Positions 1-64,000 of a stretch of 64,000 bases of DNA are shown one piece after another. The stretch is taken from positions 1,488,001 through 1,552,000 of the forward strand of contig NZ_CP008887.1 in NCBI RefSeq assembly GCF_000769655.1. Direction: 5' to 3'. Position 1 is the stretch's first letter. Every line of letters begins with the position of its first letter. The notes beneath the pieces are model-generated. The model saw only the letters and a list, made by a program, of their open reading frames with translations, made no database searches and had not been told where the DNA came from. Origin of the DNA: Thermococcus eurythermalis. Lineage in GTDB: Archaea; Methanobacteriota_B; Thermococci; Thermococcales; Thermococcaceae. A program made the position numbers and the translations under genes.

Positions 1-2
1 AT

Positions 3-32
3 GAAAAGTGGGCGGAGGAGTTCGGGGGATAA
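3..32 (+). CDS. C-terminal tail of an upstream gene (partial)
   Basis: Reading frame 3 gives nine residues ending in AEEFGG and a TAA stop at 30-32, directly before the AT-rich promoter of the kinase operon. The codons look coding and the tail is acidic, as is common for soluble Thermococcales proteins. The rest of the gene lies outside the window, so no function can be given. Frame 1 also opens with an ATG but closes after 16 codons and runs through the promoter-like AT stretch, so I do not favour it. Confidence 0.3.
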   Translation, partial: EKWAEEFGG

Positions 33-66
33 ATTTTTGATGAGAATTTGAGTTTAGGGAGGAACG
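28..66 (+). promoter_or_regulatory. Promoter and RBS of the kinase/phosphatase operon
   Basis: An AT-rich box A candidate (ATAAATTTTT, 29-38) is followed about 22-25 nt later by the leader and by GGGAGG (58-63), seven nt before the GTG start at 71. No comparable promoter is visible between the five downstream genes, which overlap one another, so this is inferred to drive the whole 71-9309 unit. Confidence 0.4.
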
Positions 67-70
67 TGAT

Positions 71-1531
71 GTGAGTGCCGCTGAATTTATCTTGGTTGGG
101 GTGTTTTATCTGGGATACTTGTTCTCAATCATTATAACAATAAGAGACATTGCACAGCGAAAGGATATGGGATTAATAAGAAAGGTTGTATGGGGTTTCT
201 TTTCAGTACAACCCCCTATATTTGGCGCGGTTGGATATTGGTTGTTTACCGGGGCACTTGAGCGAAAACTAAAACACAAAAAAGGCAACAAAAAGGGGTA
301 TGAAAAATCTACAACTTCTATTGGTACTAAGGCAAAAAAGCCCAAACTAGAGAAACACACAAGACCTCCATTAAACTTTCCACCCGAGCTCTTGAATAAG
401 TACGAGCCCTTAGAATTCCTCGGTGAGGGCGGTTTCGCCAAGGTCTTCAAAGTCAAGAGAAAATCCGACGGAAAAATCATAGCCCTCAAGGTCTCCAGAC
501 TGGATGAAAAGGCGAAGAGGTTCTTTCTCAAGGAGGTCCAGGCCTGGCGCCTGCTCAATCATAAAAACATTGTCAAGCTCTACAACGCCTACGACGAGCC
601 ATTACCGCACCTCGAAATCGAGTTCGTGGACGGAATCCAGCTCGACGGTGAAACCATCAGGGACCTCGGTAAATACCCGAAGCCAGCCAACGAGGAGACC
701 GCCCTAAAGCTTGTTAGGGGCATCGCCGAGGGTCTTAAGCACGCCCACAGCAAGCAGGTCTACCACCGCGACCTTAAGCCACAAAACGTTCTTATTACCT
801 CAGACCTAACGCCCAAGATAACCGACTGGGGTTTAGCGAAGGTTGGAGCCGTCTCAACTACTGCCACCACAACCAAGGGATTAACTCTGCTTTACGCTAC
901 TCCTGAACAGCTTGATGATGAAACTTACGGCCACACCGACCAGAGGACGGACATCTACCAGCTCGGCCTCATCTTCTACGAACTTCTAACGGGCAAACTC
1001 CCATATCAGGGGACTTCACCGGCGGTTGTGATGGCTAAGGTGATCAACCCCGCCGTGAAGCCAAAGCCGCCGAGCCACTTCAACAAGGCTTTGGCAAAAT
1101 ACGACGGCATCTTTGAGAAGCTTCTCGCGAAGAGGAAGGAAGACCGCTACCAGAGTGTCGAGGAGTTCCTCAGGGATTTAGGACTGGTGAAGAAGCTCGA
1201 AGAGGAGAAAAAGGCCCTTGGGAAGGAGATAGAGAAGACAAAGACTACGATGAGTATAACCACCGACAGCAAGGAGCTCAAGAAGCTCATGAGCCAGCTC
1301 GTGGAACAGCTGAGCAGGAACGCCCTTCTCCACGCCCAGCTAAACGACAAGGCCGGACTCATCAATGCACTGGAGGATCTGAAGGCCTTCTCTAAGGAGC
1401 ACAGGGAGGAGCTAGAGAGCGCAATACGGCAGTTCAAGCTCATGATGCGCGAGAGCGTGCCGATAAGCAAGTCCACGCTGGACGAGCTTAGGGTTCTCCT
1501 CCACAGGGTGGAGAAGGAGGCCGAGGGATGA
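71..1531 (+). CDS. Membrane-anchored Ser/Thr protein kinase
   Basis: Eukaryotic-type protein kinase of 486 aa starting at GTG 71 behind GGGAGG. Two hydrophobic segments (about residues 5-27 and 40-58) anchor it in the membrane. A basic linker follows, then the kinase domain (about 111-370) with glycine-rich loop GEGGFAKV, VAIK-type lysine in IALKV, alpha-C glutamate, catalytic loop HRDLKPQN (about 233) and DWG in place of DFG (about 252). These residues predict an active kinase. The last 110 residues are a charged helical domain that recurs at the C-termini of the proteins at 3732 and 4963, so it is a family-specific module. It overlaps the next gene by ATGA. It has no ectodomain, so any ligand must be sensed through partners or the membrane. 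The substrate is unknown. Confidence 0.88.
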   Translation: MSAAEFILVGVFYLGYLFSIIITIRDIAQRKDMGLIRKVVWGFFSVQPPIFGAVGYWLFTGALERKLKHKKGNKKGYEKSTTSIGTKAKKPKLEKHTRPPLNFPPELLNKYEPLEFLGEGGFAKVFKVKRKSDGKIIALKVSRLDEKAKRFFLKEVQAWRLLNHKNIVKLYNAYDEPLPHLEIEFVDGIQLDGETIRDLGKYPKPANEETALKLVRGIAEGLKHAHSKQVYHRDLKPQNVLITSDLTPKITDWGLAKVGAVSTTATTTKGLTLLYATPEQLDDETYGHTDQRTDIYQLGLIFYELLTGKLPYQGTSPAVVMAKVINPAVKPKPPSHFNKALAKYDGIFEKLLAKRKEDRYQSVEEFLRDLGLVKKLEEEKKALGKEIEKTKTTMSITTDSKELKKLMSQLVEQLSRNALLHAQLNDKAGLINALEDLKAFSKEHREELESAIRQFKLMMRESVPISKSTLDELRVLLHRVEKEAEG

Positions 1532-3735
1532 AGAGGGTCTTGCTCGCCTTTTTTCTTACCCTCCTCTTGGTGATTCCCGTGAAAGCCTGGGAGTTCAGTT
1601 TCCCTCCTCAGGAGCACCACGCAGGGAAGCTCAGCGACGCTGCAGTGCTCGATGGGTTCATATACGCAATCGGCGTTGAGACTTACGTAAGCACCTTTGA
1701 AACGGTCCATTTAGGCCAATGGGTCGGCAACACCACCCTCTTCAAGATAGGTTCGGATGGGACTCCGCTGGCAAAATACACGATTCTCGGTGGGTTCTGT
1801 GACGAGGAAACCTGGCCGAGCTACGGAGTTGAGTCATTCGGCGATGAGGTAATCGTGTCCGGGATGTCATGCGTTCCGAGGTTTAAGAACATGACCTCAT
1901 GGGTTATGGCCCTCGACGGGGATGGAGATTACAGATGGGGAACCTCACTTCCTGGCTACATAACCCATGTAAAAGTTTGGAACGGCTCCGTTGTGGTTGC
2001 GATTGCCTACGGGACGGAAGCAATGCGGAAACCCGTAATCCTGTGGATGGACCCTAAAAGCGGGAGAATCGAGAGGGCGTACTCACTTCCCCAGAATCAC
2101 GTGATACTCACGTTCGAGATAGATGAAAACGGGGAGGTAATTGCCGCTGGTTACGACGAGCACATGCTCTCTTGGGCCGGAATAATCTACCCGAACGGCA
2201 CGGTTAGGTTGTGGGAAACCGGCCTGGAGGCGTGGGACGGCCCCTCAGTGTGGGCCGTTGGAAACAGAAGTAATTTCCTAATCGCCGTTGGGTGGAGCAA
2301 CGGAACGTACCTCATCAACCCGATAACCGGCGATTCGTCCTTTGTGGAGGATGTTTACCCCTATTATTTTGCCCTGATGAACGGCAGTCCCGTTATGGCC
2401 ACCTACTACAGAATCAACGAATCCATTCTCGTCAGGCTGAACTGGAATGGGAGCGTTGGTGGAACGCACTTCCTGGGGAACTTCACAGTTCAGTTCGTGA
2501 GCGATGGACTGATGGGAGGGCATAAGGGATGGCATTACTACCTGGCCCCGTTCCGGCTTGGACGTGAGACCTCTTTGAGCTTGGGAACCCTGCCCGTCGA
2601 AGCTAAAATCGTGGAGAGAACGTACTCCCTTGAGCCCATCAATGTGAGTGTCGAGTCCTTTGAGCCGGTAATAATAACGGAGAACCTGAACGGACGGCTG
2701 AAAGATATGAATAATTCAACGCCCTCCAACCTGACCGCCGTTTTACCCGGTGCTAATCTCACTGAAAACTGCACAACCACCGCCCCCTCGTTGGGCCGCA
2801 ACTCAAGGGCGACGCTCGTTCGTAACGTATCCCTTGAATCGTCCACCGGAACGCCAACTCAAGCCCCTGTTGGGGATGGCTCCTCACATCTGCCGTTGGT
2901 TCTCGGGTTTCTACTCGTTGTGGCCGTTGGCGTGGCCTATCTCTACCTGAGCAGAGACAAAGGTGGAGGTGGAATCGAGATGAGAACCCAAACGGGGGAG
3001 ATAACCAAGGTAAAAGCCGGTAGAGCTTTCGGGATAAGCCACGTTGGGGCTAGGAACAACAACGAGGACAACTTCCTAATCATGAAGCTTCCCGATGCGT
3101 ACCTCCTTGCGGTGGCCGATGGCCTTGGTGGCCACAACGCCGGTGAGGTTGCGTCTCGTATGGCCGTTGAAACCCTCAGGGAAGTCTTTAGCGGGGAATA
3201 CCAGAAGGGGATGAGCGACGATGAAGTTAGGGAGCTCCTGAAGAAAACCCACAGGCTCGCCCACAACCGGATAAAGGAGAACGCCGTCGGCGAAAGGGAG
3301 GGAATGGGGACTACCCTTGTTTCCGCCCTCGTGAGGGGCGGAAAGGCGATAATAGCGAACACAGGCGACAGTAGGGCTTACCTAATAAGGGACGGAAGAA
3401 TCGTCGAGAGAACCAAAGACCACTCCCTCGTCCAGGAGATGGTTGACAGGGGCGAGATAACCCCTGAGGAAGCCAAGAGGCATCCATTAAAGAACATAAT
3501 CACAAAGGCGCTGGGTATTGACTTTGGAGTTGACACCTACGAGTGGGAGCTCGGGCAGGGAGACGTTCTTCTTCTCAGTAGTGATGGACTGCACGATTAC
3601 GTGGACGAAGAAAGAATAGTGGAGATAGCCTCAACCGGAAAAACAGCGGAGGAAATAGCCACGAAGCTCGTTGGGGAGGCACTACCGGTTACAAAGGATA
3701 ACGTGACGGTTGTCGTGTTGGTGATGGAGAAATGA
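1528..3735 (+). CDS. Transmembrane PP2C phosphatase with secreted ectodomain
   Basis: 735 aa. An N-terminal signal peptide (1-20) is followed by a roughly 430-residue extracytoplasmic region rich in aromatic and glycine residues and NxT/S sequons, resembling a beta-propeller in its repeated strand-like segments (inference). Then come a Thr/Ser-rich linker, one transmembrane helix (about 456-477), and a cytoplasmic PP2C domain (about 500-735). The PP2C metal-binding motifs are complete: NED near 513, DGLGGH near 531, GDSRAYL near 612, SSDGLHDY, and the terminal DNVTVVV. It should dephosphorylate Ser/Thr residues, presumably on the kinases encoded on both sides. Start ATG 1528 overlaps the kinase stop by four bases, implying translational coupling. 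A receptor-like phosphatase of this form is unusual; the ectodomain is not one I recognise. Confidence 0.85.
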   Translation: MKRVLLAFFLTLLLVIPVKAWEFSFPPQEHHAGKLSDAAVLDGFIYAIGVETYVSTFETVHLGQWVGNTTLFKIGSDGTPLAKYTILGGFCDEETWPSYGVESFGDEVIVSGMSCVPRFKNMTSWVMALDGDGDYRWGTSLPGYITHVKVWNGSVVVAIAYGTEAMRKPVILWMDPKSGRIERAYSLPQNHVILTFEIDENGEVIAAGYDEHMLSWAGIIYPNGTVRLWETGLEAWDGPSVWAVGNRSNFLIAVGWSNGTYLINPITGDSSFVEDVYPYYFALMNGSPVMATYYRINESILVRLNWNGSVGGTHFLGNFTVQFVSDGLMGGHKGWHYYLAPFRLGRETSLSLGTLPVEAKIVERTYSLEPINVSVESFEPVIITENLNGRLKDMNNSTPSNLTAVLPGANLTENCTTTAPSLGRNSRATLVRNVSLESSTGTPTQAPVGDGSSHLPLVLGFLLVVAVGVAYLYLSRDKGGGGIEMRTQTGEITKVKAGRAFGISHVGARNNNEDNFLIMKLPDAYLLAVADGLGGHNAGEVASRMAVETLREVFSGEYQKGMSDDEVRELLKKTHRLAHNRIKENAVGEREGMGTTLVSALVRGGKAIIANTGDSRAYLIRDGRIVERTKDHSLVQEMVDRGEITPEEAKRHPLKNIITKALGIDFGVDTYEWELGQGDVLLLSSDGLHDYVDEERIVEIASTGKTAEEIATKLVGEALPVTKDNVTVVVLVMEK

Positions 3736-4214
3736 GCAGAAATCACGTTTCCGCGATACTCCTCTTGGTTTTCATTATGATGGTCATCCCATACGCCAGT
3801 GCAACAACAGTTGGGATAGACCTCGCTCACGGCGAGAATCCAAACTGTCTCGTCCCAGTGGTTTATAAAAACCAGACGTACCAGCTCGACTTAATCTTCT
3901 ATGAACTCCTGACAGGAAAGCTCAAGAAAGCCATCCAAGTAACGACGGACCGGTCGGAGGTTCAAAGGCTCGTCAGGAAACTCGTTGAAGGACTCGGAAG
4001 GAACGCGGTCCTTTCGGCGAAGCTCAACGACAAGGCAGGCCTGATTAGTGCGCTTGAGGAGCTCAAGGAGTTCACTCGGGAAGAAAGGGGCGAGGTTGAG
4101 CGGGCGATTGAAACCGTCGAGCTCCTCCTGATGGAGGGTCTTCCGATTTCCCCGGAACTCGTTGAGAGGGTGGAGGTTCTCGTTGACAGGATTAAACGGG
4201 AGGTGGAGGGATGA
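3732..4214 (+). pseudogene. Internally deleted receptor-kinase remnant
   Basis: This 160-codon open frame is a chimera of pieces. Residues 1-24 are a signal peptide, about 25-48 look like the start of a secreted domain (GIDLAHGEN), and from residue 50 it switches abruptly to the kinase subdomain IX segment YQLDLIFYELLTGKL, nearly identical to the kinases at 71 and 4963. It then jumps again into the C-terminal helical module found in both kinases (NDKAGLISALEELK). The glycine loop, HRD and DWG motifs are absent, so it cannot be a kinase. The simplest reading is an ancestral third receptor kinase that lost its ectodomain, transmembrane helix and most of the catalytic domain by in-frame deletions. 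The frame and the ATGA overlaps at both ends are preserved, so it may still be translated, for instance as a secreted helical fragment. Confidence 0.7.
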
Positions 4215-4975
4215 GACTGATACTGCCCGAAAGCCCACACATGGAGTTCAGCGGGGCCGGAACTGACTTCGTTTACGGGATAACCCATGTTGGGGGGCGG
4301 AAACACAACGAGGACGGCCTGCTCATCATGAAGCTCCCCGACGGCTACCTGCTCGCGGTCGCGGACGGACTGGGCGGTCACAACGCCGGGGAAGTCGCTT
4401 CTAGGCTGGCCCTGGAAACCCTTGCGGAGGTCTTTGAAGGGGAGTACGTTGAAGGCCTTGAAGAAGACCTTCTCGCGATTCTCCTGAAGAAGGCCCATGA
4501 GGTTGCCCACTCCGTTGTTAGAGAACGGGCAAGGGGACCACTTGAGGGAATGGGGACGACCCTCGTCTCGGCTGTAGTTAGGGGAAGGACCGTTATCGTT
4601 GCCAACACCGGCGACAGCAGGGCGTACCTGGTTTCCGGAGGGAAACTCGTCGCGAGGACGCTCGACCACTCTCCTCTTCAGGAGCTCGTCCTCATGGGGC
4701 AGGTCAGCGAGGAGGAGGTCATGTACCACCCGCTCAGGAACAGGGTGAGCTCAGCCATTGGAAGGCACCTAATGGTTGACCTCTACCGCTGGGAAGCCGG
4801 ACCCGGCCACATCCTCCTTCTCAGCACGGACGGTCTTCACGACTATGTCTCAAAGGAAGAAATCCTGCGGACGCTCATCCCTGGGAAAACGGCACGTGAC
4901 CTCGCCAAAACCCTCGTGGAAAGGGCCCTGACTGTCACTGAAGACAACGTAACGGTGGTGGTGTGGAGATGGTGA
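4211..4975 (+). CDS. Soluble PP2C-family Ser/Thr phosphatase
   Basis: 254 aa, essentially one PP2C domain with no signal peptide or membrane segment, so cytoplasmic. Metal-binding motifs are intact: HNED near residue 32, DGLGGH near 52, GDSRAYL near 134, STDGLHDY, and EDNVTVVV at the C-terminus. It is clearly paralogous to the PP2C domain of the transmembrane phosphatase at 1528 (shared LPDxYLLAVADGLGGHNAGEVAS stretch, read as two motifs). It starts at ATG 4211, overlapping the preceding stop, and its own stop lies inside the next gene. It probably opposes the kinases of the operon by removing phosphate from their activation loops or substrates. Confidence 0.9.
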   Translation: MRLILPESPHMEFSGAGTDFVYGITHVGGRKHNEDGLLIMKLPDGYLLAVADGLGGHNAGEVASRLALETLAEVFEGEYVEGLEEDLLAILLKKAHEVAHSVVRERARGPLEGMGTTLVSAVVRGRTVIVANTGDSRAYLVSGGKLVARTLDHSPLQELVLMGQVSEEEVMYHPLRNRVSSAIGRHLMVDLYRWEAGPGHILLLSTDGLHDYVSKEEILRTLIPGKTARDLAKTLVERALTVTEDNVTVVVWRW

Positions 4976-7900
4976 ATGCAAAGGCTATGCTCGTTATCGT
5001 GTTGCTGTTATCTTCCCTCTTTCCGCTAAGTCCAACCCTTGCTCAACCTATCCAGGGGGATGAGCTTAAAATCGCGTACCTTGCCGCCCAGGGTAGCCTC
5101 TTCATGGGTGTCTTCAACCCGTCCCCGAGCGGAATGACCGACGTTTACACCCACCGCATCTGGTACTTCCTCAACGACCCGCCCTACGTGATGGGACCCG
5201 ACGGAAGCTATCACAGCTACCGCTGTCAGCTTGTCAGTGTCAATTACAACGTTCAGGTTCCGGGCGATGCCGTAATCTGGAATGACACCCTCGGCGAGTG
5301 GACCTCCCCATACGCCGGCAGAACAGCCAGGAGTGCCGTCACCTGGAAGTGCGGTCTCGGAACCTGGGTTGACGGTCAGAAGATAACCCTCGCCGACTAC
5401 TTATTCGCCTACGCAATGGACTGGGAATGGAGCCATGAAGGGGGAGCGTACTACGACCAGAGCTGGAGCGCCAGCGAGGCCGGCAAGCTCCAAGGAATCT
5501 ACGGTCTCGAGGTGAAAGCCGTCACATCTGATTACGTTGAATTCACGGTCTACCAGGATTATGCAGTTCCATACAGCAGGTGGGCCACCGCCGTTAACTA
5601 CGTCCCATACCCGGAGTTTCCCTGGCAGCTCTATTATGCAGCCTCCGAGCTCGTGGCAAAGGGATACGGCGGCAAGATGTTCTCGTGGAGCTCGAAGTCC
5701 GTCAACGGATACCAGCTCAACCTGATAGACGAGGAACAGATGGAGTACATTTCGGGCATGCTCTCAAGGCTAAAGGATGAAGCTCCTATTCCGGGCCCCC
5801 TGTCGGAGCTTTCAAGCGTTCTCGGAAAATGGGGTCTGGACTACTACCACTCCGGCCTTCAGGATGCAGAAAGCGGGTACTCGGCCCTGATAGGCTGGAT
5901 TTCAAACCACAAAAATGCCCTCGTGACCAATGGACCGTACTACGTTGAGGACTACGACGCTGAGGATATGAAGCTCGTCCTCAAGCTCGCGAACAACAGA
6001 AGGGTCGGGTTCCCAGACACCGTTAACGGTAAGACCCTTCCCTGGGAGCCGTACTGGAGAGAGATTGACGTTTACGGCGTTCTCAACGACTACACGGCTA
6101 TTCTCTCCGTGGCTAAAGGCGAGTACGACCTGTACTGGTTCACCAGGCCGTATAGTACTTTGTCCAGTGTGGTTCAGGAATACGGCAAGAACATCAACCT
6201 GATTAAGGCTATCTTCACCTGGTGGAGCATCAACCTCAACCTCGCAGGAGACTCCACGACAGGCCTCGTGGAAACCTCCAACGGAACCCGCTTTAACCCG
6301 TTCGCGCTCCGTGAGGTCAGGTTTGCTATGAACTGGCTCATCAACAGGCAGTACATCGTCAGCCAGATCCTCCAGGGAAGCGGTGCTCCAATCTACGGCC
6401 CAAATCCAACGGGCCAAGTTAACGCACACGAGAATTACGTAACCGTTGCGAAGGCTATGGGAATAACCTCTCAGGGTGACGAGAACTATGCCATCAAGAT
6501 GATTGACGAGGCCATGACCAGGGCATCCTCAGAACTCTCAGACTTAGGACACACCCTTGAGAAAAGGGACGGTGTCTGGTACTTCGACGGTCAGCCGGTT
6601 ACCGTGAAGATTATTGCTCGTGTTGAGGACGAGAGGCTTGATGAGGGCAAGTACCTTGCCCAGATACTCCAGAAGGCGGGCTTCAAGGTTGACCTCCTCC
6701 AGTGGCAGAGGAGCCAGGCCAGCAGGATGGTTTACAGTAGCGACCCCAAGGAGCTTCAGTGGCACGTTTACACTGTGGGTTGGGTCGTCAGCGGAATTCA
6801 AGACATCACGGACCTCGCCTGGGACTTCTGGTACTACGGCAGTTACGTCGCTCCAAATTGGGGTTCCAACTACCACAACCCAGTAACGGTCAGAGACGTT
6901 CTCAACGCTATCGCCAGCGGTGACGTTGCCAGGTTCATCAGCGAACTAAACCTCAAGTACTACAACACTCCGAATAAGCTCAAGCCTCTCCTCGACTGGA
7001 CAGGCTACGACCTTGCTAACTTACTCGCCTACGCTAAGTGGACAAAAAACGGATGGACAGTGAGCGTATGGAGCATTGACCAGTTCTGGGACCTCTACAA
7101 GCTCGCCTACGCACTCCACCTCTACAACGCCCCCAGAATCTACACGGCCGAGGTGTGGAACTTCTACATCACCAACAAAAGGGTGAAAGTTGGAATCCCC
7201 GACCCAGTTACAGGACTTGGAAGCTTCCTTGCCGTCCGTTCGCTTGAGCCCGCTGAAACATCGGTGTCAGGAGGAACAACAGGAACAGAAACAACGACTT
7301 CGGCATCTCCACAGGTGCAGGGTGATATGGGAACAATCGAAGTAGTCTCCATACCTGCAGGCGCTGAGGTTTACGTTGACGGAGGCTACCAGGGAATAGC
7401 ACCAATAAACGTCAGTGTATCCCCTGGGACGCACAGGGTTCAAGTGAAGATGCCTGGCTATGAGGAGTACTCGACGACGGTCACGGTAGATGCCGGAAAA
7501 ACCGTTGTTCTAAACGTAAACCTGGAACCCAAATCCGGAACCCTCGTAGTTGACTCAACACCCTCGGGAGCCAGCGTTTACGTGGACGGCACCTACCGCG
7601 GGACTACTCCCCTGACCGTTGAGCTACAGCCGGGCCAGCACACGATAAACGTGACTCTCGAAGGCTACAAGCCATACTTGGCAACGGTCAATGTTCCTCC
7701 AGGTGAAACCGTAAAGATAACGGCGAAGCTTGAGAAGAAAATCGCGACGGGGACGGTTTGGATAAATTCTCAGCCCACAGGAGCGGACGTCTACGTTGAC
7801 GGCACGTGGCGCGGGACAACACCGCTGACGCTCACCCTTCCACCGGGTACCCACACGATAGAAATCCGGAAGGAGGGCTATCCACCGACCAGAAAAACGG

Positions 7901-9309
7901 TTGAGGTTGCCCCAGGAGAAGAAAAGAAAATAACGCTAACCCTCGCGGTGGTGACCTCTCAGGATACCCAACCGAAAACGACCAGCGAATCCACGCCGGC
8001 CAACGCAGTTCCAAGGAAGGCCATCGCAGTGGTTCTGGCCGTGTTCATCCTTGTTGGGGCAGTGCTCCTCCTCAAGCGCTCGCGCTCTGGAGGAAAGACC
8101 CAAAATGAGCCCTCCAAGGGTTCAATTGAGGGCTTCCCGGCCGAGCTCTTGGACAGGTACGAGCCCCTTGAGTTCCTCGGGGAGGGTGGTTTTGCCAAAG
8201 TCTTCAAGGTCAAACGCAAAAAGGACGGCAAAACAGTCGCCCTAAAAATCCCGAGGATTGACGAGAAAACCAGCAAGACCTTCCTCCGTGAGGTTTCAAC
8301 GTGGTTCCAGCTCAATCACCCCAACGTCGTCAAGCTCTACGACGCGGACATTTTACCCGTTCCCCACCTCGAGATGGAGTTCGTTGAGGGTGCTGAGGTT
8401 GATGGAAAGCTCGTTAGAACGCTCGAGGAACTGCCAAAACCCGTTGATGAGAAAACCGCACTGGGACTCATAAAGGGCATTGCGGAAGGCCTAAAACACG
8501 CCCACTCAAAAGGCATCGTTCACCGCGACTTAAAGCCCGGAAACATCCTCCTAAAGGCCAACTTAACGCCAAAGATAACCGATTGGGGATTAGCCAAAAT
8601 CGGAACGATGAGCTCGGGAAGGAGCGTGATGGGCTATACCCCACTCTACGCCGCGCCGGAGCACCTGATGCCAAGCAGGTTTGGAAGCACAGACCACAGG
8701 ACAGACGTATGGCAGTTGGGGACGATTTTCTACGAGCTACTGACCGGCAGGGTTCCGTTTGAGGGCTACACATACGAGGAGGTCTTCGGCAAGATAACCG
8801 ACGAGAACTACCGCCATAAGCCGCCCTCCGATTTCAACCCGGCATTGGCAAAGTACGATGGGCTCTTCGAGAAGTTGCTGGCGAAGAGGAAGGAAGACCG
8901 CTACGGAAGCGTCGAGGAGTTTCTGGAAGACCTTGAGAAGCTCAGGGAGAGCGAGAGGAGAAGGGAAGAGCTTGAATCCCAGGTTGATGAGCTGAAGAAA
9001 ACGCTCACAAGAAGCGTGGAGGCTCTAAAAAAGAGTAGGAGTGCGGATGAGACCCTAAAGAACCGCCGGTTAGTTGTCGAGACCCTCGGCAGGCTGGCGT
9101 TGGCCTACGCGGAGCTCAACAGGAAGGCAGAGCTTCTCAACACCCTCAACGACCTCAAGTTCTACACGGTGCAGAACATTAACGATTTGACGAAGGCAAT
9201 AACCATAGTTGAAACTCTACTCCGGGAGAACCTTCCGGTGGAGAAAGACTTCGTGGAGAGGCTTAAGGTTCTCGTGCACAACATCAAAAGGGAAAACGAA
9301 GCGAACTGA
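4963..9309 (+). CDS. Oligopeptide-binding protein-PEGA-TM-Ser/Thr kinase fusion receptor
   Basis: A 1448-residue receptor kinase. A signal peptide (about 1-28) precedes a full-length ABC-type peptide-binding domain of the SBP_bac_5/DppA family (about 35-765). A Thr/Ser-rich linker leads to three PEGA repeats (about 790-855, 860-925, 929-995), each with a YVDG-x3-G-x2-P core. One transmembrane helix (about 1021-1040) connects to a kinase domain (1066-1325) with GEGGFAKV, VALKI lysine, HRDLKPGN (about 1187) and DWG (about 1207), then the operon-specific helical tail. The architecture says that peptide or sugar capture outside controls phosphorylation inside. No permease or ATPase genes accompany it, so transport is unlikely. 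GTG 4963 overlaps the phosphatase stop; ATG 4969 is an equally good start. The family assignment of each domain is firm; the ligand is unknown. Confidence 0.9.
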   Translation: MEMVNAKAMLVIVLLLSSLFPLSPTLAQPIQGDELKIAYLAAQGSLFMGVFNPSPSGMTDVYTHRIWYFLNDPPYVMGPDGSYHSYRCQLVSVNYNVQVPGDAVIWNDTLGEWTSPYAGRTARSAVTWKCGLGTWVDGQKITLADYLFAYAMDWEWSHEGGAYYDQSWSASEAGKLQGIYGLEVKAVTSDYVEFTVYQDYAVPYSRWATAVNYVPYPEFPWQLYYAASELVAKGYGGKMFSWSSKSVNGYQLNLIDEEQMEYISGMLSRLKDEAPIPGPLSELSSVLGKWGLDYYHSGLQDAESGYSALIGWISNHKNALVTNGPYYVEDYDAEDMKLVLKLANNRRVGFPDTVNGKTLPWEPYWREIDVYGVLNDYTAILSVAKGEYDLYWFTRPYSTLSSVVQEYGKNINLIKAIFTWWSINLNLAGDSTTGLVETSNGTRFNPFALREVRFAMNWLINRQYIVSQILQGSGAPIYGPNPTGQVNAHENYVTVAKAMGITSQGDENYAIKMIDEAMTRASSELSDLGHTLEKRDGVWYFDGQPVTVKIIARVEDERLDEGKYLAQILQKAGFKVDLLQWQRSQASRMVYSSDPKELQWHVYTVGWVVSGIQDITDLAWDFWYYGSYVAPNWGSNYHNPVTVRDVLNAIASGDVARFISELNLKYYNTPNKLKPLLDWTGYDLANLLAYAKWTKNGWTVSVWSIDQFWDLYKLAYALHLYNAPRIYTAEVWNFYITNKRVKVGIPDPVTGLGSFLAVRSLEPAETSVSGGTTGTETTTSASPQVQGDMGTIEVVSIPAGAEVYVDGGYQGIAPINVSVSPGTHRVQVKMPGYEEYSTTVTVDAGKTVVLNVNLEPKSGTLVVDSTPSGASVYVDGTYRGTTPLTVELQPGQHTINVTLEGYKPYLATVNVPPGETVKITAKLEKKIATGTVWINSQPTGADVYVDGTWRGTTPLTLTLPPGTHTIEIRKEGYPPTRKTVEVAPGEEKKITLTLAVVTSQDTQPKTTSESTPANAVPRKAIAVVLAVFILVGAVLLLKRSRSGGKTQNEPSKGSIEGFPAELLDRYEPLEFLGEGGFAKVFKVKRKKDGKTVALKIPRIDEKTSKTFLREVSTWFQLNHPNVVKLYDADILPVPHLEMEFVEGAEVDGKLVRTLEELPKPVDEKTALGLIKGIAEGLKHAHSKGIVHRDLKPGNILLKANLTPKITDWGLAKIGTMSSGRSVMGYTPLYAAPEHLMPSRFGSTDHRTDVWQLGTIFYELLTGRVPFEGYTYEEVFGKITDENYRHKPPSDFNPALAKYDGLFEKLLAKRKEDRYGSVEEFLEDLEKLRESERRREELESQVDELKKTLTRSVEALKKSRSADETLKNRRLVVETLGRLALAYAELNRKAELLNTLNDLKFYTVQNINDLTKAITIVETLLRENLPVEKDFVERLKVLVHNIKRENEAN

Positions 9310-9339
9310 TGTATTCTTTTCAATTTTATACAGAAAACT

Positions 9340-9384
9340 TTATAAGAACTTTTATTTCCACTAGTTTGAAAACTAACCGGGGGG
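9340..9384 (+). promoter_or_regulatory. Promoter of the stomatin/NfeD operon
   Basis: ACTTTATAAGAA (about 9344-9355) matches an archaeal box A with flanking BRE-like purines. The run of GGGGGG ending at 9384 is the ribosome binding site for ATG 9391, which is why the more upstream ATG 9385, abutting that run, is not chosen. Confidence 0.45.
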
Positions 9385-9390
9385 ATGGTA

Positions 9391-10344
9391 ATGTCTTTTG
9401 CCGGTGTGGCCCTTGTTATCCTTGGAGTGTTTCTTTTGATAATGCTCCTGCTGAGCGTGAAGGTCATCAGGCCGTACCAGAAGGGCCTCGTCGAGAGGCT
9501 CGGAAAGTTCAACAGAATCCTTGAGCCGGGAATACACTTCATAATACCCTTTATGGAGCGTGTCAAGGTCGTGGACATGCGCGAGCACGTCGTCGATGTG
9601 CCGCCGCAGGAGGTCATCTGTAAGGACAACGTCGTCGTCACCGTTGACGCAGTCGTTTACTATCAGATTATTGACCCTGTAAAGGCCGTTTACAACGTCA
9701 GCAACTTCCTCATGGCAATCATCAAGCTCGCGCAGACCAACCTGCGTGCTATCATCGGTGAGATGGAGCTTGATGAGACCCTGAGCGGCAGGGACATAAT
9801 CAACGCCAGGCTCAGGGAAGAGTTGGACAAGATAACCGACCGCTGGGGCGTCAAAATAACGCGCGTTGAGATACAGCGCATAGACCCACCGAAGGACATC
9901 CAGGAGGCCATGGCAAAGCAGATGACGGCAGAGCGTGAGAAGAGGGCGATGATACTCATCGCAGAGGGCAAGAAGGAGAGCGCAATCAAAGAGGCCGAGG
10001 GACAGAAGCAGGCGGCCATACTAAAGGCGGAGGGTGAGAAGCAGAGGCAGATACTCATTGCCGAAGGTCAGGCCGAGGCCATCAGGAAGGTTCTCGAAGC
10101 GCTCAAGATGGCGGACGAGAAGTACCTTACCCTGCAGTACATCGAGAAGATGCCCGAGCTCGCCAAGTACGGCAACCTCATAGTCCCCTACGACACCGAG
10201 GCACTGATAGGCCTGCTCAGGGTTCTCCAGAAAGTCAAGGACACACCGCTACCCAGGCCCCCTGAAAACGAGAAGAAGCCCGCTGAGGGGAGTGAGGATC
10301 AAGTCAATGAGCAACTCGAAAAACTTAAGGAGGCTATGGAGTAA
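9391..10344 (+). CDS. Stomatin/prohibitin-like SPFH membrane protein
   Basis: 317 aa SPFH-domain protein. An N-terminal membrane helix (about 5-25) is followed by the SPFH core (IRPYQKGLVERLGKF, DMREHVVDVPPQ, YQIIDPVKAVYNV), then a long Ala/Glu/Lys/Gln coiled coil with repeated AEG motifs (about 180-235) and a charged tail. Such proteins form large oligomeric rings on the inner face of the membrane and organise proteases or lipids. The next gene encodes a short NfeD partner; the same stomatin-NfeD pairing is known in Pyrococcus, where stomatin is cleaved by NfeD-type proteases. The short partner here has no protease domain. Family assignment is secure; the cellular role is not established. 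Confidence 0.92.
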   Translation: MSFAGVALVILGVFLLIMLLLSVKVIRPYQKGLVERLGKFNRILEPGIHFIIPFMERVKVVDMREHVVDVPPQEVICKDNVVVTVDAVVYYQIIDPVKAVYNVSNFLMAIIKLAQTNLRAIIGEMELDETLSGRDIINARLREELDKITDRWGVKITRVEIQRIDPPKDIQEAMAKQMTAEREKRAMILIAEGKKESAIKEAEGQKQAAILKAEGEKQRQILIAEGQAEAIRKVLEALKMADEKYLTLQYIEKMPELAKYGNLIVPYDTEALIGLLRVLQKVKDTPLPRPPENEKKPAEGSEDQVNEQLEKLKEAME

Positions 10345-10362
10345 CGGCCAGCGGTGAGGGGC

Positions 10363-10782
10363 ATGGACGTCTTCCCAATCTTTCTCTTAATTTTGGGACT
10401 TCTGGTAATAGTGCTCGACATGATGGTCTCTGCTTTCATCACGCCTGTAGGAGTCGCCTTTGCAGTCCTCGGACTGCTCCTCGGCTTCGGCTGGAAATTC
10501 ATAGAGAGCTTTGTTGTCTCGCTGGTGGCGGCGGTAGTTTCATACATTGCCATAGGGAGGTATATCAAAAAGGACGTCCAGGATATGGGAAAACAGAAGT
10601 ACACCTTCGAGCTCAAAGGCAAGAGAGGGAAGGTCGTCGAGGTCGGGAAGGAGCACTACCTCGTAGAGCTTGAGGGCGACAAGTGGATAGCATTAAGTGA
10701 GAACGGAGAAAAGCTGAAAATAGGGGACACCGTCGAAGTGGTTGACGTCGACGGCGTTAAGCTCATTGTCAGAAAGGTCTGA
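10363..10782 (+). CDS. Short NfeD-family protein (stomatin operon partner)
   Basis: 139 aa. Residues 1-65 form two or three membrane segments and residues 75-139 an OB-fold NfeD C-terminal domain with the GKRGKVVE and [11 protein letters not shown] motifs. The serine-protease (ClpP-like) domain of long NfeD proteins is missing, so this is the short form that pairs with stomatin. ATG 10363 is preferred over GTG 10354 because GGTGAGGGG sits just before it. It lies 18 nt after the stomatin stop, so the two are surely cotranscribed. Confidence 0.88.
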
Positions 10783-12022
10783 GCCATTCCCAAAGCTCTT
10801 CAACTGTTTTTCCGAACTTTGTAAACGCGCCGTTTTTATAGACAACTTCTCCGTTCACGACGACGAGCTCAACGTCGCTTCCCCTGGCGGAATAGACGAT
10901 GTCCGAGTACGGGTTTTCCCCGGGCAGGAACTGGGGCTTCCTTGAGTTCACCAGCACGAGGTCCGCCAGGTAACCGGGCTCTATGAGTCCTGCCTTCAAT
11001 CCAAGGGCACGGGCGCCATTGGCCGTCGCCATTCCGAAGACCTCTCTTGCGGGGACGGCGTGTGCCTTCCCCGATGTGACGTTGGCGGCTATTCCAGCCG
11101 TCCTCATCTCAATGAAGGGGTCAATAATGCCGGCCGGGTTGGGAGAGTCGTTGCCGAGGGCGACGTTCAGTCCGATGTCTAGGAGTTTCCGCAGGTTCAC
11201 AGTCCCTGCTTCAAGGCTGATGTTGCTCGTCGGGCAGTGGACAAGTGTTGAGCCTGCTTCGGCAAGCTTCTGAAACTCCGATGCTTCCAGATAGACTCCG
11301 TGCACCCCTAAGAGCCTCTCGTTCAGGAGTCCAGCCTTTTTGAGTAGGCCAACCGGCGAAAGGTCGTAGCGCTCTCTGACCTCCTTGACCTCCGCCCTGC
11401 TCTGGGCAAGGTGGGTGTGGACCCTCGCGCCAGTTTCGGCTGATAACTCCGCTATTTCTTCCATAAGCTCAAGGGAGACTGTGTTGGTCGCGTGGGGCGC
11501 GAGAGTTGGAGTCACGAGGTCGCTCTTACCCCACCACCTCCTGAAGAAGCGGCGTCCCTCCTCTGGGCTCGCCAGGGGGAAGTCAACCTCGTCCATTACA
11601 GTCTGTCCAATAAAGGCCCTCACGCCGAGTTTTTCGGCGACCTTTGCAATCTCGTCCGCGAAGAAGTAGTGGTCGTTTATTGTGGTCGAACCGTTCATCA
11701 GGGCCTCTCCGATTCCAAGCTCTGCCCACCTGCGGATTTCCTCTCTCGTCCATTCTCTCTCCATGGGCCAAATAATCCTTTCAAGCCACTCTTCCGTGGG
11801 CAGGTTTTCACCCAGCCCTCTGAACTTCGCCATCGCAACATGCGTGTGGGCGTTAACTATGCCCGGAATTACCATATAACCCGATCCGCCGTAGATTTCA
11901 TCAACACCCCACTCTTTGAGTTCTTCAGCCGGGACAACGGCCCTGACAATATTGTCCTCAACGATGACGGCACCCTCCTTAACGGAGCGGTAATCAACGA
12001 GCCTTCCAACCAGCGCAAACAT
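10769..12022 (-). CDS. Amidohydrolase, SAH/MTA deaminase type
   Basis: 417 aa metal-dependent amidohydrolase of the 5-methylthioadenosine / S-adenosylhomocysteine deaminase family (MtaD/DadD-like). Visible signatures are the NAHTHVAM metal motif, the [12 protein letters not shown] segment, HTHLAQS, HCPTSN, and the GNDSPNP aspartate motif, in the order and spacing usual for the family. The reaction expected is deamination of SAH, MTA or adenosine to the inosine form, recycling methylation by-products. ATG 12022 follows GGTGGGAG; the frame extends to a TTG at 12055, but that would lie on top of the box A promoter (TTTAAG near 12060). Its 3' end overlaps the convergent NfeD gene by 14 nt. Substrate preference cannot be read from sequence alone. 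Confidence 0.85.
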
Positions 12023-12125
12023 CTCTCCCACCGTCGGACATATGCCAGGTTGCAACTTAAACCTTTTGACGTTATGACATCAAAAAGCCCGAAGGATTTA
12101 AAACCCGAAGAGGAGACCCTCAACC

Positions 12126-12194
12126 ATGCCCCAGCTCTTCAGGATTGAGTCGAGGCAGATAGTCCTGTCGCTCTGGCTGAATAGTCTCTTCTGA
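12126..12194 (+). other. 22-codon ORF behind a good promoter
   Basis: GGATTTAAAACC (12093-12104) is a strong box A candidate, and an ATG lies about 25 nt downstream at 12126, as for a leaderless gene. The frame closes after 22 codons (TGA 12192-12194) with a mixed hydrophobic composition. It may be a truncated gene remnant or a very small protein. Nothing identifies it. Confidence 0.3.
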
Positions 12195-12243
12195 TTGGGT
12201 TAGCGTTATAAACTCAACTGAAAAGCTTTTGGAGGTGGTAAAG

Positions 12244-13536
12244 GTGATTGATAAGGTTTACTGTGCCGATGTTAAGCCCGAACTGGAAGGACAAAGGGTT
12301 AAGCTCGCCGGATGGGTTTACAGGAAGAGGGAAGTCGGAAAGAAGGTGTTTATCGTCCTTAGGGACTCGAGCGGAATCGTCCAGGTGGTCTTCTCAAAAG
12401 ACCTCGGCGAAGACACCTATAGAGAGGCCAAAAAGCTTGGAATCGAGTCGAGCGTCATCATAGAGGGAACCGTCAAGGCAGACCCGCGCGCGCCGACCGG
12501 GGCCGAGGTTCAGGCCGACAAGCTTGAAGTTATCCAGAACGTTGACTTCTTTCCGATAACCAAGGACGCGAGCCCTGAGTTCCTGCTCGACGTCAGGCAC
12601 CTGCACCTCCGCTCGCCGAAGGTCGCGAGCATAATGAAGGTCAAGGGCACTCTTATGCAGGCCGCCCGCGAGTGGCTCATCCAGAACGGTTGGTACGAGG
12701 TCTTCCCGCCGATACTCGTAACCGGTGCCGTTGAGGGCGGCTCAACGCTTTTCAAGCTCAAGTACTTCGACCGCTACGCCTACCTGAGCCAGTCCGCACA
12801 GCTCTACCTTGAGGCGGCCATTTTTGGCCTCGAAAAGGTCTGGTCGCTTACGCCAAGCTTCAGGGCCGAGAAGAGCAGGACGAGGAGGCACCTCACAGAG
12901 TTCTGGCACCTGGAGCTTGAGGCCGCCTGGATGGACCTCTGGGACATCATGAAGGTCGAGGAGGAGCTCGTGAGCTACATGGTGCAGAGGACGCTTGAGC
13001 TCAGGAAGAGCGACATCGAGACCTTCAGGAAAGACCTGACGACCCTTAAGAACGCCGTCCCGCCGTTCCCGAGGATAAGCTACGACGAGGCGATTGACAT
13101 ACTCCAGAGCAAGGGCGTCCAGATAGAGTGGGGCGAGGACATGGGCGCTGACGAGGAGCGCGTCCTTACCGAGGAGTTCGAGGCTCCGTTCTTCGTCTAT
13201 GGTTATCCAAAGCACATCAAGGCCTTCTATATGAAGGAAGACCCCGAGGACCCGAGAAAGGTGCTCGCCGCTGACATGCTCGCGCCAGAGGGGTACGGCG
13301 AGATAATCGGCGGCTCCCAGCGTGAGGACGACTACAACAAGCTCGTCCAGCGTATTCTGGAGGAGGGCATGAACCCCGAGGACTACCAGTGGTACCTCGA
13401 CCTGAGGAAGTACGGAAGCGTCCCGCACAGTGGCTTCGGTCTCGGCCTTGAGCGTCTAGTGGCGTGGGTTCTCAAGCTCGACCACGTCCGCTGGGCAACA
13501 CTCTTCCCGAGGACGCCGAGCAGGCTGTATCCGTAG
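12244..13536 (+). CDS. asnS: Asparaginyl-tRNA synthetase
   Basis: 430 aa class IIb aminoacyl-tRNA synthetase that charges tRNA-Asn. An N-terminal OB-fold anticodon-binding domain (about 1-105) precedes the catalytic core with motif 2 FRAEKSRTRRHLTEFWHLE (about 203-221) and motif 3 GFGLGLERL near the C-terminus. The protein tracks the Pyrococcus AsnRS more closely than archaeal AspRS: the YRKREVGKK insertion and the GSQREDDY and FPRTPSRLYP motifs are AsnRS features. GTG 12244 is chosen because GGAGGTGG (12230-12237) precedes it; the frame itself extends to TTG 12229. The TAG stop is followed immediately by the first hairpin of the gene-free tract. Confidence 0.93.
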   Translation: MIDKVYCADVKPELEGQRVKLAGWVYRKREVGKKVFIVLRDSSGIVQVVFSKDLGEDTYREAKKLGIESSVIIEGTVKADPRAPTGAEVQADKLEVIQNVDFFPITKDASPEFLLDVRHLHLRSPKVASIMKVKGTLMQAAREWLIQNGWYEVFPPILVTGAVEGGSTLFKLKYFDRYAYLSQSAQLYLEAAIFGLEKVWSLTPSFRAEKSRTRRHLTEFWHLELEAAWMDLWDIMKVEEELVSYMVQRTLELRKSDIETFRKDLTTLKNAVPPFPRISYDEAIDILQSKGVQIEWGEDMGADEERVLTEEFEAPFFVYGYPKHIKAFYMKEDPEDPRKVLAADMLAPEGYGEIIGGSQREDDYNKLVQRILEEGMNPEDYQWYLDLRKYGSVPHSGFGLGLERLVAWVLKLDHVRWATLFPRTPSRLYP

Positions 13537-14640
13537 CAACCTTTGCCTGCGCAAAGGTTGACCAAAGTCCGTAGCTCCTCACAACGGGCCTGTGTGAAGC
13601 TCGATTTTCTTTTAGTTTTCTTTGAGCCCCAAAAGGGGAATAACCTTAGACTCCAGCTACAGTGTCGGTTTGCTCTCCTCTTGACGCCCTTCGGGCGTCT
13701 ATGCCAATGTTAAACCCACACAAGCAGGAGCGATCCAAAAGTTCTCACTTCACGGGACCGAGTCATCCAACGAGAAAATCACTTTGAGTTTTAGTTTTTC
13801 AGAAGGAGCTACAAACTTTGATGAAACTTTTGCTTGGCAACAAACTTTTGGGAAAAGTTTGATCAAAAAGGTTCCATCTCCCACCAACGGGTAGAAATCA
13901 GTCGTGCATTAAGGGATTTGCCGATTCTTGGGCGAGTTTACTCTCCAAGCAAGCACCTTCAGGTAGTTTCAAATTCGTTTTGGCGTCCAAAGGACGCCGG
14001 GGAAGTGAAACACTCACCAAGCAAGCTTTTGGGAAAAGCTTGACCAAAAGGGTCAAACCCTCACAAGGGGACAAAGATAAGTCGCATGCCTACTAAACAG
14101 TCCGTCAATGAGGGGTTTACATTTACACCCGCTTGAGGGAAGGTGTTTAGCTTGTAACGCGCCCAAAGGGCGCTAATGGAGGAAACACGCTCAAAGATGG
14201 CAACTTTGATAATAAACCCTCAAAATCAGCCCATCTCAAAAAGCATGTTCCCCTTGTGATGAAACTTTTCCCCAGAAAAGTTTCCCCGCCAGCGCTGAAA
14301 CTTTGCCTTCGCAAAGTTTCATCAAAGTTTGTGATTCTTCTAACAGGGTGTTTTGAGAGTGTTTGCGCTTTTAACGGCTTTTTGGAATGCGAATTCCTAA
14401 ATTTTGGAAGCTTTCTCACGCGGGTTTACTTTTCATCGCGCTCCGAAGGAGCGCCTCTTAGAGAAACCCCTCCTAAATAGCTCCTTTGAAGAGAATTCTT
14501 TGAGAGTACTGGCACTTGAGAGTGAAAACCTCTTAGGATTGCATTTTTGGAGAAGAATCACGAACCTTGGTCAAACTTCGCGTAGGCGAAGTTTGTAAGG
14601 GGGGGCAGTTTGGGGCTGTCGCCCCCCTGGGGGTCCCGAC
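13537..14640. repeat. Gene-free tract of alternating short hairpins
   Basis: About 1.1 kb without credible genes, more AT-rich than its flanks. Perfect inverted repeats occur throughout and fall into two classes. Class A (9-10 bp stem, 3-4 nt loop, AAACTTTT or CTTTGC core): 13537-13560, 13841-13861, 14022-14042, 14261-14284, 14297-14320, 14572-14595. Class B (6-7 bp GC-rich stem, loop TTC, AAA or GAA): 13683-13699, 13982-13998, 14159-14173, 14438-14454. Apart from one doubled A, the classes strictly alternate. Most class A units are followed, or on the other side preceded, by GAYCAAA/GGTCAAA. Short open frames here (for example 14256-14480) simply translate the hairpins and are not annotated. 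Confidence 0.75.
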
Positions 14641-14725
14641 GTCATCGCAACCCACTACTCGTCGGGCGGAGGGAGTAGGGTAAAGGTCTTATAACCTTCA
14701 CCCCAACCCAGGGCAGGTGCGAAAC

Positions 14726-15226
14726 ATGACTGGAACCGTGAGCAAGATAATCCACTTCAGAGACGAAGAGGAGTTTATAGAGGACATGGACTTCGCCCTT
14801 GAGAGGTTCTCATACCTGGCGAGCAGGTACGGCCACAACCCCGTTGAGGGAATAGTTCTCTGGGACAGCATAGCGGTTAGGGACGACGAGGGGGTAAAGC
14901 TCTTCCGCGTCGGCGAGTTCCCGTACTTCGAGGGGACGCTTAAGGTTGACCTCGAAACACTTCGCATCATGGAGCGCTACTTCGATGAGCTTGAGAGCAG
15001 GTGGGACGAGCTCACAGTGGAGGAGATAAACTACTTTGTGGAGATGCTCAACGAGGCTCTGGGCGAAGAGCGCGTCTACTACGACGCCTACTCCCTAGGC
15101 CTTGACAGGAACACTGCCTACATAATCCTCAACTTGGTCGCTCTCAACTACCTTGAGGGCATCCTCGATGGAAGGGACAAGGAGCTGTTCGAGGAAGCGG
15201 TGGATGTTCTCCTCAAGTACATCTAG
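14726..15226 (+). CDS. Conserved hypothetical acidic protein
   Basis: 166 aa, soluble, rich in Glu/Asp and aromatic residues, predicted mostly helical after an N-terminal beta segment (SKIIHFRDEEEF). No enzyme motif or signal peptide is visible and I do not recognise the family. ATG 14726 is preferred to GTG 14717 because CAGGTG (14714-14719) is well placed six nt upstream. A CTTATAAC box lies near 14688. It stands alone after the hairpin tract and is followed by a repeat-bearing spacer. Confidence 0.75.
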   Translation: MTGTVSKIIHFRDEEEFIEDMDFALERFSYLASRYGHNPVEGIVLWDSIAVRDDEGVKLFRVGEFPYFEGTLKVDLETLRIMERYFDELESRWDELTVEEINYFVEMLNEALGEERVYYDAYSLGLDRNTAYIILNLVALNYLEGILDGRDKELFEEAVDVLLKYI

Positions 15227-15253
15227 GCCACACGACTACCTAAGCGCATATTC

Positions 15254-15279
15254 ACATAATTGTGCAATTACATAATTGT
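15254..15279. promoter_or_regulatory. Direct repeat ACATAATTGT upstream of the queE unit
   Basis: The 10-mer ACATAATTGT occurs at 15254-15263 and again at 15270-15279, 16 nt apart, within the 80-nt spacer ahead of the gene at 15310. Each copy has partial dyad symmetry (ACA...TGT). It could be a regulator site for the 15310-16341 operon; no regulator can be named. Confidence 0.35.
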
Positions 15280-15309
15280 TTGTCCGCATAATGCTGTGAG
15301 GTGGTGGCG

Positions 15310-15570
15310 GTGCTGTTTAAGAAGAGAGGCGTTTTCACCGAGGAGGACGCGAGGAAGGTAATCGAGTTCGTGAGCCAGAGGGCCGACGAGCGGGAGATAA
15401 TAGTCATGGCTGAGGCCGTAACCGACGAGGCAAAAAGGCGCCTCTGGGACTACGCAAGGGGCGTTCAGCTGATGGCTGACATGACCGGGGAGGACAGGAG
15501 CGTAAGGGTCGAAATCCTTGAGGGCTACGTGAGCGAGCACGTCAAGGGCGTTGACGTTGACGAGCTGTGA
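15310..15570 (+). CDS. Small conserved hypothetical protein next to queE
   Basis: 86 aa, soluble, alternating helix and strand character (EEDARKVIEFV, REIIVMAEAV, VRVEILEGYV). I do not recognise a named family. GAGGTGG (15298-15304) sets the start at GTG 15310 rather than the upstream GTG codons. Its TGA lies 9 nt before queE, so the two are probably cotranscribed and may act in the same 7-deazaguanine pathway, but this rests only on adjacency. Confidence 0.65.
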   Translation: MLFKKRGVFTEEDARKVIEFVSQRADEREIIVMAEAVTDEAKRRLWDYARGVQLMADMTGEDRSVRVEILEGYVSEHVKGVDVDEL

Positions 15571-15579
15571 GGTGTTTGT

Positions 15580-16341
15580 ATGAAGCTCATAATGGCAGAG
15601 GTCTTCAACAGCTGGCAGGGTGAGGGGGGCAGTGTCGAGGGCTCTGCATTCGGAAGGAGGCAGATATTTGTCCGTTTTGCAGGGTGCGACCTTCATTGCC
15701 AGTGGTGCGACTCAAGGGAGTACATAGATGCCTCCCGCGTTTCACGCTGGCGCTACGAGGTAGAACCGTTTACTGGAAAGTTCGAGTACAGACCAAACCC
15801 TGCGGAACTCGATGATGTCGTCAACGCGGTTCTCCGCCTCGACACTGGGGATATCCACTCGATAAGCTACACCGGCGGCGAGCCGACGCTCCAGGTAAAG
15901 CCCCTGCGGGCCCTTATGGAAAAGATGAAGGAGTTCGGCTTCGACAACTTCCTTGAGACCCACGGCGGGCTCCCGGAGCTCGTTAAGGAGGTCGCCCACC
16001 TCACTGACTATGCGAGCGTGGACATAAAGGACGAGACCGCCAAGGCAACTGAAGACTGGAAGTCGCTGGTGCTCCGTGAGGTGGAGAGCATAAGAATTCT
16101 GAAGGAGACCGGTGCAAAGACCTACGCCAAGCTCGTGGTGACAAAGGACACGAAGATTGAAAACGTCCGCTGGTATGCTGAACTTATGAAAGACCTTGCC
16201 CCGCTCGTAATCCAGCCAAGGGAGCCGATAGACATCACCCAGGCGAGGTTAATGGAGCTCTACCGTGAGGCGGCCAAGATAATGGGGAGAAAAAATGTCG
16301 GCCTGAGCTTCCAGGTGCACAAGTACCTCAACGTCCTGTGA
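15580..16341 (+). CDS. queE: 7-carboxy-7-deazaguanine synthase QueE
   Basis: 253 aa radical SAM enzyme converting 6-carboxytetrahydropterin to 7-carboxy-7-deazaguanine, an intermediate of archaeosine (tRNA position 15) in Archaea. The QueE hallmarks are the N-terminal FNSWQGEGGSVEG, the cluster motif CDLHCQWCD (C-x3-C-x2-C, about residues 31-38), SYTGGEPTLQ, and the late ETHGG motif. Length is normal for the archaeal enzyme. ATG 15580 follows GAGGTGT. No other archaeosine gene is in the window. Confidence 0.92.
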   Translation: MKLIMAEVFNSWQGEGGSVEGSAFGRRQIFVRFAGCDLHCQWCDSREYIDASRVSRWRYEVEPFTGKFEYRPNPAELDDVVNAVLRLDTGDIHSISYTGGEPTLQVKPLRALMEKMKEFGFDNFLETHGGLPELVKEVAHLTDYASVDIKDETAKATEDWKSLVLREVESIRILKETGAKTYAKLVVTKDTKIENVRWYAELMKDLAPLVIQPREPIDITQARLMELYREAAKIMGRKNVGLSFQVHKYLNVL

Positions 16342-16350
16342 GGTGAGCTC

Positions 16351-16785
16351 ATGAAAAGGGCCCTCTTCCTCGTGGCCCTTTCAGCAGTCTTTGTGTTTGT
16401 CTCTCTTTACACTCAGGACTCCAACCCCATGGCTTCGCAGATAAGCGCTGTCCTGTCACTCCTGAGTCTTCTGACGGGCTCGGTTTATATCAACCGCTGG
16501 GAAAAAGCTGGTAAACTCGTTCCCTGGGCAGGTTCGGTTTTGTCCGTTCTTCTCTTCCTGAACTATGGAAATCCACTCTATTTACTCGCCGGCCTTTTAC
16601 TTGGAATTGGCTTTCTCTGGAAGTCCGAGCTCTCGGTAGTACCCCTTGTGTTTGCTGGTCTTATCCTGGGCTGGCTCGCCTTCCAGGAGGAGGCATACCT
16701 TGTAAGAACCATAGGCTCGTTTATCCTCGCGGTGAGCATAATAATCGGCACTGCCTCACTGTACTTTGCCGTTAAGTTCAGGTGA
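16351..16785 (+). CDS. Small integral membrane protein, unknown
   Basis: 144 aa with four to five hydrophobic segments and almost no soluble part. ATG 16351 follows GAGGTGAGC, nine nt after queE, so it may be read through from that operon. No family motif was recognised. Codon use is like its neighbours. Confidence 0.7.
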   Translation: MKRALFLVALSAVFVFVSLYTQDSNPMASQISAVLSLLSLLTGSVYINRWEKAGKLVPWAGSVLSVLLFLNYGNPLYLLAGLLLGIGFLWKSELSVVPLVFAGLILGWLAFQEEAYLVRTIGSFILAVSIIIGTASLYFAVKFR

Positions 16786-16800
16786 GTTTTTAAGCAGAGG
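16786..16800 (+). promoter_or_regulatory. Box A ahead of the sRNA candidate
   Basis: GTTTTTAAGCAG (16785-16796) fits an archaeal TATA box and lies about 25 nt before the C box at 16819, consistent with an independent transcript for the sRNA. Confidence 0.35.
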
Positions 16801-16813
16801 AGCCAACTACTAC

Positions 16814-16871
16814 CGGCGATGATGACATTGGCCTTTGGGGTCATTGATGCCCGGGATCGACGGCCTGAGCC
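16814..16871 (+). ncRNA. Candidate C/D box guide sRNA
   Basis: A terminal GGC/GCC stem encloses C box GATGATGA (about 16818-16825) and D box CTGA (16865-16868). An internal TTGATG (16843-16848) could serve as C', with a degenerate D' just before it. The overall span of about 58 nt is typical for Thermococcales C/D sRNAs. The sequence before the D box (CGGGATCGACGG region) would be the guide for rRNA or tRNA 2'-O-methylation. A box A lies the right distance upstream. The weak D' box leaves some doubt. Confidence 0.5.
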
Positions 16872-16879
16872 TCCGTCAA

Positions 16880-16937
16880 CTTTTTAAACCTCCGTCCTCT
16901 TTTAGTAACTCATGGAAAGATTAAAGGCAGGGGGTGA
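16880..16937 (+). promoter_or_regulatory. Promoter and RBS of the TIP49-type helicase gene
   Basis: CTTTTTAAACC (16880-16890) is a box A; transcription would start near 16910. GGGGGTGA (16930-16937) is a strong ribosome binding site four to five nt before GTG 16942, which argues against the ATG at 16912. Confidence 0.45.
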
Positions 16938-16941
16938 GAGG

Positions 16942-18267
16942 GTGCCAGCGGGGATAGAGGAAGTCGCAAAGGTCTCTTTTGACAGGGTTGGCATGCACTC
17001 CCACATAAAGGGCCTCGGCCTCGACGAGAACGGGAAGGCCAGGTTCATCGCCGACGGCATGGTCGGGCAGGTTAAAGCGAGGGAGGCCGCTGGAATAGCC
17101 GTTGAGCTCATCAAGCGCGGAAAGCTCGCAGGTAAGGGGATTCTGCTCGTCGGCCCGACCGGGAGCGGTAAGACGGCCATAGCAATGGGAATAGCCAGGG
17201 AGCTCGGTGAAGACGTCCCCTTCGTCCAGATAGCCGGGAGCGAGATTTATTCCGCCGAGGTCAACAAGACGGAGTTCCTGAAGCAGGCCATGAGGAGGGC
17301 GATAGGCGTCAGGATAAGCGAGGAGAGGAAGGTCTACGAGGGTGAGGTCGCCAAGATTGAAATCAAGCGCACGAGGCACCCCTTTAACCCCTACGTTGAG
17401 GTTCCCGAGAGTGTCATCATAACCCTCCGCACAAAGGACGACGAGAAGACCGTCAGGGCCGGCAGGGAGATAGCGTACCAGCTCATGGAGATGGGAGTTG
17501 AGGAGGGCGACGTCATACAGATTGACGCCGAGACGGGCAGGGTCTCAAAGATAGGAACCACGAAGGAGGAAGAGGGGCTGTTCTTCAAGCGCAAGGTGAA
17601 CCTCCCAAACGGCCCGGTTCTCAAGATAAAGGAGTTCACTTACACAGTCACGCTCCACGACCTCGACGTGGCGAATGCAAGAGGAAACATCTTCGGCCTG
17701 CTGTTCAGCACCGGGGCGGAGATAAGCGACGACGTCAGGAGGCGCGTTGATGAGACCGTCAAGAGCTGGGTCGAGGAGGGAAGGGCCACCCTCGTCCCCG
17801 GAGTGCTCTTCATAGACGAAGTCCACATGCTAGACATCGAGGCCTTCTCGTTCTTAGCCAGGGCAATGGAAAGCGAGCTAGCGCCGATCCTTATCTTGGC
17901 CACCAACAGGGGAAGGACGAGGATAAGGGGCACCGACATAGAGGCCCCGCACGGCATACCGATTGACATGCTCGACAGGCTTCTCATAATCAACACCGAG
18001 CCCTACAGGAAGGAGGAAATCAGGGAGATAGTGAAGATAAGGGCCAAGGAGGAGAAGATTGAGGTCAGCGAGGAGGCCATAGAGTACCTCGCCGAGCTTG
18101 GAGAGAAGACGAGCCTGCGCTACGCCGTCCAGCTCCTCGCACCTGCTAGCGTCCTGGCAAAGGGCGGAAGGGTTGAGAGGGAGCACGTCGAGAAGGCCAA
18201 GGAGTACTTCGCCGACCTCAAGAGGAGCATCGAGTTCGTTGAGAAGCTTGAGGGCATGCTTAGCTGA
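16942..18267 (+). CDS. TIP49/RuvB-like AAA+ DNA helicase
   Basis: 441 aa homologue of eukaryotic RuvBL1/RuvBL2 (TIP49/TIP48). The order is an N-terminal helical segment with HSHIKGLGLD, Walker A GPTGSGKT (about 72-79), a beta-rich insertion domain (about 125-290, including RTRHPFNPYVEVPE) typical of TIP49 and absent from bacterial RuvB, Walker B LFIDEVHMLD, sensor 1 ILATNRG, and the sensor 2/lid region GEKTSLRYAVQLL. It should form hexameric ATP-driven rings acting on DNA or in complex assembly. GTG 16942 gives the start usual for the family, close to VSFDRVG. It appears monocistronic. Confidence 0.9.
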   Translation: MPAGIEEVAKVSFDRVGMHSHIKGLGLDENGKARFIADGMVGQVKAREAAGIAVELIKRGKLAGKGILLVGPTGSGKTAIAMGIARELGEDVPFVQIAGSEIYSAEVNKTEFLKQAMRRAIGVRISEERKVYEGEVAKIEIKRTRHPFNPYVEVPESVIITLRTKDDEKTVRAGREIAYQLMEMGVEEGDVIQIDAETGRVSKIGTTKEEEGLFFKRKVNLPNGPVLKIKEFTYTVTLHDLDVANARGNIFGLLFSTGAEISDDVRRRVDETVKSWVEEGRATLVPGVLFIDEVHMLDIEAFSFLARAMESELAPILILATNRGRTRIRGTDIEAPHGIPIDMLDRLLIINTEPYRKEEIREIVKIRAKEEKIEVSEEAIEYLAELGEKTSLRYAVQLLAPASVLAKGGRVEREHVEKAKEYFADLKRSIEFVEKLEGMLS

Positions 18268-18337
18268 TTTCTCTCCCTTCCTGGTTTTCCACAACACTTT
18301 TAGGCTTTTAGTTCTCTAACACTTTTGGTGGTGGAAT

Positions 18338-18979
18338 ATGCATAAAGCCAATATCCTCCTTCTCCTGCTGGTTCTTCTCGGGGCCATAGCCAGCGGGTGC
18401 ATCTCTTCGGACTCAGCCAGTACCAATACCCAAGAACTTGATGGTGGTGCCACCACAACACTCGCAGTTAAAAGCGCCGATATAAACGGCACATTTTCGG
18501 GCTGGGTGACAGTGCCTGCATCGGTTTTTGAAGATGTCCTGGCGCTCTTCAGAGATATGAACGCCACTCTGTCCGCATTTACGGTTAAAGTGGTTGGAAG
18601 AGACCTCAACGCCAGCATAGTGGTCTCAGCGCTGAAGCTTGTCCCACCCTTCGTCCCTAAGGACTTCAACGTCACGGTCAACGGCAGGCCCATTATAGGC
18701 ACAGTCTGCGTCCCATACGCAGAGAGAATTCCCATCTTAATCGAGGTGCCACAGGAGAACTTCAACACGACTTCTTATCTGAGCGTGAGGCCCCAGAAGG
18801 TGTTGAGTATTGAAGGTATGTGGGACACTGAGAGGCTCGATGAACTCAACGGCTCGACGATAATGAGGAACGGCGACATGGAGCTCAAGGTCATGGTCAG
18901 GGCGCCCGGCGACTACATCTTCACCGTCTTGTGCAACGGCACGGAGGTCTCTTCAGGCGGGCTGGAGGTGAGTGAATGA
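18338..18979 (+). CDS. Predicted lipoprotein, unknown function
   Basis: 213 aa with a hydrophobic signal ending in the lipobox-like ASGC (Cys about 21), a Ser/Thr-rich tether, and a beta-rich exported domain carrying several NxT/S sequons. The cysteine should be lipidated and anchor the protein to the outside of the membrane. The domain is not one I recognise. GGTGGTGG precedes ATG 18338. The stop overlaps the start of the next small membrane protein. Confidence 0.75.
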   Translation: MHKANILLLLLVLLGAIASGCISSDSASTNTQELDGGATTTLAVKSADINGTFSGWVTVPASVFEDVLALFRDMNATLSAFTVKVVGRDLNASIVVSALKLVPPFVPKDFNVTVNGRPIIGTVCVPYAERIPILIEVPQENFNTTSYLSVRPQKVLSIEGMWDTERLDELNGSTIMRNGDMELKVMVRAPGDYIFTVLCNGTEVSSGGLEVSE

Positions 18980-19167
18980 GGAAGCTGTTCTACGCCCTCC
19001 CATTTCTCGTCTTCGGGTTATGTGTCTTGATGATGGAGCCAACGATTTCCCGGCTAATCGTTGTCGGGCTGGCCTGGTTGACCTTTCTCATCGAGTACCG
19101 CTATGGAGGAGAAAGCAGAGAAGGGGAAGAGCTGGTCGCGCTCGGCGTCTCAACTGCCTCGTCCTGA
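18976..19167 (+). CDS. Small membrane protein
   Basis: 63 aa with two hydrophobic segments (about 4-20 and 24-40) and an acidic tail. GGAGGTGAG at 18964-18972 precedes ATG 18976, which overlaps the lipoprotein stop (ATGA). Likely part of the same membrane assembly as the lipoprotein; function unknown. Confidence 0.6.
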   Translation: MRKLFYALPFLVFGLCVLMMEPTISRLIVVGLAWLTFLIEYRYGGESREGEELVALGVSTASS

Positions 19168-19262
19168 TGCCCCTTTACAGGGCAATCTCGTTAATACTGG
19201 CAGTCTCAATATTCCTCCTCGAACTGGCGGCGCTGTTCATAAAATTCAAGCTGAAGGGCTAA
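19167..19262 (+). CDS. 31-residue single-span membrane microprotein
   Basis: An ATG shares its A with the preceding TGA (TGATG, 19165-19169) and opens a 31-codon frame consisting of one hydrophobic helix and a basic KFKLKG tail. The overlap pattern is the one used for translational coupling elsewhere in this window, which supports it as a real third member of the 18338 operon. It could also be the remains of a longer frame joined to the 63-aa gene by a lost frame. Its stop overlaps the convergent PIN gene. Confidence 0.45.
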   Translation: MPLYRAISLILAVSIFLLELAALFIKFKLKG

Positions 19263-20260
19263 CCTCCCATTATCTCCATCAGCTTCCGGCACAGCTCAAG
19301 GTGGAATCTGAACTGCAGATAAAGATTGTCCTCTGCCGGGAACACCAGCTTGAGCTCGTCAATGTTTACCTTGCCCCCGAACTCGCCGAAGACGAGAACT
19401 CCGTTTACATCAATCACCCCGAAGACTGCAGCAAGGTTGAAGAGGAGCGTCCTGAGCTGGTATGCACTAACGACGTGCCTTCCAAGTTTTTCTCTGGGGT
19501 ACTTAAAGAGGAAGTACTCCAGCCCTTCCATCTTGGCGACGTCGGTTATGGCGATGTCGGCGGTCAGGAAGACGAGCAGGGAAGGCGTCATGTTGTCGTA
19601 CCTCTTGAGGGTCTTGACTATAATTTCGTCGTTGTTGTGGGCCGGCTCGTCCACGCTCTCGGCGATTATCACCCTCGGCTTCAGCCTCTCGAACTCCTTA
19701 AGGGCTATGTACGCCGCTTTCCTGCTCCTCTTGGTTCTCCTGTTGGTGAACTCCCTGAGAAGGTGGGCGTTTAGAACCCTTCTGGCAATCTCCCCCAGCT
19801 GTTTATGGCGGTACTTGTAGTTCATAGCGTCCTCGATTTCCTTCTTCACACCCTCTGCCACGACTATCTGGTACTTGTCAAGGGGCCTGTACGAGGAGAT
19901 GAAGCGGTGGTAGAACAGGTTCGTATCGGGCGCAAAGGCAACTCCCCTTTTTAGCCTCTCGTAGAGCTCAAGCGTCTCCTCGAACTCGGCTATGTTCTCG
20001 TAGCGGAGGATTCCGGAGGAGATGAAGCACTCGTAGAAGTCGCCCCACGTCGGGAGCTCCGAGGCGAACCTCTTCGGGACGCGGGAGTTGATAGCCCGCT
20101 TATCGGCCAGAACTTCCACGATGTAGCCCCTTCTGGCCGGCCTTGCTTTGAGGAGCGGGAGCCCATAGAGCGGGTAGCCCACCTCAAGTTCTCCTCCCTC
20201 CGTGAGGAGGTTGATGAGAACCTGCAGTTCCGGCTTGGTTATGACCTCAGCGGGACTCAT
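19259..20260 (-). CDS. PIN-domain ribonuclease-like protein
   Basis: 333 aa. The first 105 residues form an uncharacterised N-terminal domain. A PIN fold follows, with acidic residues in FAPDTNLFYH (about 112), VKKEIED, SVDEPAHNNDE and LTADIAITD, the four-site pattern of Mg-dependent PIN nucleases. The last 70 residues are a helical C-terminal domain. It is expected to cut RNA. ATG 20260 is preferred to ATG 20266 or GTG 20269 because GGTGATG lies before it. It overlaps the CARF-like gene by 14 nt, so the two are coupled and the PIN protein may be an effector controlled by the CARF-like sensor. Confidence 0.8.
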   Translation of the reverse strand: MSPAEVITKPELQVLINLLTEGGELEVGYPLYGLPLLKARPARRGYIVEVLADKRAINSRVPKRFASELPTWGDFYECFISSGILRYENIAEFEETLELYERLKRGVAFAPDTNLFYHRFISSYRPLDKYQIVVAEGVKKEIEDAMNYKYRHKQLGEIARRVLNAHLLREFTNRRTKRSRKAAYIALKEFERLKPRVIIAESVDEPAHNNDEIIVKTLKRYDNMTPSLLVFLTADIAITDVAKMEGLEYFLFKYPREKLGRHVVSAYQLRTLLFNLAAVFGVIDVNGVLVFGEFGGKVNIDELKLVFPAEDNLYLQFRFHLELCRKLMEIMGG

Positions 20261-20738
20261 CGCCATCACCGAGGAAGTTCTTGAGGGGCTGCATGTGAAC
20301 CGGAATCATCATATGGGGCCTGTCCGGGAAGTCCCTATCCAGGAGGGCCATATAGACTATGAACGAAACCGGGAACTCCCTCGCCTGCACTATCGCGGCT
20401 GCGACGAGCGCTTTTCTGCCGGAGGTGATGTCCAGCCCTATCGTGTATCCCCCGTCTCTAAGCTCCGAGAACAGCTCTCTGAACCGCCTGTCGGCCTCAA
20501 AAAAGCTGTCGTCGGGTATTACGACGGCCTCAATCCTGGGGGTGAGACCGTAGGCCTTGGAGATGGCCCTTAGAGCTTTCTTAACCTTCGGCAGGACGGC
20601 CCTGTATCGCTCTTCCGTGAAGATGTATATGCGCTCAATCCCTCCACTCACTCTCTTCTCCTTCAGGATTTTGTAGTAGGTGTTGACCGCCGCCCACGGC
20701 GAGCGGCCGAGCAGGGTCACGTAGGCAATCTTTACCAT
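20247..20738 (-). CDS. CARF-like Rossmann-fold protein
   Basis: 163 aa. It opens with a Rossmann strand and loop YVTLLGRSPWAAVNTYY, like the N-terminus of CRISPR-associated Rossmann fold (CARF) proteins, and carries the diagnostic LDITSGRKALVAAAI motif (about residues 100-114), matching the D-x-T-x-G-x-K ligand-binding loop of CARF/Csx1-type sensors of cyclic oligoadenylate. There is no fused effector; the adjacent PIN gene could supply it. ATG 20738 follows GGGTGA and overlaps the upstream membrane-protein stop. No CRISPR or Cas10 gene is in the window, so the source of any second messenger is unknown. The CARF call is by motif only. Confidence 0.65.
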   Translation of the reverse strand: MVKIAYVTLLGRSPWAAVNTYYKILKEKRVSGGIERIYIFTEERYRAVLPKVKKALRAISKAYGLTPRIEAVVIPDDSFFEADRRFRELFSELRDGGYTIGLDITSGRKALVAAAIVQAREFPVSFIVYMALLDRDFPDRPHMMIPVHMQPLKNFLGDGDESR

Positions 20739-21187
20739 GGCACGTTCACCCATAGATAAGCGGTGATGCCGTAGAGCACCGCCAAGATGAATGGAACGGC
20801 CAAAACACGCCCCTTGACCAACTTGTGGGCAACCGCAAAGGGCACGAGGGCCAGTACCACGTACTCAATGCCATACGTCTCCCGAAGTCCAGCCCCGCTT
20901 AGGGCGAAGAGACAGAGGAGCAATGCAACGACTCCGGCCGGAACCATCAGGAGCGTGAGCACGAGCAGGTTTAACGCGGGGAAAGGCTTCTTCTCGGGGA
21001 TTGCGACAATCCAGAAGAGAAAGCTCAGAAACAGGAAGTGAATAAACAGTCCCCGGAAAGTCACGTCCAGGTTTGGTTCTCCCCGTGCGGGAGCGTAGTA
21101 AAACCACGCGGCTCCAACGGCGTAGGCAACGGTCAGGGCGAGGGCAACCGCCAGATGGGACAGTGGAGAGGAGCGGGCGTTTTTCAT
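20732..21187 (-). CDS. Polytopic membrane protein in the CARF-PIN operon
   Basis: 151 aa, five predicted hydrophobic segments separated by short loops, no recognised family. It starts 12 nt after the DUF2284 gene and its stop overlaps the CARF-like gene start. Its conserved position with a ligand sensor and a nuclease makes it a candidate membrane component of the same module, but this is inferred from overlap alone. Confidence 0.65.
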   Translation of the reverse strand: MKNARSSPLSHLAVALALTVAYAVGAAWFYYAPARGEPNLDVTFRGLFIHFLFLSFLFWIVAIPEKKPFPALNLLVLTLLMVPAGVVALLLCLFALSGAGLRETYGIEYVVLALVPFAVAHKLVKGRVLAVPFILAVLYGITAYLWVNVPW

Positions 21188-21199
21188 TCCCTAACACCA

Positions 21200-21661
21200 C
21201 TACTCTATTAGCACCATTCCGTACAAAACGCTTTCGGAGAAGTCTATCTTGACGAGGGAGCTTATCTCAACCCCAACCGCGTCAATGCTCGGCCTGACTT
21301 TCGTTGGGAGCCTGCAGGGCTCGCCCCGCTCGAAGGGGCAGTCGGGGCAGAGGTTGCAGTTGCCGGGGAAGAGGGCCATCGCGTAGAGCTTTCCCTCCCT
21401 GAAGAACTCGGCCTCTTTTTTGAGGAGGTAGAGGATAGCTTCCCGTTTTTCCTCTTCAAAGCGCTCCATGTCTATCTCGAACTTGATAAGCAGGGCCCTC
21501 TTGAAGTGGGACACCCATTCCCTGGCCTCTCTCCAGTCCGGGGCGTGGGGCGGACAGCTCGGCCTTTTGCCGTACATAGGACACGCCCGGCACTTCCAGA
21601 CCGGCCTCGGTGAGACGACTATCTTCTCCGCCGGTATCTCCTTCTCCCAAACCACGCGCAT
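21200..21661 (-). CDS. DUF2284 cysteine-rich metal-binding protein
   Basis: 153 aa protein of the DUF2284 family, recognised by the motifs WKCRACPMYGKRPSCPPHAPDW near the N-terminus (read as C-x2-C then CPP) and NCNLCPDCPFERGEPC in the C-terminal half. The clustered cysteines probably bind an Fe-S cluster or zinc; no activity is established for the family. A box A (GTTAAATAC) lies about 28 nt before ATG 21661, so the transcript is nearly leaderless. It heads the four-gene minus-strand unit ending with the PIN protein. Confidence 0.85.
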   Translation of the reverse strand: MRVVWEKEIPAEKIVVSPRPVWKCRACPMYGKRPSCPPHAPDWREAREWVSHFKRALLIKFEIDMERFEEEKREAILYLLKKEAEFFREGKLYAMALFPGNCNLCPDCPFERGEPCRLPTKVRPSIDAVGVEISSLVKIDFSESVLYGMVLIE

Positions 21662-21733
21662 GGTTGTTTGAACGCTCCGGGGTATTTAACCTTTAGCAAA
21701 AGCCTTTTACGGGGTTGAGCGCAATATTTAACT

Positions 21734-22288
21734 ATGAGGGCCATAGTTCCTCTTCTAATAAGTGCCCTATTAATCGGTGCAGGCTGTATAGGCGGTGGGG
21801 GTGAGAAGATGACCGCGCCGAAGACCCTTGAGGTAGGCTCCGTCTTCCACGACGGGGACTACATTCCGGCCAAGTTCACCTGCGAGGGTGAAGACATAAA
21901 CCCGCCGATATTCATCGGGCACATAAGTGAAGAAGCGAAGAGCCTCGTCATCATAATGGACGACCCTGATGCACCTTCAGGGACTTTCACCCACTGGATT
22001 GCCTGGAACATTCCGCCCGCGGGTGAAGTTCCTGAGGACGTTCCCAAGGTCGAAAAAGTTGAGGGCCCAATTCCGATGGTTCAGGGCAAAAATGACTTTG
22101 GAAGGATAGGCTACGGCGGGCCCTGTCCGCCGAGGGGACACGGGGTGCACCACTACCACTTCAAGGTCTACGCCCTCGACACAATGCTGAACCTTCCGCC
22201 GGGGGCAACAAGAAAAGAATTGGAGAAGGCCATGGAAGGCCACGTTATCCAGTGGGGAGAGCTCGTGGGCCTCTACGAGCGGAAGTGA
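21734..22288 (+). CDS. PEBP/YbhB-family lipoprotein
   Basis: 184 aa phosphatidylethanolamine-binding-protein (Raf kinase inhibitor-like) family member. A short signal ends at the lipobox GAGC (Cys about 17), so unlike cytoplasmic YbhB this copy is exported and lipid anchored. Family signatures are the DPDAPSGTFTHWIAWNIP core, GRIGYGGPCPPRGHGVHHYHF and the terminal HVIQWGELVGLYER. The ligand in Archaea is unknown. The gene is divergent from the DUF2284 operon and convergent with the SemiSWEET gene, whose stop abuts its own. Confidence 0.88.
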   Translation: MRAIVPLLISALLIGAGCIGGGGEKMTAPKTLEVGSVFHDGDYIPAKFTCEGEDINPPIFIGHISEEAKSLVIIMDDPDAPSGTFTHWIAWNIPPAGEVPEDVPKVEKVEGPIPMVQGKNDFGRIGYGGPCPPRGHGVHHYHFKVYALDTMLNLPPGATRKELEKAMEGHVIQWGELVGLYERK

Positions 22289-22546
22289 TTACCCTTTCTT
22301 TTCCGTCAGCTTCACGACGAGGTTTATTGCGCTCTGGAACGCCGACAGGAAGTTCAGGGTGAAGAATATCCAGTCTCCTATCAGGTAGGAGTATATCGTC
22401 AGCAGGGTCGCCGCTGTCACGTAAATCACTATGAAACCCATGTTCAGCGGGCACTTCCTCGTCCTTATCGTCTCCAGCGTCTGTGGAACCCACGAGCTCA
22501 CGAGGAGCAGCATTCCGATCAGTCCTATTATTTCTCCCCCGTTCAT
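22289..22546 (-). CDS. SemiSWEET/PQ-loop family transporter subunit
   Basis: 85 aa with three transmembrane helices and the PQ-loop motif SSWVPQTLETIRTRK in the first helix, as in SemiSWEET sugar transporters, which dimerise to form a full carrier. AGGTGAG precedes ATG 22546. The PQ motif and three-helix length fit well; the substrate is not known. Confidence 0.75.
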   Translation of the reverse strand: MNGGEIIGLIGMLLLVSSWVPQTLETIRTRKCPLNMGFIVIYVTAATLLTIYSYLIGDWIFFTLNFLSAFQSAINLVVKLTEKKG

Positions 22547-22647
22547 GGTCTCACCTGGGGGTAACAGCGGGAGGCCGTTAAAAAAGGGTTTTGGAGGGAT
22601 TTTTGTTAAAAAACCGTGGCAAAGCTTTTCTTTTTAACTCCTGCGAG

Positions 22648-23103
22648 CTAAAGTTCGCTCGCGAGCATTGAGGTTGCCCACGTCTTGACGTCTTCATCCA
22701 TTATGTCCTCTATCAGCTCCATAGCCCTCTTTACGTCCCCCTTCCGGGCGAACCTGAGTGCGACCTCTGCCTGCACCTTTGAGCGGTTGGGGAGGTCGGT
22801 TATGTGCTCCGCTATGTACAGGGCGTCATCGAACTTCTCCATCTCCAGAAACTCAAACGCCAGCCCCATCAGGTTCTTCGTTGGATTCTTTGTCTCAAGG
22901 GCGGTCTCTATGGCCCTATCTAGGGCCTCCCTATAGTCCTCGCCCATCTTCGCCATCTCGATTACTATCTCATTGACAGCCTTAGAGCGGACGCTCCCGT
23001 CGGGTATTCCCTCGGCGAGCTCCATGGCCTCGTCGAACTTCCCCGCCTTCACGAGCTTCATCACGGCGTCGTAAAGGGCCCGTGAGCGGTACCACGCCTG
23101 CAT
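22648..23103 (-). CDS. Helical-repeat (TPR-like) protein
   Basis: 151 aa made of about four repeated helix pairs of roughly 33 residues (AGKFDEAMELAEGI, MEKFDDALYIAEHI, KGDVKRAMELIEDI), with the spacing of TPR or related alpha-solenoids. A protein-interaction adaptor is likely; the partner is unknown. ATG 23103 follows GGGGGT, which lies between it and the upstream ATG 23115, so the shorter form is preferred. Confidence 0.75.
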   Translation of the reverse strand: MQAWYRSRALYDAVMKLVKAGKFDEAMELAEGIPDGSVRSKAVNEIVIEMAKMGEDYREALDRAIETALETKNPTKNLMGLAFEFLEMEKFDDALYIAEHITDLPNRSKVQAEVALRFARKGDVKRAMELIEDIMDEDVKTWATSMLASEL

Positions 23104-23199
23104 GAAAACCCCCATATCATTACGACCCCGAGGGATTTAAGGGTTCTGGTCGTGTGTTAAATTTATAACCCCCGACCCCGATAAAGGGCAGGTGGTCTG

Positions 23200-23805
23200 A
23201 TGAAGAAAGTAGGAGTGCTTTTGCTGTTGTTATTTCTCATAGGCTTTTCCGCTGGATGCATAGGAAGTGATAATACGGATACGACCTCTTCAACGTCCAC
23301 AGCCGCTCAACAGGACTACGTTGACGTCAACGGCACTAAGATATACCTCGATAAGGTTCACTTCTACATGTACGGTGCAAAGACCTGCCCCCACTGCCGG
23401 AACATGAAGGAGAAAATACCTGCGAAGTATGGAGAGGAGGCCTTCACATACTACGAGCTCGTCAACAACCAGACCAACATGGAGCTATTCAACCAGCTGG
23501 CGCAGCTCACGGGCATAACCGGCGTCCCTGCGATAGCAATCGCCTACAACGGGACGCTCTACGCCGTCATTGAGGGAGAGTTCGACGTGGAAAAAGCGCC
23601 CGAAATCATTGCAACGGCCATGGAAAACAACGGGGTATTCCTCATCGTCGGTAAGGTATACCTCCTACCCCGCGACGAGCCCAAATGGAAGCTCGTTATT
23701 GACGCCCTCCACACGCTGTTCGTTGAACACGAACCCGTTGACGTCCAGGAAATACTCGACCAGCTGAAGGCCAATTCAACCTCTGCCGGAAACTCGACGG
23801 GTTGA
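23200..23805 (+). CDS. Thioredoxin-fold lipoprotein with CPHC site
   Basis: 201 aa exported redox protein. A signal peptide ends at SAGC (Cys about 20). After a Ser/Thr tether comes a thioredoxin-like domain with active site TCPHC (about 65-69), the CPHC type of disulfide oxidoreductases, and the cis-proline GVPAIAI. It should work outside the membrane as a thiol-disulfide exchanger. The next gene is a CcdA-type electron carrier starting 62 nt later; together they form a plausible transmembrane thiol relay. Box A AAATTTATAACC and GGCAGGTGG precede ATG 23200. Confidence 0.85.
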   Translation: MKKVGVLLLLLFLIGFSAGCIGSDNTDTTSSTSTAAQQDYVDVNGTKIYLDKVHFYMYGAKTCPHCRNMKEKIPAKYGEEAFTYYELVNNQTNMELFNQLAQLTGITGVPAIAIAYNGTLYAVIEGEFDVEKAPEIIATAMENNGVFLIVGKVYLLPRDEPKWKLVIDALHTLFVEHEPVDVQEILDQLKANSTSAGNSTG

Positions 23806-23867
23806 CCTTTTGTTTTCAACTTTTTGTTTCGGAAAGCGTAAAAAGCCACCATGTGTACTCTTCTACC

Positions 23868-24593
23868 ATGAGGAGTGAAATCAAGGCCCTCACCATAATC
23901 CTGCTGGCGTCATTCGGCTTAAGTGCCGTCGTTCTGTACCTCCTAGGCATTCCGGACTTTATCCCCAAGTTCTACGCCCTGGCCATGAGCGACTCGATAA
24001 ACCCGTGCACCTTCGTGATTTACACGATGCTCCTCATCGCGATATCTGTTAGGGAAGTCTCGCGGAGGAGGCTCTACGTAATCGGCTCCGCGTTTATACT
24101 GGCGGTCTACATCTCCTACTACCTCCTCGGCGTCGGCCTGCTCTTCCTCGGCCAGTACATTCCCCTCTGGGCGGCAGGTGTTTTTGCGATAGGCTTTGGG
24201 ATATACACTATAGTCACGGGGATAATGGAGCGCTCCAGGATAGGGGACAAGGGGAGGATACGGAAAAAGATATTCAGCGCCGACGCGACCTTTGTCGGCT
24301 CCTTTGTCCTCGGTGTCGTTGTTTCCACGACACTTCTCCCCTGCTCGGCCGGCAGTTACCTCGTCTACGCGACGATAATAGCCCACAGCAGCAGGGCTCT
24401 CGCCTTCTTCCTCCTGGCGCTCTACAACATCATCTTCGTGCTCCCCCTCGTCGTAATCCTGCTCGCCATGGGGGGCGTGAGCGAGAGCAAGCGCTTCTCC
24501 CAGACAATGGTCAGGCACAGTGCGGAGCTCTCCGTTGTGGCAGGGCTTTTGCTGATAGGAATAGGCGTCTGGGTTCTTGTATGGGGCCCGTAA
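23868..24593 (+). CDS. CcdA/DsbD-family thiol electron carrier
   Basis: 241 aa with six to seven membrane helices. The two conserved CcdA cysteines sit in membrane segments: SDSINPCTFVIY (about 43) and TTLLPCSAGSYLVY (about 160), each in the proline-cysteine setting of the family. It should carry reducing equivalents from cytoplasmic thioredoxin to exported thioredoxin-fold proteins such as the CPHC lipoprotein just upstream. ATG 23868 is preferred: a TAAAAAG box about 27 nt before it suggests a leaderless transcript, although the frame is open back to the lipoprotein stop. Confidence 0.85.
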   Translation: MRSEIKALTIILLASFGLSAVVLYLLGIPDFIPKFYALAMSDSINPCTFVIYTMLLIAISVREVSRRRLYVIGSAFILAVYISYYLLGVGLLFLGQYIPLWAAGVFAIGFGIYTIVTGIMERSRIGDKGRIRKKIFSADATFVGSFVLGVVVSTTLLPCSAGSYLVYATIIAHSSRALAFFLLALYNIIFVLPLVVILLAMGGVSESKRFSQTMVRHSAELSVVAGLLLIGIGVWVLVWGP

Positions 24594-24711
24594 CCAATAA
24601 ACTTCTGAAAGTGGCTCTATTTTAACCAATTTTTTCCAGCGCTCGACCAGGTAAGCTTCTATGTCATAATGCGAACAAATAAACATAGCCTCCCAGGTGG
24701 GGGAAGAGCTT

Positions 24712-25410
24712 ATGTCGGCTACCGAAACCCAAAGATACGACCCAACGTCATGGAGACCGTCACGCCTTGACCTGGCGATATCCGCCGTAGTTGCGGTGGC
24801 GTTCCCCTTCATCGCCGGCTGGCTGTACGGAAAGAAGGGCGCGCTGATACCGATTATTCTCTACTACAGCCTGGCATGGGGCCTCGCAAAGCTCCGCCGT
24901 GGAGTCGTCGGCTACCGCACCCCGATGCCGCCCCGCCCGCCGGTATGGTTCTACGTGAATGTGGGGGTAATCCTCATCGGCCTGGTCTTCGCGTACCTCG
25001 CCCCAGTCAAAGTGGACGATCCCTGGCTCCCAGGCGTGGTTCTTACCGCCCTCCTATGGGCACCGGCAAACGCGGCCAGCGAGCAGTTGCTCTGGCTTTA
25101 CATATTCGACTCCTGGGGCCTCTATCCCGGAAAGAAGAGCCTCCCCTACCGCGTGGCAGGCCTAGTCTTCTTCGCGGCATTCGTGGGGCTTATCCATACG
25201 ATGTTCTGGACGAAGTTCCTGACGGTCGTGGAGCCTGGAACGGTATTCGGCGCGCTCTTCGTGCTGGCAACGACCATCTCCGGCTTCCTCCACATAGTCG
25301 TCTGGCGCCAGTCCGGCCAGATGGTCTTCACCTTCATACCGCACCTGCTCCTGAACCTCGGCCCACTGCTGTGGACGGGCTACAGTATCTTGCCGTACCT
25401 TTGGAAGTGA
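24712..25410 (+). CDS. CPBP (CAAX protease-like) membrane protein, atypical site
   Basis: 232 aa with about seven membrane helices. The pattern SEQLLWLYIF, GLIHTMFW and PHLLLNLGP follows the three CPBP motifs (EExxxR, FxxxH, HxxxN), but the second glutamate and the arginine of motif 1 are replaced. It is therefore a CPBP-fold relative whose protease activity is doubtful. ATG 24712 is chosen over GTG 24697 because GGTGGGGG lies between them. No operon partner is evident. Confidence 0.6.
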   Translation: MSATETQRYDPTSWRPSRLDLAISAVVAVAFPFIAGWLYGKKGALIPIILYYSLAWGLAKLRRGVVGYRTPMPPRPPVWFYVNVGVILIGLVFAYLAPVKVDDPWLPGVVLTALLWAPANAASEQLLWLYIFDSWGLYPGKKSLPYRVAGLVFFAAFVGLIHTMFWTKFLTVVEPGTVFGALFVLATTISGFLHIVVWRQSGQMVFTFIPHLLLNLGPLLWTGYSILPYLWK

Positions 25411-25422
25411 GGATTGGAGCGG

Positions 25423-25442
25423 TTTTCTGTTTTTTCTATTCA
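25423..25442 (+). terminator. T-rich terminator
   Basis: TTTTCTGTTTTTTCTATT just after the stop at 25410 is a typical archaeal oligo-T termination signal and precedes the promoter of the next gene. Confidence 0.45.
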
Positions 25443-25492
25443 AAACCAAAACCTTTTAAGTTTTGAGTTCAAACTATATTCGGTGATATAAA

Positions 25493-25771
25493 ATGCCATT
25501 TGTCGGATTTGCGAAGACGGACAAGGGTCCACTTCAGACTTACGAAATTATACTGGAAGAGCTCGCCAGAAGGGGCTTCAACGTGACGTTCTCCAAACAC
25601 CACTGGGCCGGGGACATGCCCTTTGGCCTGATAATCGCGGAGACCGATAAAGGGCCCCTCGCAGTGAGGTGGGGCCTTGGCAAAAAGTTCGAGCTCAGGA
25701 TTGAAGAAATTGATGAGGAAGCTTTCGAGGACTTCATTGAGGAGACGCTTGATTACATAGGGGGAGACTAA
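25493..25771 (+). CDS. Small conserved hypothetical protein
   Basis: 92 aa, soluble, alpha/beta, acidic C-terminus. A repeated phrase (KTDKGPLQTY and ETDKGPLAVRWG) suggests two related beta units. Family not recognised. A box A (CTTTTAAGTTTT) lies about 35 nt before ATG 25493. It is convergent with the regulator at 25794. Confidence 0.65.
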   Translation: MPFVGFAKTDKGPLQTYEIILEELARRGFNVTFSKHHWAGDMPFGLIIAETDKGPLAVRWGLGKKFELRIEEIDEEAFEDFIEETLDYIGGD

Positions 25772-25793
25772 AAAGCGTGAGGGAAAAGAGAAA

Positions 25794-26180
25794 TCACCCA
25801 AAGAGGTCAAGGCACACGTTGCATTCCGAGGGATTTATTTCAGGGTCAATTTTTGCATGGAATGAGCAGACATAGCCCTTTCCCAACATTTCTACTGAGA
25901 TCTCCACGAGCCTCCTGTGTATCTCGTACTCCCCGGGCTTTTTCTCAATAATCTCTTCGGCAAACGAGCGGAGCTCAGCGTCAATGTCTGGAAACTGAGA
26001 GATGTCTATTAAAGCCCCCCTATCCATGTGGAGGTAGCGGGAAACGGCAGACTGGGTAATGTGGAGGAGCCTCGCTATCTCGGTCTGCTTCAAGCCTTTC
26101 TCGCGGAGGTGTTCTACAAGTCTCCGCCTGAGTGAGGGATAAACATAGCGTGAGGCAACTTCGAAAGCGCTGACCTTCAT
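25794..26180 (-). CDS. HTH regulator with C-terminal cysteines
   Basis: 128 aa. Residues about 13-45 form a helix-turn-helix (KQTEIARLLHITQSAVSRYL), followed by a helical linker and a short C-terminal segment with three cysteines (VC-x15-C-x2-C). The cysteines could bind a metal or Fe-S cluster and act as a redox or nitrosative sensor. ATG 26180 is about 27 nt from box A CTTAAATATT, so a leaderless start fits better than ATG 26192. It is divergent from hcp, with palindromic operators in the shared spacer that recur upstream of the DUF438 gene, so it is the likely regulator of that set. This assignment is inference from position. Confidence 0.75.
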   Translation of the reverse strand: MKVSAFEVASRYVYPSLRRRLVEHLREKGLKQTEIARLLHITQSAVSRYLHMDRGALIDISQFPDIDAELRSFAEEIIEKKPGEYEIHRRLVEISVEMLGKGYVCSFHAKIDPEINPSECNVCLDLFG

Positions 26181-26224
26181 GGTGGTAACCATGACAGGCG
26201 GAATATTTAAGCTTTTTGGGATTT

Positions 26225-26244
26225 GTTATGACATAAGTCATAAC
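26225..26244. promoter_or_regulatory. Operator GTTATGAC-N4-GTCATAAC
   Basis: A perfect 8-bp inverted repeat with a 4-nt centre (ATAA), located upstream of the regulator's box A (26200-26212). It shares the ATGAC-N4-GTCAT core with sites at 26306-26319 and 30547-30560. Confidence 0.65.
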
Positions 26245-26267
26245 CCTTCTTTAAGTTAAGAAACCGC

Positions 26268-26331
26268 AACGCTTTTATGAAGATTTTTCCAATAAACAAC
26301 CGCATATGACACCTGTCATGAATTGGGGGTG
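26268..26331 (+). promoter_or_regulatory. hcp promoter with ATGAC-N4-GTCAT operator and RBS
   Basis: Box A is probably GCTTTTATG (26271-26279). The operator ATGAC-ACCT-GTCAT (26306-26319) would cover the transcription start, a position suited to repression. GGGGGTG (26325-26331) is the RBS for ATG 26338. Confidence 0.6.
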
Positions 26332-26337
26332 TGGGAA

Positions 26338-27708
26338 ATGGCGATAAGAACCCCGGAGAGGTACGGAATGCTCTGCAACCAGTGCTCGATGAGCCTGGCG
26401 GGAGGATGCACGATAAGGGGAGTGTGCGGAAAGGACCCGGACCTCAACTCCCTTCAGGAGGCCCTCATCTACGGAATAAAGGGAACCGCAGCTTACTACT
26501 ATCACGCCCTTGAGGTTGGCTACGACGACCCAAAAATAGGGCACTTTCTGGCTGAAGCGCTTTACTCGACTCTGACCAACGTTAACTTTGACAAGAACCG
26601 CTTCCTTGAGCTCATCCTCGAAAACGGAAGGGTTCACCTTGAGGCTATGAAGCTCCTCGATAAGGCCTACGTCGAGACCTTCGGCAGGCCAGAGCCGGTC
26701 GAAGTGCCCACCGGAACCGCCGAGGGTCACGGAATACTCGTCACCGGCCACAGCTACAAGGCCCTCTACGAGCTCCTCAGGCAGATCTAGGAGATGGGCC
26801 TTGAGGACGAGCTCAAGGTTTACACCCACTCGGAAACGTTTCCGGCTCACGCCTACCCGGAGCTGAGGAAGTTCAAGGCCCTCTACGGCAACTGGGGAGG
26901 TTCGTGGCTATACCAGAAGAAGGAGTTCGCCGAGTTCCCGGGCGTTATCCTCGGCACGAGCAACTGTGTCCAGCAGCCAACGAAGGCATATCAGGACAGG
27001 ATTTTCACAACCGGAATAGCCGGCCTTGAAGGAGTCCCCCACATCGAGGACTACAACTTCGAGCCCCTCATAAAGCGCGCCCTTGAGACGCCAAAGATGG
27101 AAAAGAGGGACGACGGCTACATCGTCACCGGTTTCCACCACACCAACGTGCTCCCGCTCATGGATAAGCTCATCGAGCTGATAAACGAGGGCAAGATAAG
27201 GCACGTCTTCGTCATAGGTGGCTGTGACGTCCCCAACCCGAAGATGAGCTACTACGAGAAGCTTACCGCGATGGTGCCCAAGGATGCCATAATCCTCTCG
27301 GCCGCGTGCGGTAAGTTCCGCTACAACAGGCGCGACTACGGCGAAATCGAGGGAATACCGCGCTTCATGGACTTCGGCCAGTGCAACAACGTCTACTCGA
27401 TAATCCAGATTGCAGGGGCGCTCGCTAAGGAGCTGGACGTCGGCCTCAACGAGCTCCCGGTCAGCATAGTCCTCAGCTGGATGGAGCAGAAGGCCATAGC
27501 GATACTCTACTCACTCCTCTACCTGGGCATTAAGGGCATCTACATCGGACCCAAGGCTCCTGAGTTCTTCACGCCGAACGTCTTCGAGACCCTCGGGAAG
27601 AAGTTTGACCTCAGGCTCACCGGTGACCCGGAGGCCGACCTCAGGGACATGCTGAGCAGGGGAATAAAGGTAGAAGAGGGTTCGCCCCTCGCTGAGGAGC
27701 TTGATTAA
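26338..27708 (+). pseudogene. hcp: Hybrid-cluster protein gene with in-frame TAG
   Basis: Hydroxylamine reductase/hybrid-cluster protein, about 455 codons, the short archaeal-type form. The first part (150 codons) has the N-terminal cluster motif CNQC-x7-C-x5-C (residues about 13-29). Codon 151 is TAG (26788-26790) and the same frame continues at once to 27708 with the hybrid-cluster ligand region: VYTHSE, GTSNC, GGCDVPNP, SAACGKFR, FGQCNN and EQKA. Nothing else is missing, so a single base change (for example from GAG or AAG) explains it. Either the gene is freshly inactivated, the stop is read through, or there is a base error. ATG 26794 could allow re-initiation. Hcp acts on NO or hydroxylamine in the cytoplasm. 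Divergent from the HTH regulator with shared operators. Confidence 0.85.
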
Positions 27709-27884
27709 CCAAGCTCTTCTTTCTCTAATTTAGCTGTTGGGGCTTGAATTTCCGGCGGTTTCCGGCCCCTGGGAGTCCCTTGATTGCCCTGTTTTGGCGG
27801 TTGTAATTTCAAGCTTCTGCAAGACAGTAATCTTCTTTTGATTGCTTTTTCCTTGTTAAAACTTCTAATGGAAAATTTTTAAGG

Positions 27885-27927
27885 TTTGGATTTATTATCC
27901 ATCTGAACAACATTGGAGGTGATCCGC
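27885..27927 (+). promoter_or_regulatory. Promoter and RBS of the secreted nuclease gene
   Basis: Box A AATTTTTAAGG (about 27875-27886) and GGAGGTGATC (27915-27924) lie at normal distances from TTG 27928. Intact expression signals indicate the gene decayed recently, if it is inactive at all. Confidence 0.45.
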
Positions 27928-29025
27928 TTGGGCTGGAAGAGGGTTCTCGCCTTGGCCCTCGTGTTGCTATTCCTTGGGATGACCGTCAGTGGAGCGAGCG
28001 CCGCGGCAAGCTTCGTTAACGCGACGGCGAACAACACAGTAGCGGTTCCATAGGAGTTCAGTCCTGAGAAGAAGCCAGGGGGTGAGGTTCAGCCCCAGGC
28101 TGTTCCGGGAATTGTCCTGGTAATAGGCGCAATCCTCGTGGACAATGCGTTAAGTCTTGCTATCGAACATTACGTCTCTCCTGAGGCAGCAATGGCGTAT
28201 GATGCACTATCCACTATTCTTGCTCCAGATCCAACAGACATCGTTCGCGGTGGGAAATGGGGGATCAAGATACTCGCGAAGGACGGGGACGAAATATCCA
28301 GATTTTCAATGGGCATCGTAAAGGACTACCTGGGACGTAAAATAATGGTTAGGGAATTCACGAAAGTCAGCAGAGAAAACGCCAGGTGGGTCGTAAATGA
28401 ACTGGGCAAGCAGTACCTCGAGGAGATAGGCGAGAAATACGTAAAAAGGCGTGGCATGGACTTTGATGAGGTTGTTGATAGCCTCAAAAGGATCAGGAAG
28501 TGGTTAACTAACAAGAATGCATTTAAGGAGGTTATTCGCCGAGACTGGGACGTTGAGAAGCTTGAAGAAGTACTTAACGATGCAAGCAGCGTTAAACACG
28601 GAGGGCGCGAGCTTATCAGCAAGATTAATCAGGAATTGGCGAGAGGCCAAATTAAGTCAGGTGCCCTTTATGAGGCAGAGGTCGTCAGCCACCTCAAGAG
28701 GAACGGGTGGACGATAAGGGAAGTCGAGAAGAGGGTGATAACATCAATTGATAAAAACACCGAGATTGACATAATTGCGGAGAAGGGGTCGGAGACCGTG
28801 CTGATAGAGTGCAAGAGAAACGCACATAAAATAAGCGAGGAACAGCTTGCAAAGTACGCTGAGTACGCCATCAATAGGGGAATCAGAAAGATTGAGGTGT
28901 ACTATGCCGGAGGCATTGAGAACATAAGGGACTACTATTACTACACCCAGTACCTGCCAAAGGAAATAAAGTCCCGGTTTGGTGTGGACGTTGAAGTGCG
29001 TTACCTAGCCTCGGAATTCGACTGA
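27928..29025 (+). pseudogene. Secreted PD-(D/E)XK nuclease, toxin-like, with in-frame TAG
   Basis: 366 codons from TTG 27928. Codons 1-27 are a signal peptide ending in SGASA-A. Codon 42 is TAG (28051-28053), after which the frame runs on unbroken to 29025. The downstream part has a hydrophobic segment, a region with LAPDPTDIVRGGKWGIK that resembles pre-toxin segments of polymorphic toxins, a long helical stretch, and a C-terminal restriction-endonuclease-fold domain with Glu (about 249), Asp in TEIDIIAE (about 281) and ECK (294-296). A nuclease behind a signal peptide suggests attack on other cells. The TAG could abolish export; GTG 28138 is the first internal start and would give a cytoplasmic product. 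The next gene may encode its immunity partner. The nuclease fold is well supported; the toxin role is inference. Confidence 0.7.
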
Positions 29026-29072
29026 ACATGTTTCTTTATTTTCATTATGTAATGAATCATGGGGGGAGTGAA

Positions 29073-29867
29073 ATGGGGACTACTTATTATACCGTTGCCG
29101 TGTTTGATAAATCCTGGAAGGAAGTGCTTGATAAGCTCTCGCGCGAGTTCAAGTACACTCGTGAACTCGCGTACCAGCGGGAAAGACGAGAAGAGCACCT
29201 GAAGTTCATCTTTGATATGAGGGGATTTAGGCTGGTTGCAGTGGGAGAACTGCACTACGAGCTGAAAACCACTGAGGGAGATTCCTTTGACTGGCTTGAG
29301 GTTGAAACGTACTCAAAGGAGAACATGACGCTCCTCCAGATTGGAGTCTCCACCGGCAGGTGGCTGTTCGTCCTGAGCCCCGAACTTATGAAGTTCCTCG
29401 GAAAGCTGATGAGGGTTGGGGCGGTCCTCATCTGTGGTTACACGGACGACCACGACCTCAGAGATGCAGGCTTTGAAGAAAACAACCAGTTTCTTTTCTA
29501 CGAATGGTTAGTTGAGACTGTGAAAAGGAAAAAGCTTGAAATCGTTCCTTCGGACGTTACCATAGTGAAGAAAGAACTCTTAGACTTGGAGGACGGTCTC
29601 TACGAGCTGATTGAAAGACCCGGAAGGGAGGAGGAAGAGTATGTCCTAATCAAGAGATTGGATAGTTATAAAATACTTGTTTCAGTAAGAGAAAGCGATT
29701 TAACCGATGAAGAGAGCTACCGAGAGCTAATTGAAGACAAAGCATGGTTCGGCGGAGACATAACCACATTGATCTTCAAGCGTATTGGAAAGAAAATTAA
29801 AAACGAATTCTTAATCAAGAGGGCCGAGGAATACTTTAAAGCTCAAACGGGGGCTGAACTATATTGA
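29073..29867 (+). CDS. Hypothetical protein, possible immunity partner
   Basis: 264 aa, soluble, acidic, no signal peptide, no recognised motif. The first 120 residues look alpha/beta (YYTVAVFDKSWKEVLDKL) and the rest mixed. ATG 29073 follows GGGGGGAGTG and lies 47 nt after the nuclease stop on the same strand; the frame opens at 29028 but without an RBS. Codon use becomes more AT-rich toward the 3' end, as in recently acquired genes. Pairing with a secreted nuclease suggests a cytoplasmic immunity protein; an unrelated hypothetical protein is equally possible on present evidence. Confidence 0.6.
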   Translation: MGTTYYTVAVFDKSWKEVLDKLSREFKYTRELAYQRERREEHLKFIFDMRGFRLVAVGELHYELKTTEGDSFDWLEVETYSKENMTLLQIGVSTGRWLFVLSPELMKFLGKLMRVGAVLICGYTDDHDLRDAGFEENNQFLFYEWLVETVKRKKLEIVPSDVTIVKKELLDLEDGLYELIERPGREEEEYVLIKRLDSYKILVSVRESDLTDEESYRELIEDKAWFGGDITTLIFKRIGKKIKNEFLIKRAEEYFKAQTGAELY

Positions 29868-29982
29868 GCGGGCAACGGCCTCGCCAAAGTCTAGTGGCTT
29901 TAAGAATTAACAAAAATAAATCCATCGTAGGTTGAGATTACTAAAAAACAAATAAACCTCAATGGAAATGTTTTGAACTGAA

Positions 29983-30462
29983 CTATCTACCTTCTTCCAG
30001 CCCTTTCAGTTCTTCCATCATTTCCCTGAACTTCTCGTCGCTCATCCCAATGAGCTTCTTTGCCCCCCTCAGGGTTATCGTCCTCGCGAGGGTTTTCCTC
30101 ATCACGGGGTTCTCAAGGGGCGAGAAGCCGTACTTCACCAGTATTTTGATGGATTCAGGATAGGCCTTTAGGAGCTTGCCCACGTTGGTTTCCTCCGTTA
30201 TTTCGTCCAGCTTATCGTCGCACTCCTTGACTTCCATCGTAAGCTCCTTGGAGTTCTCGGTCTTGGTTATCCTGAGCACGAATGACCCGCCAACTTCTTT
30301 CAGTTCAACCCGATAACCGGCTTCCTCAAGCTTTCCCAGCATGTCAACGAAGGGCTTATCGCCTATGACCTCAAGCGTTTCCCCCACTTGGAGCTTTCCA
30401 AGGCTTTCTATTATCATAAGCGCCGGCTGGGGTGCCTTCAATCCACGAACGTCAAGCATCAT
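29983..30462 (-). CDS. TusA-like/DUF1858 two-domain protein
   Basis: 159 aa. Residues 1-75 resemble a TusA/SirA sulfur-carrier fold (LDVRGLKAPQPALMIIESL), but the sulfur-carrying cysteine of the CPxP motif is alanine (APQP), so it cannot carry a persulfide there. Residues 90-159 match DUF1858, the domain often linked with hybrid-cluster proteins, also without its cysteines. It is divergent from the DUF438 gene, and both share the operator-bearing spacer, tying it to the Hcp regulon. A regulatory or scaffolding role is more likely than catalysis. Confidence 0.7.
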   Translation of the reverse strand: MMLDVRGLKAPQPALMIIESLGKLQVGETLEVIGDKPFVDMLGKLEEAGYRVELKEVGGSFVLRITKTENSKELTMEVKECDDKLDEITEETNVGKLLKAYPESIKILVKYGFSPLENPVMRKTLARTITLRGAKKLIGMSDEKFREMMEELKGLEEGR

Positions 30463-30483
30463 TTTTCATCACCGCTCCCAATT

Positions 30484-30497
30484 ATGACATGCGGCAT
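30484..30497. promoter_or_regulatory. Operator-like ATGAC-N4-GGCAT
   Basis: ATGAC-ATGC-GGCAT is one mismatch from the ATGAC-N4-GTCAT consensus and lies about 22 nt upstream of the minus-strand TusA-like/DUF1858 start, where it could control that gene. Confidence 0.5.
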
Positions 30498-30528
30498 ATA
30501 AAGGTTATTGGGCAAATTTGCCCAGAAA

Positions 30529-30572
30529 CGCTTAAAAGTACTCAATATGACACTCGTCATGAAGGTGGTAAA
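30529..30572 (+). promoter_or_regulatory. DUF438 gene promoter with ATGAC-N4-GTCAT operator
   Basis: Box A CTTAAAAGTA (30531-30540) is followed by the perfect operator ATGAC-ACTC-GTCAT (30547-30560), which would overlap the transcription start. AGGTGGT (30562-30568) is the RBS for ATG 30574. The arrangement is the same as at hcp. Confidence 0.6.
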
Positions 30573-30573
30573 G

Positions 30574-31914
30574 ATGACTGAGTTGTTGAACAATCGCGAA
30601 TACAAGAAGGAGCAGCTGAAGAAGCTTCTCCTTAGAATCCACGAGGGCGAGGACGTGAATAAACTCAAGGAAGAATTCCGCAGGGTTTTGAGCGGTATAT
30701 CTCCCCTTGAGATTCCAATCATAGAGCAGGAGCTCGTGAAGGAAGGCGTTTCCGCCAAGGACATAGCGAAGATGTGCGACCTCCACGTTGAGCTGTTCAG
30801 GGAAGCGGTTGCCGGAACGGAGGAGCTTGAGGAGAAAGACCTGCCCGACGAACACCCGCTCAAGACGCTCTACCTCGAGAACAAGGAGATAATGAAGGAC
30901 TCCGAGATGCTCAACCTCTACGCGAGGACTTTGGCAACAACCAAGGACGAACGCATGAGGGAGGAAATCCTCGGTGTCCTGGAGGAGATAGTGGGCAACC
31001 TCAGGAAGGTCGGCTTCACCCACTACAACCGGGAGGAGATGCTCACCTTCCCCTACATCGAGCGGAGGGGTCTGACAGCAATAGCTACCGTCCTCTGGAC
31101 GAAGCACGACGAAATCAGGTTTATGGTAAAGAGGCTTGCCGAGCTTTTGAGGAAGAGGAATGAGATGCCCTGGGAGGAGTTCGTTGAGCGCTTTAAGGAA
31201 AAGGCGGGCGAGGCTTCGTTCGCGCTGAGCGACATGGTCTTCAGGGAGAACAACATCTACTACCCCACATTAAAGGCCCTGCTGAGCGATGGGGAGTGGA
31301 AGGCAATAAGGATGCAGGAGGACGAGATTGGCTACTACAAGGTCAACCCTCCAGCCTGGGACCCCGGGGAGGACGTTAAACCGCTCCACCCCTGGGAGAT
31401 CGACCCAGAGCTGAGTGTCGAGGAACTTTTGAACCTTCCAAAGGAAGTTCAGCAGGCATTGAGGGGCCAGCCGTTGGAGTTCGACAGGTCAGAACTCGAA
31501 CGCGAGGGAGACATAGACCTTGGAACCGGCTATGTGAGCATTGAGGAACTAAAGGCGATATTCGAGGCCCTTCCGGTGGACGTGACCTTTATAGACAGGG
31601 ACGACCGCGTTCGTTTCTTCTCGCCGGGCGAGAGAATATTCGCCAGGACCCCATCGGTGCTCGGAAGGCCCGTCCAGCTCTGCCATCCCCCGAAGAGCGT
31701 CCATATAGTGAACAAAATCCTCAAGGCCTTCAAGGAGGGCAGGAAGAAGGAGGCAGCCTTCTGGCTCCGGCTCGGGCCGAAGTACGTTTACATAAAATAC
31801 GTGCCCCTCTTTGACGAGGAGGGCAACTATCTAGGAACCCTTGAAATGACTATGGACATCGCCCCCTACAAGGAGATAGACGGTGAGAAGAGGTTGCTCG
31901 ACTGGAGGGATTGA
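30574..31914 (+). CDS. DUF438-hemerythrin-PAS sensor protein
   Basis: 446 aa. Residues 1-75 form a DUF438 domain (EGEDVNKLKEEFRRVL, SPLEIPIIEQELVKEG), about 80-230 a hemerythrin-like helical bundle (HVELF, DEHPLKTLYLENKEI, FTHYNREEMLTFPYIE, TKHDEIR), and about 320-446 a PAS domain (ALPVDVTFIDRDDRVRFFS). Hemerythrin sites bind di-iron and O2 or NO; PAS domains bind haem, flavin or small ligands. There is no output domain, so it likely works as a sensor or gas-binding protein with partners. Sharing operators with hcp points to nitrosative or oxidative stress. ATG 30574 is set by the RBS. Domain identities are firm; the role is inferred. Confidence 0.85.
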   Translation: MTELLNNREYKKEQLKKLLLRIHEGEDVNKLKEEFRRVLSGISPLEIPIIEQELVKEGVSAKDIAKMCDLHVELFREAVAGTEELEEKDLPDEHPLKTLYLENKEIMKDSEMLNLYARTLATTKDERMREEILGVLEEIVGNLRKVGFTHYNREEMLTFPYIERRGLTAIATVLWTKHDEIRFMVKRLAELLRKRNEMPWEEFVERFKEKAGEASFALSDMVFRENNIYYPTLKALLSDGEWKAIRMQEDEIGYYKVNPPAWDPGEDVKPLHPWEIDPELSVEELLNLPKEVQQALRGQPLEFDRSELEREGDIDLGTGYVSIEELKAIFEALPVDVTFIDRDDRVRFFSPGERIFARTPSVLGRPVQLCHPPKSVHIVNKILKAFKEGRKKEAAFWLRLGPKYVYIKYVPLFDEEGNYLGTLEMTMDIAPYKEIDGEKRLLDWRD

Positions 31915-32042
31915 CACGTTTGTAGTTAATGGGGAAAGCTTGGAAAACATGGGCATCTGTCACGCCAGGTTCCTCGTGGTGAAGCTTGGGTGGGGGAAGG
32001 TGTTTTAACGTTAAATAGGGGAGAAGTTATGGGGGTATGTAC

Positions 32043-33119
32043 ATGAGAGGAAACCCTGAAATTTTCAAAAGGCGTGTGGAGCGCTTTCAGGAGCTCCTTA
32101 GGGAGAACGGCATAGACGGGGCAGTGATAAGGACGCTCTCAAGCTTCATTTACTTCACGGGGACGAAGTGGTTGAGGCCAAGCCTTCTCATCCCCGCGGA
32201 GGGAGAACCAATTGTTTATGTGGTCAAGGGCGAAGCAGAGCTTTTCAGGAAGAGAAGCTGGATAGAGAACGTCGTGGAGTTCCAGCGCGTTGAGGAGCTG
32301 ATGGCCGGCATCGTGGGCTGGATACGCGGGAACGGTATGAAGAAGGTCGGCCTTGAGTTCGGAGTGGAGCGCGATGCTTACCTGATATTCTACAAAATCT
32401 TCCAGAGGCTCAATCCAACTGTGGAAATAGTGGACGTCCTTGACCTCACGATGGGCCTCAGGATGATAAAAGAGGACTGGGAGCTGGACAACATAAGGAA
32501 GGCCGGGAAGATCGCGAAGAAAGGGATGAATGTCGCTGAAGAAGTCATAAAGCCCGGCAAGAGCGAGCTTGAGATAGCGGCTGAGGTCGTGAGGGAGCTC
32601 ATGCTCAATGGGAGTGAAGACCCCAAGGTCTACGTTTCAACGACGCCCAGGGCACACGCCGAGCCTTTTCGCGACCTCAGGGTTCCGGAAAACGGCGTCG
32701 TTACCGTCGTCATTGGGGCCGACTGGAACAGCTATTACGCCAACATGGCGAGGACGTTCGTCGTTGGGGAGCCGGGCGAGAGAGTGAGAAAGGCTATCGA
32801 GGTCAAGGAAGAGGCCCGCAGGATTGCGCTTGAGGAGACAAGGGTTGGCGTTGCCCTAAACGCCGTCGAGAAGAAGCTCGCGAACTTCTTCAAGGAGAAG
32901 GGGTTTGGGGACACCTACCTGGCCGGCTACACTCACGGCGTTGGTCTCCTAATCGAGGAGCCACCGATAACCACGATAGTCGTCCCCCAGAGGGCCGTTA
33001 GGGTTCAGGAAAACATGGTACTGAGCATAATACACCCGCCCCTCATGATTCCGGAGGGCGCGATAAAGCACGAGGACACCTATATCGTCAAAAAGAATGG
33101 ACTTGAGAGGGTGACCTGA
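32043..33119 (+). CDS. M24-family protein with lost metal ligands
   Basis: 358 aa with the creatinase/prolidase two-domain layout: N-terminal domain 1-130 and pita-bread domain 131-358. Aligning by eye with Pyrococcus prolidase, the first metal Asp is Val (in VVTVVIGAD), the second is Asn (ANMARTF), the His of HGVG is kept, the first Glu is Ile (SIIHPP) and the last Glu is kept (KHEDTY). Three of five ligands are therefore lost and normal dinuclear metallopeptidase activity is not expected. It may be a metal-free hydrolase like creatinase or a binding protein. GGGGGT precedes ATG 32043. It stands alone between the DUF438 gene and the iron operon. Confidence 0.75.
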   Translation: MRGNPEIFKRRVERFQELLRENGIDGAVIRTLSSFIYFTGTKWLRPSLLIPAEGEPIVYVVKGEAELFRKRSWIENVVEFQRVEELMAGIVGWIRGNGMKKVGLEFGVERDAYLIFYKIFQRLNPTVEIVDVLDLTMGLRMIKEDWELDNIRKAGKIAKKGMNVAEEVIKPGKSELEIAAEVVRELMLNGSEDPKVYVSTTPRAHAEPFRDLRVPENGVVTVVIGADWNSYYANMARTFVVGEPGERVRKAIEVKEEARRIALEETRVGVALNAVEKKLANFFKEKGFGDTYLAGYTHGVGLLIEEPPITTIVVPQRAVRVQENMVLSIIHPPLMIPEGAIKHEDTYIVKKNGLERVT

Positions 33120-33253
33120 GGGACATTCTCTGTCCATTTTTCTCCTGCAGGTTCCGGCACCGTACGCCGATGTGGCCCAAATTTTGCAAAGGCACACATT
33201 ACCCCCCGCTTCTTTATAAACCCTGGTTTTTCTTTTTTGCCTGCCGAGTTTGA
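33120..33253. other. Spacer with an orphan box A
   Basis: No gene is seen. CTTTATAAACC (about 33211-33221) looks like a box A with no start codon at the right distance that opens a credible frame. It may be relic or drive an untranslated RNA; GACATTCTCTGTC at 33121-33133 is a short hairpin after the M24 gene. Confidence 0.3.
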
Positions 33254-33267
33254 TTAGGTTGGCCTAA
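33254..33267. promoter_or_regulatory. Iron-type operator 1, TTAGG-N4-CCTAA
   Basis: A perfect 5-bp dyad (6 bp with the flanking A/T) with centre TTGG, upstream of the feo promoter. The motif matches the TTAGG...CCTAA type bound by DtxR/MDR1-like iron repressors. Confidence 0.6.
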
Positions 33268-33310
33268 TTATCACTTATTTTAACTTCAAAGGTTACTTTT
33301 ACAAATAGAA

Positions 33311-33361
33311 AGACTTTTAAGGTGCCCTAATTCATATTGCCACGTTGTTAGGAGAGCCTAA
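33311..33361 (+). promoter_or_regulatory. feo operon promoter with operators 2 and 3
   Basis: Box A ACTTTTAAGG (33313-33322) is overlapped by TTAAG-GTGC-CCTAA (33317-33330, one mismatch), and TTAGG-AGAG-CCTAA (33348-33361) covers the expected transcription start near 33345. Operator spacings are 63 and 31 nt, about six and three helical turns, so bound dimers would face the same side. This predicts strong repression by iron. Confidence 0.65.
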
Positions 33362-33395
33362 CTACAATCGCCAGCCCTGTACAGGAGGTGGTTCG

Positions 33396-33623
33396 ATGCG
33401 GCTGGACGAAGTTCCCGTCGGTTCGACCGTCAGGGTAAGGAAGCTCTGCGGGGGCCCGATACTGAAGTTCATGGAGATGGGGGTGCTCCCAGGAACTGAA
33501 GTGAGGGTTCTCAAGAAGGCGCCGCTCGGTGACCCGATAGAGGTGGAGCTCCGGGGCTACCGTCTGTCGCTCAGGAAGGAGGAAGCGGAGTGCCTGGAGG
33601 TGGTTCCCTGTGGTTCCCCTTAA
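33396..33623 (+). CDS. feoA: FeoA-type SH3 protein (first copy)
   Basis: 75 aa FeoA-family protein with the SH3-like core (DEVPVGSTVRVRKL, MEMGVLPGTEVRVLKKAPLGDPIEVEL, YRLSLRKEEAECLEV). FeoA binds the cytoplasmic side of FeoB and modulates Fe(II) transport. ATG 33396 follows AGGAGGTGG. It overlaps the second feoA by 14 nt. Confidence 0.9.
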   Translation: MRLDEVPVGSTVRVRKLCGGPILKFMEMGVLPGTEVRVLKKAPLGDPIEVELRGYRLSLRKEEAECLEVVPCGSP

Positions 33624-33837
33624 CTTTATCGAGCCGGGGAGGCGCGTCAGGCTCATCAGGGTCTGGGGGAGGGGAATATCCGAAAGGCTCGCCGAGATGG
33701 GCCTCCACCCAGGAAGCGACCTCAGAGTGGTAAGAAACAGCTTCTCCGGCCCCCTCGTTGTCGAGGTCAAGGGCGTTCAGGTGGCGCTCGGCGGGGGCGT
33801 TTCCTCAAGAATCTACGTTGAGGTGATCGGGGAATGA
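33610..33837 (+). CDS. feoA: FeoA-type SH3 protein (second copy)
   Basis: 75 aa, same fold as the preceding protein but divergent in sequence (PGRRVRLIRV, AEMGLHPGSDLRVVRN, GPLVVEVKGVQVALGGGVSSRIYV). Tandem FeoA genes occur in several archaeal feo operons. GTG 33610 lies six nt after GGAGGTGG inside feoA-1. Its stop overlaps feoB by four nt. Confidence 0.88.
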   Translation: MVPLNFIEPGRRVRLIRVWGRGISERLAEMGLHPGSDLRVVRNSFSGPLVVEVKGVQVALGGGVSSRIYVEVIGE

Positions 33838-35828
33838 AGGAAGTCACGATAGCGATAATAGGCAATCCCAACGTCGGAAAAACGACAGTCTTCAACGCTC
33901 TGACCGGGATGAGGCACAAGGTGGCCAACTGGCCCGGTGTCACGGTGGAGAAGAGGGAGGGCCACTTCACCCACGGAGGGGTTGAGTTTCACATCGTTGA
34001 CCTGCCCGGGGTCTACAGCCTCTCCGCCCGCTCCGTTGACGAAAGGATTGCGAGGAACTTCATACTCAAAGAGAGGCCTTCCCTGATAATCGACGTTGTG
34101 GACGCATCAAACCTCGAAAGAAACCTCTACCTCCTTCTTCAGATCCTTGAGATGGGTGTGCCCGTGGTCGTGGCACTCAACAAGATGGATTCCGCTGAGG
34201 AGAAGGGGCTGAAGATAGACCCCAAAAGGTTGGGGGAGAGGCTCAGCATTCCGGTTGTCCCGCTCGTGGCCACGAGGGGCGAAGGGATTGAGGAGCTGAA
34301 GGACGCGGTTTTGGAGTCATGCCGGGATGGTAAAAGGCCCGAACCGCCGGAATACCCCGGTTTCGATGGGCATGTGAGGCGCCTGTCGGAGCTCCTCAAC
34401 GGAAAGGTGGAAAACCCCACTTTGATCGCGTTAAGGCTCCTTGAGGACGATGATGAAGTCAGGGAAATTGTGAAGGAAAGGGCGCCGGAGGCGCTCGATG
34501 AGTACAGGAAAATTCTGAGGGAAGAGGGTAAAACGGAGGAGGAGCTCCTGCTCGCGCTTGCGGACGCGCGCTACCGGCTCGCGGCGGAGATTGCAGGGTA
34601 TGCCATCCTTGAGAGAATGGAGCGAATGACGGTCTCGGATATGCTCGATGAGGTATTCCTCCACAGGTGGCTCGGGATACCAGTCTTCGTCGCCCTTGTG
34701 TGGATGGCGTTCAAGTTCGCCTTCGACATAGCCGGGCCCTTTGTGGATGCTGTCGATGCGCTGTTCGCATGGCTCGGGGAGGTTGCCGGAGAGCACATAG
34801 GCAACGAAATGCTATCCTCGCTCGTGGCCGATGGAATAATAGCCGGCGTTGGGAGCGTCCTCGTTTTCGTCCCCCAGATAGCCTTCCTGTTCCTTGCCTT
34901 CGCGTGGCTTGAGGACTCCGGCTATATGGCGAGGGCCGCTTTTGTGATGGACAGGGTCATGAAGAAGTTCGGACTTCACGGCAAGTCCCTGATACCTCTG
35001 CTCCTCGGCTTCAGCTGCAACGTTCCGGCGATAATGGCCACGAGGACCATCGAGGACGAGAAGGACAGAATCCTCACCGTGCTCGTCAATCCGCTTATGT
35101 CCTGCTCCGCGAGACTTCCGGTCTACGCCCTCTTCGCAGGTGCATTCTTCGCGGGCAGGGAGGGCAGCGTTGTCACCGCGATGTACTTCCTCGGGATAGC
35201 CCTTGCGCTCGTGATGGCTTGGCTCTTCAGGAGGGTCATTTTCGGTGGCGAGTCCTCCTACTTCGTCATGGAACTCCCGCCCTACAACCGGCCCAACTGG
35301 GGCTTAATTCTCGGGGTGACATGGGAGAGAACAAAGAAGTTCCTCGCCAAGGCAGGCACGGTAATCTTCGGCACGGTCGTCCTGATATGGCTCCTGAGCG
35401 TTTTCGGGCCCGGCGGCTACATCGGGCCGGAGGCCTTTGAGAGCGGGGAGGCGCTCTCGAAGTCATGGGTGGCCTGGATTGGCCGCGCCCTTGAGCCGCT
35501 CTTCAGCCCCCTTGGATGGAACTGGAAGGCCGTGGTCGGCCTCGTCTTCGGACTCCTTGCCAAGGAGGTGGTCGTGGGAACCCTTGGCATCCTCCACGGG
35601 GTCGGCGAGGAGGGCCTCGGGGAGGTGCTTGCCGCGAGCGGTGACTTCACTCCCGTTTCGGCCTTCGCGTACATGGCCTTCGTTTTGATTTACGTGCCCT
35701 GCATAGCCACCATTGGAGCAATAAAGGGCGAGATAGGCGGCAAATGGGCGGCCTTTGCGGTGGCCTACGGGATAGTGCTGGCCTACGCAGTTGCCCTTCT
35801 TATAGTTGCGGGGGGTGCTCTGATATGA
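33834..35828 (+). CDS. feoB: Ferrous iron transporter FeoB
   Basis: 664 aa Fe(II) transporter. The N-terminal G domain has G1 GNPNVGKTT (about 10-18), G3 DLPG and G4 NKMD; a helical GDI-like region follows (about 165-265), then two Gate domains with about ten membrane helices, including the conserved GFSCNVPAIMATRTIED and the second-gate VPCIATIGAIKGE cysteine segment. It imports Fe(II), the main iron form in reduced vents. Overlapping starts and stops with feoA and with the next gene show one operon. Confidence 0.95.
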   Translation: MKEVTIAIIGNPNVGKTTVFNALTGMRHKVANWPGVTVEKREGHFTHGGVEFHIVDLPGVYSLSARSVDERIARNFILKERPSLIIDVVDASNLERNLYLLLQILEMGVPVVVALNKMDSAEEKGLKIDPKRLGERLSIPVVPLVATRGEGIEELKDAVLESCRDGKRPEPPEYPGFDGHVRRLSELLNGKVENPTLIALRLLEDDDEVREIVKERAPEALDEYRKILREEGKTEEELLLALADARYRLAAEIAGYAILERMERMTVSDMLDEVFLHRWLGIPVFVALVWMAFKFAFDIAGPFVDAVDALFAWLGEVAGEHIGNEMLSSLVADGIIAGVGSVLVFVPQIAFLFLAFAWLEDSGYMARAAFVMDRVMKKFGLHGKSLIPLLLGFSCNVPAIMATRTIEDEKDRILTVLVNPLMSCSARLPVYALFAGAFFAGREGSVVTAMYFLGIALALVMAWLFRRVIFGGESSYFVMELPPYNRPNWGLILGVTWERTKKFLAKAGTVIFGTVVLIWLLSVFGPGGYIGPEAFESGEALSKSWVAWIGRALEPLFSPLGWNWKAVVGLVFGLLAKEVVVGTLGILHGVGEEGLGEVLAASGDFTPVSAFAYMAFVLIYVPCIATIGAIKGEIGGKWAAFAVAYGIVLAYAVALLIVAGGALI

Positions 35829-36238
35829 ACACGAAGAACACCGGAATAACGTGTGCCGTACTTGGCACCACATTCCTGCTCGCGGGGGTTGCTGAGATGC
35901 TGGCCTTCGCAGGGGCTGTTACTTCAGAGGCCCCCACCCTCAGCGGGGACTTTTTCACCGGCTTTGTCCTGCTGACGATAGGGGCCGTCTTTCTGACCGG
36001 TGTCCCAAAGGCCCGGAAGGGGGAGAGCAGGAGCGTTGCCTACCTCTACTCCGGCCTGCTCCTCGGTCTCGGTCTCCTCGCGGTGGGTGCCTTTTACACC
36101 CTCGCCGATTTCGTCGGCACCGCCGTGGTTGAGGGCCAGCCATGGAGCCCCCGTGTGCCGCTCTACCTGCTGCTCGGCGTTGTTTCGGGCCTAATCTACA
36201 TCCCCGTTAGAAAGGGGGTGAGGGAATGGACTGGATAA
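35825..36238 (+). CDS. Four-helix membrane protein in the feo operon
   Basis: 137 aa with four hydrophobic helices and a basic C-terminus. ATG 35825 overlaps the feoB stop (ATGA), and its own stop overlaps the radical SAM gene. No family was recognised. Position suggests an accessory part of iron or haem uptake. Confidence 0.65.
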   Translation: MNTKNTGITCAVLGTTFLLAGVAEMLAFAGAVTSEAPTLSGDFFTGFVLLTIGAVFLTGVPKARKGESRSVAYLYSGLLLGLGLLAVGAFYTLADFVGTAVVEGQPWSPRVPLYLLLGVVSGLIYIPVRKGVREWTG

Positions 36239-37413
36239 AGACCCACCACAGGGCCCTCTCCCCCCTGCGGCCCTTTTTCAGGGACGTGGACGTCTCGGTT
36301 CCCAGGCTCTACCGGAACAGGAAGGGGTTCCTCTACGTCCACGTCCCGTTCTGCACCGGCAACTGCACGTTCTGCATCCTCTACCGGGAGAGGCCAACGG
36401 TACCCTATGAGAGGTACGTGAACGCCCTCCTCAGGGAGCTCCGGAACTGTCACTCCTTCAAACCGGTGGTGGTGTACTTCGGTGGGGGCACACCGACCCT
36501 CCTTCCCGCGAAGGGGTTCGGGGAGATACTCGACGAAGTCACCTCCAGGACATCGCCGGGGGAAGTCACCGTGGAGAGCACAGTGTCCGAGTTTGACGAG
36601 GAGAAGGCCAGGGCCCTCTCGGAGCTTGGGGTGAACAGGATAAGCTTTGGCATCCAGACGTTTGAGGGGCGGAAAAGGGCACTCCTCGGCAGACGTTCCG
36701 GGGCGGAGGAGGCCTTTAAAAAGCTCAAACTCGCGATGGAGTACTTTGACGTTGTATCAGTAGACCTCCTCTACGACCTCCCCTTCGGAAATACCCTCTT
36801 AGAGGACGTTGAAACAGTCATAAAGCTCGATATCGACGGGCTCTCGATATACCCCCTTGAGCACACGCCACTGACGGCCAAATACCCCCACCCCTCCGTG
36901 GAGGAGAACCTGAGGGACTTTCTGTCCGCGGTAACGTTCCTGTACGAGCACGGCTACCGGCACCTCTCGATGAACCACTTCACGAACGGGAGGGACGGTT
37001 TCCTCTACTCTGTAACGTTCACGAGGCCTGAGGTGCCCCTCCTCGGTATCGGGCCCGGAGCGGGAGGCCACGTAATGGGGCACCGCATCTTTCATTCTCC
37101 GGGAGTGGGGAGGTACCTCTCGAATCCCTACTCGGTGAAGGCGGTTCTTTCCGGGGCTTTCGACTTTGAGCGGTTTGTATCGCGGCTTTTCGAGGGGAGG
37201 CTTACCTTTGACACCTTCAGGCTGGAGGACTTCCCCTCGCTGGCCATCGCGGAGGAAAGGGGATGGGTCGAGGTAAGGGGCAAAACCGCCCTTTTAACGC
37301 CCCTCGGCCTCTTCTGGGCGAACACCCTCGCCTACCTGATGTGCCTCGACTACGTCCGTACGAGGCTCGAAGCGGCGCTCGGTGAGGCTGAAGTCGGGGG
37401 TGAAGCGGCGTGA
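36226..37413 (+). CDS. HemW/ChuW-like radical SAM protein
   Basis: 395 aa radical SAM protein of the HemN/HemW family. The cluster motif CTGNCTFC (C-x3-C-x2-C, residues about 45-52) is preceded by LYVHVPF; GGGTPTLLP and the ESTVSEFDEEKARALSELGVNRISFGIQ segment (read in parts) follow the HemW order. HemW proteins are haem chaperones, while related HutW/ChuW enzymes open haem without oxygen. Coding between FeoB and a haem/siderophore-type ABC transporter in a fully overlapping operon supports haem handling, possibly anaerobic iron release. Archaeal coproporphyrinogen oxidation is not implied. Confidence 0.8.
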   Translation: MDWIKTHHRALSPLRPFFRDVDVSVPRLYRNRKGFLYVHVPFCTGNCTFCILYRERPTVPYERYVNALLRELRNCHSFKPVVVYFGGGTPTLLPAKGFGEILDEVTSRTSPGEVTVESTVSEFDEEKARALSELGVNRISFGIQTFEGRKRALLGRRSGAEEAFKKLKLAMEYFDVVSVDLLYDLPFGNTLLEDVETVIKLDIDGLSIYPLEHTPLTAKYPHPSVEENLRDFLSAVTFLYEHGYRHLSMNHFTNGRDGFLYSVTFTRPEVPLLGIGPGAGGHVMGHRIFHSPGVGRYLSNPYSVKAVLSGAFDFERFVSRLFEGRLTFDTFRLEDFPSLAIAEERGWVEVRGKTALLTPLGLFWANTLAYLMCLDYVRTRLEAALGEAEVGGEAA

Positions 37414-38447
37414 GGGTTAGGGCACACCTCTCGGTCCTCCTAATCTCCCTCCTGATCGCGGGCTCCTTCGGGTGCATCGGGGGCGGCAACGGAGGAAAAA
37501 ACGCGTCCCTGGTCGACATGGCAGGCAGGAACGTCAGCGTGGAGTTGCCCGTGAAACGTGCGGTAGTTCTGCCCTCGACGGCCCTTGAGATTGTCCACAT
37601 ACTCGGTGCCGATGAACAGGTTGCTGGCGTATCCAGTGCGGTCGATTCCAACGGGCTTATCCCCGAAGACCTGAAAAGACTGCCCCGCGTGGCCCGCCCT
37701 GTAGAGATAGACAACTGGGAAAAGGTCCTCGAACTGGGACCGGATGTAATAGTATCGGTCCGCATCGAAGGCGTTCACAGACCGGAGGAGCTGGAGAGAA
37801 AGGCTATGAACCACGGAATCCCCGTGGTTTTCCTGAGGGAGGGCTCCATTGACGACATCCCCGGGTCCGTTGAGCTCCTTGGAAAGCTGTTCGGAAGGGA
37901 AGAAAATGCGAGGGAGTTCACGGGCTACTTCCGGGAGCAGGTCGGGGCGGTTCAAAAGATAGCTGCCGGAATCAGAGAGAGGAGGAAGGTGCTCATCGTT
38001 CAGTCCATAATGGGCAAACTGTACATCGTGAACGGGAACGATATCCTTGCAGACGTTGTAAGGCTCGTTGGTGCCGATTACGCCGCCAGCATCAGCGTCG
38101 GTGGGAGGATGCCCGTTAGGGTATTGACGGATAGGGAAAGGCTGGTGAGCGAATACCGGGATGTGGACGTCCTCATCCTCGCCAGCAGCCCGATGACAAA
38201 GCCAGAAGAGGTGGAGAAACTCAGGGAGCGCATACTCAAGGACGAGGTGTGGAGGGGCATGAAGGCCGTCAAAAACGGCAGGGTCGTCTTCCTGAGGGGC
38301 GACCTCGGGAGGGGCTCCTACTTCCGCTGGGGCCCGAGGATGGCCGTGGGGATGTGGCAGCTGGGGAAGGCGGTCTATCCGGAGGAATACCCGGACTGGA
38401 AGGGAAAGGAAAGAGAGTTCCTCGAAAGGTTTTTTGGAGGTGGTTGA
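37410..38447 (+). CDS. ABC transporter substrate-binding lipoprotein (haem/siderophore type)
   Basis: 345 aa type III periplasmic-binding protein (BtuF/FepB family). A signal ends at the lipobox SFGC (Cys about 22). The mature domain has DMAGRNVSVELPVKRAVVLP and two Rossmann-like lobes joined by a long helix (about 170-195). It should capture haem, cobamide or an iron chelate outside the membrane and deliver it to the permease encoded next. GTG 37410 overlaps the radical SAM stop. Confidence 0.9.
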   Translation: MRVRAHLSVLLISLLIAGSFGCIGGGNGGKNASLVDMAGRNVSVELPVKRAVVLPSTALEIVHILGADEQVAGVSSAVDSNGLIPEDLKRLPRVARPVEIDNWEKVLELGPDVIVSVRIEGVHRPEELERKAMNHGIPVVFLREGSIDDIPGSVELLGKLFGREENAREFTGYFREQVGAVQKIAAGIRERRKVLIVQSIMGKLYIVNGNDILADVVRLVGADYAASISVGGRMPVRVLTDRERLVSEYRDVDVLILASSPMTKPEEVEKLRERILKDEVWRGMKAVKNGRVVFLRGDLGRGSYFRWGPRMAVGMWQLGKAVYPEEYPDWKGKEREFLERFFGGG

Positions 38448-39422
38448 ATGCAGAGCCTCAGGAACATGAACCGGGCTGGAGGCATTCCCCTCGCAGGGCT
38501 CCTGCTCGCCCTGCCAGCCATCTCGCTCCTCGCGGGGGCATTCGCGGGGACATACAAAACCAGCCCCTTCCACCTCGACCCCCTCGGCAGGGCCATAATC
38601 CTTAACGTCCGGCTTCCGAGAACCCTGATGGCAGTCTCGGCGGGAGTCGGCCTGAGCCTTGCGGGGATGACGTTCCAGGCGATATTCAAGAACCCGCTCG
38701 TTGAGGGCTCGCTCCTGGGCGTCAGCTCCGGTGCGGCCTTCGGTGCTGCCATTGGCTTCGCTTTCCTGCCACACATAGGGATAACCCCTCTTGCCCTCGC
38801 CTTTGGCCTCCTGGCCGTTTTCCTTGCCTATTCCCTCGCCAGGGCCTGTGGAAAAGCGTCGCCGGTCTCCCTGATACTCGGGGGAGTCATCGTCTCGTCC
38901 CTCTTTTCCGCGGCCCTGTCAGTACTCCTCGTCCTGCTCCCTGACGAAGGGCTCTCGGGCATAGTTGTGTGGATGATGGGGAGTTTCTCCGGGTCGGAGT
39001 GGTGGATGGTCGCCTACTCCCTGCCCGCGGTCGCAGCGGCCTCCCTGGTTCTGTACCTCCTGTCCTTCAGGCTCGACGTCATGAGCCTTGGTGAGGAGGC
39101 GGAGTTCCTCGGGGTCAACCTCCAGAGGTGGAGGGCCATCTTCGTTTTCCTCGCCTCGGCGATGGTGGCCTGCGTGGTTGCCTTTGCAGGTATAATCGGC
39201 TGGGTCGGTCTGATAGTCCCCCACGTCGCGAGGATGCTCGTCGGGCCGGAGCACGGGAGGCTCGTCCCGGCAGTCGCTTCAATAGGTGTTACCACAACCG
39301 TGGCCGCGGACGTTTTCGTCAGGATTCTGCCCTTCGACCTCCCCGTCGGCGTTGTGATGACGCTGTTCGGGGTTCCGTTCTTCGCGTACCTGCTCAAGAA
39401 AACGGGCGGAGGGTGGAGTTAG
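38448..39422 (+). CDS. FecCD-type ABC permease
   Basis: 324 aa integral membrane permease of the FecCD/BtuC family, about nine to ten helices. Family features are LNVRLPRTLMAVSAGVGLSLAG, the NPLVEGSLLGVSSGAAFG segment, and the ATPase-contact region GWVGLIVPHVARMLVGPEH. It starts directly after the binding-protein stop, with GGAGGTGG inside that gene. Confidence 0.92.
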   Translation: MQSLRNMNRAGGIPLAGLLLALPAISLLAGAFAGTYKTSPFHLDPLGRAIILNVRLPRTLMAVSAGVGLSLAGMTFQAIFKNPLVEGSLLGVSSGAAFGAAIGFAFLPHIGITPLALAFGLLAVFLAYSLARACGKASPVSLILGGVIVSSLFSAALSVLLVLLPDEGLSGIVVWMMGSFSGSEWWMVAYSLPAVAAASLVLYLLSFRLDVMSLGEEAEFLGVNLQRWRAIFVFLASAMVACVVAFAGIIGWVGLIVPHVARMLVGPEHGRLVPAVASIGVTTTVAADVFVRILPFDLPVGVVMTLFGVPFFAYLLKKTGGGWS

Positions 39423-39434
39423 GGAGGTGGTGCT

Positions 39435-40199
39435 GTGCTTTCCGTTGAGAACCTGAGCTTCACCTACGGCGGGTTCGGAGTAGAAGAGGTGACCATCTCC
39501 GTGGAGAAGGGTGAGGTGCTGGCGCTCATCGGGCCGAACGGTGCCGGTAAGAGCACCCTCCTGAAGCTGATGTTCGGAAAGCTGAGGCCCCTTAACGGGC
39601 GGGTAACTGTGGATGGAAAGGACGTCCACAGCCTTTCTCCGGGGGGGCGGGCGAGGCTCCTCGGTTATGTCCCCCAGAACCACGTGCCGGCGTTTCCTTT
39701 CAAAGCCATCGACTTCGTGCTCCTCGGGGCGGTGTCGGAGCTTGGTACCTTTGGCTCACCGGCCAGAAAACACCGGAGGCGTGCCATGGAGCTCCTGGGA
39801 CTCTTTGGCCTATCCAAATTCAGCGACAGGCCCTACACCAGCCTGAGCGGGGGGCAAATCCAGATGCTCCTGATTGCCCGGGCACTAATGACCTCACCAA
39901 AGTTCCTGCTCCTCGACGAGCCTACCAGCCACCTGGACCTGAGGAACAGCGTGAGGGTTCTGAGCACCGTGAAGGCCCTCTCCAGGGAGGGCGTTGGTGC
40001 CGTAATAGTCATGCACGACCCAAACATGGCGGCGCTCTTCGCCGACAGGATTGCGGTGATGAAAAACGGCAGAATAGTCCACACGGGGGAGCCGGAGGAG
40101 GTGCTGAGGGAGGAGACCCTTGAGATGGTCTATGAGACCAGGTTCAGCGTCATCGACGCTGGCGTGAGGCTTGCCGTCCCGGTGCTGGAGGTGGTCTGA
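39435..40199 (+). CDS. ABC transporter ATPase (FecE/BtuD type)
   Basis: 254 aa ATPase powering the permease. Walker A GPNGAGKST (about 35-43), Q-loop VPQN, signature LSGGQ, Walker B LLLDEP and the switch His (MHDPN) are all present. GTG 39435 follows GGGAGGTGGTG. It overlaps the FeoC-like gene by TGATG. Confidence 0.94.
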   Translation: MLSVENLSFTYGGFGVEEVTISVEKGEVLALIGPNGAGKSTLLKLMFGKLRPLNGRVTVDGKDVHSLSPGGRARLLGYVPQNHVPAFPFKAIDFVLLGAVSELGTFGSPARKHRRRAMELLGLFGLSKFSDRPYTSLSGGQIQMLLIARALMTSPKFLLLDEPTSHLDLRNSVRVLSTVKALSREGVGAVIVMHDPNMAALFADRIAVMKNGRIVHTGEPEEVLREETLEMVYETRFSVIDAGVRLAVPVLEVV

Positions 40200-40426
40200 T
40201 GATTGCTGAAGTCCTCGACCTCCTCAGGAAGGGGCTGAGCCCTGGAGAGGTGGCGGAGAGGCTGGGCGCCACAAGGGACGAGGTCGATGGGGCCATAGCG
40301 GTTCTCTCCTCCCTTGGCTACGTGGAAAAGTTTGAAAAAGCGCCCTGCCAGAGTTGCCCACTCAAAGGGCTCTGCAACCTAGAACACCCTCGCGTAGCCC
40401 CACTTCCGCACACTCGTGAGGATTGA
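40199..40426 (+). CDS. FeoC-like winged-helix Fe-S protein
   Basis: 75 aa. Residues 1-45 form a winged helix (EVLDLLRKGLSPGEVAERLG, GYVEKF); residues about 49-58 hold CQSCPLKGLC, a cysteine cluster like that of FeoC proteins that bind [4Fe-4S]. It closes the iron operon and may sense iron or oxygen and act on FeoB or transcription. Its last 16 codons overlap the convergent fragment of a broken Lrp gene, so the C-terminal tail may have been extended by local rearrangement. Confidence 0.7.
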   Translation: MIAEVLDLLRKGLSPGEVAERLGATRDEVDGAIAVLSSLGYVEKFEKAPCQSCPLKGLCNLEHPRVAPLPHTRED

Positions 40427-40510
40427 GGTTTCGGTGCTCCTCAGCCTCTCTATTCTTCCAAGTTTTTCTATGAGGAAGTTCTCCAGCTCCTGGAGGTCCC
40501 TTACATTTTT
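40379..40510 (-). pseudogene. 3' fragment of an Lrp/AsnC-type regulator
   Basis: Forty-three codons and a stop on the minus strand encode the typical end of an Lrp ligand-binding (RAM) domain: LQELENFLIEKLGRIERL then STETSILTSV. The reading breaks off at about 40510, where the TnpB element begins. The matching upstream half lies at 41630-41836 on the other side of the element. Confidence 0.65.
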
Positions 40511-41629
40511 CTTTCTTAAGTCTTATCGTTCACGGCGGGGATGCAGTAAACCACCCAACCAGCCTTTAGGCAGGAAGGCAAAACTATTTTAAAGCCTAAA
40601 ATTCACACCATACCTTGAAATGAAGCGCTCAGTAACAATAAAACTCCACCCCTCAAAAGAACAAGCGAAAATCCTCCATCAGTTAGCCGATTCAGGAGCC
40701 AAAGCCTGGAACCGAGTAAACTACTTGAGGCGACAAGAATTCTTCCAACACAAAATCGTGGACTTCAATTCAACTGAAAAAACCGTTTATGAAGAGTTTA
40801 AATGGGAAATCGGCTCCGCCACAGTCCAACAAATTTCTCGCAAAAACGCTGAAGAATGGGTTAAACTCCCAAGAACACCAAAGGGAAACCTCTCGGCGGG
40901 CATTGACCTGGGAGTGAACAATCTCATGGCCGTTTACGTGGAGAATGGCGAGAGTTTCCTGGTCAATGGAAGACCGCTTAAAAGCATTGACTTCTACTGG
41001 AGGAGAAAAATTGCTGACTACCAGTCAAAACTCAACAAGAGTGGAGCTAAAGCGAGTAGAAAACTCAGGAGAATGCACGATAAAGCGAAACTTCAGGCTA
41101 AACACTACATTAACACTGCCGTAAGAGGAACGGTTAGGAAGCTCTACGAGTTGGGAGTTAATAGAATCGTCGTTGGTTATCCTAAGAGCATAGCTCGGAA
41201 TTCTGTAAGGGCAAGAAGCAAAACTTTATTCTCTCTCACGTCTGGCGATTTAATTATGTCATTAAACGTTTAACTGAGGTTGCGGAAGAGTATGGTATTC
41301 GGGTTGTGGTTGTTGATGAGGCTTTCACTTCTCAAACTTGCCCCGTTTGCGGGAAGCCTCATGAGGGGGCAAGGGTTGTTCGTGGTTTGTTTAAGTGTCC
41401 CGCGACGGGGCTTGTCTTTAACGCGGATTTAGTTGGAGCTTTCAACATTTTAAAGAAGGTTGTGAAAACCATAACCCCGAATCTGGGTGGTCTTTATGCT
41501 CAGAGGAGGGGTAACTGGCCGGAGACCCGGCCAGAGGGGTTCTCCGAACCCTCTTTTGGGGTTCGTTTTTGAGAACCCCTCAAACCTCCCTGCCGTTGGC
41601 GAGGGGTTAAGCCAAACCCTCGTCCTAGC
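40511..41629 (+). mobile_element. Decayed IS605/IS1341-type TnpB element
   Basis: About 1.12 kb inferred as inserted DNA because the two halves of a minus-strand Lrp gene lie exactly on both sides. It carries only a damaged tnpB. Subterminal dyads are visible: GCCTTTAGGC near the left end (40563-40572) and AACCCCTC / GAGGGGTT (41575-41582 with 41601-41608) near the right end. TTAC (40501-40504), a known IS608-type target, lies near the left boundary. Exact ends are uncertain by a few bases. Confidence 0.6.
40620..41572 (+). pseudogene. tnpB: tnpB pseudogene (deletion and frameshift)
   Basis: RNA-guided nuclease/transposon-associated protein TnpB. The N-terminal part runs to NAEEW, then jumps to VKLPRTPKGN, an in-frame loss of roughly 70 residues relative to full TnpB. 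A one-base deletion near 41205 shifts the frame: the correct frame resumes with NFILSHVWRFNYV and runs to 41572. Catalytic residues survive as codons (Asp in IDLGVNN, Glu in VVDEAF, Asp in NADLVGAFN), but one zinc-ribbon cysteine is gone (KCPATG). The product is not functional. No tnpA is present. Confidence 0.85.
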
Positions 41630-41836
41630 TGAGGAGGAGGTCAGCTGCATGAGTATGTCGTGCGCCCCGGTGGCTATGCCAAGAACGTCCACTTCAGGGA
41701 GCTTGCTCGGCTCAACATCGACGGCTATGAAGGGAACTATTGAGTAACCTGCCTTGAAGTACCGTAGAAATGGTTCAGGGTTAGTGATTAACATTTTTCT
41801 GTCTATTTCTCCCACTCCCGAAAACTTTTTAAACAA
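41630..41836 (-). pseudogene. 5' fragment of the same Lrp/AsnC-type regulator
   Basis: Minus-strand codons give YSIVPFIAVDVEPSKLPEV and IATGAHDILMQL, the conserved start of an Lrp RAM domain, ending at the element boundary near 41630. The expected N-terminal HTH is absent: upstream lies the promoter of the NCS2 permease. The gene was therefore both truncated at its 5' end and split by the TnpB element. Confidence 0.65.
41822..41836 (+). promoter_or_regulatory. Promoter of the NCS2 permease gene
   Basis: AACTTTTTAAACA (41823-41835) is a box A about 35 nt before ATG 41864. Confidence 0.45.
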
Positions 41837-41863
41837 ACTTTCACACAGCTGGAGCGGGCTTTA

Positions 41864-43165
41864 ATGGAAACCTACGAGGCGATGAAAGAACCCGTCCTCA
41901 AGGTCGGAATTGAAGATAAAGTCGAACCTTCCAAGGCTTTGGTTTTTGGCCTTCAGCACGTTCTCGCGATGTTTGGAGCGACCGTCACCGTGCCCCTGGC
42001 CGTCGGTGGTGCAGTGAACCTCAGCGGCTCGGAGATTGCCATGATGATACAGGCAGTCCTTCTCGCGATGGGCATTGCCACACTGCTCCAGACGACGATA
42101 GGCTCCCGCTATCCAATAGTGCAGGGCTCAAGCTTTGCTTTCATTCCGGGGCTGATAGCAATCGGCTCGAGCCTTGGAATGGCCGCGGTTCAGGGGGCAC
42201 TCATAGTCGGAGGGCTCATCGAGGCGGCGATAGGCTGGCTGGGGATTATCGGAAAGGTCAGAAAGCTCTTCACTCCGCTGGTCACTGGGGTCACAATAAC
42301 CCTCATCGGGTTCAGCCTCGCAGACGTTGCCGTCAAGAACTTCTTCAACTTCTACGCAGACCCCGCCGGGGAGACGATTGTCCGGTCTACCTTGGTGGCG
42401 CTCATAACTTTCCTCACGACTGTCTTCGTTGCCCTGAAGGGCAGGGGAAGCCTGAAGGCAGTGGCCGTTGTCATTGGAGCAGTAGTCGGATACCTCGTGA
42501 GCGTTCCACTCGGCCTCGTGGACTTCGGGCTTGTTGAGAGCCTGCCGGCGGTGAGCGTTCCCAAACCGCTCCCGTGGGGCCAGCCGGTCTTTGACACAAC
42601 GGCGATAGTCCTCCTCCTGTTCGCCTTCATGGTGAGCATAATCGAGAGCGTCGGGGACTACCACGCGATAGCGGCCGTGACCGGATCGGAGATAACCGAG
42701 GAGAGGATAGCGAGGGGCATCGGCAGTGAGGGCCTGGCCTGCTCGATAGCCGGCCTCCTTGGTGCATGCGGAACGACGAGCTACTCCGAGAACATAGGCG
42801 TCGTGGCACTCACCAAGGTGGGCAGCAGGCACGTCGTCCAGGTTGGGGCCGTTATCCTGATATTCCTTTCCCTCCTGCCAAAGTTCACGGGCATCTTGGC
42901 TTCGATGCCTGCACCTGTCCTCGGTGGCCTTACTCTGGCCCTGTACGGTATGATAAGCGTCACCGGTCTGAGGCTGATAAAGGAGAAGGTTGAGTTCAAC
43001 GACAGGAACACGCTGATACTCGCCGCCGCCCTCATAGCGGGTCTCGGCGCACCCCAGCTCCCACCGGAGTTTTTGGAGCAATTCCCCAAGCTTGTGGCCA
43101 GCATCCTTGAGTCAGGAATGGCGGTTGGAGCGCTAACGGCGATAATTCTCGATAGACTCCTCTGA
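41864..43165 (+). CDS. NCS2-family nucleobase permease
   Basis: 433 aa, about 14 membrane helices, of the uracil/xanthine permease family. Diagnostic features are the N-terminal ALVFGLQHVLAMFGATVTVPL, QGSSFAFIPGL in helix 3, and the helix 8 SIIESVGDYHAI with the conserved Glu, plus GLLGACGTTSYSENIG in helix 10. It should import uracil or a purine base with a proton or sodium ion. The specificity cannot be read. It is monocistronic. Confidence 0.9.
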   Translation: METYEAMKEPVLKVGIEDKVEPSKALVFGLQHVLAMFGATVTVPLAVGGAVNLSGSEIAMMIQAVLLAMGIATLLQTTIGSRYPIVQGSSFAFIPGLIAIGSSLGMAAVQGALIVGGLIEAAIGWLGIIGKVRKLFTPLVTGVTITLIGFSLADVAVKNFFNFYADPAGETIVRSTLVALITFLTTVFVALKGRGSLKAVAVVIGAVVGYLVSVPLGLVDFGLVESLPAVSVPKPLPWGQPVFDTTAIVLLLFAFMVSIIESVGDYHAIAAVTGSEITEERIARGIGSEGLACSIAGLLGACGTTSYSENIGVVALTKVGSRHVVQVGAVILIFLSLLPKFTGILASMPAPVLGGLTLALYGMISVTGLRLIKEKVEFNDRNTLILAAALIAGLGAPQLPPEFLEQFPKLVASILESGMAVGALTAIILDRLL

Positions 43166-43169
43166 TGTC

Positions 43170-43250
43170 TCTAATCTTTTCTTTTTGGAAAACGGTTGAA
43201 GAACACCCTTAGGTCCTCAGAAGACCATTGTGGGAAATGTAGAAAAGGAA
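43170..43250. terminator. Convergent terminator region
   Basis: AATCTTTTCTTTTT (43173-43186) can end the permease transcript on the plus strand, and the T-runs complementary to GAAAAGGAATAAAAGG (43241-43256) can end the Mbs operon on the minus strand. Confidence 0.45.
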
Positions 43251-43258
43251 TAAAAGGT

Positions 43259-43954
43259 TCACACAGTCTTCTTTTCCTCGGGCTTGGCTTCCTTCTTCTC
43301 GGCCGGCTTGGGGGCCTCTTTCTTCTCTTGAGCTGTGGCGGGCTTTGTTGCGGGCTTCGCAGGTGGCTTGGGCGGCCTGATGCCGTAGCCGAGTATCTTA
43401 AACTCTATCTTGTCCCCGTCGCGGAGGTGGTAGACGTAGGTTCCGTCGGCCTTCTTCTCAATCTTGACGACCGGGAAGCGGTAGTCGCCGAACTTCTCGT
43501 TTATCTCCCTGACCTTGTCGGGGTGGATCGGCACCCAGTTGAAGAGCTCAAGGTCTTCCTCTGAGCCTCCCGCGGCAAGGTAGTAGTTCTCGCTGAAGCC
43601 AAGGGCCCCGGTCGGACAGACATCAACGCAGAACTGGCAGAAGGTACACCTTCCGTAGTCCACCTTCGGGTGCGGCCTCTTCTCCATCTTGCCGTCCACT
43701 TCGAGCCAGGTCATCTCTATGGCTCTGGCCGGGCATATCTGACCGCAGAAGTTACAGCCGACACACTTCTTCCAGTCGAGGGTGTGGAACCCCCTGTACT
43801 TTGGAGCGGGCTCTATCTTCTCGAAGGGTATCTTTATCGTGACCGGCTTCTTGAAGAGGTACTTGATTCCCAGCCATGGCTTGACGAATGACTTCTTGAG
43901 CTTGACCTTCTCCTCGCCGACGACCCTAACCTTTGGCTTCTCAACGTTCTCCAT
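43259..43954 (-). CDS. mbsN: Mbs complex ferredoxin-like subunit N
   Basis: About 231 aa NuoI-type electron-transfer subunit with two [4Fe-4S] motifs, CVGCNFCGQICP (about 54-65) and CTFCQFCVDVCP (about 93-104). It passes electrons from ferredoxin to subunit J. The last 40 residues are a Pro/Ala/Lys/Glu-rich tail that looks disordered and is unusual for a NuoI homologue. It is the last gene of the operon; ATG 43954 follows AGGTGATG, and ATG 43960, overlapping the mbsL stop, is an alternative. Confidence 0.9.
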   Translation of the reverse strand: MENVEKPKVRVVGEEKVKLKKSFVKPWLGIKYLFKKPVTIKIPFEKIEPAPKYRGFHTLDWKKCVGCNFCGQICPARAIEMTWLEVDGKMEKRPHPKVDYGRCTFCQFCVDVCPTGALGFSENYYLAAGGSEEDLELFNWVPIHPDKVREINEKFGDYRFPVVKIEKKADGTYVYHLRDGDKIEFKILGYGIRPPKPPAKPATKPATAQEKKEAPKPAEKKEAKPEEKKTV

Positions 43955-43959
43955 CTTCA

Positions 43960-45144
43960 TCACCTGTCTATGTCCGGCGGGCAGTTGTCAAGGGTCTTCA
44001 GGATGACCGGAACGTCTGCAAGGCGGGCTCCCTTCAGGAGCTCTTCAAGAACCGTAACACCGTGGCTCTGGCTCGGCCCGCGGAAGTGAGCTCTGTAGGG
44101 CTTGTGGGTTCCGTCGCTGACGACGTATGCACCGAAGTCTCCCTTGGTGCTCTCGACGTGGGCGTAGGCGTCTCCGGCCGGCGGCTTGAACCTTGGCAGG
44201 GCCTTGAGCCTTGCGTCCTGCACCATGTAGGGCCCGCTCGGCGGCCCCATGTCAAGGAGTTGCTCTAGTATGTAGAGGTCCTGCTCCATCTCGTACCTCC
44301 TAACGAGGACTCTCGCCAGGCTGTCGCCCTCCTTCAGGACGGGCACCTCAAACTCAAGCTCCGGGTAGAGGTAATACGGGTCGTCCTTCCTGACGTCGTA
44401 GGGAACGCCAACGGCCCTGAGGTTCGGACCGGTGACGGCATGCTTGAGGGCGAACTTCTTGTCCATGACGCCTACTCCCTCAGTCCTCTCGAACATTATG
44501 TAGTTGTCGAAGAGTATCTCGTCGAAGTCCTTCATCTTGCCCTTGAGGTACTCGACGGTGTCGCGGAGCTGGCGGAGCCACTTGTCGCCCGGTATGTCTC
44601 TCCTGACTCCTCCGGGAACGGTGTAGATGTGGTAAACCCTTCCACCGGTGAGCTCCTCGAAGAGGCGCATGAACCTCTCACGGTAAGCTGCTGCCCACTG
44701 ACCCGCGGTGTAGAGACCTATCTCATTTCCAAAGCCCATAATCCAGAACATCCACGCGCTGAGCCTTGCCATTTCGAGGACTACAGTCCTTATCCACTGG
44801 GCCCTCTCCGGAACCTCCCAGCCGACTATCTCGTCAACGGCCATTGAGTACACGTTCTCCGGCACGTCGCTCTCCGGAACACAGATACGGAGGATGAGGG
44901 CTATGTTGCTGAAATAGGGCCTCTGCTCGGCCAGCTTCTCGAAACCGCGGTGGAGGAATCCGGGGTTAACGATTGCCTTTTCTATCCTGTTGCCGTCCAT
45001 CTTGAGGATTATGCTGAAGTTCTCGGTAGCCATGTGCTGTGGACCAAAGAACAGCTCATAGGTGTCCTTGTCTATTGGGTGGAGGTACATGTCGTGGGCC
45101 TTTGCCTCGGTTTTAAGCTCCTTCGGGACTTCCAAATTCGCCAT
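43960..45144 (-). CDS. mbsL: Mbs catalytic-type subunit L (NuoD/hydrogenase large subunit homologue)
   Basis: 394 aa homologue of the [NiFe]-hydrogenase large subunit and NuoD. The two CxxC pairs that bind nickel in hydrogenases are not present: the N-terminal site reads RICVPESD and the C-terminal one DNCPPDIDR, each with a single Cys. It therefore is not a hydrogenase; it matches MbsL/MbxL of the sulfane-sulfur reductase, which reduces polysulfide. RGFEKLAEQRPYFSN keeps the conserved helix. ATG 45144 follows GAGGTGATG. Confidence 0.92.
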   Translation of the reverse strand: MANLEVPKELKTEAKAHDMYLHPIDKDTYELFFGPQHMATENFSIILKMDGNRIEKAIVNPGFLHRGFEKLAEQRPYFSNIALILRICVPESDVPENVYSMAVDEIVGWEVPERAQWIRTVVLEMARLSAWMFWIMGFGNEIGLYTAGQWAAAYRERFMRLFEELTGGRVYHIYTVPGGVRRDIPGDKWLRQLRDTVEYLKGKMKDFDEILFDNYIMFERTEGVGVMDKKFALKHAVTGPNLRAVGVPYDVRKDDPYYLYPELEFEVPVLKEGDSLARVLVRRYEMEQDLYILEQLLDMGPPSGPYMVQDARLKALPRFKPPAGDAYAHVESTKGDFGAYVVSDGTHKPYRAHFRGPSQSHGVTVLEELLKGARLADVPVILKTLDNCPPDIDR

Positions 45145-45154
45145 GATCATCACC

Positions 45155-45739
45155 TCATATTACGTAATTGGTTTTGCTCTCATCGTATCTATCGAAGTCC
45201 TCACCGTAGATGGTCTTGGCGTAGGCGAGTGTGTTGAAGTCCTTCCTGAGCGGGTGCTTCTCGTACTCCCTCGGCTCCAGGATGAATGGACCGAGCCTCG
45301 GGTTGCCCTCGAATATTATTCCAAAGAACTCATGGGCTTCTCTCTCGTATGTCTCCGCAACTGGCCAGATGTCCATGACCGTCGGTAGCTTTGCGTTCTC
45401 CCTCGGAACCCTCGTCCTCACAAAGGCATGGACGCTCTCACTAACGCTCCAGAGCTGGTAGACGAGCTCAAACTCACCCTCTTTAATCCAGTCAACGACG
45501 CTTATCTGCATGAGCATCTCAAACTTCTCGCTCGTGAGTTCGAGGAACTCCTTTATCCTGTCGGCGGGGACTTTGAACTCGACGCGCCTCGCTCTCCTCA
45601 CGCTTCCCTCGGCGTAGGGGGCCTTTCTAAGTATCTCTGCCACAAGCTTTCCTTCCTTGGTCTCGGGGAGCTGTTGGGCCTCCACCTCGGGAACCTCCTG
45701 GACTTTTTCCTCGACCTTGGGCTTCTCGTTCATATCCAT
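45155..45739 (-). CDS. mbsK: Mbs subunit K (NuoC homologue)
   Basis: About 194 aa. An acidic, Glu/Pro-rich N-terminus (1-45) precedes a NuoC/30-kDa subunit domain ending in the signature AHEFFGIIFEGNPRLGPF and HPLRKDF. It docks subunit L onto the J subunit. ATG 45739 follows GGAGGTG and overlaps the mbsJ stop. Confidence 0.9.
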   Translation of the reverse strand: MDMNEKPKVEEKVQEVPEVEAQQLPETKEGKLVAEILRKAPYAEGSVRRARRVEFKVPADRIKEFLELTSEKFEMLMQISVVDWIKEGEFELVYQLWSVSESVHAFVRTRVPRENAKLPTVMDIWPVAETYEREAHEFFGIIFEGNPRLGPFILEPREYEKHPLRKDFNTLAYAKTIYGEDFDRYDESKTNYVI

Positions 45740-46320
45740 GCCAGCCACCTCCTGGCGTCCTTCTCGCGCCAGCCTTCACCAAACAGCTCGTCCTGGTTCT
45801 TCTTGTACCACTCATAGTTCTCCTTATACCTCTTCCAGCCGTCCGCGGTTCCGTCCTCTATCTTCCTCATTATCTCCATGATTCCTTCCATGACTGCCTC
45901 AGCCCTTGGCATGCAACCGGCTATGGCCACGTCAACCGGGATATACTTGTCGAGCTGCTTGACAACGTTGTAGGAGTCCCAGTAAACTCCACCGTTAATG
46001 GGGCAGGAGCCGTGGGCAAGGACGTACTTGGGGTCCTGCATCATCTCGTAGGTTATGATTATCCTCTTGAGGGTCTTTGGCGTTACGTAGCCGGTGATGA
46101 GGAACAGGTCACCCATCCTAGGGGCCGGGTTGGGCATTATTCCGAAGCGCTCAAAGTCGTATCTGGCGGTGGCCAGGGGTGGCATCTCGATACCGCCGCA
46201 CCCTGTACAGAAGGCTACTATCCAGAGGCTCTTCTTTCTGGCCCACCTGAACAGTGGCTCGAAGAGCTTGAACTCCCGGAGTTCGTAGTTTACGAAATCG
46301 TCATTTTTCATCTCACTCAT
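45730..46320 (-). CDS. mbsJ: Mbs subunit J (NuoB homologue)
   Basis: About 196 aa NuoB-type small subunit carrying the proximal [4Fe-4S] cluster, with cysteines in CTGCGGIEM (about 37-40), GSCPINGG and AGCMPRAE. It sits at the membrane interface and receives electrons from N for transfer to L. ATG 46320 follows GAGGTGATG. Confidence 0.92.
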   Translation of the reverse strand: MSEMKNDDFVNYELREFKLFEPLFRWARKKSLWIVAFCTGCGGIEMPPLATARYDFERFGIMPNPAPRMGDLFLITGYVTPKTLKRIIITYEMMQDPKYVLAHGSCPINGGVYWDSYNVVKQLDKYIPVDVAIAGCMPRAEAVMEGIMEIMRKIEDGTADGWKRYKENYEWYKKNQDELFGEGWREKDARRWLAWI

Positions 46321-46330
46321 CCACATCACC

Positions 46331-47224
46331 TCACATCGTCAGGAGCACGGCTATTATTCCCAGTATGGTCGGCCACTTCCAGAAGAACTTGGCCGCCTGG
46401 TCGATGGTAAAGCGCGGGTAAATACTGGCAACGAATATCGCTATGAAGAGCACCGCTATCTGCTTGACCAGCAGTTCGAGCAGGTTGCTGGCCCCCCCAA
46501 GGAAGAGCACCGCAAAGAACGCAGTCTCGGCGAAGAGCTGAACCGCGTGCTGGGTGAAGAGCAGTGCCGCGTGCTTACCCCCGTACTCGACCATCGGACC
46601 CATGGAGATTTCAGCCGGGGCCGAGACTATGTCGAAGGGCTCAAGGCCGAGCATTGCCTGGAAGACTATGTCGAAGACTATCATCGCAAGGAAGAGTGCT
46701 GGAACGAGGATGCTCCATCCCTGGGTCTGCTGGAGGGCCACTATCTCGCCCAGCTTGAAGGTGCCCCAGTGCTGGACGAGGGCTATCAGAGCCAGTCCGT
46801 AGGGGAGCTGCATGGCGACCATGGTGAGCAGACCACGTTGGACACCGAGGGCTGAGTAGGGGTTGCCCGAGCTCATGGCACCGAGCATTATGCCGAGCAT
46901 GGGGATTTCCAAGAGGTATGCAACCACGATGAGGTCGGCGTTTGAGCTGAAGAGCTGGAAGTTGGCAATGGGTATAAAGAGGAGCGCGGCTATGCTGGCT
47001 CCAAGGGCGAACACCGGCCCAAAGTCGTAGATGAAGCCGTGGCTGACGCTCTCCTTCTTGCCGAGGAGCTTAAGCGTGTCTATTATGGGCTGGTAGATCG
47101 GCGGCCCAACACGGCGCTGAATCCTTGCCATTGCTTTTCTCTCTATACCCATGAATATGAATCCCATGAACGTTGCATAGATAATCATTCCAATGACTTC
47201 GAGTACCAGCTTCCAGTCAGTCAT
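46331..47224 (-). CDS. mbsM: Mbs subunit M (NuoH homologue)
   Basis: 297 aa with about eight membrane helices, the NuoH-type subunit linking peripheral arm and membrane arm. Family motifs are RIQRRVGPPIYQPIIDTLKL (read as RRVGP), LEIPMLG and EPFDIVSAPAEIS. ATG 47224 follows GGGGTG and overlaps the H' stop. Confidence 0.92.
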   Translation of the reverse strand: MTDWKLVLEVIGMIIYATFMGFIFMGIERKAMARIQRRVGPPIYQPIIDTLKLLGKKESVSHGFIYDFGPVFALGASIAALLFIPIANFQLFSSNADLIVVAYLLEIPMLGIMLGAMSSGNPYSALGVQRGLLTMVAMQLPYGLALIALVQHWGTFKLGEIVALQQTQGWSILVPALFLAMIVFDIVFQAMLGLEPFDIVSAPAEISMGPMVEYGGKHAALLFTQHAVQLFAETAFFAVLFLGGASNLLELLVKQIAVLFIAIFVASIYPRFTIDQAAKFFWKWPTILGIIAVLLTM

Positions 47225-49069
47225 TCACAACACCCCCCACAGTGCAAGTATGAGCAGCACTATAGCCAGATACCATGAGTAGCTCTGTACGTTGCCGTTG
47301 TAGAACGCCTGCCTGAGGGAGTCCGCAAAGTCCTCCGCTATCCCTGCTAGGCGCTCGTAGAACCTGTCGAAGCTGTACCTGAGCCAGAACCCAAGGGCTT
47401 CCGCCAGCGGCCTGTAGAAGTTTCTCCTGATGCTCAGGTTGAACTCCTCGGTGACGGGGTTACCTGACTGGTAAGTGTTGGTAACCGGTATCCTCCGGGT
47501 TCTGGCACCGTAGATGTAGATGAGCCCGGCTATCGCGAGGCCGAGAACAAGCACTACCGTCACGAGCAGGGCATTGTAGGTTCCGGTCGGGGTAACTAGC
47601 TTGTAGTAGTCGCCGCCCACTACTTCGCCGCCGAGCATCTTGTTGAGGTAGTCGGTAACTATGCCGGGGGCAATTCCAAAGACGATGTTGGGTATCGCGA
47701 GTATCGCCATTCCTATGAGGAGCGGGAGCGGGGCCTCCTTGACGTCCTCAAGGTCGCTCGGCCTCTGGCCGAACCAGACTGCGTAGAGGAACCTCACCAC
47801 GTATGCGAAGGCCAGAGCGCTTCCAAGGAATATCGCACCGGCGACGAGCGGCATGTGCGCCTGTATCGCCGCCTCGTAAATGAGCCACTTGCTCGCGAAG
47901 CCTGCCATCGGCGGGATTCCGGCAAGGCTGAGGACGGCTATGAGTCCCATCGCGAAGGTGAACGGCATCTTCTCGGCGAGGCCACCCATGTCCTTGAACT
48001 GGGTCTTGCCGGTCTGGAGTATTATCGCCGCCGTGACGAGCCAGAAGAGGCCCTTAAAGACCGCGTGGCTAAGCACGTGGAACAGGCCTCCCGCGAATCC
48101 GAGGGAAGTCCCGAGGCCAAACGCCAGCAGTATGTAGCCAACCTGGCCGACTGATGAGTAAGCGAAGAGCTTCCTGATGTCCTCCTGAAGAACCGCGAGG
48201 AAGCTGGCTATAATGACGGTCAGCGCACCTATCCAGGCGATTATGTAAGCGAAGACCAGGTGGTCGTGGAAGGTTCCGAATGCGGCGTAGAGCTTGTAGC
48301 CCATGAGGACGTAGAGCAGGAGGAAACCATAGGCTCCAGCCTTGCTGAGGGCACCGCTGAAGAATGCTGTATAGCTCTGGTCGGTCTCGCTGTAAGCTCC
48401 CGGAGCCCAGACGTGGAGCGGGAAGGCACCCGCCTTAACGCCGAATGCGGTCAGGAAGAGCGCGAATATTATTGCAGTCTCCCTGGTCGTTATCGTGCCC
48501 ATGGCCGCGTCCAGGTAGAGTGCCTGTCTGATTGATGCAAAGTCAAGGGCACCGGTCTTTGCGTAGAGCATTCCAATGGCTATGAGCATCGCGTAGGCGC
48601 CGATGACGCTCAGCACGAAGTACTTGAGGGACTCGTGCCTGTTTCTCTTAAGCACCATCATGAAGCTTGCGAAGGTCATGAGCTCCCAGAACAGGAAGAA
48701 GCCCACGAAGTCCTGGCTCAGGAAGACGCCGAGCACTCCGGTGAAGCTCATGAGGGCGAAGAGCCACTCATAGCTCTCCCTGGAGGTGACCGCCATTCCA
48801 AAGGCCATCGCGAGGCCGACGAGGGAAGCGACGGCCGCGAAGTACCAGCTCATCGAGTTGAGCTGGAACTGGAGGGTAAACCCGCTGATAGTGATTGAGT
48901 GGTTGATGGCCCCGTCAAGCACCTGGGAGTACAGCTTGGCCAGCATTGCCAGCGGGACGGCCGCACCGATTATCCCTATCGCTTCCCTAATTCCCCTTAT
49001 GTCAAGCGCCCAAGCGATGACGCCTGCGACCAGAGGTGCAAAGAGGATTATAAGCAGCTCGTTAATCAT
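47225..49069 (-). CDS. mbsH': Mbs antiporter-like subunit H' (MrpA/NuoL type)
   Basis: 614 aa antiporter-like subunit with about 14-16 helices, conserved SHAVFKGLFWL, and a C-terminal amphipathic extension (about 530-614) as in NuoL lateral-helix subunits. The presence of two H-type subunits in tandem is what distinguishes Mbs/Mbx from the Mbh hydrogenase. It is thought to move ions across the membrane. Confidence 0.9.
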   Translation of the reverse strand: MINELLIILFAPLVAGVIAWALDIRGIREAIGIIGAAVPLAMLAKLYSQVLDGAINHSITISGFTLQFQLNSMSWYFAAVASLVGLAMAFGMAVTSRESYEWLFALMSFTGVLGVFLSQDFVGFFLFWELMTFASFMMVLKRNRHESLKYFVLSVIGAYAMLIAIGMLYAKTGALDFASIRQALYLDAAMGTITTRETAIIFALFLTAFGVKAGAFPLHVWAPGAYSETDQSYTAFFSGALSKAGAYGFLLLYVLMGYKLYAAFGTFHDHLVFAYIIAWIGALTVIIASFLAVLQEDIRKLFAYSSVGQVGYILLAFGLGTSLGFAGGLFHVLSHAVFKGLFWLVTAAIILQTGKTQFKDMGGLAEKMPFTFAMGLIAVLSLAGIPPMAGFASKWLIYEAAIQAHMPLVAGAIFLGSALAFAYVVRFLYAVWFGQRPSDLEDVKEAPLPLLIGMAILAIPNIVFGIAPGIVTDYLNKMLGGEVVGGDYYKLVTPTGTYNALLVTVVLVLGLAIAGLIYIYGARTRRIPVTNTYQSGNPVTEEFNLSIRRNFYRPLAEALGFWLRYSFDRFYERLAGIAEDFADSLRQAFYNGNVQSYSWYLAIVLLILALWGVL

Positions 49070-50553
49070 GCTCCCACCCCCATCAGTGGAACGTTCTTAA
49101 CGTACTGGGCCACGTTGAAGATGTCGCTTCCAGCCTTCTGGGCTATGCTCCAGGCGTAGTCCGGGTAAACTCCGATGACTATCACGAGGGCCACGAGGAC
49201 GAGGAGTATAACGCTGACGGCAACTCCCTCGCCAATTCTTCCGCCCTCCCCGGCGAACCACATCGTGTGTATCAGCCTGAAGTAATAGACGGCCTCGACA
49301 ACGCTTGCTATGAGCACGAGGGCGGCGGCCCATGTATAGCCTGCGCCGAGGGTGGCAAGGAGAATCCTGAGCTTGCTCCAGAAGACGTTGAAGAGCGGTA
49401 TTCCGACGGCGGCCACAGCTCCAACGGTTATGGCGAACGCCGTCAGGGGCATTCTCTTTCCAAGGCCCTCAAAGTGCTCCAGTGATGTGCCGCCAAGGGT
49501 TACCGCGACGTGTCCTATGGCTAGGAACAGGAGGGCCTTGACGATGGCGTGGTTGACCATGTGGAAGACTCCGGCATCAACACCCGCCTGGGTTCCGAGG
49601 GCAAAGGCGAGGGCTATGAGTCCTATCTGGGCGATACTGGAGTAGGCTATCATTCTCTTGACGTTCCTCTGCCTGAGTGCCGCGAACTCGGCGACGAAGA
49701 CGGTGAGGGTGGCCATTATTACGAGCATCTTGAGGACTGAACTCCAGCTCTCGGCGGCCTGCATGATGTAGAGCAGCCTGGCCATCGCGTAGAGGCCGGC
49801 CTTGACGACGAAGGCTGAGAACATGGCAGTTATCGGGTGCGGCGCGGCCTGGTAGGCGTCGGGTGCCCAGGCGTTGAGCGGGAACAGCTCCGCCTCGACG
49901 GCCAGGCCGAAGACTATAAGCGCCAGCCCGACCTGGGCAACCGTTGGGTCAATTGCACCCGCAAGCTGGGCCAGGTGGGCCATGTTGAGCGTTCCTGTGG
50001 CACCGTAGATGAGGGCAACGCCAATGAGGAAGAAGCTTGAGCCGATTCCTCCCAGGATGATGTACTTCATTGAGGCCTCCGCAGCTTCACCCGTCTTGTT
50101 GTAGGCTGTGAGGGCGTAGGCAGTTATAGAGGTTATCTCCATGAAGACGAAGAGGTTGAACAGGTCTCCCGTCGCTATCATACCGGTTGCTCCGAGCATC
50201 AGCAGGAGGAACAGCATGGCGTACTTGTCTATAGGTTCGACTTCAACGGCCCTGATGCTGAAGACCGCCATCATGAAGCTTACAGCGGCAACGATGAGCA
50301 CGAAGAGCGCCGCGAAGTGGCCGATGTAGAGGTTGATTCCGACGGGCGGCTTCCAGCCGCCTGCCATGACTATTATCGGCTCTCCGGAAGTGTAAACCTG
50401 CTGGAAGACCCACGCCGCGATTCCGGTCTGGAGCGCGGTGATTGCTACGAGGTAGTACTTAACGGCCTTCTTTCCAAGCCCCTTTATCAAGGGCACGAAG
50501 AAGGCGCTTATGAGTGGTAACGCTATGAGGAGTGAAGCGTACTGCCCGTTCAT
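49066..50553 (-). CDS. mbsH: Mbs antiporter-like subunit H (MrpD/NuoM type)
   Basis: 495 aa with about 14 helices, MrpD/NuoN-like. Key Lys and Glu residues lie in FVFMEITSITAYAL, HMVNHAIVKALLFL and LNAWAPDAYQAAP. It overlaps H' by ATGA. It is the primary ion-translocating module along with H'. Confidence 0.92.
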   Translation of the reverse strand: MNGQYASLLIALPLISAFFVPLIKGLGKKAVKYYLVAITALQTGIAAWVFQQVYTSGEPIIVMAGGWKPPVGINLYIGHFAALFVLIVAAVSFMMAVFSIRAVEVEPIDKYAMLFLLLMLGATGMIATGDLFNLFVFMEITSITAYALTAYNKTGEAAEASMKYIILGGIGSSFFLIGVALIYGATGTLNMAHLAQLAGAIDPTVAQVGLALIVFGLAVEAELFPLNAWAPDAYQAAPHPITAMFSAFVVKAGLYAMARLLYIMQAAESWSSVLKMLVIMATLTVFVAEFAALRQRNVKRMIAYSSIAQIGLIALAFALGTQAGVDAGVFHMVNHAIVKALLFLAIGHVAVTLGGTSLEHFEGLGKRMPLTAFAITVGAVAAVGIPLFNVFWSKLRILLATLGAGYTWAAALVLIASVVEAVYYFRLIHTMWFAGEGGRIGEGVAVSVILLVLVALVIVIGVYPDYAWSIAQKAGSDIFNVAQYVKNVPLMGVGA

Positions 50554-50894
50554 CCTCTCAACCTCCTTATCTCCTCAACGTTGAGGGTTCCATACTTTTC
50601 GTGGAGTATTATGGCGACGCTAAGGGCCATAGCGGTCGTGGCAACGCCTATGACTATCGCAGTGAGAACGAGGGCCTGCGGGATCGGGTCAACGGCCTGG
50701 GCGGGCCCGATTCCCTCGCTGAGTATGGGTGCGCTCTTTCCGGCGACGTAGCCGACGCTGACCAGGAGAAGGTTAACGCCGGTCTCCATTATGCTGAGGC
50801 CGATGAGTATCTTAAGGAGGTTCTTCTTAACGAGAACCGCGTAGAGGCCTATCAGTATGAGGGTGATGGCACCGAAGTAGTAGACTGAAATCAT
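50550..50894 (-). CDS. mbsG: Mbs subunit G (MrpC/NuoK homologue)
   Basis: 114 aa, three membrane helices, MrpC/NuoK type, with the conserved ETGVNLLLVSVG and AVDPIPQALVLTAIVIGVA segments. Overlaps both neighbours by ATGA. Confidence 0.92.
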   Translation of the reverse strand: MISVYYFGAITLILIGLYAVLVKKNLLKILIGLSIMETGVNLLLVSVGYVAGKSAPILSEGIGPAQAVDPIPQALVLTAIVIGVATTAMALSVAIILHEKYGTLNVEEIRRLRG

Positions 50895-51598
50895 TCGCTC
50901 ACCTCCTCCTTGAGCATGTTGTCTATGATTCCGCTCAGCTCGGTGCCGACCTTGAGGCCGATGATGGTGTAGATTATCGGGATGAACCCGCCGCTGAAGA
51001 GCCTGCCGATGTTGTCAGCGCCGAACTTCCAGTCCTGCCATATCCAGTCGTAGAGGAAGTAGCCGCCGATGGCAAGGCCGATGAGGCCGACGAGCACGTA
51101 GGCCATTCCAACGATGCCCTCTGTCTTCTCGAAGGCCTTGTGCGGTATCTCGTAGGTGATGAAGGCCATGTAGAGCAGGAGGAACGCCGTTGCTATGGTG
51201 GCTCCGCCCGGGAATCCTCCACCAGGGGTGAGGTGTCCGTGGATGAAGATGTACACACCGAAGAGCATCACGAACGGCACGAGAAGCCTGGTTCCGGTGG
51301 TGAGGACTATCGAGCCCTCGGTCTTGGCGGTCCTCTCCCTCTTCTTCCTCCAGAGAAGGGCACCAACGCCGGTTGAGGCTATGAAGAGAACCGTGACCTC
51401 ACCGAGGGTATCGAATCCACGGTAGTTAACGACTATTGCGGTGACGGCGTTGACCGCGCCGGTCTGTTCCTTAACGTGGTCGAGGTAGTACTGGCCGACG
51501 AGCATCTTGTCCTCGCCGAAGGGGACTCCTGCAAGGCCCTGGGCGAGCCAGTAACCGATTATGAGCAGGGAGATTATCGCGAGAGCGCGCTTGAGCAT
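50891..51598 (-). CDS. Mbs MrpA-tail/MrpB-like fused subunit
   Basis: 235 aa. The first 90 residues match the MbhE-like (MrpA C-terminal) piece, with NYRGFDTLGEVTVLF; the rest is MrpB/MbhF-like, with TPGGGFPGGATIATAFLL. In the Mbh hydrogenase these are two genes; here they are one, as in Mbs/Mbx. ATG 51598 follows GAGGTGGTG. Confidence 0.88.
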   Translation of the reverse strand: MLKRALAIISLLIIGYWLAQGLAGVPFGEDKMLVGQYYLDHVKEQTGAVNAVTAIVVNYRGFDTLGEVTVLFIASTGVGALLWRKKRERTAKTEGSIVLTTGTRLLVPFVMLFGVYIFIHGHLTPGGGFPGGATIATAFLLLYMAFITYEIPHKAFEKTEGIVGMAYVLVGLIGLAIGGYFLYDWIWQDWKFGADNIGRLFSGGFIPIIYTIIGLKVGTELSGIIDNMLKEEVSE

Positions 51599-51600
51599 TT

Positions 51601-51885
51601 TCACCACCTCACCCACCAGCCAGGCTTCTCCTCTTCCTCGGTCTCAAAGCGCTGGGTTCTCTTGATTGCGAAGATGAATATCGCACCGCTGAGCGCCGCG
51701 CCTATCGCCGCCTCGGTCATTGCCACGTCCGGCGCCTGCAGCATGAAGAACAGTAACGACGCGAACAGGCTGACTGCAGCACTCCCAACCGCCGCTGCGA
51801 GCAGGTCGCGCCACTCGACGGCGAGTATTGCGGAGAGGATCATAAGGCCAACGATTATGTATTCAATGCAGGTTATGCAGTTCAT
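51601..51885 (-). CDS. mbsD: Mbs subunit D (MrpA-fragment type)
   Basis: 94 aa with three helices and the AAAVGSAAVSLFASLLF and APDVAMTEAAIGAAL motifs of MbhD/MrpA C-terminal fragments. Overlaps mbsC by ATGA. Confidence 0.9.
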   Translation of the reverse strand: MNCITCIEYIIVGLMILSAILAVEWRDLLAAAVGSAAVSLFASLLFFMLQAPDVAMTEAAIGAALSGAIFIFAIKRTQRFETEEEEKPGWWVRW

Positions 51886-52280
51886 TCTTCACCACCCTCC
51901 TCTGCGGGTGCCTCCTCGGCTACCTTCTCCTTGGCCTCCAGGTGCTCGCGGTACTTGTCAACGACGCTGCCCTCCCAGAGGGGGATTCCGCTCTTGTAAG
52001 CGGCCCTGATGAGGGCGTGGGCGCTTATCGGGTTGGTGAGCAGCAGAAAAGTTGCTATAGCTATGGTCTTGACGAGCCACGCGGCGCTTCCAAAATCGGT
52101 GCCGAGCGCCCAGATGCCGACGCCGACCATGACGCCGAGGCTTCCAAGGGTAGCGCTCTTGGTCGAGGTCTGCATCCTGTTGTAAACGTCTGGCATCCTA
52201 ATGAGGCCAAGGGCCGAGAGGAAGTAGAAGAATGTTCCTATTAACACGAGAGCTTCTCCTATTGCTGCAAGGGCGTTCAT
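51882..52280 (-). CDS. mbsC: Mbs subunit C (MrpG homologue)
   Basis: 132 aa MrpG/MnhG-type subunit with three helices (LGLIRMPDVYNRMQTSTKSATLG is the family signature, here cited as MPDVYNRM) and an acidic C-terminal tail. Confidence 0.9.
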   Translation of the reverse strand: MNALAAIGEALVLIGTFFYFLSALGLIRMPDVYNRMQTSTKSATLGSLGVMVGVGIWALGTDFGSAAWLVKTIAIATFLLLTNPISAHALIRAAYKSGIPLWEGSVVDKYREHLEAKEKVAEEAPAEEGGEE

Positions 52281-52531
52281 AGGCCTCCCTCCATGTAGCG
52301 AGCGAAGGCTATGACCCCACCGAAGGCAAGCATAGCGTAGACCAGGGCCACGTCGAGGAATATCATCCTCTCGTAGTAGAGCGCGAAGAGCACCATGAGG
52401 CCCGCTGTAATGGTCGTCATGATGTCAACGGCAACGAGCCTGTCGACCGTCGTTGGTCCCCTGAAGACGCGGTACATGCTGAGAAGCGTTGCTATCGCTA
52501 TCAGGGCGAGATAAACGTTTATCCCTATCAT
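52277..52531 (-). CDS. mbsB: Mbs subunit B (MrpF homologue)
   Basis: 84 aa, three helices, MrpF/MnhF type, with RGPTTVDRLVAVDIMTT as the family signature. Overlaps both neighbours. Confidence 0.9.
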   Translation of the reverse strand: MIGINVYLALIAIATLLSMYRVFRGPTTVDRLVAVDIMTTITAGLMVLFALYYERMIFLDVALVYAMLAFGGVIAFARYMEGGL

Positions 52532-53091
52532 CCGAAGATCACCTTCAGGAATTTTTCAAAGGGCCTGGTTATGGCCTCTGAAGCCTTCTCAACGTGCTCG
52601 GAATCGTCCTTGGCACCGAGAACATCGTCCTGAACCCATATCCAGTGGATGAAGTAGTCCTCTTCGTCAACGTCGAGGGTTATCGTTCCAGGGGTGAGGG
52701 TTATCGAGTTCGCGAGCGCGAGTTTTCCTGTGTCGCTGGTGAGAACGGTCCTGCACTTCACGATTCCAGGCCTTATGGGCCTCGCCGGGTGAAGAACCCT
52801 GTAAGCGACGTCAAGGTTGGCCATTATCATGGCCCACAGGAAGTAGGGAATGTAGGCTATTGCGTAGGCAATTCTCTTGGGGTGAAGGTTTGCCAGTCCT
52901 GCCTTGGTGAATACATCGTGCGTCAGTGCCGCAACTATCAGAGATATAACCGCTCCAGCTACCAGTTCCTGGCTGTCGAGGCTTGCAGTAACGACAAGCC
53001 ACAGAATAAACAGTACGATAAACGTGTACGCAAATTTGCTGGCTCGACTTGCTTCTTCCATACTCAACCCTCCGGAGGTTGATGTACTCAT
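52528..53091 (-). CDS. mbsA: Mbs subunit A (MrpE homologue)
   Basis: 187 aa MrpE/MnhE-type subunit, first gene of the operon. Two to three helices and the conserved LTPGTITLDVDEEDYFIHW region (SITLTPGT). ATG 53091 lies about 15 nt downstream of the SurR-like palindrome. Confidence 0.9.
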   Translation of the reverse strand: MSTSTSGGLSMEEASRASKFAYTFIVLFILWLVVTASLDSQELVAGAVISLIVAALTHDVFTKAGLANLHPKRIAYAIAYIPYFLWAMIMANLDVAYRVLHPARPIRPGIVKCRTVLTSDTGKLALANSITLTPGTITLDVDEEDYFIHWIWVQDDVLGAKDDSEHVEKASEAITRPFEKFLKVIFG

Positions 53092-53150
53092 TTGAATTAA
53101 CTATCAATGGTTACCAACCATAACTTATAAACCTTACTTATAAAGAAGGA
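53092..53150 (-). promoter_or_regulatory. Mbs operon promoter with SurR-type palindrome
   Basis: The minus strand has box A candidates (GTTTATAAG and CTTTATAAG, complementary to 53125-53146). The dyad ATGGTT-ACC-AACCAT (53107-53121) contains GTTn3AAC, and on the plus strand it extends to GTT-N3-AAC-N5-CTT (53110-53126), one base from the SurR consensus GTTn3AACn5GTT. SurR controls the sulfur switch in Pyrococcus and Thermococcus, including this operon, by established work. Confidence 0.65.
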
Positions 53151-53401
53151 CAGTTTAGAACTTTTGGTTAAAATTGGGGCACCATATTTGTCCTTTAATG
53201 CCAAGAGGGGTTCTTTGGGCCCCACTGAATTATATGGGCCAATATATCAGTTTGCCAAGACCACACAGCGAGGTGAGAGTGCTCGACAAAGCGCATTGAA
53301 GATTTTTACACACATCGAGAATTTAGCCCCCAAGGCAACGAGAACTGCAGGTTTTAACCTCATCAAACCCTACAAGAGTATAAAATAAAACTGTGGGGCA
53401 G
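53151..53401. other. Spacer without supported genes
   Basis: About 250 nt upstream of the Mbs promoter and downstream of the ACT regulator. A 74-codon plus-strand frame exists but has no RBS, ordinary composition and no recognised motif. The AT-rich stretch at 53380-53395 may be the terminator of a plus-strand transcript. Nothing firm is seen. Confidence 0.4.
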
Positions 53402-53902
53402 TCAGTAGATTGATATCCTCTTGACGCCCTCGAGCTTGGACAGCTCGTTGATGAGGTCTCCCGGAATCGGCTTCTCGGTGATTATCGTGAGTGTTGCCTC
53501 CGGGTAGAGCTCCGGGTCTTCTGCAACGACCTGGACGATGTTTATTCCCTTGTCCGCTATCTTCTGGGCGACCCTTGCCAGTATGCCGACGGCCCTCGGC
53601 TCTGGCTCGATCTCGATGACGCCGTAGCCGACGTGCCTTCCGACGTACTTCATGTGGACGGTCGGCTCAAGGTTGGTGAAGATATCCCTGAGCTCCGGAA
53701 CCTTAAGTATCATGGCGACTGTTTCTTTGACAACGCGTCTGTCAACGTCGAGGGCCTTTGCTATCTTGGTGTACGGCACTTCAATGTCTCCTGCTTTGAT
53801 CTTCATGTCATCGGAGACCTTTAGGCCGTACTTAAGGAGAGTCTTGGCTATCTGCTTCCTCACAGGGTATTCGTCAAAGTAATGCTCAATCTTTCCCCAC
53901 AT
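53402..53902 (-). CDS. HTH-ACT amino-acid metabolism regulator
   Basis: 166 aa. Residues 1-85 hold a winged-helix-like segment (VPYTKIAKALDVDRRVVKETV), and about 88-166 an ACT domain (GVIEIEPEPRAVGILARVAQKIADKGINIVQV, cited here as RAVGILARV) that binds small effectors such as amino acids. It belongs to a conserved archaeal family of predicted regulators of amino-acid metabolism. GGGGGT precedes ATG 53902. Confidence 0.85.
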   Translation of the reverse strand: MWGKIEHYFDEYPVRKQIAKTLLKYGLKVSDDMKIKAGDIEVPYTKIAKALDVDRRVVKETVAMILKVPELRDIFTNLEPTVHMKYVGRHVGYGVIEIEPEPRAVGILARVAQKIADKGINIVQVVAEDPELYPEATLTIITEKPIPGDLINELSKLEGVKRISIY

Positions 53903-54054
53903 ATGCTACCCCCCAGTTAAGTTCACTAATAGACTATTTAATTCAACGATATTAAAATGTTTCCATGCCCGCATGATTGCGACAGTGCTTACCTTAAAAA
54001 ATTTTTGGACGAGACGTGCCGTCAGAACGCCCCAGGGCTGGAGGTTTTATCCAT

Positions 54055-54091
54055 CGTCGGATTTTTAAGAGCGAGCCCAAACTCCCGAAAC
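54055..54091 (+). promoter_or_regulatory. Promoter of the TRAM-radical SAM gene
   Basis: GATTTTTAAGA (54060-54070) is a good box A centred about 26 nt before ATG 54092, implying a leaderless transcript. This is the basis for the shorter start. Confidence 0.45.
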
Positions 54092-55351
54092 ATGATTGAG
54101 ATTCGCCTTCCCCACGTCGTCTTCGAGGACACAGGTGATAGTATTAGGCTAATCTGGAGGGAGACCCTTTACGCTGACTTTCCAAAGAAGGAGCTGGAGA
54201 GGGTCATACGGAAGAAATACCGTGTCTCTCCCCAGATTACTGCCCGTGAAGGGGCGCTTCTCATTGACACTGACTACGAAAAGGTTGAGAACTTCATAGC
54301 GGTCTACATCCAGAACAACCTCGGTGGCCTGCTGAGAAACCGCTACACAAAGAGAAAGGTTCTCTACGTCCATGAGGGCCTCGACGTCCCGCTCCTCGGC
54401 TACAACGCCTTCGGCCTGATTGACAGGGGCACCAATCTAATTCAGGTTCGCGGTGTCAGCGGGTGCAATCTGAGCTGTATCTTCTGCTCCGTTGATGAGG
54501 GCCCCTACTCTAGGACGAGAAAGCTCGACTACGTGGTTGATATTGACTATCTCATGAAGTGGTTTGATGAAGTCGCCCGGATAAAGGGCAAGGGCCTCGA
54601 AGCCCACCTCGACGGCCAGGGTGAGCCGCTCATATATCCCTTCCGCGTTGAGCTCGTGCAGGCACTCAGGGAGCACCCTAACGTCTCGGTCATATCGATG
54701 CAGAGCAACGGGACGCTTCTCAACGACAAACTCGTCGAGGAGCTGGCGGAAGCTGGCCTCGACAGGGTTAACCTATCCATTCACTCCCTCGATTCAGAGA
54801 AAGCGAAGATGCTCATGGGCAGAAAGGATTACGACCTTGAGCACGTCCTCGATATGGCCGAGGCTCTAGTAAACGCCGGCATTGACGTCCTTATTGCACC
54901 GGTGATAATATTTGGCGTGAACGACGACGAGGCCGAGGCATTCATAGAGTTCGCGAGAAAAATCGGCGCAGGGAAGCGCTGGCCTGCTCTTGGTTTCCAG
55001 AACTACGTCCCATACAAGTTCGGGAGGAACCCGGTCATAGCGAAGCCCGTTCCGTTCAAGGAGTTCTACTCCTGGCTGAGAAAGCTTGAGGAGAAGACCG
55101 GCATGAAGCCCCTCGTCCTGAAGCCGAGCCACTTCGGAATGGAGAGGCGCGAGTTTATACCTCTATCCTTTAGGCCTGGAGAGGTAGTTAAGGCGGAAGT
55201 CGTCCTCCCTGGCAGGATTGAGGGGGAGATGCTCGCAAAGGCAAGGAACAGGCTCATCGAAGTCGTCGGCACCAATGCCCAAGTTGGGGACAAGATAAGG
55301 GTAAGAATCGTCAGGACGAGGCACGGGATTTACATTGGAACTGAGGTCTGA
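54092..55351 (+). CDS. Radical SAM protein with C-terminal TRAM-like domain
   Basis: 419 aa. An N-terminal domain (1-115) precedes the radical SAM core with CNLSCIFC (C-x3-C-x2-C, about 128-135), HLDGQGEPLIYP, SMQSNGTLL and NLSIHSLD. The last 60 residues form a TRAM-like beta barrel (GEVVKAEVVLPGRIEGEMLA, IRVRIVRTRHGIYIG), which in other proteins binds RNA. RNA modification is therefore a plausible role, but the substrate is unknown. The frame is open upstream to ATG 53957; that extension is AT-rich and contains the promoter, so it is probably not coding. Confidence 0.75.
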   Translation: MIEIRLPHVVFEDTGDSIRLIWRETLYADFPKKELERVIRKKYRVSPQITAREGALLIDTDYEKVENFIAVYIQNNLGGLLRNRYTKRKVLYVHEGLDVPLLGYNAFGLIDRGTNLIQVRGVSGCNLSCIFCSVDEGPYSRTRKLDYVVDIDYLMKWFDEVARIKGKGLEAHLDGQGEPLIYPFRVELVQALREHPNVSVISMQSNGTLLNDKLVEELAEAGLDRVNLSIHSLDSEKAKMLMGRKDYDLEHVLDMAEALVNAGIDVLIAPVIIFGVNDDEAEAFIEFARKIGAGKRWPALGFQNYVPYKFGRNPVIAKPVPFKEFYSWLRKLEEKTGMKPLVLKPSHFGMERREFIPLSFRPGEVVKAEVVLPGRIEGEMLAKARNRLIEVVGTNAQVGDKIRVRIVRTRHGIYIGTEV

Positions 55352-55396
55352 AAAACTTTTTAAAGTAATTTTTTGAACCATTCTTGGGTGGGGCTA

Positions 55397-56071
55397 GTGA
55401 AACGTATCTTTCTAGTGTTGGGCATCGTAGCGCTAATTGTCCTCTCTATTGTTGGAGTTGCCCTTGCCCGGGATTCATACGTGTTATCTGCCCTTTCAGG
55501 TGCATCTCAGAGTGGTGGAACACTAATAACATACAAAGACTACAACTGGACGTTCGCCCCAGAAAACCCTAACGTCGTTTACGTAGCCGTGTGGGCACCG
55601 GACCCGTACAGGGACTACATCGAAAAAGCCCTCGTGGAAGTAATTGGGAAGCACAGCCTCACGCCCGTAATTGTTGATGATGTCCAGAACTATGACTTAA
55701 AGGGGAGGTTCGTCCTCTTTTACGGGCCCGTTGTTGAGGAAAATGATGGGCTCATATACAATGAAATTTCGATATCTGGGATCCTCTACTATTCCTACGC
55801 GGGCGACGTTGAATCCGCGGTTGAGACGATAAACCGCGGGCTGGCGTTTTCAGAAGCTGAGATTGATAAATCCGCGGAAACGCTCCGCAAGGCATGCATA
55901 GAAAGACTCTTAGAACTCAGAATAGCAAACCAGACCTGTGACGTTGCCTACTGGTGGCATCTAAAAGGAAAGGTGGGGAAACTCGCAGAGGGCGACCCCT
56001 ACGAGATGGTTGCCAGCGAGATAGCGTCCCAGCTTGACCAGTTTCTGAGGATTGATTCAGATGAACCTTGA
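55397..56071 (+). CDS. Exported or membrane-anchored protein, unknown
   Basis: About 224 aa with an N-terminal hydrophobic helix (2-25) that is either a signal peptide or an anchor, then a soluble extracytoplasmic domain with alpha/beta character and two cysteines (KACIERLL, NQTCDVAYWW) that could form a disulfide. Family not recognised. GGGTGGGG sets the start at GTG 55397. Its 3' end overlaps the convergent wecB by 15 nt. Confidence 0.65.
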   Translation: MKRIFLVLGIVALIVLSIVGVALARDSYVLSALSGASQSGGTLITYKDYNWTFAPENPNVVYVAVWAPDPYRDYIEKALVEVIGKHSLTPVIVDDVQNYDLKGRFVLFYGPVVEENDGLIYNEISISGILYYSYAGDVESAVETINRGLAFSEAEIDKSAETLRKACIERLLELRIANQTCDVAYWWHLKGKVGKLAEGDPYEMVASEIASQLDQFLRIDSDEP

Positions 56072-57190
56072 GCTCCTGACTTTCAGCTCTCCCTTTTTGT
56101 AGAGCTCCAGCAGTATCTCGGCTATCCTCTCCCCTGCTTTTCCGTCGCCAAATGGGTTCGGCGCTTCGGCCATCTTTCTGTAGAACTCTCTGTCCTCCAA
56201 GAGCCTCTGGAGGTATCCCAGGGCGCGCTCCTTTTCGAGACCCACAAGGACGTTCCCGCCCGCCTCGACAGTCTCAGGTCTCTCCGTGTTGTAGCGGAGG
56301 GTCAGGCAGGGAACGCCGAGGATTATCGCCTCCTCCTGGATTCCGCCTGAGTCTGTCATTATCGCGAAGGCGTTCTTCTCCAGCTTGAGGAAGTCAAGGT
56401 AGCCAAGGGGTTTGGTTACCGTCAGGTTCTCTATCGAGCTTACCCTCTCCCAGAGGCCGAACTCCTCAAGCCTCTTCCTCGTCCGCGGGTGCATCGGGTA
56501 GACGGCCCTCATCTGGAGGGCCTCAAGCATCTCAACGAGCCTTGTCAGGTTCTCCCTGCTGTCGGTGTTCTCTGCCCTGTGGGCCGTTATGAGCACGTAT
56601 CCCTTCGGCTCCAGTCCGAGCCTCTCAAGTATGCTGCTCTTCTTCTCGGCAACCTCAGCGTTCTGGAGAACGGCATCAACGATGGTGTTGCCGACCACGT
56701 AGACGTTCTCGGTTATACCCTCGCGCTCAAGGTTTTTCCTGGTCTCCTCTGTTGGAGGGAAGAGCACCTCGCTCGCGTGGTCGGCCAGAATCCTGTTTAT
56801 CTCCTCCGGCATCGTCCTGTCAAAGCTCCTCAGGCCAGCTTCAACGTGGGCCACGGGGATTTTGAGCTTGACGCTGGCCAAGGCACCTGCCAGAACCGTA
56901 TTGGTGTCACCCTGAACGAGCGTCACGTCGGGCTTTTCTTCCATCAGAACTCTCTCGATTTTTATCATCGCTTTCCCAGTCTGCTCGGCCTGAGTTCCGG
57001 AGCCGACTTCGAGGTGGTGGTCTATTGGTGGGAGCTCAAGCTCCTCGAGGAAGACCCTGCTCATCTCGTAGTCGTAGTGCTGTCCGGTGTGAATTAAAAG
57101 GGGCTCAACGCCCCTCTCAATGAACGCCCTAACAACCGGTGCGAGCTTTATTATCTCTGGCCGGGTTCCAAATACAAAGGCCGGCTTCAA
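56057..57190 (-). CDS. wecB: UDP-GlcNAc 2-epimerase
   Basis: 377 aa non-hydrolysing UDP-N-acetylglucosamine 2-epimerase producing UDP-ManNAc. GT-B-like two-domain fold with FGTRPEIIKLAPV (about 7-19), HTGQHYDYEMS, QGDTNTVLA, HVEAGLRSFDR, PEEINRILAD, and TDSGGIQEEA in the C-terminal domain, all family hallmarks. It overlaps the dehydrogenase by ATGA, forming a two-step pathway to UDP-ManNAcA for surface polysaccharide or N-glycan. Confidence 0.95.
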   Translation of the reverse strand: MKPAFVFGTRPEIIKLAPVVRAFIERGVEPLLIHTGQHYDYEMSRVFLEELELPPIDHHLEVGSGTQAEQTGKAMIKIERVLMEEKPDVTLVQGDTNTVLAGALASVKLKIPVAHVEAGLRSFDRTMPEEINRILADHASEVLFPPTEETRKNLEREGITENVYVVGNTIVDAVLQNAEVAEKKSSILERLGLEPKGYVLITAHRAENTDSRENLTRLVEMLEALQMRAVYPMHPRTRKRLEEFGLWERVSSIENLTVTKPLGYLDFLKLEKNAFAIMTDSGGIQEEAIILGVPCLTLRYNTERPETVEAGGNVLVGLEKERALGYLQRLLEDREFYRKMAEAPNPFGDGKAGERIAEILLELYKKGELKVRSSRFI

Positions 57191-58458
57191 TACTCTCCCC
57201 TCCCAACGCCCTTGAAGAGGAAGCCCCTCGGCGGGTTCTCGACTACGTGCCTGCCGTCGATGAGAATCCTCGTCCTCATGAGCCTTCCAAGGTGCTCCCA
57301 GTCAATGTTTTTGAACTCTGAGTGATCTGTTGCTATAACGACGGCGTCGGCGTTTTCAACTGCTTCCTCAACGCTCCCGCTCGTTCCCGGAACGAAGGGG
57401 TCATACGTCCTGACCTCCTTTACGTCTTCCTCAATCTCCCCGACGAATGCCAGCGCCGGGGAATTCCTAGTGTCGTCGCTGTCTCCCTTGTAGGCCAGCC
57501 CCAAAACCGCTATGACGGCATCTTCCGGCGGGACGTTCAGCTCCTTAAGCGCCGAGAAGAGCAAATCCTTTGTGAAGAGGGGCATGGAGTCGTTTATCTC
57601 CCTCGCGAGCTTTATGAGCCCGAAGTCCTCTTTGGCTGGCCAGAGAAGCAGGTGGGAGTCCTTTGGAAGGCAGTGGCCCCCAACCCCTATTCCAGGGGTG
57701 TGGATTTTAACCCTCGGGTGGGTATTGGCCAGCTCTATCGCCTCAAAGACGTTTATACCGTACTGGTGGGCGAGGAAGGCGAACTCGTTGGCAAGGGCGA
57801 TGTTCACATCGCGGAAGGTATTTTCCATAAGCTTGACGACCTCGCTGACGGTTGAGCTCGTCTTGAACGTCTGCCCCTTGACAAAGGAGCGATATAGTCT
57901 CTCAGCCATTTCAGCGCTCTCAGGGGTTATACCTCCAAAAATGCGGGAGTTGTAAACGAGCTCCTTGAAAATCCTCCCCGGCATAACCCTCTCCGGGGCG
58001 TGGACCATGTAGAAGTCCTTCCCTGCCTTGAGTCCGGTGAGTTCCTCTATGAGCTCTGCCATTCTAACCGTCGTGAGCGGCGGGACCGTGCTCTCTATGA
58101 CCACAAGGGAGCCGGGCTTCATGGCCTTCGCGACGATCCTAACGGCGCTCTCCAGGTAGCTCAGGTCGGGGGTCTTGTCCTCCCTCAGCGGGGTCTGGAC
58201 GCAGATTATGTAGGCGTCCTTTCCCTTGATGTCATCGGGGTTGGTGGTGGCCCTGAGGTTGCCGCTTTCAACGGCCTTTTGGAGGAGTTCGTCTATCTCT
58301 GGCTCAACGATGTGGGCCTCGCCGGAGTTTATTTTCTTAACGACCTCTTCCCTTATTTCATAACCGGTGACTTTGAAGCCAGCGTTCGCGAACATTATCG
58401 CCGTTGGAAGGCCAATGTATCCAAGGCCTATCACCGCTATCTCATTCACTCCGTCCAT
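57187..58458 (-). CDS. wecC: UDP-N-acetyl-D-mannosamine dehydrogenase
   Basis: 423 aa UDP-sugar dehydrogenase oxidising UDP-ManNAc to UDP-ManNAcA with NAD. N-terminal Rossmann motif GLGYIGLP (about 9-16), VVIESTVPPLTT, the catalytic cysteine in GIGVGGHCLPKD (about 263), and LGLAYKGDSDDTRNSPAL in the C-terminal domain. ATG 58458 follows GGTGG; a longer frame to 58548 has no RBS and covers the promoter (AAAGGCTTTTATTCG). Confidence 0.93.
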   Translation of the reverse strand: MDGVNEIAVIGLGYIGLPTAIMFANAGFKVTGYEIREEVVKKINSGEAHIVEPEIDELLQKAVESGNLRATTNPDDIKGKDAYIICVQTPLREDKTPDLSYLESAVRIVAKAMKPGSLVVIESTVPPLTTVRMAELIEELTGLKAGKDFYMVHAPERVMPGRIFKELVYNSRIFGGITPESAEMAERLYRSFVKGQTFKTSSTVSEVVKLMENTFRDVNIALANEFAFLAHQYGINVFEAIELANTHPRVKIHTPGIGVGGHCLPKDSHLLLWPAKEDFGLIKLAREINDSMPLFTKDLLFSALKELNVPPEDAVIAVLGLAYKGDSDDTRNSPALAFVGEIEEDVKEVRTYDPFVPGTSGSVEEAVENADAVVIATDHSEFKNIDWEHLGRLMRTRILIDGRHVVENPPRGFLFKGVGRGEY

Positions 58459-58750
58459 CGCTTCCACCGAAGCGGGTTGAAACAGCCGAATAAAAGCCTT
58501 TTTGAGGTAACGATTTTGAAAGCTTTGAAACCGTTCTGACACGCACACCGGGAAATTTTTTCGTGTTCCCTCTCACTCCAATTCGAGCCGGGAGATATAA
58601 CCTGTTGCAACCGGTGCCATTGAAGGAAAGCGTTAGAAAGCGTTTTTTGTTGATTGGACTCTTCTGGAGTGTCCTAAAAAACGCTTCCAAAACCGTTTTT
58701 CGGAAAGCCTTATATTGGACAGAACCGTCCATTTGTTGGTGGGTGGTAGA
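58459..58750. other. Divergent promoter region with a long hairpin
   Basis: No gene is seen. It holds the box A for wecC on the minus strand (near 58495), a box A GCCTTATATTGG (58707-58718) for the DUF354 gene, and an 11-bp perfect inverted repeat AAGCGTTTTTT / AAAAAACGCTT (58638-58648 with 58675-58685) whose loop contains a second, imperfect dyad GGAC...GTCC. Confidence 0.5.
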
Positions 58751-59797
58751 ATGAAGGTATGGGTAGATATCACGAACGCGCCTCACGTTCACTTTTTCAA
58801 GGGCCTGATCAAGGAGCTTGAGAAAACCGGCCACGAGGTTTTAATCACAACGAGGGAATTTGACGGCCTCACCGGAATTCTCGACATGTTTGGCTTTGAT
58901 TACTACGTTGTCGGAAAGCACGGCGGTTCTACCCTTGAAGGCAAGCTCCTCGCGAGCGCTGAACGAGTATACAAGCTCAGCCGGCTGATAATCGAGGAAA
59001 AACCTGACCTCGCCGTCTACAAACACTCAGTTGAGGCCCCCAGGGTGGCATTTGGCCTTGGAATTCCCAGCATAGGTTTCGTGGACAATGAAACCGCCAT
59101 TGCCCAGAACAAGCTCATCCTGCCGTTTACCAGGCTCTTGCTCTTTCCGAAGGCTATAGACGCCTACGAGCTTCTCAAGTGCGGTGCCGACCCCAACGGC
59201 ATGAAGCCAGTAAACGGCTTCTCAGAGCTGGCCCACCTCTACGGATTTAAGCCGGACAGGAGGGTATTCCACGAGCTCGGCCTCAAGAAGAACGGCTACA
59301 TCGTGATGCGCACCGAGCCGGTTAAGGCCAACTACTTCAACGGGCCGGAGAGAAGCGTGCTCGAAGACGTCATTCCGTTCCTGCCAGATATGCCTATAGT
59401 CCTTTTCCCACGGACTGAGGAGCAGAGAAAACGCTTCGAGCACTTTGACAACGTGATAATGCCTGAAAAGCCCGTGGACAGCCTCAGCCTCCTCCACTAT
59501 GCAAGACTCATGATAGGTGCAGGGGGAACAATGAACAGGGAGGCAATAGCGCTCGGGACACCTACAATCTCCACCTATCCGGGAAGGCTCCTGTCGGTGA
59601 CCAGGTGGCTAATCGAGCTCGGCGTCAAGTTCCACTCCACCGACCCGCTCGAAGTCGCTGAGGTCGCCGAGCGCATGATAGAGGCCAACGGAAGCTACAG
59701 GAGCTACATACGGAACGTCGTCAGCGGACTTGAAAACCCGATGGAGGCGATATTGAGGGAAATAGAAACGTACGAGGAGAACGGAACCTTCGAGGTA

Positions 59798-62619
<2,822 letters not shown>

Positions 62620-63690
62620 TTAGCCCTTCAATATTTTTTCCACGAGGGGATCTATTATCCGGTACTCCCCGCTTTCTTTCCTCACCCAGCTCATCTTCTC
62701 AAGGTTCTTCAGGAGCGCGGACAGTCTCGCGTTCGTTATGGGCCCGCCTTTAGCCTCCACGTAGTCCTTGATGTTCTTCCACCGGTGGAGGCCGATTGCT
62801 ATCGCCCTGAGGATTAGGGAATACCTTGGAGAGCGCTTTTCAAGCTCAAGAAGCTCTTCCCGTATCATCGCCCGGGCCCTCTCGACAGTTCTCTCCATGG
62901 CCATCTCAAAGCTTCCGCTCTTCCAGTAGTTGAAACCGAACTCCACAAGCCAGCCCGGAATGCCGTTGAGCCCATCGACAGCTCTCTTTATCTCCTCGTC
63001 CGGAACTTTCAAGCCTACCTCCTCAAACCCCACCCGCAGGAAAGCCTCCGAGAGCCCTCTCGGGAACGGCTTAACTTCAACTTCCTCGTAGACCCTGCCG
63101 AATAGTGGACTCGAGTAGTCGTCGATACCGATGAAATCATGGAGGAGGCCGACCTCTGAACCCGTGAACACGAAGCCGAGGTTCGGGAGAGAGTCATAGG
63201 CGTAGGCTATTCCCGCCAAAAGGTCTTTTCCACCCCTCGGCCCGTAGAAGCGGAGGTACTGGGCCTCGTCGAAAGCCAAGACGACCCTCCCAAACCTCTC
63301 CCCGAGGCCGTTCAGGAGTTCGAAGACGTCTATTATGGTCATCTCCTTTGGTGTGATTTTTACTCCCGCCAGATTAACGCTCTCCAGCTTTATTCCACTC
63401 AGAAAGCCGAACCTGCCCTTTCCAAGGAGTATCTTTCTAATCTCGTCCACCAGAACGGCGGGACTTATCGTGCCGCCCCCTGCTGCGTAAAGCCTCCTCG
63501 CATCGAGGTAAAGGCCAAGACCGTCAAATTCATTCAGGGTTACCCTCAGGAGGGAACTCTTCCCCACCCTCCGGATTCCGATGAGAACCGTTATCGGGTA
63601 CTCTTCCATTCCTTTAAGCAGAGAGTTTAGCTCTTTCTCCCTGTCGAAAATCTCCTCCCTCCTGCTCTTCGGCCGTGGGTCAAACAGCAT
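62620..63690 (-). CDS. Archaeal-type P-loop ATPase
   Basis: 356 aa STAND/AAA-like archaeal ATPase family (PF01637-type). Walker A GIRRVGKSSL (about 38-47), Walker B VVLAFDEAQ (about 137-145), arginine-finger-like FTGSEVG, then a winged-helix domain at the C-terminus (GGPITNARLSALLKNLEKMSWV). Members of this family are expanded in Thermococcales, often near mobile regions, and their function is not established. Box A TTTAAGTAT overlaps a cluster of GTATCG palindromes just before ATG 63690. Confidence 0.85.
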   Translation of the reverse strand: MLFDPRPKSRREEIFDREKELNSLLKGMEEYPITVLIGIRRVGKSSLLRVTLNEFDGLGLYLDARRLYAAGGGTISPAVLVDEIRKILLGKGRFGFLSGIKLESVNLAGVKITPKEMTIIDVFELLNGLGERFGRVVLAFDEAQYLRFYGPRGGKDLLAGIAYAYDSLPNLGFVFTGSEVGLLHDFIGIDDYSSPLFGRVYEEVEVKPFPRGLSEAFLRVGFEEVGLKVPDEEIKRAVDGLNGIPGWLVEFGFNYWKSGSFEMAMERTVERARAMIREELLELEKRSPRYSLILRAIAIGLHRWKNIKDYVEAKGGPITNARLSALLKNLEKMSWVRKESGEYRIIDPLVEKILKG

Positions 63691-63692
63691 AG

Positions 63693-63727
63693 GTATCGCC
63701 CCCGATACTTAGTATCGGTACCGATAC
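63693..63727. promoter_or_regulatory. Stacked GTATCG palindromes at the ATPase promoter
   Basis: Four GTATCG half-sites alternate in orientation about every 10 nt: GTATCG-CCCC-CGATAC (63693-63708), CCGATAC-TTA-GTATCGG (63702-63718) and the perfect 16-mer GTATCGGTACCGATAC (63712-63727). They run from the ATPase start through its box A. Half-site spacing of one helical turn suggests cooperative binding by a repressor; which one is unknown. Confidence 0.65.
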
Positions 63728-63940
63728 TTAAAGGTTTCCCAAGTCATTCGGAGTCTTAAAATACCTCCTTCTCCAAGAACTCTCGGTGGTTTTATGCGCG
63801 GTGTGATAGTTCTCCATTTCAGACGGGACGATGATTAGAAAACTGCTCGTTGAGGTGCTGGGCTGAGTTCTGAAGGAACTTATCAGGCCACTAAGCGAAA
63901 AATAGAAATAGTTCCGTGAGAACCACAGGGAGGTGAGATT
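63728..63940. other. Spacer, possible gene debris
   Basis: On the plus strand, codons from about 63838 read KLLVEVLG, a stop, then VLKELIRPLSEK and a stop, which may be scraps of a decayed gene. No confident gene, RNA or repeat is seen. Confidence 0.3.
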
Positions 63941-64000
63941 ATGGAGAGGGTTAGTGAGGCAACCGTAAGGCACGTTATGGAAGAGCTTGAGCGTCTAAAG
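63941..64000 (+). CDS. 5' end of an unidentified gene (partial)
   Basis: ATG 63941 follows the strong RBS GGGAGGTGAG (63929-63938). The first 20 codons (MERVSEATVRHVMEELERLK) are charged and helical and the gene runs off the window. Too short to identify; the start of a small helical protein, perhaps an antitoxin-like one, is possible. Confidence 0.6.
   Translation, partial: MERVSEATVRHVMEELERLK

Follow-up and report, generated by a model that had tools for sequence, protein, structure and literature searches.

The hairpin tract lies at positions 13537 to 14595 of the window, the term used here for the whole 64,000-nucleotide stretch of DNA that was analyzed. On the left, it directly follows an open reading frame (ORF) that we take, from its sequence, to be aspS, encoding aspartyl-tRNA synthetase, and on the right, it adjoins the 3' end of a candidate noncoding RNA (ncRNA) gene. 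It is an array of hairpin-bounded units of three types, in the order U1, partial U3, U3, and U2. In the list below, A and B denote the two hairpin classes, T-end an outward-type hairpin end, and I-end an inner-type one.

12229 to 13536, plus strand: presumed aspS; its stop codon TAG (13534 to 13536) abuts the array
13537 to 13560, plus strand: A hairpin, complete T-end of U1, directly 3' of the aspS stop
13537 to 13840, plus strand: U1 unit, with the flank GTAGCTCC; the central B hairpin is GACGCCC, and the T-end hairpin on the right, GAAACTTTTGCTTGGCAA, is cut short at the adjoining hairpin of the next unit
13683 to 13699: B hairpin of U1, GACGCCC-TTC-GGGCGTC
13841 to 13861: A hairpin (I-end) that opens the partial U3
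13841 to 14021, plus strand: partial U3 unit, assigned from sequence, with a right arm of only ~24 bp
13982 to 13998: B hairpin of the partial U3 span, GGCGTCC-AAA-GGACGCC
14022 to 14042: A hairpin of the inner type (CAAGCTTTT...) that opens the second U3
14022 to 14295, plus strand: U3 unit, ending in CCGCCAGCGC, a remnant of its own terminal (A3) hairpin
14159 to 14173: B hairpin of U3, GCGCCC-AAA-GGGCGC
14261 to 14284: A-type hairpin within the end of U3
14296 to 14321: A hairpin, left end of U2; matched by the R1 model (see below) with an E value of 5e-15
14296 to 14595, minus strand: U2 unit, with the flank GTGATTC and a central B hairpin GCGCTCC
14438 to 14454: B hairpin of U2, GCGCTCC-GAA-GGAGCGC
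14572 to 14595, minus strand: A hairpin that forms the complete T-end of U2, lying within a few bases of the ncRNA candidate's 3' end
14600 to 14667, minus strand: conserved ncRNA candidate of ~68 nt, preceded by a TATA box and bordered by the array at its 3' end

Elsewhere in the window, positions 4963 to 9309 hold a 1448-aa ORF that presumably combines a solute-binding domain, PEGA-like repeats, a membrane segment, and a Ser/Thr protein kinase domain.

The sequence-only reading of this DNA counted at least ten perfect palindromes in the tract. There are exactly ten, six of class A (stems of 9 to 11 bp, loops of 3 to 4 nt) and four of class B (stems of 6 to 7 bp, loops of 3 nt). Six hairpins with stems of at least 8 bp are observed against 0.13 expected from first-order Markov shuffles (200 runs, with a maximum of 1 such hairpin). 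The alternation of the two classes described in that reading runs along the tract (A B A B A B A A B A) and is broken once, at 14261/14296, where two A hairpins are adjacent. The A-to-B spacing is ~140 bp, two spacings in the window being shorter. The motif GAYCAAA, said to flank class A, is found on the unit side of most copies (as its reverse complement in the right-most one), and some copies carry the variant CATCAAAG instead. The GC content of the tract is 41 to 48%, versus 55 to 60% in its surroundings. As proposed earlier, the tract is neither coding (its ORFs of 64 to 90 aa have no Pfam match) nor a CRISPR locus (it consists of alternating palindromes and family-specific 140-bp arms and has no tandem repeat). 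The tract has no Rfam, tRNA, or Pfam match; a known structured RNA family was rejected, as no Rfam covariance model matches.

A complete unit is ~290 bp long and consists of an A hairpin, an arm of ~140 bp, a central B hairpin, an inverted arm of ~140 bp, and another A hairpin. It thus forms an imperfect inverted repeat with perfect A hairpins at its ends. Neither this architecture nor the location at the 3' ends of stable-RNA genes described below was part of the sequence-only reading. The unit type is predicted by the B sequence, namely, GACGCCC in U1, GCGCTCC in U2, and GGCGYCC or GCGCCC in U3. Among 125 B hairpins, U1 arms end in GTAGCTC, with both arms present in 30 cases, and U2 arms, in 29 cases, end in GTGATTC; U3, with B hairpins GGCGTCC, GGCGCCC, or GCGCCC, is mostly flanked by CGCTGGCGG on one side and, on the opposite side, by a second arm. 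The consensus of each type can be aligned with its reverse complement along almost its entire length (scores of 128, 180, and 134 for U1, U2, and U3, respectively), and self-inversion in individual U1 and U2 units mostly exceeds that in shuffled controls. In a comparison in which unit orientation was not normalized, the left and right arms within a unit resemble each other less than do left-right pairs drawn at random across units, which indicates that the arms are copies that diverged long ago rather than a long stem that is being maintained. A single long RNA or DNA hairpin per unit was rejected, as within-unit arm pairing is not kept. The terminal ~45 nt of the unit are among its most conserved parts.

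The A hairpins are flanked by TTA, TAA, or CA on the gene side and by AYCAARG on the unit side; I-end stems include GAAGC, CAAGC, and CAGCC. In an alignment of chosen A hairpins, 93% of cells pair. In a set of 103 tRNA-adjacent hairpins, found by their flank and not by pairing, 96 stems are perfect, with 1,045 Watson-Crick, 1 G-T, and 5 A-C pairs. In RNA structure, G-U pairs would be expected. The near absence of G-T pairs from A-hairpin stems (1 of 1,056) suggests that it is in the DNA that pairing is important or undergoes correction, and the perfect stems appear to fit DNA-level palindromes better than RNA structure, an argument limited by the shared ancestry of the copies.

A BLAST search with the tract yields 38 matches in the Thermococcus eurythermalis genome. 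R1, a covariance model of the A hairpin and its flank, matches 16 places there with E values below 1e-4, of which 14 are main arrays; the self-comparison suggested by the sequence-only reading thus reveals related arrays at 13 other main places. This genome was examined by searches and by stretches around the matches, and loci from other genomes were mostly fetched because they matched the hairpin-array family. The terminal motif is found in 77 of 94 Thermococcaceae genomes, with up to 67 matches per genome; among these 94, it is absent from all 9 genomes of one sister genus, perhaps Pyrococcus, and from three genomes of the genus to which the window belongs. It is also absent from all sampled genomes outside Thermococcaceae, and a scan of named genomes gave matches only on contigs labeled Thermococcus, Thermococci, or Thermococcaceae. 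An origin from plasmids or phages was rejected, with no match on either. A search of open-access papers yielded no description of these arrays, and keyword searches of papers on the T. gammatolerans genome, chromosome flipping, and the Thermococcus transcriptome gave no mention of them. According to their description, the sRk48/sRk52 repeats of P. abyssi are K-loop ncRNAs, of which T. kodakarensis has one copy; they are therefore not members of this family.

The arrays are found predominantly at the 3' ends of tRNA genes. Thirteen of the 14 main arrays in the T. eurythermalis genome adjoin a tRNA 3' end, and two of the tRNAs concerned contain introns; the fourteenth is the one in the window, with the aspS stop on its left and the 3' end of the ncRNA candidate on its right. 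If all gene 3' ends were equal targets (46 tRNAs among ~2,200 genes), the binomial probability of this count would be 2e-21, although sites share ancestry, so that this and the other counts and P values given here overstate the number of independent events. A unit end is found at the 3' flank of 16 of 46 tRNA genes in this genome and of 20 of 40 in genome G024. The gap between the CCA and the hairpin is mostly 2 to 4 nt (mode 2 to 3, range 0 to 9), indicating that the junction between unit and RNA gene is not strictly precise. The ends at tRNA genes are of the outward type in 65 cases, whereas none of 30 inner-type ends is found there. Outward ends, mostly 2 to 4 nt past tRNA 3' ends, also occur at the 3' ends of sRNAs and ncRNAs and at some ORF stops; at locus L029, the array abuts what appears by eye to be the 3' end of a C/D-box sRNA. 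Arrays often lie between convergent genes. The ncRNA candidate of the window (GCCCGACGAGTA...CGTCGGGACCCCCAGGGGGGCGACAG...CTGCCCCCC) has no Rfam match; of 61 genomes from the genus, 51 contain it. In relatives, a U1/U2 end, a U3 end, or no unit at all is present at the 3' end of this candidate. Inner (I-end) hairpins often adjoin a second repeat, also short and dispersed, CTGTACTCTCAAACCCC...GTGGGGCTTCGCCCCAC...GGGGGGCTAACGCCCCC (L024, 1748 to 1850; L029, 1490 to 1590; and L199).

Orthologous sites differ in both the presence and the type of units. Thus, the Arg(gcg) and Val(tac) tRNA genes are array-free in T. eurythermalis and carry a U2-type end in G024; Gly(ccc) is array-free in the former and has a U1-type end in the latter; Ile has a U1-type end in the former and U3 in the latter; and Lys(ttt) has U3 and U2, respectively. 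At the aspS site, an array is present in some relatives and missing in others. In genome G020, whose aspS segment is 94% identical to that of T. eurythermalis, homology with the latter usually stops at the tRNA 3' end. Such stops are seen at tRNAs with or without arrays (L021 to L033 and L166 to L185 versus L206 to L225), and these ends have the look of general breakpoints or of hot spots for insertion. Beyond arrays, and also beyond many tRNAs that have none, the flanking DNA is usually different in relatives, so that rearrangement or gene conversion could yield part of the polymorphism.

The sequence-only reading took the hairpins as evidence of conserved structure rather than recent copying. 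Its first half stands, as compensatory changes keep pairing: the covariation score in the alignment of chosen A hairpins is 0.258, versus 0.107 after shuffling, and the further copies present in relatives have kept their pairing. Its second half is not supported. Family members are dispersed, orthologous sites are polymorphic, whole units have been gained between relatives, and two T. eurythermalis arrays, at 152 kb and 849 kb, have 464 bp in common with 97.8% identity, which indicates recent copying within the genome.

Inside arrays, many outward hairpins lack their 5' arm and have the complete inner hairpin of the neighboring unit in its place, as in L026 (CAGCCTTTCTTAAAGGCTG-TT-GCAAAGTTTCATCAAGG). 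The U3 outer hairpin is complete in 19 of 20 tRNA-adjacent cases, compared with 7 internal or other cases; most internal ones are truncated, with an inner hairpin directly upstream (Fisher test, ~1e-8 to 1e-11; the internal set includes some chance matches in coding DNA, and the value without them is 1e-8). An orthologous pair of loci with 92% identical flanks, L098 and L130, differs by one whole U1. L130 reads ncRNA-TCA-[complete U3 hairpin], whereas L098 reads ncRNA-TTA-[complete U1]-GCGCTGGCGG, the last element being a remnant of the U3 hairpin; in L098, U1 therefore sits between the ncRNA 3' end and the older U3. In the window, the U1 hairpin is intact at aspS and the complete end of U2 faces the ncRNA candidate.

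Judging from these sequence comparisons, it is reasonably likely that the tract is an array of a noncoding, nonautonomous mosaic family, specific to Thermococcaceae and resembling mobile elements, that stacks its units at the 3' ends of RNA genes. New units would be joined at the RNA gene-proximal end of the array, with the gene 3' end or its terminator as the probable insertion target. The adding might be performed by a trans-acting recombinase or a host repair activity, which would recognize the hairpin ends as DNA. The unit encodes no protein and hence would be nonautonomous; no mobilizing enzyme or autonomous copy was found. Among the empty and filled orthologous sites compared, the far flanks usually differ, so that no clear target-site duplication could be scored. 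The Y1 (IS200/IS605-type) transposase family (Pfam ID PF01797) is found in 25 of 94 genomes and is missing from most array-rich ones, including G014, G024, and G030; mobilization by RAYT/Y1 was rejected for this phyletic mismatch. The T. eurythermalis genome encodes one intact transposase of this type (G000:C1:1847269-1847625); in this genome, the R1 terminal motif is found only at arrays, with none at the transposase locus. We more tentatively consider the possibility that hairpin-ended noncoding units are added serially at stable-RNA-gene 3' ends of any sequence, each consuming half of the previous terminal hairpin, in what would be a new mode of archaeal DNA mobility. If true, this would mean that transcription termination or RNA 3' ends guide a recombination system.

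The main rival to the mobile-element reading is a selected function at RNA 3' ends, which would also account for the locations of the arrays. Arrays kept by selection as bidirectional transcription terminators or 3'-trailer hairpins of tRNAs and sRNAs would be expected where the arrays are, 2 to 4 nt past mature RNA 3' ends, and the conserved terminal ~45 nt would fit such a role. Further, several array-free tRNAs have a T4 or T5 run within ~14 nt, and array-bearing tRNAs often have their first T4 run after the hairpin, 42 to 48 nt from the CCA, in the unit flank CTCCTTTT/ATTCTTTT. However, a T4 run within 80 nt is missing at 30 of the 103 sites, at least half of the tRNAs have no array, orthologous tRNAs differ in its presence, and multiunit arrays built of ~290-bp units far exceed the length that a terminator needs. 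The virtual absence of G-U pairs, which an RNA hairpin could tolerate, also argues against terminators, and we consider this explanation rather unlikely.

The same scarcity of G-U pairs (a single G-T) counts against units that encode structured ncRNAs, for which the covariation of the A hairpin and the RNA gene neighborhood could be adduced. With no TATA box seen by eye in the unit consensus, long-range arm pairing not kept, no Rfam family, and no description in the Thermococcus transcriptome papers searched for repeats, this is the least probable explanation, and a very remote one. In enterobacteria, REP/BIME elements bind gyrase, and by analogy the arrays might structure the chromosome, binding a nucleoid protein or topoisomerase or marking domain boundaries. 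The A+T-rich composition of the tract, the regular ~140-bp hairpin spacing, and the ~14 sites per genome, often between convergent genes, would suit such a role, but the motif is missing from the nine sister-genus genomes and from three of the same genus, array positions are not conserved among relatives, and a literature search found no link to TrmBL2 or SMC boundaries. A structuring role thus seems improbable.

In the two genomes counted, unnamed arrays lie directly behind about one-third to one-half of the tRNA genes. Their presence could account for the hypervariable DNA that follows archaeal tRNA genes. Genetics exists for Thermococcus, and the polar, hairpin-consuming growth and gene-end specificity would make a mechanism of targeted insertion at RNA 3' ends directly testable there. 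The arrays could also be one source of the rapid rearrangement of Thermococcales chromosomes, the cause of which has been debated (PMC5495485).

Among known systems, CRISPR differs in having near-identical short direct repeats with unique spacers of 30 to 40 bp, which the arrays lack. The tRNA-targeting elements of Thermococcales (pTN3/SSV type) encode an integrase, recombine inside the tRNA gene, and duplicate its 3' part (PMC2718504). The arrays share with them the tRNA gene 3' region as a chromosomal target but leave the tRNA untouched and use non-tRNA genes too. Integron cassettes (attC) resemble the arrays only in the way they work, with hairpins of variable sequence and conserved structure and with polar addition at one end; no integrase (no window ORF near the array resembles one), cassette gene, or attI is apparent in the arrays, and a hairpin is consumed at their junctions. 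Like MITE and fold-back elements, the units are short, noncoding, dispersed, and multicopy, with inverted-repeat ends; no parental transposase or target-site duplication was found for them, and, unlike those elements, they have ends that are closed palindromes and stack in polar arrays. REPINs consist of two inverted palindromes that bound a spacer and move as one unit. Compared with this general picture, the units likewise have inverted palindromes around a spacer but differ in its much greater length, a third, central hairpin, and no association with RAYT. BIME/REP elements are alternating extragenic palindromes in mosaic arrays that vary between strains and undergo complementary changes that keep the palindromes (PMC2817692). 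The arrays share these traits, having multiple, alternating extragenic palindromes, but their unit is ~290 bp with two hairpin classes, compared to REPs of 20 to 40 bp; they lack both a GT(A/G)G head where the hairpin begins (GTAGCTC lies ~12 nt off, in U1 only) and a consistent Y1/RAYT gene; and they are archaeal and specific to RNA gene 3' ends. Without that head and a consistent RAYT gene, the family is not assigned to BIME/REP, which are nevertheless the closest to it in arrangement.
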